Source: Lachnospiraceae bacterium (GTDB lineage Bacteria; Bacillota; Clostridia; Lachnospirales; Lachnospiraceae). From it: DNA of 32,527 nucleotides. Location: NCBI GenBank assembly GCA_015056925.1, contig SVFJ01000028.1, positions 1-32,527 on the forward strand. The letters run 5' to 3'. Both the position numbers and the translations under genes were made by a program. Positions 1-32,527 of the stretch are shown here, piece after piece (the first letter of the stretch is position 1; each line of letters opens with the position of its first letter). Below the pieces are notes generated by a model. That model saw only the letters and a list, made by a program, of their open reading frames with translations. It had not been told where the DNA came from and ran no database searches.

Positions 1-696
1 TGCAACCTATGGTGGATTTGTAGTGATATTTTTATGCCGTCACCAACAGCAGTTTGGAAGAGTATCGTGGAGATGGCGCAGGATGGCTCGCTTTGGGAAC
101 ATTGCTTTGTATCAACTAAGAGGGTTATGATTGGATGGTTTTGGTCTGCGATTGCAGCTTTACCGATAGGTATGCTGATGGCAAGGAGTAAGAAGTTTAG
201 TGCGGTATTTCAGCCAATTATTGAGTTTGCAAGATACCTTCCTGTTGTGGCATTGGTTCCACTGACCTTATTATATCTTGGTATAGATGAGAATCAGAAG
301 TATGTGATTATTTTCCTTGGAACCTTTTTTCAGCTGGTATTGATGGTCTGCGATACAGTGTCAGGTATTGAGAAGAATATGATAAATGCAGCGAGAACCT
401 TGGGGGCAAATAAGCTTCAGGTATACACAGAGGTCATTTTCCCAGCAGCATTACCAGGATTGATGGATGATTTCAGATTGACGATTGGATGGGCTTGGAC
501 TTATCTGGTAGTGGCAGAGATGGTAGCAGCGTCAGCAGGACTTGGATATATTATCTTGAAGTCACAGAGATTTCTTGCAACGGATGTGATTTTTGCAGGG
601 CTGATTATGATAGGTTTGATTGGCTTGGTGACAGATTTCTTGTTGCGTCTTATGACCAGGATAATTGTACCATGGCATGAGAGATTGGGAGATTAG
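1..696 (+). CDS. ABC transporter permease, SsuC/TauC type (5' end cut by window)
   Basis: Inner-membrane channel subunit of a NitT/TauT-family importer (binding-protein-dependent, BPD_transp_1 fold). The frame is open to the first base of the window, and the residues before the internal Met at 34 (..WICSDIFMPSP) fit the usual segment just before the LPSP-type motif of this family, so the true start is to the left and about 231 residues are visible. Several hydrophobic helices are clear. The cytoplasmic EAA-type loop (AARTLGANK...PAALPGL) that docks on the ATPase lies near the middle. The ATPase gene follows after 11 bases and a lipoprotein binding protein after that, giving a complete importer. 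The substrate cannot be told from sequence; sulfonate, nitrate, taurine and pyrimidine-like importers share this fold. Confidence 0.9.
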   Translation, partial: CNLWWICSDIFMPSPTAVWKSIVEMAQDGSLWEHCFVSTKRVMIGWFWSAIAALPIGMLMARSKKFSAVFQPIIEFARYLPVVALVPLTLLYLGIDENQKYVIIFLGTFFQLVLMVCDTVSGIEKNMINAARTLGANKLQVYTEVIFPAALPGLMDDFRLTIGWAWTYLVVAEMVAASAGLGYIILKSQRFLATDVIFAGLIMIGLIGLVTDFLLRLMTRIIVPWHERLGD

Positions 697-707
697 AGGA
701 TATTGCA

Positions 708-1502
708 ATGGAGAATATAAAGTTAAGAGTGAAGGATTTGCAGAAGATATATCCTGCAAATGGTAGAAAAGATAAAGAGGTTGTGGCACTTAGGGATATT
801 AACCTTGAAGTGATGGAATCTGAGTTTGTTGTAATGGTAGGTCCTTCGGGCTGTGGTAAATCTACGTTAATCAATATTATTGGCGGATTAGAGGATGCAA
901 CTGAGGGAGAAGTGCAGATTGATGGTAAGGATGTTGTGGGTCCTGGTGCGGATAGAGGTATGGTATTCCAGGGATACAGCTTATTTCCATGGCTTACGGT
1001 ACAGAAGAATATTGAGTTTGGATTGAAGATGAAGAAGGTTCCAAAGGAGGAGCGTGCCAAGATAGCCAAGGAGTTTATTGATTTGGTTGGGTTAACTGGA
1101 TTTGAAAATTCATTACCAAAGCAACTGTCGGGTGGTATGAAACAAAGAGTTGCTATTGCAAGAACCTTGGCAAATCATCCACAGGTATTACTAATGGACG
1201 AGCCATTTGGAGCTTTGGATGCGCAGACGAGAGTGGTTATGCAGGAGCTTTTGGCGAAGATTAGCCGTGAGACAAAGAATACCATTTTATTTATAACGCA
1301 TGATATTGACGAAGCAATTTTACTGGCAGATAGAATCTATGTGATGAGCAGAAGACCGGGAACTATCCGTGAGGTGATGGATGTTAATATTGAGGGCGAG
1401 CGTAATCATGAGATGCTGGTGAAACCGGAGTTCTTAGAGATGAAGCGTAAGATTATGGAAATGCTCTGGCAGGAAAGTCAGGATGCAGCAATGGGAAAAT
1501 AG
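708..1502 (+). CDS. ABC transporter ATP-binding protein, SsuB/TauB type
   Basis: Energises import through the neighbouring permease. At 264 aa it has family length. Walker A GPSGCGKST is at residues 45-53, a Q-loop (MVFQGYSLFPW) at about 85-95, the signature LSGGMKQR at 140-147, Walker B LLMDEP at 161-166 and the H-loop His (ITHDIDEA) at 198. All catalytic elements are intact. It starts 11 bases after the permease stop and ends 47 bases before the binding-protein gene, so the three form one operon. The FPWLTV segment is typical of the nitrate/sulfonate/taurine ATPases. Substrate unknown. Confidence 0.93.
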   Translation: MENIKLRVKDLQKIYPANGRKDKEVVALRDINLEVMESEFVVMVGPSGCGKSTLINIIGGLEDATEGEVQIDGKDVVGPGADRGMVFQGYSLFPWLTVQKNIEFGLKMKKVPKEERAKIAKEFIDLVGLTGFENSLPKQLSGGMKQRVAIARTLANHPQVLLMDEPFGALDAQTRVVMQELLAKISRETKNTILFITHDIDEAILLADRIYVMSRRPGTIREVMDVNIEGERNHEMLVKPEFLEMKRKIMEMLWQESQDAAMGK

Positions 1503-1549
1503 AGAGTTACCTCTATTAATATATATTATATATAAGGGAGAAAAGGATT

Positions 1550-2527
1550 ATGAAAAAGTTTTTGGCAGTAGTATTAACAGCAATGCTTGCATTGTCATGC
1601 GTAGCATGTGGTGCAGCAGAAAAGACAGCTTCTACAGATGGATTGGTACCATTGAAGATTGCTTTCTGTACGTGGGCAGGTTATGCACCGCTTTATATTG
1701 CAGAGGAGAAGGGCTATTTTGAAGAGGCTGGTTATGATGTAGAAATTGTAATTATGGAAGATGAGTCTACTTACGGAGCAGCATTGGTATCTAATAGTAT
1801 TCAGGCATTGGGGCAGGTATTAGACCGTGATATCATTCAGTTTGATGCAGGAGCACCTGAGACTTATGTTTGTACAATGGACTGTTCAACAGGTGGAGAC
1901 GGATTAATTGCGACAGCAGAGATTCAGACCGTGGATGATTTGGCTGGAAAGACAGTAGCATTGGATAAGTCAGCAACTTCTTATTTCTTCTTTTTACAGG
2001 TGTTAGCCGACAGTAATATAACAGAGGATCAGATTAATATCGTTGAGATGGGAAATGATGAAGCAGGTGAGGCATTTATTGCAGGTCAGGTAGATGCTGC
2101 GGTAACATGGGAGCCAGCATTAAGCAATTGTGTAGAACGTGAAGGCGGACATATCTTAGTTTCTTCAGCGCAGTATCCTAAGGCAATTATTGATGTTTTA
2201 ACAGTAAATACTAATTTCTTGGCAGAGCACCCTGATGCAGCAGATATATTAAATAACTGCTGGAACAAGTCAGTAGAATATTTGAATGAAAATTTTGACG
2301 AGAGCTGTGAAATCATGGCCAAAGGGCTTGATCTTTCTGTTGAAGATGTAAAGGCAGAGTGTGCAGGAATTACATTCTATGGTGAAGCAGAGAATAAGGT
2401 GTTTAATGACCTTTCTACAGAGGAGAATGTAGTTGAGATAGCAGAAATGTGTACAGATTTCTGGTTAGAAAAGGGATATATGGAGTCTGAGGATATTAGC
2501 GGATTCTTTACATACATAACAGAATAG
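1550..2527 (+). CDS. ABC transporter substrate-binding lipoprotein, NMT1/SsuA type
   Basis: Captures the substrate outside the membrane for the importer encoded just upstream. A lipoprotein signal is visible: MKK, a hydrophobic stretch, then CVACG with the likely lipidated Cys at residue 20. The mature protein opens with PLKIAFCTWAGYAPLYIAEE, the hallmark start of NMT1/Thi5-like and SsuA-like periplasmic proteins, followed by the EKGYFEEAGYDVEIV strand-turn and a WEPAL motif common in this superfamily. Length 325 aa is typical. A GGGAG-type ribosome site precedes the ATG. An intrinsic terminator follows within 10 bases, ending the operon. Ligand not predictable from sequence alone. Confidence 0.9.
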   Translation: MKKFLAVVLTAMLALSCVACGAAEKTASTDGLVPLKIAFCTWAGYAPLYIAEEKGYFEEAGYDVEIVIMEDESTYGAALVSNSIQALGQVLDRDIIQFDAGAPETYVCTMDCSTGGDGLIATAEIQTVDDLAGKTVALDKSATSYFFFLQVLADSNITEDQINIVEMGNDEAGEAFIAGQVDAAVTWEPALSNCVEREGGHILVSSAQYPKAIIDVLTVNTNFLAEHPDAADILNNCWNKSVEYLNENFDESCEIMAKGLDLSVEDVKAECAGITFYGEAENKVFNDLSTEENVVEIAEMCTDFWLEKGYMESEDISGFFTYITE

Positions 2528-2535
2528 TTTATACG

Positions 2536-2569
2536 AAAAGAAGATGTGGAAAATCTACATCTTCTTTTT
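2536..2569 (+). terminator. Intrinsic terminator of the NitT/TauT-type importer operon
   Basis: A perfect 12-bp inverted repeat (AAAAGAAGATGT / ACATCTTCTTTT) with a 9-nt loop ends in a T run. It starts 9 bases after the lipoprotein stop and the -35 box of the next promoter lies immediately downstream. Confidence 0.88.
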
Positions 2570-2571
2570 GG

Positions 2572-2600
2572 TTGACGTTCTCCAAAAAGCATGCTACAAT
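2572..2600 (+). promoter_or_regulatory. Sigma-A promoter of the arsR-sdpI-like pair
   Basis: TTGACG (2572-2577), 17-nt spacer, TACAAT (2595-2600). Both boxes match consensus at 5 of 6 positions, and the site directly follows a terminator, so the pair has its own transcription unit. Confidence 0.82.
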
Positions 2601-2624
2601 ACATTTAACAATTAAGTTAAATGT
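2601..2624 (+). promoter_or_regulatory. Palindromic operator, probable ArsR autorepression site
   Basis: Perfect 9-bp inverted repeat ACATTTAAC-N6-GTTAAATGT starting right after the -10 box, so a bound repressor would sit on the transcription start. ArsR-family dimers usually bind such palindromes, and the next gene encodes one. Binding is inferred. Confidence 0.7.
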
Positions 2625-2641
2625 TAAATGAGGTGATGTAT

Positions 2642-2908
2642 ATGGCTATGCAGGATACATTAAAGGCATTAGCTGACCCGATACGGCGTGAGATATTGCA
2701 TTTGCTAAAGTCAGGAAGAATGTCAGCCGGAGATATCACAGAGCATTTTGATGTGACGGGTGCAGCGATATCAAGGCATTTATCAGTATTGAAGGATGCA
2801 GATTTGATTCGGGATACTCGAGAAGGAAAGTTTATTTATTATGAACTGAATGCTTCTGTGTTAGAGGAGATAATGCTTTGGATTACCAATTTGAAGGGAG
2901 AAGTTTAG
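2642..2908 (+). CDS. ArsR-family repressor, SdpR-like
   Basis: Small winged-helix dimeric repressor, 88 aa from the start chosen here. The sequence runs LKALADPIRREILHLLKSG, then the recognition region DITEHFDVTGAAISRHLSVLKDADLI and the wing TREGKFIYYELN, all classic ArsR. No metal-binding ELxVCxC box is seen. The ATG at 2642 is preferred because GAGGTG (2630-2635) lies 6 bases before it; the in-frame ATG at 2621 sits inside the operator and lacks a ribosome site. The SdpI-like gene starts 3 bases after the stop. In Bacillus subtilis an ArsR-type repressor (SdpR) controls its own operon with the immunity protein SdpI; the same pairing here suggests autoregulation, but the signal is unknown. 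Confidence 0.9.
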   Translation: MAMQDTLKALADPIRREILHLLKSGRMSAGDITEHFDVTGAAISRHLSVLKDADLIRDTREGKFIYYELNASVLEEIMLWITNLKGEV

Positions 2909-2911
2909 ATT

Positions 2912-3988
2912 ATGAAAGAGAATAAAGGAAAGATTATATTGTCATCAGTGTTGGTTCTGTTTCCTATGCTGATTGGACTATTATTATGGAATGCGTTGCC
3001 TGAACAGATGGTAACACATTGGGGAGCAGACGGTGCGGCAGACGGATGGAGTAGTAAGTATTTTGCTATTTTGGGGATACCTATGCTAGTATTGGTGTTA
3101 CATTTGTTTTGTCTGTTTGTCTGTCTTAGAGACCCTAAGAATGCAGAACAGACTGATAAAGCATTGGGATTAGTATTCTGGGTGTGCCCGGTTATTTCAG
3201 TGGCTGTCAATATTATGATGTATTCGGTAGCACTTGGTATGGATGTTAATATACAGCTTTTTATGCCGGTGGTTCTAGGGCTGATGTTTGTTATCATAGG
3301 AAATTATCTTCCAAAGTGTAAGCGAAACAGTACGATTGGGATTAAGGTAGAGTGGGCATTAAATGATGATGAGAACTGGAATATGACACACCGCTTTGCA
3401 GGAAAGGTATGGACAGTTGGCGGTTTTCTTTTGATTATTATGGAGTTTTTAGCAGGTAGTATGTCTCAAATACTGTTTCCGATTGTGCTGCTTATGATAG
3501 TGTTTGCTCCGGTGATTTATTCCTATGTATTTTACAGACAGCAGCTTAAGGCCGGATTGACGCTTAAGAAGAGAAGAAAGAATCCTTTTTGGCAGAGTGT
3601 AGGTATGTTGTTAGGATTAACAATATTGGGTGTGGTTATGCTGATGTTGATTACGGGAGATGTGAATATCAGCTATCATGACACAACATTTTTGGTGGAC
3701 ACAAATTATTGGGACGATTTGGAGATTCCGTATGCAGATATAGATTCGATTGAGTATCGTGAAAGCTGTGTGGCAGGTTCAAGAGTATGGGGATTTGGTA
3801 GTATGCGGCTTGCGTTGGGAACATTTGAAAATGATGAATTTGGAGTTTATACCAGATATTCCTATGTTGGAAATGATGCTTGTGTTGTGCTGACGGTAGG
3901 AGATAAGATTCTGGTACTGGGAGGACAGGATACCGAGAGTACGAAAGCTATTTACGGAGAGTTGTTGGGAAGAATTTCGAACAAGTAA
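2912..3988 (+). CDS. SdpI/DUF1648-family membrane protein with PH-like C-terminal region
   Basis: Polytopic membrane protein, 358 aa. Residues about 12-60 match DUF1648 (ALPEQMVTHWGADGAADGW). Residues about 129-163 carry the SdpI motif (IGNYLPKCKRNSTIGIK, then a W-x-x-TH segment: WNMTHRFAG). Further helices lie at about 165-205 and 228-247. After residue 250 comes a soluble beta-rich tail (DTNYWDDLEIPYADIDSIEY) that resembles bacterial PH-type modules; this last call is tentative. SdpI in B. subtilis gives immunity to the toxin SdpC and, when toxin binds, sequesters SdpR. No sdpC-like toxin gene is visible here, so a role in envelope stress or peptide tolerance is only an inference. Confidence 0.82.
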   Translation: MKENKGKIILSSVLVLFPMLIGLLLWNALPEQMVTHWGADGAADGWSSKYFAILGIPMLVLVLHLFCLFVCLRDPKNAEQTDKALGLVFWVCPVISVAVNIMMYSVALGMDVNIQLFMPVVLGLMFVIIGNYLPKCKRNSTIGIKVEWALNDDENWNMTHRFAGKVWTVGGFLLIIMEFLAGSMSQILFPIVLLMIVFAPVIYSYVFYRQQLKAGLTLKKRRKNPFWQSVGMLLGLTILGVVMLMLITGDVNISYHDTTFLVDTNYWDDLEIPYADIDSIEYRESCVAGSRVWGFGSMRLALGTFENDEFGVYTRYSYVGNDACVVLTVGDKILVLGGQDTESTKAIYGELLGRISNK

Positions 3989-4039
3989 TATGAAGGAGAG
4001 AGGTTAGTATTATAATTTTGAAAATATAAGTAAAATAGC

Positions 4040-4078
4040 GGACATGAGATAAGAAATTATTCTCATGTCCTTTTATTT
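4040..4078 (+). terminator. Intrinsic terminator after the SdpI-like gene
   Basis: 10-bp perfect stem GGACATGAGA / TCTCATGTCC with an 11-nt loop, followed by TTTTATTT. It separates the plus-strand operon from the convergent tmcAL gene. Confidence 0.85.
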
Positions 4079-4082
4079 GCAA

Positions 4083-4125
4083 AATCCGTAAACCGCTTTT
4101 CTTGCGGTAAAGCGGCTTACGGATT
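4083..4125 (-). terminator. Hairpin downstream of tmcAL, probable minus-strand terminator
   Basis: Long stem AATCCGTAA-a-CCGCTTT paired with AAAGCGG-c-TTACGGATT (one A/C mismatch, 9-nt loop). Read on the minus strand it lies 18 bases beyond the tmcAL stop and runs straight into TTTTG. The T run is short, so efficiency is uncertain. Confidence 0.65.
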
Positions 4126-4143
4126 AGCTACAATATAGAGAAC

Positions 4144-5385
4144 TTATATAATGGGAATTTGTCTTGTAAATTCATTTTGAATCGGCACCTTGTATTTTAA
4201 AGCCTTTACGCCTTCATAGACTTTTGCAGCATATAAGTCAGCCTCCAAGGACGTCAAAGCCGGTCCGTCAAACTCCTTGTAAGCATCTGCAAGCTTGGAA
4301 ATCAAGGGAATCGAAGCATTTGATTTGATAGAACTTAGCAAATTACTGCTTCTTTTACGGAAACCAAGGATTCTGGCATAGTGAATATAGTCATCGGCAC
4401 GAAGTGCTTCGATGGTGTCTTGCTTCATATTAAGAAGAATATGCATCAGGCATCGGCTGATACGATTGTAGGTAAGGTCTTTGGATTTATTCAGCATACA
4501 GAATTCATCAAATCCGGTAAAGGTACCTATGTTCTTAATTATTTTATCTGAAATAGGTTCTGTAACATCATAGTATAGTGAATAACCCCGATTGCATTCC
4601 TCCAAAAGTTTATAATACAAAATAGAAGAGAAATCATTCGCAAACAGAAAATGTTGCATGGAATCTTCTGAAAGTATTCTGCTTACTGCGGGCGGAATAT
4701 AATGATACAATTGAGCAAGTGTACCGTAATCGGAAGCAAGCTGAGAGCGTATTGCATTTGCAGAAGCGAACTGTCCTTGAGTAAGCTCGGTCTCGTTATA
4801 ACCACTTCCGCTTCGGGCGAGAGTTACCGGCTGTATGCGGCTATTACGCTGAAGCAATGCTTTTATATATTCGATTCCTAATATATTGTTAGGTGAGTTT
4901 AAGGTCTCCGCTAAAACATTATCATCCGCTCCGATATATGTTGATAAAGCATGTGAACGGGCGGTGGGATAGGAAAGGCCTTGCTGTAAATATGCCTTCA
5001 AAGCAATTGAATACTCAGCAGGCTCTTTGGCAAGAATAGAGGCACAGCGGTTTAATAAAGAAATATCACCTGCTTCGCTTCCAAAGTGCAGAATATCTAC
5101 AACACCAAGCTTATCCAAAAGAGCAACAGCACCCTGAGCAAAATACTCAGCACTGCCAAGAGCATAATACACCGGAAGCTCTAATACCAAATCGGCACCG
5201 CATTCTAATGCCATGCGGGCACGGATGTGCTTATCCACGATGGTAGGGATGCCTCTTTGCGCGAAATCACCACTCATGACAACAATGATGCGGTCAGCTC
5301 CGTGCTCTTTGCGTATCTTATTCAGTTGATATAAATGTCCGTTATGAAATGGATTGTATTCTGCGATGACCGCTGCAATTTTCAT
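4144..5385 (-). CDS. tmcAL: tRNA(Met) cytidine acetate ligase TmcAL (YlbM family)
   Basis: Uses ATP and acetate to make N4-acetylcytidine at the wobble position of elongator tRNA(Met), as shown for B. subtilis TmcAL. The 413-aa protein opens with MKIAAVIAEYNPFHNGHLYQ: the HNGH at residues 14-17 is the HxGH nucleotidyltransferase motif. It continues with the family block MSGDFAQRGIPTIVDKHIRA and ECGADLVLELP, and later SPNNILGIEYI. A strong AGGAGGG (5390-5396 on the complement) precedes the start. The gene is divergent from pta across about 330 bases. Placement next to pta is common in Lachnospiraceae and may reflect the shared use of acetate, though that is inference. Confidence 0.95.
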   Translation of the reverse strand: MKIAAVIAEYNPFHNGHLYQLNKIRKEHGADRIIVVMSGDFAQRGIPTIVDKHIRARMALECGADLVLELPVYYALGSAEYFAQGAVALLDKLGVVDILHFGSEAGDISLLNRCASILAKEPAEYSIALKAYLQQGLSYPTARSHALSTYIGADDNVLAETLNSPNNILGIEYIKALLQRNSRIQPVTLARSGSGYNETELTQGQFASANAIRSQLASDYGTLAQLYHYIPPAVSRILSEDSMQHFLFANDFSSILYYKLLEECNRGYSLYYDVTEPISDKIIKNIGTFTGFDEFCMLNKSKDLTYNRISRCLMHILLNMKQDTIEALRADDYIHYARILGFRKRSSNLLSSIKSNASIPLISKLADAYKEFDGPALTSLEADLYAAKVYEGVKALKYKVPIQNEFTRQIPII

Positions 5386-5418
5386 ATGTCCCTCCTGATA
5401 CTTCTTTTATAAAAGCCT

Positions 5419-5447
5419 AGCATGAAAGAGTGTTGAAAACAAGTCAA
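5419..5447 (-). promoter_or_regulatory. Weak candidate promoter for tmcAL
   Basis: On the minus strand TTGACT (5447-5442) is followed after 17 nt by CATGCT (5424-5419). The -35 is good and the -10 is poor (3 of 6), so this is tentative. Confidence 0.3.
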
Positions 5448-5586
5448 AAAAGTATAGAATATGTCAAAAAAATAACATTATTTATTCTGCCTAAAAATGA
5501 AAGAAAGAATTGTGCATAATCAATAGAAGCGTTGAAAATACGAGCTTTTGTATCCGAGAAAAGACAAAAAATCATGAAAAAAACTC

Positions 5587-5615
5587 TTGTATACACGAAA
5601 ATGGTACGTTATAAT
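5587..5615 (+). promoter_or_regulatory. Sigma-A promoter of pta
   Basis: TTGTAT (5587-5592), 17-nt spacer, perfect TATAAT (5610-5615). It leaves an untranslated leader of roughly 90 nt before the pta ATG at 5714. The rest of the 5386-5586 gap is A/T-rich, with two similar GTCAAAAAA(A) runs at 5443 and 5463, and no convincing gene. Confidence 0.78.
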
Positions 5616-5629
5616 GTAAGTGCTTACAT
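5614..5629 (+). promoter_or_regulatory. cre-like palindrome at the pta transcription start
   Basis: ATGTAAGTGCTTACAT matches the catabolite-responsive element consensus WTGNNARCGNWWWCAW at 15 of 16 positions; the only deviation is T for C at the central CG. It overlaps the last bases of the -10 box and the expected start of transcription, a position that would favour repression by a CcpA-type regulator. The motif is seen; the regulator is inferred. Confidence 0.6.
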
Positions 5630-5713
5630 AAATGGTAAAAACTTACTATATTATATAAGGTAAGCTTGGAAAATGAGTTGTAGAAAAGTATTACAGGATA
5701 AGGAGATTTGAGT

Positions 5714-6715
5714 ATGTCTTACATTGATTTAATTAAGGACAAAGCTAGAGCAGACAAGAAAAGAATCGTATTACCGGAGTCAACAGATAAGAGAACTTTG
5801 ATTGCGGCAGCTAATATCGTTGCAGAGGGTATTGCAGACGTTATTATGGTAGGTAAGGAAGAGAAAATCATGGACGGTGCAGGATGGCTCGAAATCGACT
5901 TAACCGGTGTTAAGGTAGTAGACCCTGCAAACTGTGACAAGTTTGATGAGTATGCTGAATTATTATATGAAACAAGAAAAGCTAAGGGAATGACCATGGA
6001 GAAGGCTGAGGAAATCTTAAGAACAGATTATCTTACATTCGGTATTATGATGGTTAAGGCTAACGATGCAGATGGTATGGTAGCAGGTGCATGTCACGCT
6101 ACAGCAGATACATTAAGACCTGCATTACAGATTCTTAAGACAGCACCGGGCGTGAAGTTAGTATCAGGTTTCTTTATTTTAGATGTACCTAACTGCGAGT
6201 ATGGTGAGAACGGAACATTCCTTTTTGCAGACTGTGGTTTGAATCAGGACCCGACAGCAGAGGAGCTTGCAGCTATCGCTGATTCTTCAGCTAAGAGCTT
6301 TAAGGCTCTTGTAGGTAAGAAGCCGATTATCGCTATGCTTTCACATTCTACAAAGGGAAGTGCAAAGCATCCTTTAGTAGATAAGGTAGTAGAGGCAACA
6401 AGAATTGCTAAGGAGCAGTATCCAAGTCTTACATTGGACGGAGAGTTACAGCTTGATGCAGCTATCGTTCCTTCTGTAGGTAAGTCTAAGGCAAAGGGTT
6501 CTGATGTTGCAGGTAAGGCAAATGTATTAATCTTCCCTAACCTTGACTGTGGTAATATTGGATATAAGCTCGTACAGAGACTTGCAGGTGCAGAAGCATA
6601 CGGACCAATGCTTCAGGGTATTTCTAAGCCGGTTAACGACTTATCAAGAGGCTGTTCTTGGGAAGATATCGTGGGTGTAGTTGCTCTTACAGCAGTACAG
6701 GCACAGTTACAGTAA
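5714..6715 (+). CDS. pta: Phosphate acetyltransferase
   Basis: Interconverts acetyl-CoA plus phosphate and acetyl phosphate plus CoA, the first step of the acetate/ATP branch of fermentation. From ATG 5714 the protein has 333 aa, the usual size of the short clostridial enzyme. Family motifs: KKRIVLPESTDKRTL near the N-terminus, MVAGACHATADTLRPALQI, MLSHSTKGSAKHP, and near the C-terminus NIGYKLVQRLAGAEAYGP and KPVNDLSRG. A TTG six bases upstream is in frame, but GGAG (5702-5705) is only 2 bases from it and 8 bases from the ATG, so the ATG is chosen. Acetate kinase, the usual partner, does not follow; yceD does, with its own promoter. Confidence 0.96.
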   Translation: MSYIDLIKDKARADKKRIVLPESTDKRTLIAAANIVAEGIADVIMVGKEEKIMDGAGWLEIDLTGVKVVDPANCDKFDEYAELLYETRKAKGMTMEKAEEILRTDYLTFGIMMVKANDADGMVAGACHATADTLRPALQILKTAPGVKLVSGFFILDVPNCEYGENGTFLFADCGLNQDPTAEELAAIADSSAKSFKALVGKKPIIAMLSHSTKGSAKHPLVDKVVEATRIAKEQYPSLTLDGELQLDAAIVPSVGKSKAKGSDVAGKANVLIFPNLDCGNIGYKLVQRLAGAEAYGPMLQGISKPVNDLSRGCSWEDIVGVVALTAVQAQLQ

Positions 6716-6747
6716 ATTAAGACTACAATAAAAGTTATAGAAAACAG

Positions 6748-6776
6748 TTGACAAAAAGATTATGCATATGTATAAT
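6748..6776 (+). promoter_or_regulatory. Consensus sigma-A promoter of yceD-rpmF
   Basis: TTGACA (6748-6753), exactly 17 nt, TATAAT (6771-6776): a full match to consensus. It lies in the 88-base gap between pta and yceD and so separates the ribosomal/lipid block from pta control. Confidence 0.92.
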
Positions 6777-6803
6777 TGTCTAATGTGTGGATAGGAGTCT
6801 ACT

Positions 6804-7328
6804 ATGTTAGTGAATTTGACAGATGTATTTACAAATGAAGGAAAGGTTATAAGCAAGGAGATTCCTTTTGAATATGAGGAGTATTCTTGCCAGATGGGTA
6901 CTTTTACCGTTAAGGAGAAGAGTCCTATTGTGTTAACCCTTTCTAATATAGGACAATCTAAGGCGATGGTAGAGGGTAGTTTTAAGCTAGTGCTTGGGAT
7001 GAACTGTGACCGTTGTTTGAAGGATGTTGATTATACATTTGATTTATCCTTTTCTGTAGATGTTGTATCACCGGAGTTTGCTGAGTACAGTGAGGATGAG
7101 GTGGATACAGAGTTTATGGAGGGGTATCACTTGAATGTGGATGCTCTAATCGATAATGAAATATTACTAAATTGGCCTATGAAGATTCTGTGCATGGATT
7201 CCTGTAAAGGAATTTGTAAAGTGTGCGGTAAGAATCTGAATGACGGAGAGTGTGGATGCGATGATTTCGTGCCGGACCCCCGTATGGCGGCGATTAAAGA
7301 TATTTTTAACGCAAATAAGGAGGTGTAA
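6804..7328 (+). CDS. yceD: DUF177/YceD-family protein
   Basis: Protein of 174 aa from the YceD (DUF177) family, which is encoded next to rpmF in most bacteria and is implicated in 23S rRNA/large-subunit maturation. The family signature cysteine pair appears as MNCDRCLKDVDY (Cys68, Cys71). A C-terminal cluster (Cys130, 134, 138, 141, 150, 152; SCKGICKVCGKNL) is the usual zinc-ribbon-like end followed by DPRMAAIKDIF, which matches the DPRxxxL ending of relatives. GGAG lies 7 bases before the ATG. The rpmF start codon is 2 bases after its stop, so the two are translated together. Confidence 0.92.
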   Translation: MLVNLTDVFTNEGKVISKEIPFEYEEYSCQMGTFTVKEKSPIVLTLSNIGQSKAMVEGSFKLVLGMNCDRCLKDVDYTFDLSFSVDVVSPEFAEYSEDEVDTEFMEGYHLNVDALIDNEILLNWPMKILCMDSCKGICKVCGKNLNDGECGCDDFVPDPRMAAIKDIFNANKEV

Positions 7329-7330
7329 CA

Positions 7331-7510
7331 ATGTCTATTTGTCCAAAGAATAAAACTTCTAAAGCTAGAAGAGATAAGAGAAGAGCTAACTGGAAGATGA
7401 GCGCTCCTACATTAGTTAAGTGTAGCAAGTGTGGCGAATTAATGATGCCTCACAGAGTATGTAAGGCTTGTGGTTCTTACAACAAGAAGGAAATCATCAG
7501 CGCTAACTAA
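7331..7510 (+). CDS. rpmF: 50S ribosomal protein L32 (zinc-binding form)
   Basis: Large-subunit protein of 59 aa beginning MSICPKNKTSKARRDKRRAN, a clear L32 sequence. Four cysteines in two CxxC pairs (Cys31/34 in KCSKCG and Cys44/47 in VCKACG) mark the zinc-binding type rather than the zinc-free paralogue. A GGAGG ribosome site sits in the last codons of yceD, 5 bases before the ATG. A strong terminator follows 22 bases after the stop, so yceD-rpmF is a bicistronic unit, with some read-through into plsX possible. Confidence 0.97.
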   Translation: MSICPKNKTSKARRDKRRANWKMSAPTLVKCSKCGELMMPHRVCKACGSYNKKEIISAN

Positions 7511-7532
7511 TTATTGAATAGCAAAGAAACGT

Positions 7533-7567
7533 AAGGGTTTGCAGTTTTTGCAGACCCTTGTTTTTTT
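7533..7567 (+). terminator. Intrinsic terminator after rpmF
   Basis: 11-bp stem AAGGGTTTGCA / TGCAGACCCTT (one T-G pair), 5-nt loop, then one G and seven T. A textbook terminator between rpmF and plsX. Confidence 0.92.
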
Positions 7568-7603
7568 GTTGTGAGAGAATGTACAAGGCATACATCTTTT
7601 TAC

Positions 7604-7632
7604 TTGATTTTTCACACTAGGTTTAGTATATT
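7604..7632 (+). promoter_or_regulatory. Candidate promoter for plsX-acpP
   Basis: TTGATT (7604-7609), 17 nt, TATATT (7627-7632), about 100 bases before the plsX start. The surrounding A/T-rich stretch repeats TAGTATA twice (7625 and 7637), possible half-sites for a lipid regulator, but no known FapR or FabT box is recognisable. Confidence 0.55.
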
Positions 7633-7735
7633 TATCTAGTATACAATGAGTTAATTGTATGTAAAATACGATAATTATATAAAATGGTATGTGATAAACG
7701 TGATGTACATTTATTAGGAAAGGCTGGTTCAAGAC

Positions 7736-8749
7736 ATGGGAGAATTGACAAAAGTAGCTGTAGATGCCATGGGAGGAGATAATGCACCGGTTGAGATTGT
7801 AAAGGGTGTAGTAGAGGCAGTAAATGAAAGTAAGAATATTAAGGTATATTTAACCGGTCAGGAGGCGGCTGTTAGGGCTGAGCTTGCAAAATATACTTAT
7901 GATAAAGAACGTATTGAGGTTGTAAATGCTACTGAGATTATTGAGACAGCAGAGCCACCGGTAGCAGCCATCAGAGCAAAGAAGGATTCTTCTATTGTTG
8001 TTGCGATGAATCTGGTAAAGAATGGTATCTGTGACGCGTTTGTTTCGGCAGGAAGTACAGGTGCGGTTCTCGTAGGAGGACAGTTGATTGTTGGTAGAAT
8101 TAAGGGTATTGAAAGAGCACCTCTTGCACCATTGATTCCGACAGCGACAGGATGTTCTCTCTTAATTGACTGTGGTGCCAACGTAGATGCAAAGCCATCC
8201 AATTTGGTACAGTTTGCTAAGATGGGTTCGGTATATATGGAAAGTGTAATGGGAATAGAGAATCCGCGTGTTGGTATTGTAAATATCGGCGCAGAGGAAG
8301 AGAAGGGGAATGCTTTGGTTAAGGCAACCTTCCCATTATTAAAGAATTGTCCTGAGATTAATTTCATAGGTAGTGTAGAGGCGAGAGATATTCCATCGGG
8401 GTATTGTGATGTTATCGTATGTGATGCCTTTGCGGGAAATGTAATTCTGAAGACTTATGAAGGTGTAGGTGCTACCTTGATTAAGAAGGTGAAGGAAGGT
8501 ATGATGACCAGTCTTAGAAGTAAGATTGGTGCGTTGCTTGTTAAGCCTGCATTGAAAAAAACATTAAAAGCATTCGATTTAGAGCAGTATGGTGGAGCAC
8601 CGTTGCTTGGTTTGAATGGATTGGTTGTTAAGACACATGGAAGTTCCAAGGCAGTAGAAGTTAAGAACTCAATTCTTCAGTGCTTAACGTTTAAAGAACA
8701 GAAAATAAACGAGAAGATTAAGGAGAAAGTAATCCTTAAGGATGAATAG
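7736..8749 (+). CDS. plsX: Phosphate acyltransferase PlsX
   Basis: Converts acyl-ACP to acyl phosphate, the acyl donor for PlsY at the start of phospholipid synthesis; a peripheral membrane enzyme. The 337-aa protein carries the family start VAVDAMGGDNAP, then TAEPPVAAIRAKKDSS, FVSAGSTGAVLVGG, LLIDCGANVDAKP and FAGNVILKTYEG. The AGGAAAGG upstream is about 13 bases from the ATG, longer than usual, yet no better start exists before the conserved VDAMGG. The acpP coding region begins 16 bases after the stop. Gene order plsX-acpP-rnc-smc-ftsY is conserved across Bacillota. Confidence 0.96.
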   Translation: MGELTKVAVDAMGGDNAPVEIVKGVVEAVNESKNIKVYLTGQEAAVRAELAKYTYDKERIEVVNATEIIETAEPPVAAIRAKKDSSIVVAMNLVKNGICDAFVSAGSTGAVLVGGQLIVGRIKGIERAPLAPLIPTATGCSLLIDCGANVDAKPSNLVQFAKMGSVYMESVMGIENPRVGIVNIGAEEEKGNALVKATFPLLKNCPEINFIGSVEARDIPSGYCDVIVCDAFAGNVILKTYEGVGATLIKKVKEGMMTSLRSKIGALLVKPALKKTLKAFDLEQYGGAPLLGLNGLVVKTHGSSKAVEVKNSILQCLTFKEQKINEKIKEKVILKDE

Positions 8750-8765
8750 GGAAGGGCCTGAGAAC

Positions 8766-8996
8766 ATGGAATTAGAAGCATTGAGAAAGGTTACAGCTGC
8801 AATATTGGGTATGGACCCGGAGGAAATAGAGTTGGATATGGCTTTTCTCACAGATTTAGGTGCGGATTCGCTGGATGTATATCAGATTATTATGGGAGTT
8901 GAGGATGAGCTTGACATTACCATACCGGTGGATGGCATAGAGAGTATTGCAACAGTAGGAGAGGCTGTTGAGTTGATTAAGAGTGTTACAAGATAA
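8766..8996 (+). CDS. acpP: Acyl carrier protein
   Basis: Carries growing acyl chains on a phosphopantetheine arm during type II fatty-acid synthesis and supplies PlsX. The 76-aa protein has the attachment motif LGADSLDVYQII with Ser35 as the modified residue, and the acidic helix PEEIELDMAFLTDLG. The start at 8766 gives the standard ACP length and has GGGAAGGG (8749-8756) 9 bases before it; an in-frame ATG at 8742 overlaps the end of plsX and would add eight atypical residues. A terminator-like hairpin follows at 9018. Confidence 0.95.
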   Translation: MELEALRKVTAAILGMDPEEIELDMAFLTDLGADSLDVYQIIMGVEDELDITIPVDGIESIATVGEAVELIKSVTR

Positions 8997-9017
8997 GCTG
9001 GCACAGTGGAATGAAGT

Positions 9018-9043
9018 AAAAGCCCTGTTTCATAGGGCTTTTT
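9018..9043 (+). terminator. Internal terminator between acpP and rnc
   Basis: 9-bp stem AAAAGCCCT / AGGGCTTTT with a 7-nt loop and a final T run. It lies 21 bases after the acpP stop and 30 before the rnc ATG. It probably lowers, rather than stops, transcription into rnc-smc, since no clear promoter is seen after it. Confidence 0.75.
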
Positions 9044-9073
9044 CGATTGATAGACAGAAAGGGCAGATATCAA

Positions 9074-9769
9074 ATGCGTGATATGAAGGAAATCCTTACA
9101 GAACTGCAGGGAAAGATAGGATATCAGTTTAAGAATCCTGATTTGTTGAAGCAGGCATTGACACACAGTTCATTTGCCAATGAGCAGAAGATTAATAAAT
9201 TAAAGAATTATGAGAGGCTGGAGTTCTTGGGAGATGCCGTATTGGAGCTGGTGTCCAGTGAGTTTTTATTCCATTCTAATCCGGATATGCCGGAAGGACA
9301 GTTAACCAAGCTTAGAGCATCTATGGTATGTGAGCCGTCTTTGGCATATTGTGCTAGGGATATCGATTTGGGTTCCTATATGCTTCTTGGTAAGGGAGAG
9401 GAAGCAACAGGAGGAAGGAAGCGGGATTCTATTACTTCTGACGCTATGGAGGCAGTAACAGGAGCTATTTATCTGGATGGTGGTATTGAGCCTGCCAAGC
9501 AGTTTATTCATACTTTTATTCTTTCTGATTTAGAGAACAGGATTCTGTTTATGGATAGTAAGACTATTCTGCAAGAGGAGATTCAGAAGAATGCACAGAG
9601 CCTTCGTTATGAGTTGACAGGTGAGACGGGACCTGACCATGATAAGGTATTTCATGTAGAGGCATATATTGATGATATTCTGGTGAGCAAGGGAGAGGGC
9701 AGAACCAAGAAGGCAGCAGAGCAGCAGGCAGCATATCAGGCGCTTTTACAGATGAAAAACAAAGCATAA
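9074..9769 (+). CDS. rnc: Ribonuclease III
   Basis: Double-strand-specific endoribonuclease that processes rRNA precursors and structured mRNAs. From ATG 9074 it has 231 aa. The catalytic domain holds the signature NYERLEFLGDAVLEL (Glu50, Asp54) and the second metal-binding pair SDAMEAVTGAIYLDGG (Asp123, Glu126). The C-terminal dsRNA-binding domain is at about 155-228 (DSKTILQEEIQ ... SKGEGRTKKAAEQQAAYQAL). AAAGGG (9058-9063) is 10 bases before the ATG; a TTG at 9047 is in frame but sits just behind the terminator hairpin with no ribosome site. smc follows after 27 bases. Confidence 0.95.
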   Translation: MRDMKEILTELQGKIGYQFKNPDLLKQALTHSSFANEQKINKLKNYERLEFLGDAVLELVSSEFLFHSNPDMPEGQLTKLRASMVCEPSLAYCARDIDLGSYMLLGKGEEATGGRKRDSITSDAMEAVTGAIYLDGGIEPAKQFIHTFILSDLENRILFMDSKTILQEEIQKNAQSLRYELTGETGPDHDKVFHVEAYIDDILVSKGEGRTKKAAEQQAAYQALLQMKNKA

Positions 9770-9796
9770 TTGATTACTTGAATACGGGGGAGAACA

Positions 9797-12700
9797 ATGT
9801 ATTTAAAAAGCATTGAGGTGCAGGGATTTAAGTCCTTTGCTAACAAAATAAATTTTCAATTTCATCAGGGAATTACAGGTATCGTTGGACCAAACGGTTC
9901 AGGAAAGAGTAATGTAGCCGATGCAGTCAGATGGGTACTTGGTGAGCAGAGAATCAAGCAGTTGCGTGGTGAGTCCATGCAGGATGTCATTTTCTCGGGA
10001 ACAGAAATGAGAAAGCCATTAGGCTACGCTTATGTTGCAATTACCTTTGATAATTCAGACCATAAGCTTGCGATAGATTATGAAGAGGTAACAGTAGCAA
10101 GACGTCTTTACCGTTCCGGCGAAAGTGAATATTCGATTAATGGAACAACCTGCAGATTGAAGGATGTAAATGAACTTTTCTATGATACGGGTATCGGTAA
10201 GGAAGGTTACTCTATTATCGGTCAGGGTCAGATTGAGAAGATTTTGAGTGGTAAGCCGGAGGAGAAGCGAGAGCTTTTTGACGAGGCGGCAGGTATTGTT
10301 AAGTTTAAGAAGCGTAAGAATACAGCGCAGAAGAAGCTAGAGGATGAAAAACAGAATCTTGTGCGTGTCACGGATATTTTGGGAGAGCTGGAGAAGCAGG
10401 TTGGACCTTTGGAGAAGCAGTCTGCAAAGGCAAAGGAATATTTGAGACTGAAGGAGAATTTAAAGACTCTTGATGTGAATATGTTCCTTTTAGAGAATCA
10501 GCGTATGAGCGAGCAGTTAACGAGCGTAGAGGGTAAGTATCGTATTGCAAGTAATGATTATGAGAATACGGTTGAGCAGTATGAGAAGATTCGCAGTGAA
10601 TATGACAGTATTCAGACTACCTTAGAGGAGTTGGACCAAGAGATAGAGAATGCCAGAGCGACTTTGACGGATACCAGTGTGCTTCGTGGCAAGCTTGAGG
10701 GTGAAATTAAGGTTCTTGAGGAGCAAATTAAGAGTGCCAAGGGGAATGAGCAGCATTTCAAGGAGCGTATGGAAGCGATTCAGCAGCAGCTTGCCGAGAA
10801 GAATCAGGAGAAGAGTGGTATTCTTGAAACAAAGTCAGCTTATGATGCGAAGGTGGCGGAGCTTGAAAAGGCACGTAATGAAGCAAAGGGCTCTTTATCT
10901 GAGGTTCAGCAGAAGATAGAGGAACTGAATAATCGTATCGAAGAGAATAAGAATAAGATTATCAGGACCTTAAATGACAGAGCAGCGATTAAGTCTAAGT
11001 TAAGTAGCTTTGATACCATGATGGAGCAGCTTCGTATTCGTAAGGCAGAGCTGAATTCAAGACTTCTTCGTGCGAAGAGTGATGAGGCTGCCCGTGATGC
11101 AGAAATTGAGAAACTGCAGGAAGAGTTTAAGCAGATTAATGATGAAATTATAGAGGTTAATAATCATATTACTCAGCTTGATGAAGATAATGTTAAGTGT
11201 CGTGAACGTATCATGAGTAAGGATGAGAAGCTTCGTGTATTACAGGGTAAGTATCAGCAGGATAAGTCTAAGCTGGATACCATTACAAATTTGACTGAGC
11301 GCTATGATGGATACGGTAACAGTATTCAGAAGGTCATGGAACAGAAGGATAAGAATAAGGGTATCGTAGGTGTAGTTGCTGACATTATCAAGGTTGATAA
11401 GGAGTATGAGACTGCGATTGAGACTGCACTTGGTGGTAATATTCAGAATATCGTTACAGAAGATGAAGATACCGCAAAGAAGATGATTGGATTCTTAAAA
11501 CAGAATCGTTTTGGTCGTGCGACCTTTCTTCCTTTGACGAGTATTACGAATCCGCAGGAGTTCAAGACACCGGATGTTTTGAACGAGAAGGGTGCGATTG
11601 GACTTGCAGATTCTCTTGTTAGAATTGATGATAAGTACCGTAATGTAGCTAAGGCAATGCTTGGGCGTATTGCAGTCATTGATAATATAGATAATGCGGT
11701 AAAGATTGCCAAGAAGTATGACTACGGTGTAAGAATGGTTACCTTAGAGGGTGAGCTTTTGGTGCCGGGTGGTGCAATCAGTGGTGGTGCGTTCAAGAAT
11801 AATTCAAATCTTTTGGGAAGAAGAAGAGAGATTGAAGAGTTAGAAGAGAGGATTGCACAGCATAAGACGGATATTGCAAAGACCCAGCAGGATATCGAGG
11901 ATATTAAGAAGGAAAGAAATGAGATTCGTGCGACTCTGGATGAGGAGAAGATGAATTTACAGCAGCTCTTCATTAAGCAGAATACCGCCAGAATGAATGT
12001 GATTTCTGCTGAGGAGCGTAAGAATGAGGCTGAACTTGGCTTTGACCAGTTGAAGCAGGAAGAACTCGAGATTGAACAAAAGACTAAGGAGATTACAGCC
12101 GATAAGGATGGCATTGCAGGGGAACTGACTGCGTCTGAGGCAAGTGAGAAGCAGATAGAGCAGGAGATTATACAGTTCCAGAAGGAATTGGAAACCTATA
12201 GGAGCGAAGAGTCTGATAAGACAGGCAGAGTCGGAGAGTGGGATGTAGAGTATGAAAAGATTCTGCAGAAGCAGGAGTTTGAACAGCTCAATCTCAATCG
12301 AATCGACGGAGAAATTGAAAGATTTTCCGCGGAATTAGAAGAGGTTAAGGTTAATCTTGCGGCATGTCAGGAGGATATGCAGACCAGACAGCATAATATC
12401 GAAGAGATGATAAAGACCATTGATGCTTCACATACTACTCAGTCGGATGCGGAAGTAGCATTGAAGGAGAAGCAGCAACAGAAGGAAGAGCTTTCCTTGA
12501 AGCAGCGTACTTTCTTCCAGACAACAGAAGAAATCTCGGAGAGAAAAAATGCTTTGGATAAGGAAATCTATCGTTTAAATGCACAGCGTGAGAAGATAGA
12601 GGAAGCTATGGAGTCTCAGATTAACTACATGTGGAGTGAATACGAGATTACCTTGAGTGCGGCTGCGGCTATGCGTAATGCGGAAATGAATGATGTTTCC

Positions 12701-13357
12701 GGAATGCGTAAAGAAATCCATGCGATTAAGGATGATATCAAGAAGCTGGGCGATGTCAATGTCAATGCAATTGAGGATTATAAAGTGTTAATGGAGAGAT
12801 ATACCTTCATGAAGACACAGCATGATGACCTGATAGAGGCAGAAAAGACCTTGGAGGGTATTATAAACGAGCTGGATGCTGCGATGCGTAAGCAGTTTAC
12901 GGAGAAGTTTGAGGAAATCAGACGAGAGTTTGATAAAGTATTTAAGGAATTGTTTGGAGGCGGTAAGGGTACCTTGGAGCTTATCGAGGACGAGGATATC
13001 TTAGAGGCAGGTATTCGCATTATCGCGCAGCCACCGGGAAAGAAGCTGCAGAATATGATGCAGTTATCGGGTGGAGAGAAGTCCTTTACAGCGATTGCAC
13101 TTCTCTTTGCGATTCAGAATCTTAAGCCTTCACCGTTCTGTCTCTTGGACGAGATTGAGGCGGCGCTCGATGAGCAGAACGTGTCACGTTTTGCAAAATA
13201 TTTACATAAGCTGACCAAGAGTACGCAGTTTATTGTAATTACACATAGACGTGGTACAATGGAAAAAGCGGACAGATTATATGGTATTACCATGCAGGAG
13301 AAGGGTGTTTCAACCCTTGTCAGCGTAAATCTGATTGATGCGGATTTGGATGACTAA
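9797..13357 (+). CDS. smc: Chromosome segregation protein SMC
   Basis: Core ATPase of the SMC-ScpAB condensin that organises and separates the chromosome. At 1186 aa it has full family length. The N-terminal head has Walker A GPNGSGKSN (31-39). Two long coiled coils, rich in K, E and Q, flank a hinge at about 500-665 (begins near RYDGYGNSIQ, ends near LVPGGAISGGAF). The C-terminal head has the signature LSGGEKS (from 1090), Walker B FCLLDE (1114-1119) and the following ALDEQN. GGGGGAG lies 4 bases before the ATG. ftsY follows after 22 bases. No truncation or frameshift. Confidence 0.97.
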   Translation: MYLKSIEVQGFKSFANKINFQFHQGITGIVGPNGSGKSNVADAVRWVLGEQRIKQLRGESMQDVIFSGTEMRKPLGYAYVAITFDNSDHKLAIDYEEVTVARRLYRSGESEYSINGTTCRLKDVNELFYDTGIGKEGYSIIGQGQIEKILSGKPEEKRELFDEAAGIVKFKKRKNTAQKKLEDEKQNLVRVTDILGELEKQVGPLEKQSAKAKEYLRLKENLKTLDVNMFLLENQRMSEQLTSVEGKYRIASNDYENTVEQYEKIRSEYDSIQTTLEELDQEIENARATLTDTSVLRGKLEGEIKVLEEQIKSAKGNEQHFKERMEAIQQQLAEKNQEKSGILETKSAYDAKVAELEKARNEAKGSLSEVQQKIEELNNRIEENKNKIIRTLNDRAAIKSKLSSFDTMMEQLRIRKAELNSRLLRAKSDEAARDAEIEKLQEEFKQINDEIIEVNNHITQLDEDNVKCRERIMSKDEKLRVLQGKYQQDKSKLDTITNLTERYDGYGNSIQKVMEQKDKNKGIVGVVADIIKVDKEYETAIETALGGNIQNIVTEDEDTAKKMIGFLKQNRFGRATFLPLTSITNPQEFKTPDVLNEKGAIGLADSLVRIDDKYRNVAKAMLGRIAVIDNIDNAVKIAKKYDYGVRMVTLEGELLVPGGAISGGAFKNNSNLLGRRREIEELEERIAQHKTDIAKTQQDIEDIKKERNEIRATLDEEKMNLQQLFIKQNTARMNVISAEERKNEAELGFDQLKQEELEIEQKTKEITADKDGIAGELTASEASEKQIEQEIIQFQKELETYRSEESDKTGRVGEWDVEYEKILQKQEFEQLNLNRIDGEIERFSAELEEVKVNLAACQEDMQTRQHNIEEMIKTIDASHTTQSDAEVALKEKQQQKEELSLKQRTFFQTTEEISERKNALDKEIYRLNAQREKIEEAMESQINYMWSEYEITLSAAAAMRNAEMNDVSGMRKEIHAIKDDIKKLGDVNVNAIEDYKVLMERYTFMKTQHDDLIEAEKTLEGIINELDAAMRKQFTEKFEEIRREFDKVFKELFGGGKGTLELIEDEDILEAGIRIIAQPPGKKLQNMMQLSGGEKSFTAIALLFAIQNLKPSPFCLLDEIEAALDEQNVSRFAKYLHKLTKSTQFIVITHRRGTMEKADRLYGITMQEKGVSTLVSVNLIDADLDD

Positions 13358-13379
13358 TCGGTAAGGAGATAATATTAGA

Positions 13380-14321
13380 ATGGGATTTTTTGACAGATTA
13401 AAGCAGGGTTTAACCAAGACAAGAGATAATATTGTAAGTGGTATTGATGCAGTCTTCCATGGTTTTTCAGAGATTGATGATGATTTCTATGAGGAACTTG
13501 AGGAGATTCTGATTATGGGAGATATTGGAATCAATGCGACTACTGATATTATCGAGAGATTAAAGAAGTCCGTGAAGGAACAGCATCTAAAGCAGCCTTC
13601 TGAGTGCAAGGAGCTTTTGGTGCAGAGCATTAAGGAGCAGATGCAGGTTGAAGAGACTGCGTATGATTTTGAAAAGAAGCAGTCGATTATCTTTATTATT
13701 GGCGTAAATGGCGTTGGTAAGACTACTTCTGTTGGAAAGCTTGCCGGTATTCTTAAAGGACAGGGCAAAAAGGTATTGATTGCGGCAGCGGATACTTTTC
13801 GTGCGGCAGCAGGTGACCAGCTTGCAGAGTGGGCACACAGAGCAGGCGTAGATATGATTGGCGGAACAGATGGGGCAGACCCGGCTTCTGTAATTTATGA
13901 TGCGGTAAATGCGGCCAAGGCAAGAAATGTAGATGTTCTCTTATGTGATACAGCAGGAAGACTTCATAATAAGAAGAATCTGATGGAAGAGCTTAAGAAG
14001 ATGAATCGAATCATTGACAGAGAGTTCCCGGATGCACACAGAGAGAATTTAATTGTACTGGATGGTACTACAGGTCAGAATGCGTTGGCACAGGCTAAGG
14101 AGTTTGGCGAGGTTGCTAATCTTACGGGTATTATTTTGACAAAGATGGACGGAACGGCAAAGGGCGGTATTGCGGTAGCCATTCAGTCTGAGTTAAATGT
14201 GCCTGTGAAGTATATTGGTGTGGGCGAAACTATCGATGATTTGCAGAAGTTTGATGCAGATGAGTTTGTAGATGCATTATTTGATGTAAAAAAGGATGAG
14301 TCTGAGACCGATGAGCAGTAA
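13380..14321 (+). CDS. ftsY: Signal recognition particle receptor FtsY
   Basis: Membrane-associated SRP-family GTPase that receives ribosome-nascent-chain complexes from Ffh. At 313 aa it is the short form: the protein starts MGFFDRLKQGLTKTRDNIV, with an amphipathic lipid-binding helix and no long acidic A domain. N domain about 1-85, then G domain with P-loop GVNGVGKTT (108-116), AADTFRAAAGDQL, LCDTAGRLHN and LTKMDGTAKGG, ending with YIGVGETIDDLQKFDA. Its partner gene ffh is some 7.5 kb downstream, behind the threonine deaminase, YitT and Hsp70 genes. Confidence 0.97.
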   Translation: MGFFDRLKQGLTKTRDNIVSGIDAVFHGFSEIDDDFYEELEEILIMGDIGINATTDIIERLKKSVKEQHLKQPSECKELLVQSIKEQMQVEETAYDFEKKQSIIFIIGVNGVGKTTSVGKLAGILKGQGKKVLIAAADTFRAAAGDQLAEWAHRAGVDMIGGTDGADPASVIYDAVNAAKARNVDVLLCDTAGRLHNKKNLMEELKKMNRIIDREFPDAHRENLIVLDGTTGQNALAQAKEFGEVANLTGIILTKMDGTAKGGIAVAIQSELNVPVKYIGVGETIDDLQKFDADEFVDALFDVKKDESETDEQ

Positions 14322-14384
14322 TAATTTATAAAGATATGTGTATAGAATGATTAAGTATCACAGATACTATGAAGGAGCAATAAA

Positions 14385-15608
14385 ATGGATTCAAATATGT
14401 TAACACTTGAGAAATTTGAGGAAGCATCTGAAATCGTACGTAAGGTGACTTCTGAAACAAAGCTGATATATAGTGATTTTTTTAGTAATCAGACAGGAAA
14501 TAAGGTTTATTTAAAGCCTGAGAATATGCAGCTTACCGGAGCATATAAGCTGAGAGGCGCATACTACAAGATTAGTACCTTGACACCGGAAGAACGTGCA
14601 AAGGGGTTGATTACAGCATCAGCAGGAAATCATGCACAGGGAGTTGCTTACGCAGCAAAGAAGTATGGTGTGAAAGCGGTTATTGTTATGCCTACTACAA
14701 CACCTCTTATGAAGGTAAATCGTACCAAGAGCTATGGAGCAGAGGTTGTATTGAAGGGTAATGTGTATGATGAGGCGTGCGAGTATGCTTATCAGCTTGC
14801 CGAGGAGAATGGATATACCTTTATTCATCCTTTTGATGACCTTGCAGTAGCAACAGGTCAGGGAACAATTGCAATGGAAATCTTTAAGGAGCTTCCGTTG
14901 GTGGATTATATTCTTGTTCCAATCGGAGGAGGCGGGCTTGCGACAGGTGTTTCAACACTTGCAAAGCTCTTAAATCCTAAGATTAAGGTGATTGGTGTAG
15001 AACCGGCAGGAGCAAACTGTATGCAGGAATCCTTAGAGGCAGGAGAAGTATTGACATTGCCCGGCGTGAATACGATTGCAGACGGTACAGCTGTTAAGAC
15101 ACCCGGTAAGAATATATTCCCTTATATTAAGGAGAATCTTGACGGTATTATTACAGTACCTGATGAGGAGCTTGTAGTTTCTTTCCTTGATGTTGTAGAG
15201 AATCATAAGATGGTAGTAGAAAACTCAGGTCTTTTGACAGTTGCAGCGCTCCGCCATTTAGATGTAAAGGATAAGAAGATTGTTTCCATCTTGAGCGGTG
15301 GTAATATGGATATTATTACCATGTCATCCGTTGTGCAGCAGGGACTTATTTTCAGAGACAGAATCTTTACGGTTTCGGTATTACTTCCGGATAAGCCGGG
15401 TGAGTTAAGTAAGGTATCGGATGTCATCGCACAGCAGAACGGTAATGTAATTAAGCTTGAGCATAATCAGTTCGTATCAATTAACAGGAATGCAGCAGTA
15501 GAACTTCGTATTACGCTTGAGACCTTTGGTACGGAACATAAGAATCAGATTATTGATGCTTTGGAAAAGAGCGGATATCAGCCTAGACAAGTGAGAACCA
15601 ATATTTAG
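14385..15608 (+). CDS. ilvA: Threonine ammonia-lyase with ACT domain
   Basis: PLP enzyme turning threonine into 2-oxobutanoate and ammonia, either for isoleucine synthesis or for threonine fermentation. The 407-aa protein has the PLP lysine in TGAYKLRGAYY (Lys55), the substrate loop SAGNHAQG (79-86) and the glycine loop GGGGLATG (181-188). A C-terminal ACT domain (about 329-402, VLLPDKPGELSKVSDVI) indicates allosteric control. AAGGAG lies 8 bases before the ATG. The length and single ACT domain fit the short form used in many anaerobes; whether it is biosynthetic (IlvA) or degradative (TdcB) cannot be settled from sequence. The YitT-type gene follows directly. Confidence 0.92.
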   Translation: MDSNMLTLEKFEEASEIVRKVTSETKLIYSDFFSNQTGNKVYLKPENMQLTGAYKLRGAYYKISTLTPEERAKGLITASAGNHAQGVAYAAKKYGVKAVIVMPTTTPLMKVNRTKSYGAEVVLKGNVYDEACEYAYQLAEENGYTFIHPFDDLAVATGQGTIAMEIFKELPLVDYILVPIGGGGLATGVSTLAKLLNPKIKVIGVEPAGANCMQESLEAGEVLTLPGVNTIADGTAVKTPGKNIFPYIKENLDGIITVPDEELVVSFLDVVENHKMVVENSGLLTVAALRHLDVKDKKIVSILSGGNMDIITMSSVVQQGLIFRDRIFTVSVLLPDKPGELSKVSDVIAQQNGNVIKLEHNQFVSINRNAAVELRITLETFGTEHKNQIIDALEKSGYQPRQVRTNI

Positions 15609-15619
15609 TGAGGTATGAT

Positions 15620-16489
15620 ATGCCAAATACTACGAATAAAAAATTGATAAAGAGGGCAGGGAAGTACGGAATGATGACTGTTGCAGCATTTATTTATGCA
15701 GTAGCTATCAGTCTTTTCCTTGACCCGAATAATATAGCGCCGGGTGGAATCACCGGCGTTTCTATTTTAATTAACAGATTAATTCCGGTTCCTGTTGGTA
15801 CATTAAGTTTGGTTTTAAATGTTCCGATTATTTTGTTGGGACTTTGGAAGTTTGGATTTAAATTTATATTTTCTACGATGTATACTTTATTGATATCGGC
15901 GGTATTTATTGATTTTCTGGCACCGTATGGTGCGGTTACAAATGACCTGCTGATTGCATCTGTGCTAGGCGGTATTTTGCTTGCGGTATCTCTTGCAGTT
16001 ATTTTTAAGGCAGGTGCAACAACCGGGGGGACGGATATTATAGTTAAGGTATTGCAACTGAAATGGAAGCACATGAAGACGGGAGAAATCTTTTTGTTTC
16101 TTGATTTAGTGGTAGTTCTGGCATCATGGCTGTTATTTAGAGATATGACAGTTGCCTTCTATGCAGGTGTGGCAGTGGTTATTGATATGGTTGTGATGGA
16201 CTATGTTCTCTATGGACCGGATGAGGCAAAGGTGGTCTATATCATCAGTGATAATACAGAGCAGATTAAGCAGCGTATTTTGGTAGAGCTGGATATATCT
16301 GCCACCCTGATTCAGGCAAGAGGTGCCTATACCGGCGACCCCAGAGAGGTGGTTATGGTGGTTGTGCGTAAGCAGATGGCACCACGCCTTGAGGAAATCG
16401 TAAAAGAAGAAGACCCAAGATGCTTTATGATTGTGTCTTCGGCAAGCGAGATATTTGGTGAAGGTTATAAGGATATTCGAAGAGGTTGA
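15620..16489 (+). CDS. YitT-family membrane protein (DUF161 + DUF2179)
   Basis: Polytopic membrane protein of unknown biochemical role, 289 aa. Five or six hydrophobic helices occupy about 15-190, including the family pattern ALFLDPNNIAPGGITG-like segment (seen here as SLFLDPNNIAPGGITG) and KAGATTGGTDIIVK. A soluble C-terminal domain of about 80 residues (VVYIISDNTEQIKQRI ... GAYTGDPREVVMVVV) is DUF2179. The start at 15620 is favoured: GAGG (15610-15613) is 6 bases before it, while the in-frame GTG at 15608 overlaps the ilvA stop. Co-transcribed with ilvA; terminator directly after. A transport role is suspected for the family but not shown. Confidence 0.9.
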   Translation: MPNTTNKKLIKRAGKYGMMTVAAFIYAVAISLFLDPNNIAPGGITGVSILINRLIPVPVGTLSLVLNVPIILLGLWKFGFKFIFSTMYTLLISAVFIDFLAPYGAVTNDLLIASVLGGILLAVSLAVIFKAGATTGGTDIIVKVLQLKWKHMKTGEIFLFLDLVVVLASWLLFRDMTVAFYAGVAVVIDMVVMDYVLYGPDEAKVVYIISDNTEQIKQRILVELDISATLIQARGAYTGDPREVVMVVVRKQMAPRLEEIVKEEDPRCFMIVSSASEIFGEGYKDIRRG

Positions 16490-16492
16490 TAT

Positions 16493-16528
16493 AAAAAAGG
16501 CGATATAGATAAAAATATCGTCTTTTTT
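16493..16528 (+). terminator. Intrinsic terminator after the YitT-type gene
   Basis: 14-bp stem AAAAAAGGCGATAT / ATATCGTCTTTTTT (one G-T pair) with an 8-nt loop. The T run is part of the right arm. It separates ilvA-yitT from the chaperone cassette. Confidence 0.88.
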
Positions 16529-16559
16529 GTGTAATAGTTGATAAAAAGCGGTAAAATCC

Positions 16560-16588
16560 TTGCTCTTGAATGGATAATGATGTAAGAT
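16560..16588 (+). promoter_or_regulatory. Weak candidate promoter of the chaperone cassette
   Basis: TTGCTC (16560-16565), 17 nt, TAAGAT (16583-16588), after the terminator and 43 bases before the first gene. Both boxes are imperfect. No CIRCE element (TTAGCACTC-N9-GAGTGCTAA) is present, so HrcA control looks unlikely. Confidence 0.3.
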
Positions 16589-16631
16589 ACAAATTACGAG
16601 AGATTAACATAACTAAAGGAAGGCGGGTATC

Positions 16632-17174
16632 ATGGAGGATAAGGGACAGGTGGAAAATATGCTTGCTCAGATGCCGGAAGATATGGTAGATGAGTTGCAT
16701 CGTTTGTTACTTGATACACAAGAGCAGGGACAGATGATGGAGCATTTGATTAAGAACCAGATAGAAGTGAAGGATTTATTGATTGATAAGCTTCATAAAG
16801 AACTGGAATATTACAAGCAGGAATCTGCTGACCGTTTCGTGGAACAGTTAATGAAAGCGGTGATTAAGGTTCGCAAGGATATGAAAAAGCTTATGAGCAG
16901 TGAAAAGTGGGAACAGCTTTCGGTTGAGGATTTGCGAAGAGAGTATTTATATGTATATGAAGATATGACCGATTTATTGGAGCAGCAGCTGATAGATGAG
17001 TATGTATCGAAACAAGGTGATGAATTTAATGCAACCATACATCAGGCTAAGATAGAAGCAACGAATGACGCTTCTAAGGATAAAACAATAAAGCAAAGTC
17101 TTAGCGAAGGCTATAAAAAGGGAGATAAGATAATCATTCCGGAAAGAGTGATAGCATATTTATACAAAGAGTAA
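16632..17174 (+). CDS. GrpE-like protein, putative nucleotide-exchange factor
   Basis: Protein of 180 aa. A long, charged helical N-terminal half (about 1-95, e.g. IEVKDLLIDKLHKELEYYKQ) would form a coiled-coil stalk. The C-terminal half resembles the GrpE beta-head: GDEFNATIHQAKIEA parallels the GrpE pattern G-x-x-F-D/N-x-x-x-H-x-A, and SEGYKKGDKIIIPERVIAYL parallels the ending KGYK-x-x-x-R-V-L-R-P-A-x-V. GrpE releases ADP from Hsp70, and the Hsp70 gene starts 12 bases later, so this assignment fits the context. Divergence from housekeeping GrpE is large; a cognate, dedicated exchange factor is the inference. AGGAAGG lies before the ATG. Confidence 0.72.
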   Translation: MEDKGQVENMLAQMPEDMVDELHRLLLDTQEQGQMMEHLIKNQIEVKDLLIDKLHKELEYYKQESADRFVEQLMKAVIKVRKDMKKLMSSEKWEQLSVEDLRREYLYVYEDMTDLLEQQLIDEYVSKQGDEFNATIHQAKIEATNDASKDKTIKQSLSEGYKKGDKIIIPERVIAYLYKE

Positions 17175-17186
17175 GGAGAGAGTAAA

Positions 17187-18839
17187 ATGAAGTATGTATT
17201 TGGTATTGATTTGGGAACAACCTATTCGTGTATTGCGTATATTGATGAGTATGGCAAGCCGGTTGTATTAAAGAATAGTGAGGGTGACCATACAACCCCT
17301 TCCGTTGTTATGGTGGAATCAGAAGACAATATTATTGTTGGAACAGAAGCAAAGCGTTCCATCGAAATTGAAGCGGATAAAACGGTTCAGTTTATTAAGA
17401 GAAAGATGGGAAAAGAGCAGGATACGGTTGTTCTTAATGGCACTAAGTATACAGCTCCGGAGGTGTCAGCTTATATTTTAAAGAAGCTTGTGGCAGATGC
17501 AAATGAAGAACTGGCACAGACCGGAGTTTTGAAGGATGGAGAAACGATTAAGGATGTTGTAATCACTTGTCCTGCTTATTTTGGCATGAATGAGAGACAA
17601 GCTACTAAAACTGCAGGTGAACTAGCAGGATTGAATGTGCTTAATATTATTAATGAGCCGACGGCAGCAGCAATCAGCTATGGTGTATCCGGCGGTGATA
17701 AGAATGAAACCGTATTGGTGTATGACCTTGGTGGAGGTACCTTTGATATTACGGTTATGAATATAAAAGGAAATAACATTTCCGTAGTTTGTACAGGCGG
17801 TGATGACCAGTTGGGAGGAAAGGACTGGGATGAGTGCCTTATGGACTATGTAATGAGCAGATATGAGGAAGAAAATGGCGAAGACTTGTCAGAGGACCCG
17901 GAAGCAGTTGCAGCATTATATGTTGATGTAGAAACATGGAAGAAGGCTTTGACTGCAAGAGAAAAGGTTAATATTTCCGTGAATGGTCCTGCAGGAAGAT
18001 TTCGTGAAGAATTGACAAGGGCAAAGTATGAAGAGTTGACAGAGAGTCTGCTTAACAGAACCAAGAACCTGTTGGACGGTATTTTGGCAACAGCAGAAAA
18101 GCAGGGATATCCGATGTCAAAGATTGATAAGGTGTTGTTGGTTGGTGGTTCGTCAAGAATGCCTCAGGTAGCAGCTATGATAGAGAAGAACTATCATATT
18201 GTACCGACTCTTGCAGACCCGGATGAGGCAGTTGCTAAGGGAGCAGCTATCTATGCCGGAAATGAGAAGGAATACATTGAGTTTATTGAAGCGGAAGCTG
18301 TGAACACCGGTAAGAGTGTAGAGGAGATTAAGGAAGAGAATCTCGTAACAGGTGCTTTGGATGCAAAGTTTGCAAAGTTTGGTGGCGGCGGAAAAGATAC
18401 AAGAATTAATATTACCAATGTATTATCAAGAACTTATGGTGTTTCGGCGCTGGATGAGTTTGATAGAAAGAAAATTTTTAATATGCTTATGGTGAATGCA
18501 AAATTGCCGGCAACAAAGACGGAAACCTTTTGTACAGTGGTGGATAATCAACCGGGAATTGATATCAGTCTATATGAATCTCAGAGTACAGATGAGGTAA
18601 TGGAAGTAGACGGAAGGGAACCACTTACGGTAATAGAGATGAAGTTTAAGCAGAGGGTTCCAAAGGGAACGGCGGTAATTAAGACATTGTCGTTGGACAA
18701 TTCCGGAATTATGCATATTGTTGCTGAAGAACAGCTGCACCACACCAAGCTGGAGACTACTTTTATGTTGTCAAATCAGATGACACAAGAGGAATTACGT
18801 ATTGCAGAGGTAAGAATGGCTTCGGCAAATGTTGAATAG
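17187..18839 (+). CDS. Hsp70-family chaperone, lid-less DnaK paralogue
   Basis: ATP-driven chaperone-like protein, 550 aa against about 610-640 for DnaK. The nucleotide-binding domain is complete: GIDLGTTYSCIAY (6-18), INEPTAAAISYG (155-166), VYDLGGGTFDITV (178-190), LLVGGSSRMPQV (317-328) and GAAIYAG (352-358). After residue 360 there is an extra segment of about 45 residues, acidic at first (EYIEFIEAEA) and then Gly-rich, where DnaK has its short hydrophobic linker; the linker-like INITNVLSRTYGVSA follows at 407-421. The beta substrate-binding domain is about 415-530. The helical lid and disordered tail of DnaK are absent. It is therefore not the housekeeping dnaK. Neighbours (GrpE-like before, membrane J-like protein after) suggest a dedicated system. 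Confidence 0.88.
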   Translation: MKYVFGIDLGTTYSCIAYIDEYGKPVVLKNSEGDHTTPSVVMVESEDNIIVGTEAKRSIEIEADKTVQFIKRKMGKEQDTVVLNGTKYTAPEVSAYILKKLVADANEELAQTGVLKDGETIKDVVITCPAYFGMNERQATKTAGELAGLNVLNIINEPTAAAISYGVSGGDKNETVLVYDLGGGTFDITVMNIKGNNISVVCTGGDDQLGGKDWDECLMDYVMSRYEEENGEDLSEDPEAVAALYVDVETWKKALTAREKVNISVNGPAGRFREELTRAKYEELTESLLNRTKNLLDGILATAEKQGYPMSKIDKVLLVGGSSRMPQVAAMIEKNYHIVPTLADPDEAVAKGAAIYAGNEKEYIEFIEAEAVNTGKSVEEIKEENLVTGALDAKFAKFGGGGKDTRINITNVLSRTYGVSALDEFDRKKIFNMLMVNAKLPATKTETFCTVVDNQPGIDISLYESQSTDEVMEVDGREPLTVIEMKFKQRVPKGTAVIKTLSLDNSGIMHIVAEEQLHHTKLETTFMLSNQMTQEELRIAEVRMASANVE

Positions 18840-18848
18840 GAGGCACAA

Positions 18849-19298
18849 ATGATAGCAGTTATCATTATTTTTTGGGCCGCGTTGTTTACAGCGATTTTTT
18901 TTCTGCTAAGTATATTCTTAAGACTGCTGGCATCAATATTGAATGCCGGTATGGATATCATTAGCATTGCAGTAGCGGCTATTGTATTCAGTACAGCAGT
19001 TTATTTGGGAATCAGTTGGTTTGCTGATATTGTATATTATATTGTGATAGGTGAGTTTGCCAATAAGCTTGGGGAGTTCCTTGTTACAATATTGATAATA
19101 TCGGTAGTGTTAGGGCTGGTCGGATTTATAATAATAGCGGCCGCATCTATGATAATAAGCGTTGTGGTCTGGATTGCGGGAGCAGTGACGGCAGTGATAC
19201 GAGGTGTGGCATTTTGTGTTGAAGTATTGGCACATTGGTCCCATTGCGCATGCAATTTCTTCTTTGGAAAAGTACTACAGAATGTGAAGGTGTGTTAG
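18849..19298 (+). CDS. Small polytopic membrane protein of the Hsp70 cassette
   Basis: Unrecognised protein of 149 aa, almost wholly hydrophobic. Four transmembrane segments can be drawn, about 2-30, 36-60, 75-105 and 105-125, rich in Ile, Val, Ala and Phe, with few charged residues. The C-terminal end (CVEVLAHWSHCACNFFFGKV) holds several Cys and His and ends with a short basic tail. No enzyme motif is seen. It starts 9 bases after the Hsp70 stop, behind an AGGAGG site, and ends 9 bases before the next gene, so its stoichiometric co-expression with the chaperone genes is likely. A membrane partner or anchor is a guess from context. Confidence 0.75.
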   Translation: MIAVIIIFWAALFTAIFFLLSIFLRLLASILNAGMDIISIAVAAIVFSTAVYLGISWFADIVYYIVIGEFANKLGEFLVTILIISVVLGLVGFIIIAAASMIISVVVWIAGAVTAVIRGVAFCVEVLAHWSHCACNFFFGKVLQNVKVC

Positions 19299-19307
19299 GA
19301 GACAGAT

Positions 19308-21338
19308 ATGGCAGATATACAAACAAATATTTTGGAAAAGTATGATATTGATATCGATAAAGTGAATCTGTTTAAGCTGTATAAGATAGAGAACGCAGAT
19401 ATTTCCAAGGAAGAGTTAGATAATAAGATAGAGGCTTGCTTAAAGAGATGGCAGCAAAGCGTGAATGGACCGAATGAGCGTCTTGCGCAAAGAGATAAGG
19501 TGCATCTGGATAATGCATCTAAGTATGAGAGTATTCTTAGAAATGATAAGCTAAGAAATCAGTTATATGCGTATTATCATAAGGCAGGTGATAGTGCCGC
19601 AGATATTTCGTTTGCGAAGGAATATTTTGGACTTTTACATACTACAAAGAAGATAAGGAAAAAGGATGTTGATTTTTTCTTTGAATATTTTGCAGAAGAA
19701 AGAAAGAATAAAAAGGCTATCGTCGAGATGCTTAGTAAAGAGTTCAAGGTACTTGGCTTGAATAATAAGGAGAATAATGAAAAAGCGGATGACAAAGACA
19801 AGGAAGTAGAAGGCAAGAAGGATGACGGAAGTATTTTTGTCATGAATTTATTTCAGGAAGCAACCTTGCTTAAGCTGTGTAAATGTCAGGAGTTTTTTGA
19901 GGCGGCGTCGAAAAGCGATTTGATTTATCAGAAGTTTCCGGCAGTACAGAAAACGATGTTCGAATTGTTGGAACTGGAAAAAACTAAGCAGAAGGATGAA
20001 TTGGCACAAAAAGTGGCGATATGGAGAAAGCAGGCTTTTGATTATCGTCAGGAAAAGGGAAATGAATTTATACCGATTGTAGATTTGTTTAATACCTTGA
20101 CTGATGTGCTGGAATATAGGGATGTTATAGATAATTTTGAAGAATTTAAGTTATTGATTAAATTTCCAAAGCTGACTCCTTATATGTATCGTTTGGACGA
20201 TGTGAAGAAGGACACGATGAATGAACTTCTGGAGATTGCGAAGCGATATTATCGGTTTCGGGATATGAGTGATTTCATTCTAAATTATTTCCTTTTGATG
20301 CATGATAATTTCAATATTGGGACAAGTGCTGTCAAAGGGATGATTAAGGATGCAAAGAAGAAGGAAACAGTCAATAAGGTTTGGAATGCAATAGACAAGA
20401 AGCTGGCAGTAAAGAAGGATAGGGTACCTGTGGCGGCTGCGGTGATGCAATTTGTGATATTGTGGCCACTGTATTTGTTTTGGTTTCTGAGTAAGATGAT
20501 ACAACTTATATTTGTTGTATTAAAGAAGCTGACAGTGCCGATGTTTATTGTGTCGTTCATCGGAATGGTTGTTTTCATGGCAATCTTTACGAATGACCAG
20601 GGGTTATATGTGTTCCGCCATATAGTGAATAAGAATGAATGGTATACATATCTTGGCTCGGTGAATGATATGCAGGTTACCAATGGATTTTTGGCATTGA
20701 TTTTAACTTTTAAGCAATTGATTTGGGGCTTGGCATGGACTGGAATACCGTCATTTCTGGTGTTTTATTTCTTGAAATTTGTGTCGGAAGAGATAAATAA
20801 AGGTTATGACTGGAAAGGGTTGGACAGAACGATGCAAGCTGTTATGGATATAATTCGTGACAGGACCAAGAGCCAGTATGAAAAATTCAAGAGAAGATAT
20901 TATTTTAAGAGATTATTACCAATGGCAAGTACCTTGGTGTGTACTTTGATTTTAGGTGTAATTTGTATGTTGATTCCCAAAGGCTTGGCATTCTTAAGTG
21001 AAAAGACAGGATATTTCTACACAGCGGAGAAGGAAGAAGTGCCGCAAGAGGTTGAAAGCATCCTTCAACAGGAGATTCCGATGGAGGAGGAGCCGATGCA
21101 GACGCAGGAATGCATGGATGGTGATATCTTTAGAGTGACTGCTAATGCCGCTAACATCAGAGAAGGTGCAAGTACGGAATATGCGGTTATTACCACTGTC
21201 AGTGAGGGTGAAATATTGAATGGAACCGGCAATTTGCAGGTAACGGATGCAGGAACAATTTGGTATGAAGTTTTCCTGGATGAGGCAAAACAGCAGCGGG
21301 GCTGGGCAAGCCAGAAGGTTGTGGAATTCGTTGAGTAA
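19308..21338 (+). CDS. Membrane protein with J-like N-terminus and C-terminal SH3b domain
   Basis: Protein of 676 aa without a recognised full-length family. Residues about 18-91 follow the J-domain plan: an LFKLYKIENADISKEELDNK opening like DYYxxLGV-x-x-x-A-S-x-x-E-I, a helix with KRWQQ, a loop, then ASKYESILRNDKLRNQLYAYY like EAYEVLSDPxKRxxYD. The diagnostic HPD is missing (SVNGPN in its place). Then come a helical, charged cytoplasmic region (95-370, with a Lys/Glu/Asp-rich stretch at 150-173), about four or five transmembrane segments (374-428, 458-490, 537-560), and a C-terminal SH3b domain (607-675; VTANAANIREGAS ... WYEVF ... RGWASQKVVEF), likely outside the cell. Last gene of the cassette; terminator follows. 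Confidence 0.72.
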   Translation: MADIQTNILEKYDIDIDKVNLFKLYKIENADISKEELDNKIEACLKRWQQSVNGPNERLAQRDKVHLDNASKYESILRNDKLRNQLYAYYHKAGDSAADISFAKEYFGLLHTTKKIRKKDVDFFFEYFAEERKNKKAIVEMLSKEFKVLGLNNKENNEKADDKDKEVEGKKDDGSIFVMNLFQEATLLKLCKCQEFFEAASKSDLIYQKFPAVQKTMFELLELEKTKQKDELAQKVAIWRKQAFDYRQEKGNEFIPIVDLFNTLTDVLEYRDVIDNFEEFKLLIKFPKLTPYMYRLDDVKKDTMNELLEIAKRYYRFRDMSDFILNYFLLMHDNFNIGTSAVKGMIKDAKKKETVNKVWNAIDKKLAVKKDRVPVAAAVMQFVILWPLYLFWFLSKMIQLIFVVLKKLTVPMFIVSFIGMVVFMAIFTNDQGLYVFRHIVNKNEWYTYLGSVNDMQVTNGFLALILTFKQLIWGLAWTGIPSFLVFYFLKFVSEEINKGYDWKGLDRTMQAVMDIIRDRTKSQYEKFKRRYYFKRLLPMASTLVCTLILGVICMLIPKGLAFLSEKTGYFYTAEKEEVPQEVESILQQEIPMEEEPMQTQECMDGDIFRVTANAANIREGASTEYAVITTVSEGEILNGTGNLQVTDAGTIWYEVFLDEAKQQRGWASQKVVEFVE

Positions 21339-21349
21339 AGAATAATTTG

Positions 21350-21382
21350 AGGTGTCAAGAAAAAACACTTGACACCTTATTT
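21350..21382 (+). terminator. Intrinsic terminator of the Hsp70 cassette
   Basis: 10-bp perfect stem AGGTGTCAAG / CTTGACACCT, 8-nt A-rich loop, then TATTT. Its right arm contains the -35 box of the next promoter. Confidence 0.8.
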
Positions 21383-21397
21383 CATTTATAGTATTCT
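21369..21397 (+). promoter_or_regulatory. Candidate promoter of ylxM-ffh
   Basis: Perfect TTGACA (21369-21374) inside the right arm of the terminator stem, 17 nt, then TATTCT (21392-21397). The -10 is weaker (4 of 6). It would give the ylxM-ffh block its own start. Confidence 0.6.
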
Positions 21398-21444
21398 ACT
21401 ATAGGCGAAGGTTGCAAATAGTATATCGCATGAAGAGGAGAGCT

Positions 21445-21795
21445 ATGAAGGCAGAGGGTAATACAGGTGATGGTGCATCGCTTGAGACACGTGAATATAA
21501 AGGTTTATTATATGACTTTTACGGTGAACTGCTGACAGAGCATCAGAAGAAGATTTATGAGGATGCGATATTTAATGATTTGTCCTTGAGCGAGATTGCA
21601 GGAGAGCAGGGCATCAGCAGACAGGGCGTACATGATATCATTAAGAGATGCGACAAGCTATTGTTAGATTATGAGAACACTCTTCATCTGGTGGATAAGT
21701 TTGACAAGATTAAGAGTAAGATATATGAGATTAACCGATTAACGGACGACGAGAGCATTAGAAGGTTGTCCAACGAGATTATAGAGGAGCTCTAG
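21445..21795 (+). CDS. ylxM: YlxM-family DNA-binding protein, SRP operon
   Basis: Small helix-turn-helix protein, 116 aa from the start chosen here, always encoded before ffh in Bacillota and thought to act with the signal recognition particle. Family features: [19 protein letters not shown], the sigma-70 region-4-like helix-turn-helix [20 protein letters not shown], and [12 protein letters not shown]. Three in-frame starts exist (TTG 21412, ATG 21430, ATG 21445). GAGGAG at 21435-21440 lies 4 bases before 21445, slightly close, but the conserved region starts only after it, so the shortest form is preferred. ffh begins 3 bases after the stop. Confidence 0.9.
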
Positions 21796-21798
21796 GGA

Positions 21799-23151
21799 AT
21801 GGCATTTGAAAGCTTAACGGATAAACTGCAAAATGTTTTCAAGAATTTGAGAAGCAAGGGACTTCTGACAGAGGCGGATGTTAAGGCTGCTTTGAAGGAA
21901 GTTAAGATGGCTTTGCTTGAAGCGGATGTTAACTTCAAGGTGGTAAAGCAGTTTGTAAAGGCGGTAGAGGAGAGAGCAGTCGGTGCTGATGTCATGAACG
22001 GTCTTAATCCGGGACAGATGGTAATTAAGATTGTTAATGAAGAGATGGTAGCGCTGATGGGCTCTGAAACTACAGAGCTGCAGATGCAGCCGGGTAAGTC
22101 CACAACAGTTATTATGATGTGTGGTCTTCAGGGTGCAGGTAAGACAACAGCAGCAGCCAAGATTGCAGGTAAGTTGAAGTTGAAGGGTAAGAAGCCTTTG
22201 CTGGTAGCCTGTGATATTTACAGACCGGCGGCGATTGAGCAGTTGTCGGTAAATGCCGAGAAGCAGCAGGTAGATTTCTTCTCGATGGGTACCAATCATA
22301 AGCCTGTAGATATTGTGAAGGCTGGATTGGAGCATGCTTCCAAGAATAACAACAATGTTGTTATCATAGATACAGCCGGACGTCTTCATATTGATGAGGA
22401 TATGATGGCAGAGCTGATTGAAATCAAGAGCAATGTTGACGTACACCAGTCATTACTTGTTGTCGATGCGATGACAGGTCAGGATGCGGTAAATGTTGCG
22501 AAGGAGTTTGATGAGAAGGTTGGTGTTGACGGTGTTATCCTTTCCAAGATGGATGGTGATACCCGAGGCGGTGCAGCATTATCAGTTAAAGCTGTTACCG
22601 GTAAGCCGATTTTATTCGTAAGTACAGGAGAGAAACTTACAGATATTGAGCAGTTCTATCCTGACCGTATGGCGAACAGAATCCTTGGTATGGGCGATGT
22701 GCTTACCTTGATTGATAAGGTGGCAGAGGCGAATCTTGAGATGGATGCCCAGAAGGAAAAGGATATGGCAGCCCGTTTGAAGAAAGGCAAGTTTGATTTT
22801 GAGGATTACTTAGAGAGTATGAATCAGATGAAGAAGCTTGGTGGTTTGTCCAGTTTACTTGGTATGATGCCGGGTATGGGAATTAAGGCAAGCGACCTTG
22901 AGGGTGCGATTGATGAGAAGCAGATGGCGCGTATGGAGGCGATAGTACTTTCCATGACACCTGCAGAGCGTAAGGACCCGAAGCTTTTAAATCCAAGCCG
23001 TAAGCACCGTATTGCGAAGGGAGCAGGTGTTGACATCGCTGTGGTAAACCGTTTTATTAAACAGTTTGAGCAGTCACAGAAGATGATGAAGCAGCTTCCG
23101 GGTATGATGGGCGGCTTTGGTAAAAGAGGAAAGTTTAAGTTTCCTTTTTAA
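21799..23151 (+). CDS. ffh: Signal recognition particle protein Ffh
   Basis: GTPase that binds signal sequences and 4.5S/6S RNA and hands translating ribosomes to FtsY. The 450-aa protein has an N domain (1-85), a G domain with P-loop GLQGAGKTT (109-117), CDIYRPAAIEQL, IIDTAGRLHIDED, LSKMDGDTRGGAAL, and the C-terminal methionine-rich M domain from about 320 (MNQMKKLGGLSSLLGMMPGM, SMTPAERKDP, NPSRKHRIAKGAG). It ends in a basic GKRGKFKFPF tail. GAGGAG in the last codons of ylxM serves as ribosome site. rpsP follows after 90 bases. Confidence 0.97.
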   Translation: MAFESLTDKLQNVFKNLRSKGLLTEADVKAALKEVKMALLEADVNFKVVKQFVKAVEERAVGADVMNGLNPGQMVIKIVNEEMVALMGSETTELQMQPGKSTTVIMMCGLQGAGKTTAAAKIAGKLKLKGKKPLLVACDIYRPAAIEQLSVNAEKQQVDFFSMGTNHKPVDIVKAGLEHASKNNNNVVIIDTAGRLHIDEDMMAELIEIKSNVDVHQSLLVVDAMTGQDAVNVAKEFDEKVGVDGVILSKMDGDTRGGAALSVKAVTGKPILFVSTGEKLTDIEQFYPDRMANRILGMGDVLTLIDKVAEANLEMDAQKEKDMAARLKKGKFDFEDYLESMNQMKKLGGLSSLLGMMPGMGIKASDLEGAIDEKQMARMEAIVLSMTPAERKDPKLLNPSRKHRIAKGAGVDIAVVNRFIKQFEQSQKMMKQLPGMMGGFGKRGKFKFPF

Positions 23152-23185
23152 TGATTTAGCTTTAAGCGCAATTAGCGTTTAGAAA

Positions 23186-23199
23186 CAGGCGTAAGCCTG
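23186..23199 (+). other. Small hairpin in the ffh-rpsP gap
   Basis: CAGGC-gtaa-GCCTG, a 5-bp stem with a GTAA tetraloop, preceded by a weaker GCGC/GCGT pairing at 23166-23178. It lies 43 bases before rpsP and has no T run, so it is a leader or stability element rather than a terminator. Confidence 0.45.
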
Positions 23200-23241
23200 A
23201 ACATATAATTTATATTTTAGAAAGAATAGAGGTAAAGAACA

Positions 23242-23487
23242 ATGGCAGTAAAAATCAGATTAAGAAGAATGGGTCAGAAGAAAGCTCCTATCTATAGAAT
23301 TATCGTTGCTGATTCTCGCTCACCAAGAGATGGAAGATGTATCGATGAGATTGGAACATACAATCCAAACACAGACCCAAGTGAATTCCATGTAGATGAG
23401 GAAGCAGCTAAGAAGTGGTTAGCTAACGGAGCTCAGCCTACAGATGTAGTTGCCAAGATTTTCAAGTTAGCAGGTATTGAGAAATAA
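23242..23487 (+). CDS. rpsP: 30S ribosomal protein S16
   Basis: Small-subunit assembly protein, 81 aa, starting [20 protein letters not shown] and continuing [22 protein letters not shown]-like (here [20 protein letters not shown]), an unmistakable S16. AGAGGT lies 8 bases before the ATG. It heads the rpsP-khpA-rimM-trmD block that is conserved across Bacillota. The khpA gene follows after 32 bases. Confidence 0.97.
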
Positions 23488-23519
23488 TTAATTGGTGACT
23501 CTCTTGGAGGTGTATAAGT

Positions 23520-23747
23520 ATGAAGGAATTAGTAGAAGTAATTGCTAAAGCGCTTGTAGACTGTCCGGATGAAGTTGTTGTAACAGAGAAGGTGAATGGT
23601 AAGAATATTACTGTAGAGCTTCACGTTGCTGCAGCAGATATGGGTAAGGTTATTGGCAAGCAGGGAAGAATCGCTAAGGCAATTCGTTCCGTAGTGAAGG
23701 CAGCATCATCCAAAGAAAACTTAAAGGTAGATGTTGAAATCGTCTAG
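23520..23747 (+). CDS. khpA: KH-domain RNA-binding protein KhpA (YlqC)
   Basis: Single KH-domain protein of 75 aa. The nucleic-acid-binding GxxG loop is in GKVIGKQGRIAKAIRSVVKA (GKQG), framed by the strands VTVELHVAAAD-like (here ITVELHVAAADMG) and LKVDVEIV. KhpA pairs with KhpB/Jag in Gram-positives to bind mRNAs and affect cell-wall growth. GGAGGTGT lies 5 bases before the ATG. Position between rpsP and rimM is the usual one. A terminator-like hairpin follows 11 bases after the stop. Confidence 0.95.
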   Translation: MKELVEVIAKALVDCPDEVVVTEKVNGKNITVELHVAAADMGKVIGKQGRIAKAIRSVVKAASSKENLKVDVEIV

Positions 23748-23758
23748 CAAATAACAGG

Positions 23759-23785
23759 GGTGCTCTATTATTAGAGCACCTTTTT
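23759..23785 (+). terminator. Internal terminator between khpA and rimM
   Basis: 9-bp perfect stem GGTGCTCTA / TAGAGCACC, 4-nt loop, five T. It is strong enough to reduce transcription into rimM-trmD and so set a higher level of S16. Confidence 0.85.
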
Positions 23786-23849
23786 CACTTTGATGAGAGA
23801 GAACGTCTTGGAAGACGGTACACTCAGACAAGAAGGATAAGGAGAATAC

Positions 23850-24359
23850 ATGGAAGATTTGTTACAGGTAGGTGTAATTACACAGACACACGGTATTAAA
23901 GGTGAAGTTAAGGTTTTTCCAACCACCGATGATGTGAGACGCTTTAAGAAACTTAAGGAAACCATTTTGGATACAGGTAAGGAAAAGATTACCCTTGAGA
24001 TAGAATCAGTGAAGTTTTTCAAGCAGTTTGTGATTTTGAAGTTCAAAGGGATTGATAATATAAATGATGTGGAGAAGTACAGACAGAAGAATCTGTATGT
24101 AACTCGTGCAAACGCAGTCAGATTAAGACGTGATGAGTATTTTATTGCGGATTTGATTGATATCGAGGTATACGAGGAGAATGATAAGCTTCTTGGGGTG
24201 TTGAAGAATGTAATTGAAACAGGTGCCAATGATGTTTATGAGATAGAGATGACAGATGGCAGAGAGGTGCTTATTCCTGCAATTAAGGAGTGCATCTTAT
24301 CCGTAGATGTAGAGGATAGAAAGATGGTTGTTCATCTTTTGGATGGTCTGTTAGATTAG
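23850..24359 (+). CDS. rimM: Ribosome maturation factor RimM
   Basis: Assists assembly of the 30S head by binding S19 and 16S rRNA. The 169-aa protein opens with [20 protein letters not shown], the RimM N-domain signature, and contains the C-terminal PRC-barrel ([15 protein letters not shown] ... [18 protein letters not shown] ... [14 protein letters not shown]). AAGGAG lies 6 bases before the ATG. trmD starts 31 bases after the stop, the standard pairing. Confidence 0.96.
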
Positions 24360-24390
24360 TACAAGTTTTGAGGAAAGGTATGATTGCGCG

Positions 24391-25170
24391 ATGCATTTTC
24401 ATATTATGACATTATTTCCGGAGATGGTCCTGGATGGCTTGAATACCAGTATTATAGGAAGAGCTAAGGAGAAGGGATATATTTCTATTGATGCGATAAA
24501 TATTAGAGATTATACGTTGGATAAGCATAAGAAGGTAGATGATTATACCTATGGAGGCGGTGCAGGAATGCTGATGCAGGCGCAGCCGGTATATGATACC
24601 TATCAGGCTGTTAAGGGACAGATTGAGGAACGCAAGGCGGGCGCAGAGATGTCTTCGAAGCCTCGTGTTATCTATGTTACTCCGCAGGGTGAGGTGTTTA
24701 CACAGAAGAAGGCAGCCGAACTTGCGAAGGAAGAGGATTTGATTTTCCTTTGTGGTCATTACGAGGGAATTGATGAGCGTGTGTTGGAAGAGATAGTTAC
24801 GGATTATATTTCTATCGGTGATTATGTTCTGACAGGCGGTGAGCTTCCTGCTATGGTCATGATTGATGCAATTTCGAGACTTGTTCCGGGTGTGCTGAAT
24901 AATGGTGATTCTGCTGAGACAGAGTCTCATTCGAATGGGTTATTAGAGTATCCGCAGTATTCGAGACCTGAGGTGTGGCATGATAAGAAGGTGCCTGATG
25001 TACTTATGAGCGGGCATCATGCGAATATTGAGAAGTGGCGTTTGGAGCAGTCGTTGCTTCGTACAAAGGAGCGTCGTCCTGAGATGTATGAGGCATATAT
25101 GGAGGCACATCCGCCAAAGCCTGAGAAAAAGCGTAGAAAGAAGAAAAGCACACAAGAAACAGCAGAATAG
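24391..25170 (+). CDS. trmD: tRNA (guanine-N1-)-methyltransferase TrmD
   Basis: Methylates G37 of tRNAs and prevents frameshifting; a SPOUT-fold dimer. The 259-aa protein starts [20 protein letters not shown] and shows [29 protein letters not shown], the knot region [20 protein letters not shown] and [18 protein letters not shown]. It ends with a short Lys/Arg-rich tail (EKKRRKKKS). rplS normally follows trmD closely; here it lies about 6.8 kb away and an M50-like gene begins 37 bases downstream. Confidence 0.97.
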
Positions 25171-25207
25171 CAATAGATACAAGAGAGCGACAGCGGAGGT
25201 TAGGCAG

Positions 25208-26380
25208 ATGAAGAGTGAGAAATCAAAAAGGAAGAATGCAAAGTTCAAGAAGACGTTAGGAGTAATTATTTCTCTTGCAATAGGTATTGTGTTAGGGGGA
25301 TTGTCGATTTGGACATTGGGATTTGATTTTATTGATAAGACAGATGGTATTGGCGAGTTTATGCTTTCTTATATGGGAACAATGCTGATGTTCTTTGGCG
25401 TGTTTTATATAGATATTATATTGCATGAGGCCGGTCATTGTGTGATGGGGCTTATGTCCGGCTACCGGTTTGGATTCTTTAGAATAGAGAATTGGGTGCT
25501 TATCAAATATGAGGATGGCATGAAGTTTAAGAAGTTTACGCTTCCGGGAACCGGCGGACAGTGTTTAATGATTCCGCCTGCATATAACGATGGCGATTTT
25601 CCGTATAAGCGATACTATGCGGGTGGTGTTCTGGTTAATGCAATCACAACTGTGTCGATGGTGATTGCGGGGATTTTACTTGGTATTGATAATTATTGGG
25701 GGAAATTCTGGATTGTTTCGGCGGTGATAACAGGATATTTGGTAGTCGTAAATACAATTCCTAAGGAATCAAATGATGGTGCTTTACTGTTACAGGTCGG
25801 GAAAGATAAGGAACAGCGTAAGGCTATCTGGGATACCTTGCAGTATGCGGCATTGCAACAGCAGGGGGTGAGAGCGGAGGAGCTGCCTCATATCTGGGAA
25901 CCTATGACAGATGAAGAATTGCTGGCAGGAATGGATAAAGCCGGAACAATGTCGAAGCTTAGTGCCAGATTAGGGTATTTAATGGATAGTGGTGATTATG
26001 AAACAGCGTATCTATTGCTAGGAAAGAGTCTGGATAATAAAAAGATGATGTCTATTTTAAAGCAGCAGTTTAAGATAGAAAAGCTTTTTCTGGAGATGAT
26101 ACTTCATAACCGCAAGGAAGAGATTGATACATTGTATGATGACGAATTAAAGGCATATATTAAGCAGACAGGGAAGACGATGATTGGTACAAGCCGTTTG
26201 ATGTATGCATATTACTTATTGGTTGAGAAGAATGAGGAGAAAGCAAGAAAGGAGAAAGCAAAGTTTGAAAAGCTTTGTGAGAATTATCCTTTTGCCGGTG
26301 ATATAGCTGCGGAGAGGCGATTAATGAATTTGGCAGAAGAAAAGACTTTAGAGATGAAAACTGGTGTAGTAACAGTATAA
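25208..26380 (+). CDS. M50/site-2-protease-like membrane protein
   Basis: Probable integral-membrane zinc metalloprotease relative, 390 aa. HEAGH at residues 73-77 lies in a transmembrane segment (FYIDIILHEAGHCVMGL), and a second motif NTIPKESNDGALLL (Asn189-Asp190-Gly191) fits the third metal ligand of the site-2-protease family (NxxPxxxxDG). Helices about 15-38, 53-80, 137-160 and 165-183. The C-terminal 190 residues are soluble and helical, with a repeat-like look (MDSGDYETAYLLLGKSLDNK), possibly TPR-like. The longer open frame begins inside trmD, but GGAGGT (25195-25200) 7 bases before ATG 25208 fixes the start. It is probably co-transcribed with trmD. Substrate unknown. Confidence 0.8.
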   Translation: MKSEKSKRKNAKFKKTLGVIISLAIGIVLGGLSIWTLGFDFIDKTDGIGEFMLSYMGTMLMFFGVFYIDIILHEAGHCVMGLMSGYRFGFFRIENWVLIKYEDGMKFKKFTLPGTGGQCLMIPPAYNDGDFPYKRYYAGGVLVNAITTVSMVIAGILLGIDNYWGKFWIVSAVITGYLVVVNTIPKESNDGALLLQVGKDKEQRKAIWDTLQYAALQQQGVRAEELPHIWEPMTDEELLAGMDKAGTMSKLSARLGYLMDSGDYETAYLLLGKSLDNKKMMSILKQQFKIEKLFLEMILHNRKEEIDTLYDDELKAYIKQTGKTMIGTSRLMYAYYLLVEKNEEKARKEKAKFEKLCENYPFAGDIAAERRLMNLAEEKTLEMKTGVVTV

Positions 26381-26477
26381 AGTGTAAAAATGAGGTGTTA
26401 TCTAAGATGGTATTACATTTTGGATAATGCTTCTTTTTTATTTTTAGAAAAAATTATGAAAATTTTCACAAATTGTA

Positions 26478-26506
26478 TTGACAGGTGTGTATATCTAGTG
26501 TATATA
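26478..26506 (+). promoter_or_regulatory. Promoter of the GntR/ABC operon
   Basis: Perfect TTGACA (26478-26483), 17 nt, TATATA (26501-26506), in a 179-base gap after the M50-like gene. The -10 is inside the palindrome described next. Confidence 0.72.
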
Positions 26507-26519
26507 TGTATATATACAC
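26498..26519 (+). promoter_or_regulatory. 22-bp palindromic operator over the -10 region
   Basis: GTGTATATAT-GT-ATATATACAC, two perfect 10-bp arms. A further GTGTATAT half-site lies at 26487-26494. It covers the -10 box, so a bound dimer would block RNA polymerase. The likely binder is the YtrA-type GntR regulator encoded in the same operon, an autoregulation known for YtrA-type systems. Binding is inferred. Confidence 0.7.
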
Positions 26520-26559
26520 ATGTACAGAATAAATACAATTTACATAAAAAGGAGAAAGG

Positions 26560-26781
26560 ATGATGGAAAGAATTATAAAGCAGGAGTATTCAAAGTATGG
26601 TATTAGAAGAGTTATGGCGTTGCTTGTGATGTTAGGAGGTATTCTTCTTATGATAGGAGCACTTAGTCATGGGGCGAAGATTTATTTAGGAATATTTTTT
26701 ATATGTTATGGCGTTTTGAGTATGTATTTGTATTCGACTAAGAGAATGAAAAAAGAGGATGCAAATAGTGTAGAACGATAG
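26560..26781 (+). CDS. Small two-helix membrane protein
   Basis: Unrecognised protein of 73 aa with two predicted transmembrane helices (about 18-37 and 41-60: VMALLVMLGGILLMIGAL and IYLGIFFICYGVLSMYLY) and a charged C-terminal tail. AAGGAG (26549-26554) precedes two consecutive ATG codons; the second (26563) has the better 8-base spacing. First gene behind the palindromic promoter, and similar in layout to the next gene. Probably a small partner of the ABC system; no function can be assigned. Confidence 0.65.
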   Translation: MMERIIKQEYSKYGIRRVMALLVMLGGILLMIGALSHGAKIYLGIFFICYGVLSMYLYSTKRMKKEDANSVER

Positions 26782-26801
26782 AATTAGAAGGAGAGATTGA
26801 G

Positions 26802-27026
26802 ATGAACAAGAAGAATGTAGAGGTAAATATGAAGAAAGATAATAGAGTGTTTAATATAGGATTTGCAGCTAGTGGAATTGTTGTAATCGCTGCTTTGGGA
26901 GATTTTGCAGTTCAGTTAAAAGCAGGAGAGAGCATTATTGGAAGTGTACTTACGATTGTGGGGGGCGCGCTTATGTTTTATGCTTTCTTAGATAGTAAGA
27001 GAAGATATATGAAGAAGAATAAATAA
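26802..27026 (+). CDS. Small two-helix membrane protein
   Basis: Unrecognised 74-aa protein, again with two hydrophobic helices (about 18-37, FNIGFAASGIVVIAALGDF, and 44-63, IIGSVLTIVGGALMFYAFL) and a basic tail (KRRYMKKNK). AAGGAG lies about 10 bases before the ATG; an in-frame ATG at 26829 could also serve. It sits 20 bases after its neighbour and 34 before the first ATPase. The two small proteins share size and topology rather than obvious sequence. Confidence 0.62.
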   Translation: MNKKNVEVNMKKDNRVFNIGFAASGIVVIAALGDFAVQLKAGESIIGSVLTIVGGALMFYAFLDSKRRYMKKNK

Positions 27027-27060
27027 GTGTAAAGACTCAGACAGAAAAGAGGTTGGCAGT

Positions 27061-27918
27061 ATGATTTTAGAATTAGAGAACGTAAGTAAGAGAATAGGTA
27101 TTTTTGATTTAGAGAAGATTTCCTTTGGACTTCCGGCAGGATTTGTGATGGGACTTGTTGGTCCAAATGGTGCAGGTAAGACTTCTCTTTTGAATATTAT
27201 TCTTGGTTTGTATAAGGCGCAGACGGGAACGGTCAAAATCAATGGCATGAGCTACGAAGAGAATGAAAGAGAAATCAAGGAGCTTTTAGGAGCGGTATTG
27301 GTAGATGAACTCTTTGAAGGTGAATTTAGCCTGTTAGAGAATGGTAACTTCTATGGAAAGTATTATAAGAATTATGAAGAGAGACTTTTGCTTCAGTACA
27401 TAGAGAGATTTCATTTGGATGCCAAGAAGAAATATAAGGCGATATCGAAGGGTGAGAAGTTAAAGTTTTCCTTTGCTTTTGCACTGTCACATCAGCCAAG
27501 ACTTCTTATCTTAGATGAGCCGACAGCGAACTTTGACCCGAGCTTTCGTAAGGAGTTCTTCGAGGTCATTAAGGAGTTTATTGCAGATGGCACAAGAAGT
27601 GTTATCTTAGCGACGCATTTAACGGATGACTTGGATAAGGTAGCGGATTATCTCTTGTATCTTGAGGATGGTAAAGCATTGGTGGCAACTGATATTGAGA
27701 CTTTCCGTCAGAGTTATCGCATGATAACGGGTGAGGCATATAAGATTCGTTTGCTGCAGGATGATGTTATCCATATGGAACAGAGGGAACTTTCAACCAG
27801 AGCATTGGTGAGACATCATGGTTACAGACGTTATGAACCTGCTTTGACGGTGACAACACCAACGATTGAAGAGTTTATGTATTATCAGACAAAGAGAAAG
27901 AAAAATAAGAGAAAGTAA
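27061..27918 (+). CDS. ABC transporter ATP-binding protein, YtrB-like
   Basis: ATPase of an export-type or sensor-type ABC system, 285 aa. Walker A GPNGAGKT (34-41), Walker B LLILDEPTANFDP (148-160) and H-loop His186 (LATHLTDD) are intact. The signature is degenerate, ISKGEKLK (128-135) instead of LSGGQ, and the Q-loop Gln is replaced by acidic residues (AVLVDELFEG). After about 215 a tail of 70 residues is present. Both changes recur in the second ATPase of this operon. Three membrane subunits follow at once, so this one probably drives them. Cargo unknown. Confidence 0.88.
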   Translation: MILELENVSKRIGIFDLEKISFGLPAGFVMGLVGPNGAGKTSLLNIILGLYKAQTGTVKINGMSYEENEREIKELLGAVLVDELFEGEFSLLENGNFYGKYYKNYEERLLLQYIERFHLDAKKKYKAISKGEKLKFSFAFALSHQPRLLILDEPTANFDPSFRKEFFEVIKEFIADGTRSVILATHLTDDLDKVADYLLYLEDGKALVATDIETFRQSYRMITGEAYKIRLLQDDVIHMEQRELSTRALVRHHGYRRYEPALTVTTPTIEEFMYYQTKRKKNKRK

Positions 27919-27948
27919 AGAAGAGAAAACAAGGAACAGGTGCAGAGT

Positions 27949-28665
27949 ATGGATAAGTTGGTATGGCAGGATTATTGGAAGGGATTAGCGTGGAGTAATA
28001 TCAAGGCATATATTCGTAACAATAAAAATGGACTTTGGTCGCTGATAGGAGTTTCTTTGGTATGGCTTCCGTATTTTCTTGCGGATGAATCGGAACAAGC
28101 TAAAATGCTTATGAACCTTATGAAATGTCTTACATGTGCGTTACCGACATTATTTTTGTTTTGGACGTTGGCTTTGACCACTTTGACACTCCCGAAGGTA
28201 TTGTATATGTCGCCTATGACAACAGATGAGCGCAGAGAATTTGTTGAAAAGAAATGGAAGCTTGCGACATTAGTGCCTAATATTTTCAATCTTGCGTGGA
28301 CTATAATTGGACTGCTGTGTGGGATAGATGTTTTGTCGATGATGTTTCTTATGTTTCATTTTATGATGATGTCAGAAGGAGCTATCTTTTACAGAAATAG
28401 AGATTCGAAACAGCTAGAGAGTAATTTTGGGAAAGTATTTTCGGTATATGCGTTGCTTGGTACGATAGTATCGATGCTGGTACAAATATTTGCAATAGTA
28501 GTTGTGGTAGAGGATGGCATAATTGGGGCAGCTTGGTTAGGAACATTTCTTGGTGTGGTATTGTTATTGGAACTTCCGTTATTGATTAGGCTTATGACTT
28601 ACAAGAAAAAAATGATTTTGATTATGGCAAATTATGAAGCTGCTTATGATGTGGGAAGCTACTAG
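27949..28665 (+). CDS. ABC transporter membrane subunit, paralogue 1
   Basis: Membrane protein of 238 aa with about six hydrophobic segments and no known family name that I can assign. It starts MDKLVWQDYWKGLAW, nearly the same as the start of the next protein. A cytoplasmic motif LPKVLYMSPMTTDERREFVE recurs in all three paralogues and may be the coupling helix that meets the ATPase. It ends with NYEAAYDVGSY, again shared. The ATG at 27949 (CAGGTG 6 bases before it) is preferred over an in-frame GTG at 27940. Confidence 0.78.
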   Translation: MDKLVWQDYWKGLAWSNIKAYIRNNKNGLWSLIGVSLVWLPYFLADESEQAKMLMNLMKCLTCALPTLFLFWTLALTTLTLPKVLYMSPMTTDERREFVEKKWKLATLVPNIFNLAWTIIGLLCGIDVLSMMFLMFHFMMMSEGAIFYRNRDSKQLESNFGKVFSVYALLGTIVSMLVQIFAIVVVVEDGIIGAAWLGTFLGVVLLLELPLLIRLMTYKKKMILIMANYEAAYDVGSY

Positions 28666-28679
28666 GAAGGATAAGAAGT

Positions 28680-29411
28680 ATGACGAGTATGAATAAGTTG
28701 GTGTGGCAGGATTATTGGAAGTCTTTAAGATGGAAAACAGCGTGGAGAAGGATGTGTGAGTTATCGGGGATTGTTGTAGTCATAGTGCAGATGTTTACGA
28801 TTTGGCCGCTTAATATTTTGGATTTGGAAGGCGAAGCAAGATTGCATTATTATATTTTAGCTTTTCCTTTGGTATTTACACTGTTTTCGTCGATATGCGT
28901 GGAGATAAAGTTTCCGAAACAGATGTATCTGACTCCGCTGACACAGGTGGAGCGCAGAGAATATATGGAGAAACTGCTGAGATTAAAGCTTGTAATCCCC
29001 AACCTGATTATGGGTGCTGTGATTACAGTTATGTTGATTCTAAAGAAAACGAATATAGCTTGGGGAGGAATAATGTTGCTTCAAAATATTCTTTCCACGA
29101 TGGGAATGTCACTTTTCTATAAGGTAGAGAAGTCGAAAAATGTAAAGGAATTGCAGACAGAAGGGAATCTGTTATGGGCAATCCTCACGATGGGGATAGG
29201 GCTTTTGGGAGAGTTCTTTATCTTGGGAGCCGCCTCTTCAAATGAAAGCCTGGATAGTGTAGCTTTGATTTGGTTTGTCGTTAGTGTGGTGGTTCAGGTA
29301 TTCTGCCTCTGTAAGATGTATTCCCATAAGAATCAGTATTTTGACAATCAGGCAAGCTATGAAAGATGGTATGTGGAAGAGGAGAAGAAAGAGGTTAAGT
29401 CAGTATGGTAG
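28680..29411 (+). CDS. ABC transporter membrane subunit, paralogue 2
   Basis: 243-aa membrane protein, clear relative of its upstream neighbour: MNKLVWQDYWKSLRW at the start, FPKQMYLTPLTQVERREYME in the middle and NQASYERWYVEEE near the end. Five to six hydrophobic segments. Start at 28680 or at the ATG three codons later; the second aligns with the paralogue. GGAAGGA lies 9 bases before 28680. Its end overlaps the start of paralogue 3 by 7 bases, pointing to translational coupling. Confidence 0.78.
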   Translation: MTSMNKLVWQDYWKSLRWKTAWRRMCELSGIVVVIVQMFTIWPLNILDLEGEARLHYYILAFPLVFTLFSSICVEIKFPKQMYLTPLTQVERREYMEKLLRLKLVIPNLIMGAVITVMLILKKTNIAWGGIMLLQNILSTMGMSLFYKVEKSKNVKELQTEGNLLWAILTMGIGLLGEFFILGAASSNESLDSVALIWFVVSVVVQVFCLCKMYSHKNQYFDNQASYERWYVEEEKKEVKSVW

Positions 29412-30124
29412 ATATCAATAAATTGGCCTGGATGAGCTATTTTAGAGAGTTTAGCTGGAGTAAATTAAAAAAGAAGGGATGGATTTTAATTTCCGGTTCT
29501 TTGATATATTTATATATTGTAGTTTCCTATCCATCTATATTTATGGATTTGAAGGGAATAGAGTACTGCGTTTATTTGATAAGTACGATTCCGATGATAG
29601 TTACTGCATGGACGATGCAGTATAGCGGAATCAGGCTTCCTAAGCTTATGTTTATGGGGCCGATGTCAGAAGAGGACAGACGGTGCTATTTACAGAAGGT
29701 ATGGGATATTAGATTTTGGCTACCAAATCTGCTGATGATAGCAGTGGTGGGAATTAGAGCAATTTTTCAACCTGAGTCAATACTGTTCGGACTGCTGATT
29801 CTGCTTCAGAATTTGCTGTTGTCTACGGGTGTGATGTATACAGGTATTATGTCTGAAATAAAGATAAAAGAGATGCAAAAAGTGAGCATTCATATTTGGC
29901 AATGGCTGCTTGGCTTGTTTGGAGAAATCATTTTACTATATTATTACGCATCAGAGACAGACAGTATGATGAAAGGAATGATGATTACCTGGGGAATTCT
30001 TTTTGTGATTCAGCTGCTGAATCTTAGAAAGCTGTTGCCTTATAAGCAGAAAATTTTCGATTTTATCGTTGATTATGAAAATGCATATGTGATGCAGGAT
30101 GAGAAAGGGGTTAAGGCAATATGA
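29405..30124 (+). CDS. ABC transporter membrane subunit, paralogue 3
   Basis: 239-aa membrane protein, the most diverged of the three: MVDINKLAWMSYFREFSW at the start, LPKLMFMGPMSEEDRRCYLQ in the middle and DYENAYVMQDE at the end, with six hydrophobic segments between. Its first codon overlaps the end of paralogue 2, and its stop overlaps the GntR start codon (ATGATG), so all are coupled. Three successive copies suggest tandem duplication followed by divergence into non-identical membrane subunits. Confidence 0.78.
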   Translation: MVDINKLAWMSYFREFSWSKLKKKGWILISGSLIYLYIVVSYPSIFMDLKGIEYCVYLISTIPMIVTAWTMQYSGIRLPKLMFMGPMSEEDRRCYLQKVWDIRFWLPNLLMIAVVGIRAIFQPESILFGLLILLQNLLLSTGVMYTGIMSEIKIKEMQKVSIHIWQWLLGLFGEIILLYYYASETDSMMKGMMITWGILFVIQLLNLRKLLPYKQKIFDFIVDYENAYVMQDEKGVKAI

Positions 30125-30489
30125 TGAACATAGTAATACAGCCTCAGGGGACGCTTGCAATCTATGAGCAGATTGTGAATCAGCTCAAAAATGCGATTGT
30201 GACAGGAAAGCTGACAGCGGGAGAAGCATTGCCGTCGATTAGAGGATTGGCGGGCGAGCTTGGTGTCAGTGTAATTACGACAAAGCGTGCCTATGAGGAA
30301 TTGGAAAAGGAAGGCTTGATTCGTTCAGTCAGCAATAAGGGCTTCTATGTATGTGAATATAATACGGATTATTTAATGGAGAAGCAGCTTATGGTGTTGG
30401 AAAAGCATTTAAGCGAGGTAATTGAAGAAGCAAAGCAGGCAGGACTTAGTAAAGAAGAAATCTGTGAAATGATTGAGACATTGTATTAA
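30121..30489 (+). CDS. GntR-family regulator, YtrA subfamily
   Basis: Transcription factor of 122 aa. The winged helix is at about 12-75: IYEQIVNQLKNAIVTGKL, LPSIRGLAGELGVSVITTKR and AYEELEKEGLIRSVSNKGFYV, all GntR hallmarks. Only about 45 residues follow (helices with ICEMIETLY), which is the short tail typical of the YtrA subfamily, usually encoded with ABC transporters and often answering to cell-wall antibiotics. It overlaps the previous gene by 4 bases. The 22-bp palindrome at 26498 is its probable operator. Confidence 0.93.
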   Translation: MMNIVIQPQGTLAIYEQIVNQLKNAIVTGKLTAGEALPSIRGLAGELGVSVITTKRAYEELEKEGLIRSVSNKGFYVCEYNTDYLMEKQLMVLEKHLSEVIEEAKQAGLSKEEICEMIETLY

Positions 30490-30531
30490 ACTGCGGCGTT
30501 ATGAGAGAACACAGGAAAGGTTAGGCAAAAG

Positions 30532-31221
30532 ATGGAGAGTTTGGATTATAACGAGGTTCCGTTATTGGAGTTTCGTCATGTAAGTGGTAGGCAGAAGAAA
30601 TTTGGAAAGAAAAAATTTGTGCTGGAGGATGTGAACTTTGCACTTCCTAAGGGCTTTATGATGGGAGTTTCCGGTGTCAATGGTGCAGGTAAAACAACTC
30701 TTGTGGATTATATTATCCATCCGAATAAGCAGTATGAAGGCGAGATTTTGATAAATGGTGAGGAGATTCATACCAATCACACAAGGTTAAGAGAGAAGAT
30801 TGCATGGGTGTCGGAGGATAACAGCTTTCTGGAAGCAAGAACGGCGAAGCAGAATGCCGAGCTTCTGGGAAGTCTGTATGAGAATTTTGATATGAAGATT
30901 TTCTATCAGGCGTTACAGAAGATGGGGATGACGCCCGGAAATAACCTGCGAAATATGTCCAGAGGTGAGAGAATGCGCTTTCAAATAGCATTTGCCATGG
31001 CACATAAGCCGGTTTTATATGTGTTGGATGAGGTTACGGCAGGTATGGACCCGGTATTTCGGATTGATTTCTTTCGATTGATGCATGAGGTCTTGGATGA
31101 GGAGACATCTGTGCTAATGGTAACGCATATCGAGGAAGAGCTAGATAAGAAGATGGACTATATCGGTGTGATGGAAAATGGCAGAATGGTGGAGTTCTAC
31201 GAGAATTTCCCGGAGGTCTAG
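30532..31221 (+). CDS. Second ABC ATP-binding protein of the GntR operon
   Basis: 229-aa ATPase. Walker A GVNGAGKTT (48-56), Walker B VLYVLDE (161-167) followed by VTAGMDP, and H-loop His199 (MVTHIEEE) are intact. The signature is MSRGERMR (142-149), degenerate as in the first ATPase, and the Q-loop has Glu (AWVSEDNSF). It shares the GFMMG segment before Walker A with the first ATPase (GFVMG). It starts 42 bases after the GntR gene and is followed 13 bases later by a short membrane subunit, forming a second ATPase/permease module in the same operon. Confidence 0.88.
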   Translation: MESLDYNEVPLLEFRHVSGRQKKFGKKKFVLEDVNFALPKGFMMGVSGVNGAGKTTLVDYIIHPNKQYEGEILINGEEIHTNHTRLREKIAWVSEDNSFLEARTAKQNAELLGSLYENFDMKIFYQALQKMGMTPGNNLRNMSRGERMRFQIAFAMAHKPVLYVLDEVTAGMDPVFRIDFFRLMHEVLDEETSVLMVTHIEEELDKKMDYIGVMENGRMVEFYENFPEV

Positions 31222-31234
31222 GAGGGTGAAGTGT

Positions 31235-31801
31235 ATGGTTAAGGACATGATGACAAAGCTGATTTGCAAATGCTTTGATGAAGAGAAGGCATTACATATT
31301 AATATGCAAAGAGAGAAGCTATATGCTTTCGACAAAGAGCTGGTGACTTATACTGCGATGTATCCTGATTTTTTGAAATGGTTGTTTGGGATTATTGTTA
31401 TGATTATTATGATGATTCCCTACCAGTCATGGATTGCAGAGAACCCTATTGTTTTGGCCTTTGTGATGTTTGTTGGAACTTGGCCAACATCTTTTGGATA
31501 CAAGGCATCAATTATGGTAAGCGATGATAATGTCGGAGCGACAGCACATATATATAAGAAACTGATGTATTTACCGATTGACAGGAAAGTGTGGGTTTGC
31601 GTGAAAATGGAATATGTATTGCGGTTATCTTTGAAATTGTGTACAATAGCTTTGCTGGTTCAGAATGCGATGACTTTTTTGGTTCGTGAAGAGTGGAGCT
31701 GGATAAATATTGCGTATCCGATTTTGGTATGTTTGGTTTCACCAATACTCTTTGAATGTCTGGAATTAGGAACTCACATAAAAAGCTGTGAATCCAGATA
31801 A
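31235..31801 (+). CDS. Short ABC membrane subunit partner of the second ATPase
   Basis: 188-aa membrane protein with four hydrophobic segments (about 44-62, 65-80, 125-143, 153-172). A central stretch, IYKKLMYLPIDRKVWVCVKM, parallels the PK-x-LYMxPMTxxERR coupling-like motif of the three larger subunits, so it is likely a shortened or distant relative. The open frame extends upstream over the ATPase end, but GGAGG (31221-31225) 9 bases before ATG 31235 fixes the start. It is followed by two strong hairpins. Confidence 0.72.
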   Translation: MVKDMMTKLICKCFDEEKALHINMQREKLYAFDKELVTYTAMYPDFLKWLFGIIVMIIMMIPYQSWIAENPIVLAFVMFVGTWPTSFGYKASIMVSDDNVGATAHIYKKLMYLPIDRKVWVCVKMEYVLRLSLKLCTIALLVQNAMTFLVREEWSWINIAYPILVCLVSPILFECLELGTHIKSCESR

Positions 31802-31803
31802 AA

Positions 31804-31854
31804 GAGTGTTGCCCGGCGGCAACACTCAGCAAGAATCAGCTATGCTGATTCTTG
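31804..31854 (+). other. Two tandem perfect hairpins after the ABC operon
   Basis: GAGTGTTGCC / GGCAACACTC (31804-31827, loop CGGC) and CAAGAATCAGC / GCTGATTCTTG (31830-31854, loop TAT), separated by 2 bases. Neither has a T run, so simple intrinsic termination is doubtful; a transcript 3'-end stabiliser or a Rho-dependent or processing site is possible. Confidence 0.6.
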
Positions 31855-31898
31855 TCTAAAGAACACTACCTTTGAGCATGTTTCATTTAAAAAAATGA

Positions 31899-31927
31899 TT
31901 GCATTCTCTGACAAACTATGGTAAATT
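31899..31927 (+). promoter_or_regulatory. Weak candidate promoter and leader of rplS
   Basis: TTGCAT (31899-31904), 17 nt, TAAATT (31922-31927). The leader to 32004 holds a short AGAG/CTCT pairing near 31948-31958. L19 leaders that fold into regulatory RNAs are known in Bacillota, but I cannot confirm that fold here. Confidence 0.35.
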
Positions 31928-32004
31928 ATTAATGTTGCGAATAAAAGAGATGGTCCTCTGGTACTAAGTGTATTAAGAACGTCGAGTGAATTAAGGAGGC
32001 AAAC

Positions 32005-32352
32005 ATGAACGAAATTATTAGAGAAATTGAGCAGGCTCAGTTAAAAGAGACAGTTGATGCATTCAACGTTGGAGATACTGTAAAGGTTTACGGTAAGATT
32101 AAGGAAGGTAACCGCGAAAGAATTCAGGTATTCGAGGGTACTGTATTAAAAATCCAGGGTGGAAGCAACAGAGAGACTTTCACAGTTAGAAAGCTTTCTA
32201 ACGGTGTTGGCGTTGAGAAGACATGGCCAATGCACTCACCTAACGTAGAGAAGGTAGAGGTAGTTAGAAAGGGTAAAGTTAGAAGAGCTAAGCTTAACTA
32301 CTTAAGAGACCGTGTTGGTAAGGCTGCTAAGGTTAAAGAGTTAGTTAAATAA
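32005..32352 (+). CDS. rplS: 50S ribosomal protein L19
   Basis: Large-subunit protein at the 30S-50S interface, 115 aa. It shows the L19 blocks [60 protein letters not shown] and, at the end, [25 protein letters not shown] lies 7 bases before the ATG. Codons here are more biased to highly expressed forms (for example repeated AAG, GAA, GTT) than in the ABC genes before it. It is normally the gene after trmD; here it stands alone with its own terminator. Confidence 0.97.
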
Positions 32353-32377
32353 TTTAATCTGAGAAATCGTAATTGAG

Positions 32378-32405
32378 GGCGAAGTCGTTTGGCTTCGCCT
32401 TTTTA
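32378..32405 (+). terminator. Intrinsic terminator after rplS
   Basis: 7-bp GC-rich stem GGCGAAG / CTTCGCC, 8-nt loop, then six T. It lies 26 bases after the rplS stop. Confidence 0.9.
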
Positions 32406-32423
32406 TTGTTAGGGCAGGGCCCT

Positions 32424-32471
32424 GTATTTGGGACGGAGTTTTTCGAGTTCCGAAAAATGGAGCCCAAATAC
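32424..32471. other. Nested inverted repeat of unknown role
   Basis: Outer arms GTATTTGGG (32424-32432) and CCCAAATAC (32463-32471), inner arms TTTTTCG (32439-32445) and CGAAAAA (32451-32457). It can fold on either strand and lies between the rplS terminator and a minus-strand terminator. Confidence 0.55.
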
Positions 32472-32472
32472 T

Positions 32473-32498
32473 AAAAAACCACCTGCTATGCGGGTGGT
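32473..32498 (-). terminator. Minus-strand terminator of a gene beyond the right edge
   Basis: 9-bp stem ACCACCTGC / GCGGGTGGT (one wobble, 3-nt loop). On the minus strand the stem is followed by six T (plus-strand A run 32473-32478); on the plus strand no T run follows. It therefore closes a convergent gene outside this window. Confidence 0.75.
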
Positions 32499-32527
32499 GA
32501 AAAATGCTTTAGCTTACAGTAAGAAAA

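What the first reader, a model, noticed from the sequence alone, without database searches (positions are those of the whole stretch)
16632..21338. Putative self-contained, membrane-tethered Hsp70 system
Four genes with gaps of 9-12 bases encode a GrpE-like protein, a lid-less Hsp70, a small polytopic protein and a large membrane protein whose cytoplasmic N-terminus resembles a J domain and whose C-terminus is an SH3b domain. That is a full Hsp70 triad in one transcript, with the J-like part built into the membrane and a cell-wall-type domain on the other side. The cassette is bounded by terminators and sits between ftsY and ylxM-ffh, the two SRP GTPase loci. A role in quality control at the membrane or wall is inferred.
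Basis: partly seen in the sequence, partly recalled or inferred. Interest (0 to 1): 0.85.

Follow-up and report, generated by a model that had tools for sequence, protein, structure and literature searches.

The report
Membrane-tethered accessory Hsp70 gene cassette
A rare, transferable four-gene cassette in Lachnospiraceae bacteria encodes its own small Hsp70 chaperone machine that appears to be docked to a membrane protein, and both partners lack the standard contact by which such machines are switched on.

Summary
Four tightly packed genes (gaps 12, 9, 9 bases) encode a GrpE-like exchange factor, a lid-less Hsp70, a small membrane protein and a large membrane protein. The same order recurs in all four other cassette loci found, in other surroundings; four genus relatives show the empty site. 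A separate housekeeping hrcA-grpE-dnaK-dnaJ locus with CIRCE exists. So this is a transferable accessory module.

Corrections: the SH3b end occurs in 2 of 5 copies; the right-hand hairpin predates the cassette; the "J domain" has no HPD and no direct match to known J domains, being tied to them only through one Rhodococcus plasmid protein. The Hsp70 keeps its ATPase residues but has lost residues that contact HPD (R167, Q378 and others) and the lid, and carries a roughly 40-residue insert before the linker.

Best reading: a membrane-anchored Hsp70/GrpE module with an HPD-independent dock, related to the Hsp70-GrpE-J part of published GAP1-N2 double-GTPase systems, but without the GTPase. The other four cassette genomes also carry an HTH regulator gene that often sits with FHA and Ser/Thr-kinase genes. 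Function was not tested; conflict or signalling roles are the main rivals.

The parts
16499..16530 (+). A+T-rich hairpin with T run after yitT, likely terminator upstream of the cassette
   Evidence: Read in the sequence; RNA fold of 16485-16535 gives -19.3 kcal/mol; not reported by the terminator scan
16632..17174 (+). GrpE-like nucleotide exchange factor, 180 aa
   Evidence: Pfam GrpE 7.2e-12 over cut-off; homologue in UBA4364 1.9e-13; profile of 5 matches solved GrpE 4ani, E 3.1e-4
17187..18839 (+). Lid-less Hsp70, 550 aa; ATPase residues kept, J-contact residues changed, about 40-residue insert before the interdomain linker
   Evidence: Pfam HSP70 6.4e-104; residue table against E. coli DnaK, HscA, HscC
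18849..19298 (+). Small polytopic membrane protein, 149 aa, no known family
   Evidence: 0 Pfam families; hydropathy segments; same place and similar size in 5 of 5 loci but only 17-23% identical to the window copy
19308..21338 (+). Large membrane protein, 676 aa: N-terminal J-like helical domain without HPD (about 1-92), further helical region, about 5 hydrophobic helices (about 375-567), acidic linker, C-terminal SH3b (about 608-675)
   Evidence: SH3_3 1.3e-6, no DnaJ match; alignment of 5; hydropathy; AlphaFold2 model, residues 11-90 at block pLDDT 79-91, rest weak; J-like only through the Rhodococcus bridge
21348..21397 (+). Hairpin and ylxM promoter-like site next to the cassette; ancestral to the locus, not part of the cassette
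   Evidence: same hairpin and -10-like site at empty sites L101, L109, L117 and, weaker, L103

Best explanation
A horizontally acquired, self-sufficient accessory Hsp70 module. The large membrane protein holds a lid-less Hsp70 at the inner face of the membrane through its J-like, HPD-less domain and helical region; the GrpE-like protein recycles ADP; the small membrane protein is a partner or stabiliser of the dock. Because HPD and its Hsp70 contact residues are lost together, the J-like domain most likely works as a dock or regulator rather than a canonical ATPase trigger; the trigger is either a rewired contact or a signal from the membrane protein (in 2 of 5 copies with an SH3b domain predicted outside). 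Without a lid the Hsp70 should hold clients weakly and act as an ATP-driven switch or holdase for membrane-proximal proteins. Shown: gene content, co-occurrence, insertion site, residue changes. Inferred: complex formation, topology, trigger, clients. By descent it belongs with the lid-less Hsp70s of GAP1-N2 double-GTPase and similar actinobacterial loci.
For: Order conserved in 5 of 5 loci in differing surroundings. Catalytic residues D8, K70, E171, D194, T199, D201 kept and R167, Q378, E217, D393, K414, D477 changed in 5 of 5. GrpE. GrpE-contact loop around G32 kept. J-like bridge: best of 1,238 windows after ten from the cassette's own large proteins, and 0 of 500 shuffles reach it; the bridge is Pfam DnaJ 1.3e-8. 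Tree: R167-less lid-less group of eight rows 97/95. Empty site in 4 of 29 genus loci. No CIRCE in the window, a perfect one at the housekeeping locus.
Against: J-likeness rests on one bridging sequence; 11 other J-type candidates gave no signal, nor did profile comparison with canonical J domains (E 0.35; an eight-row mixed profile reached only 0.046). The structure model is poor overall (mean pLDDT 65.1, pTM 0.28) and no fold search could be run. No complex was modelled. The tree has long branches that meet. SH3b absent in 3 of 5. A GrpE-contact hairpin of the Hsp70 is shortened. Topology rests on hydropathy and the positive-inside rule only.
Confidence: 0.5

Rival explanations
1. It is a conflict or defence module: a GTPase-free relative of the published GAP1-N2 double-GTPase systems, in which Hsp70/GrpE/J-like proteins sense or build an assembly at the membrane after attack.
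For: Kaur et al. 2020 (PMC7159879, section 29 read, passages) describe GAP1-N2 neighbourhoods with HSP70, GrpE and FNIII-DnaJ proteins, TM segments and SH3 domains beyond the last TM, and other neighbourhoods with kinases. A genus relative, G151, carries a double-GTPase locus with two Hsp70s, one of which (G151a) groups with the cassette Hsp70s (100/99; 93/86). Patchy distribution.
Against: No double-GTPase (PF19993) over the cut-off in 5 of 5 cassette genomes. No recognisable toxin or effector in the cassette. PADLOC gives only weak matches (best 2.8e-4). Large protein not found in the phage and plasmid collections, GrpE-like protein not found in plasmids or viral contigs.
Confidence: 0.3
2. 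The Hsp70 is an ATP-driven switch in a Ser/Thr-kinase signalling pathway: HTH-FHA-STPK-STPK proteins phosphorylate or read the membrane complex, and chaperoning is secondary.
For: The HTH gene is found in all 4 non-window cassette genomes (E 1.4e-133 or better); two of these (RUG066, MC2017) supplied the search model, so 2 are independent. HTH-FHA-STPK-STPK is adjacent to the cassette in 2 and complete elsewhere in a third. Background: 5 of 148 family-draw genomes without the cassette; Fisher p 2.8e-5 for 4 of 5, and 0.005 for the independent cases alone, 2 of 3.
Against: The window's own genome has only fragmentary HTH matches at E 8e-4 (genome 96.6% complete), and in UBA4364 no FHA or kinase homologue lies in the 18 kb around the HTH. 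The module also occurs without the cassette.
Confidence: 0.25
3. The N-terminal domain is not a J domain at all; the large protein is an unrelated helical membrane receptor and the Hsp70 works with the housekeeping DnaJ or none.
For: No Pfam DnaJ match, no signal against canonical J domains, no HPD.
Against: Bridge to the Rhodococcus J domain in register over 52 columns, best non-self of 1,238 windows and 0 of 500 shuffles. Helix order short, long, loop, long, helix with the loop at 53-56 where HPD would lie. The Hsp70 has also lost R167, so canonical DnaJ should act poorly on it (inference).
Confidence: 0.2
4. An ordinary membrane-targeted Hsp70/J pair like HscC with DjlB/DjlC of E. coli.
For: HscC is a short Hsp70 (556 aa) that works with the J proteins DjlB and DjlC and is thought to chaperone membrane proteins (PMC8215388, passages).
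Against: Tree puts HscC with the genus triad and Nostoc Hsp70s, away from the cassette. HscC keeps R167, Q378 and a partial lid (82 residues after 507) and its partners have HPE; HscC is described as lacking the GrpE signature, whereas this cassette encodes its own GrpE-like protein.
Confidence: 0.07

Closest known systems
Hsp70-GrpE-FNIII/DnaJ theme of GAP1-N2 double-GTPase systems (Kaur et al. 2020, PMC7159879)
   Same: Dedicated Hsp70 with GrpE and a J-type protein, membrane proximity, SH3 domains beyond a last TM helix in some members; an Hsp70 of the genus relative's double-GTPase locus groups with the cassette Hsp70s (100/99; 93/86)
   Different: No double-GTPase over the cut-off in 5 of 5 cassette genomes; no FNIII repeat found in the large protein; J-like domain, TM helices and, in 2 of 5, SH3b are in one protein; a small membrane gene is added; GAP1 itself was not searched
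Tsukamurella and Nocardia loci with GrpE, lid-less Hsp70 and a 706-aa protein (L095, L097)
   Same: GrpE (Pfam 1.2e-7 for Tsukamurella; by tblastn for Nocardia), lid-less Hsp70 with R167, Q378 and E217 changed and a long pre-linker insert
   Different: grpE is divergent from the Hsp70 gene; the Tsukamurella partner protein has no Pfam match and no strongly hydrophobic segment (maximum 1.52, against 2.8-3.1 in the four homologues of the large protein)
HscC with DjlB/DjlC (E. coli)
   Same: Short accessory Hsp70 with dedicated J partners and a proposed membrane role
   Different: Keeps R167 and a partial lid, J partners have HPE, described as lacking the GrpE signature
Mitochondrial import motor: mtHsp70, Mge1 (GrpE type), Pam18 and HPD-less J-like Pam16
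   Same: Works-like parallel: Hsp70 plus exchange factor plus an HPD-less J-like protein at a membrane; Pam16 cannot stimulate and regulates instead (PMC12953747, passages)
   Different: No HPD-bearing Pam18 counterpart in the cassette, no translocase, lid-less Hsp70; common descent was not tested

Membership tests
Hsp70 superfamily | Nucleotide-binding domain with catalytic residues | tested here: met
   Pfam HSP70 6.4e-104; six catalytic positions kept in 5 of 5
Hsp70 superfamily | C-terminal alpha-helical lid | tested here: not met
   18 residues after DnaK 507 in 5 of 5; the beta part of the substrate domain aligns
DnaK (housekeeping) | NCBIfam equivalog cut-off | tested here: not met
   TIGR02350 349.9 bits against 822.55
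GrpE | Sequence profile over curated cut-off | tested here: met
   Pfam 45.7 bits against 25.8; NCBIfam equivalog cut-offs not reached (best 27.9 against 137)
GrpE | Nucleotide exchange activity on an Hsp70 | not testable with these tools
   needs an assay
J-domain proteins | HPD motif between helices II and III | tested here: not met
   No HPD in the first 95 residues of 5 of 5; conserved W, S, N-G and N-E there instead
J-domain proteins | Pfam DnaJ profile match | tested here: not met
   None at E<=1 for the window protein and none at E<=0.5 for RUG066, MC2017 and UBA4364; P6A3 not scanned
J-domain proteins | J fold | tested here: inconclusive
   Helix order fits; indirect profile link; fold search could not be run
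HscC | Groups with HscC; keeps R167 and partial lid | tested here: not met
GAP1-N2 double-GTPase system | DO-GTPase gene | tested here: not met
   PF19993 over cut-off in 0 of 5 cassette genomes; one sub-cut-off match in MC2017; PF19975 not searched genome-wide
GAP1-N2 double-GTPase system | GAP1 gene | not tested
   no search made for GAP1
GAP1-N2 double-GTPase system | Hsp70 + GrpE + J-type protein (its second theme) | tested here: inconclusive
   Hsp70 and GrpE met; J-type part uncertain

The most novel reading that the evidence does not exclude
A bacterial Hsp70 machine in which both sides of the otherwise general J-domain switch (HPD on the co-chaperone, R167 and neighbours on Hsp70) have been discarded together and replaced by a membrane-built dock, so that ATP hydrolysis is gated by a membrane or kinase signal instead of a classical J domain; the loss happened once at the base of a lid-less Hsp70 clade shared by actinobacteria and Lachnospiraceae.
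Probability: 0.35. Interest if true: 0.78.

Novelty: new variant of a known kind. Interest (0 to 1): 0.58.

Why it matters
The contact between HPD and R167 is described as critical for switching on Hsp70 machines (PMC8215388 and PMC13012618, passages). A natural set of apparent paired losses, with the ATPase site intact and its own GrpE-like factor, would test which parts of the J switch are dispensable. It also links a small, clonable four-gene module to the double-GTPase/Hsp70 systems known so far from sequence, and offers a concrete case, with kinase and FHA genes nearby in some genomes, for asking what membrane-tethered accessory Hsp70s do.

Tried and rejected
SRP link: rejected, since the site is an insertion between yitT and ylxM and the window's flanking genes are not in the stretches held around the other four cassettes. 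Heat-shock regulon: no CIRCE within 3 mismatches in the window. Plasmid, phage or viral cargo: none found (GrpE-like protein in viral contigs and plasmids; large protein in plasmids and phages). HscC membership: rejected. Genome scan with P0004 alone found nothing; the GrpE-like alignment found four loci; both scans rest on short peptide patterns and are not exhaustive. Profile comparison with canonical J domains failed. Class-wide search with the J-like domain gave 5 of the other 390 genomes at E 0.003-0.0075, about what chance gives. Matches in G163, G166, G184, G427, G529 and G000:C9 cover only the SH3 part and were not counted as relatives. Large protein against the genus relative's membrane GTPase: no similarity. 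G177b, G184_dnaK2 and G151b were left out of the lineage count of R167 and HPD, as their J partners were not settled; G151b was also dropped from the second tree. GC content of the cassette is like its flanks, so composition does not show transfer. Hydropathy was run on gapped rows by mistake and was redone. The HTH background was first computed on 149 genomes; the right number is 148, recomputed (p 2.8e-5 instead of 2.7e-5).
Full report
What was claimed.

Gene content. The four ORFs are where stated, with gaps of 12, 9 and 9 bases, and a purine-rich stretch precedes each start. The first protein is GrpE-like (Pfam 7.2e-12), and so is its homologue in UBA4364 (1.9e-13); a profile of five matches solved GrpE 4ani at 3.1e-4. 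The second is an Hsp70 (6.4e-104) far below the DnaK equivalog cut-off (349.9 against 822.55 bits). The third has no family match and several hydrophobic segments. The fourth has an SH3_3 domain (1.3e-6) and no DnaJ match at E up to 1.

Housekeeping locus and regulation. The same genome has grpE and dnaK (Pfam) between genes that by sight are hrcA and dnaJ, with a perfect CIRCE site (motif recalled); the window has none within three mismatches. The cassette is therefore additional and probably outside the HrcA regulon.

Co-occurrence. A scan of genome contigs with the GrpE-like alignment returned four loci out of 305 pattern matches: Lachnospiraceae bacterium MC2017 (L064), P6A3 (L065; contig length equal to that of G544:C4), UBA4364 (L066) and RUG066 (L067; contig length equal to that of G068:C27). 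All four have the same four genes in the same order, with gaps of 8 to 65 bases for the starts I chose. Identity to the window: GrpE-like 52-62%, Hsp70 65-82%, small membrane protein 17-23%, large protein 36-40%. SH3_3 is present in the window and MC2017, absent in RUG066 and UBA4364 by Pfam and in P6A3 by alignment: 2 of 5. None of the window's neighbours smc, ftsY, ilvA, yitT, ylxM and ffh was found (E<=1e-10) in the stretches held around the other four.

Rarity and transfer. Matches to the large protein beyond its SH3 part occur in 2 of 150 family genomes including the window's own, in the window's own only of 116 relatives (two further hits are SH3 only), and in 2 of 392 order genomes including its own (three further hits are SH3 only). 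These draws overlap and should not be added. A strict Hsp70 profile search found 1 of 348 phylum genomes, its own. Of 29 genus loci around ffh (32 of 37 genomes searched had ffh), 4 reach yitT and show it next to ylxM; none of the 29 contains cassette genes, 25 of them with 1.1 kb or more held beside ylxM. Base composition does not set the cassette apart.

The Hsp70. In E. coli DnaK numbering, D8, K70, E171, D194, T199 and D201 are kept in 5 of 5. R167 is N (S in RUG066), Q378 is Y (F in RUG066), E217 is S or T, D393 is N, K414 is V or I, and D477 is S or A. The contacts D35-R167, D35-Q378, H33-L391, P34-P419 and K48-D477 are given in PMC8215388 (passages); the E217 contact and the suppression of R167A by D35N are from PMC13012618 (passages); the roles of D393 and K414 are recalled. 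P419 is kept and L391 is I. Only 18 residues follow position 507, and the stretch 371-388 spans 58-60 residues against 18-20 in E. coli DnaK, HscA, HscC and own DnaK. The loop around G32 is kept and the 284-302 hairpin is shortened (both as GrpE contacts are recalled).

Relatives of the Hsp70. A genus relative (G151) has a locus with a double-GTPase (1.5e-9), two Hsp70s and a 1042-aa protein with a weak fn3 match and no DnaJ match, followed by another GTPase-like ORF under the cut-off. Its first Hsp70 (G151a) also has R167N, Q378Y and 19 residues after 507. Tblastn on plasmids found 175 records with some Hsp70; I looked at four loci. Tsukamurella and Nocardia have a lid-less Hsp70 with R167G and Q378Y and a GrpE-type gene (Pfam 1.2e-7 for Tsukamurella; by tblastn for Nocardia). 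A Rhodococcus plasmid has a lid-less Hsp70 that keeps R167, with GrpE and a J-TPR protein. In the tree these form one group with the cassette (92/93), with 97/95 for the eight R167-less rows, apart from DnaK, HscA and HscC; the program warns of long branches meeting.

The J-like domain. The five N-termini share a conserved W, S, N-G and N-E where HPD would lie and have no HPD. Direct comparison with canonical J domains gave nothing (E 0.35; 0.046 for a mixed eight-row profile). The five-row profile matched the Rhodococcus J domain over 52 columns at score 27.0, E 1.5e-4. In a control of 1,238 windows from session loci this was the best after ten windows from the cassette's large proteins themselves, the next scoring 22.3, and 0 of 500 shuffles of it reached 27. 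Eleven other J-type candidates, including the Tsukamurella and G151 proteins, stayed at 8.7-13.1; a two-row Tsukamurella/Nocardia profile reached 17.2 (E 0.022) against the cassette, 21.1 (E 0.0027) against the Rhodococcus domain and 9.3 against canonical J domains. The Rhodococcus domain is Pfam DnaJ 1.3e-8 and has N-H-P-N at the place of H-P-D. So the link is better than chance but rests on one bridge. AlphaFold2 on five sequences gave residues 11-90 at block pLDDT 79-91, helices 21-24, 34-52, 57-78 (with a break) and 80-92, which is the order of a J domain (recalled); the whole model is weak (65.1, pTM 0.28). No fold search could be run because the machine was busy.

Paired loss. By eye over the alignments: lineages whose J partner keeps an acid at the third HPD place (E. 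coli DnaK, HscA, HscC; own DnaK; the genus triad with S-P-E or T-P-E) keep R167, 5 of 5. Of five lineages without the acid (cassette, G151, Tsukamurella/Nocardia, Nostoc, Rhodococcus), 4 have lost R167 (Fisher p 0.048). The J-like status of the G151 and Tsukamurella partners is itself uncertain, so this is suggestive only.

Kinase and FHA neighbours. MC2017 and RUG066 carry HTH, FHA and two Ser/Thr kinases beside the cassette, upstream in one and downstream in the other. The HTH is found in all four non-window cassette genomes; two of these are the sources of the search model, so P6A3 and UBA4364 are the independent cases. The window genome passes the tool's E<=0.001 only with fragmentary matches at 8e-4, which I count as a miss. 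P6A3 has the complete module elsewhere; in UBA4364 no FHA or kinase homologue lies in the 18 kb looked at. Over nine HTH loci seen, an FHA homologue stands beside it in 6 and a homologous kinase in 6. In the family draw 6 of 150 genomes have the HTH, five of them among the 148 without the cassette; Fisher p 2.8e-5 for 4 of 5 against 5 of 148, and 0.005 for the independent cases, 2 of 3.

Membrane layout. Hydrophobic stretches at about 375-427, 460-490 and 536-562, a strongly basic loop before the last of them and an acidic stretch after 564 fit a cytoplasmic N-terminus and an outside SH3b with about five helices, by the positive-inside rule. This is inference.

Comparison with the literature. 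Kaur et al. 2020 (section 29 read) describe GAP1-N2 double-GTPase neighbourhoods, of which about 14% have HSP70 and GrpE, with an FNIII protein typically fused to a DnaJ domain or TPRs, and whose membrane GTPases may carry SH3 domains beyond the last TM. The cassette resembles that theme without a double-GTPase over the cut-off in any of 5 cassette genomes. HPD-less J-like Pam16 with mtHsp70 and Mge1 is a works-like parallel (PMC12953747, passages). Among the titles listed by eight library searches (lists capped at 8-20) none is about this cassette; subscription papers are mostly not covered.

Verdict. A real, conserved, transferable accessory Hsp70/GrpE module, apparently tethered to the membrane, with a co-ordinated loss of the canonical J switch. 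What it does is open; a membrane dock for an HPD-independent Hsp70 is the reading I prefer, with conflict and kinase signalling as serious rivals.

Noticed in passing
L047 7233-10974, L049 288-4016, L050 8777-12491, L051 8869-12609, L052 144-3294: A different Hsp70/J gene pair in genus mates, with an upstream about 205-217-aa protein in L047, L049, L050 and L051: weakly GrpE-like in the one scanned (L050, Pfam 1.7e-5, just under cut-off), 553-558-aa Hsp70 that groups loosely with HscC, and a J protein (J-TPR-SEC-C in L050) with S-P-E (T-P-E in L052) in place of HPD.
   Followed up: partly
L045 5972-16782 (G151): Double-GTPase locus with two Hsp70s, the second 754 aa with changed J-contact residues, and a 1042-aa protein with a weak fn3 match; fits the published GAP1-N2 theme.
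   Followed up: partly
L059 3338-5210 and L085 9181-11054 (G544): A ClpP-like gene plus a type IV coupling-protein-like gene sit next to the cassette; a pair 35% identical to them sits next to the HTH-FHA-kinase module in the same genome.
   Followed up: partly
L087 8885-14325, L089 5928-9012, L088 5798-9150: HTH-FHA-kinase modules in family genomes without the cassette; kinase number varies, and in L088 the gene after FHA looks kinase-like by eye but did not match the other kinases.
   Followed up: no
L098 7830-10761 (Nostoc plasmid): DnaJ-GrpE-Hsp70 triad whose J domain lacks HPD and whose Hsp70 has Q at R167: a possible further case of paired loss.
   Followed up: no
L048 8146-10101 (G177): A 651-aa DnaK copy close to housekeeping DnaK but with N at T199 and S at D201, near a 919-aa ORF and a 791-aa ORF that starts like an Hsp70 (by eye); may be ATPase-dead.
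   Followed up: no
window 21348-21397: Inverted repeat overlapping the -35 of the ylxM promoter-like site, conserved in genus relatives; may be an operator as well as a terminator.
   Followed up: no
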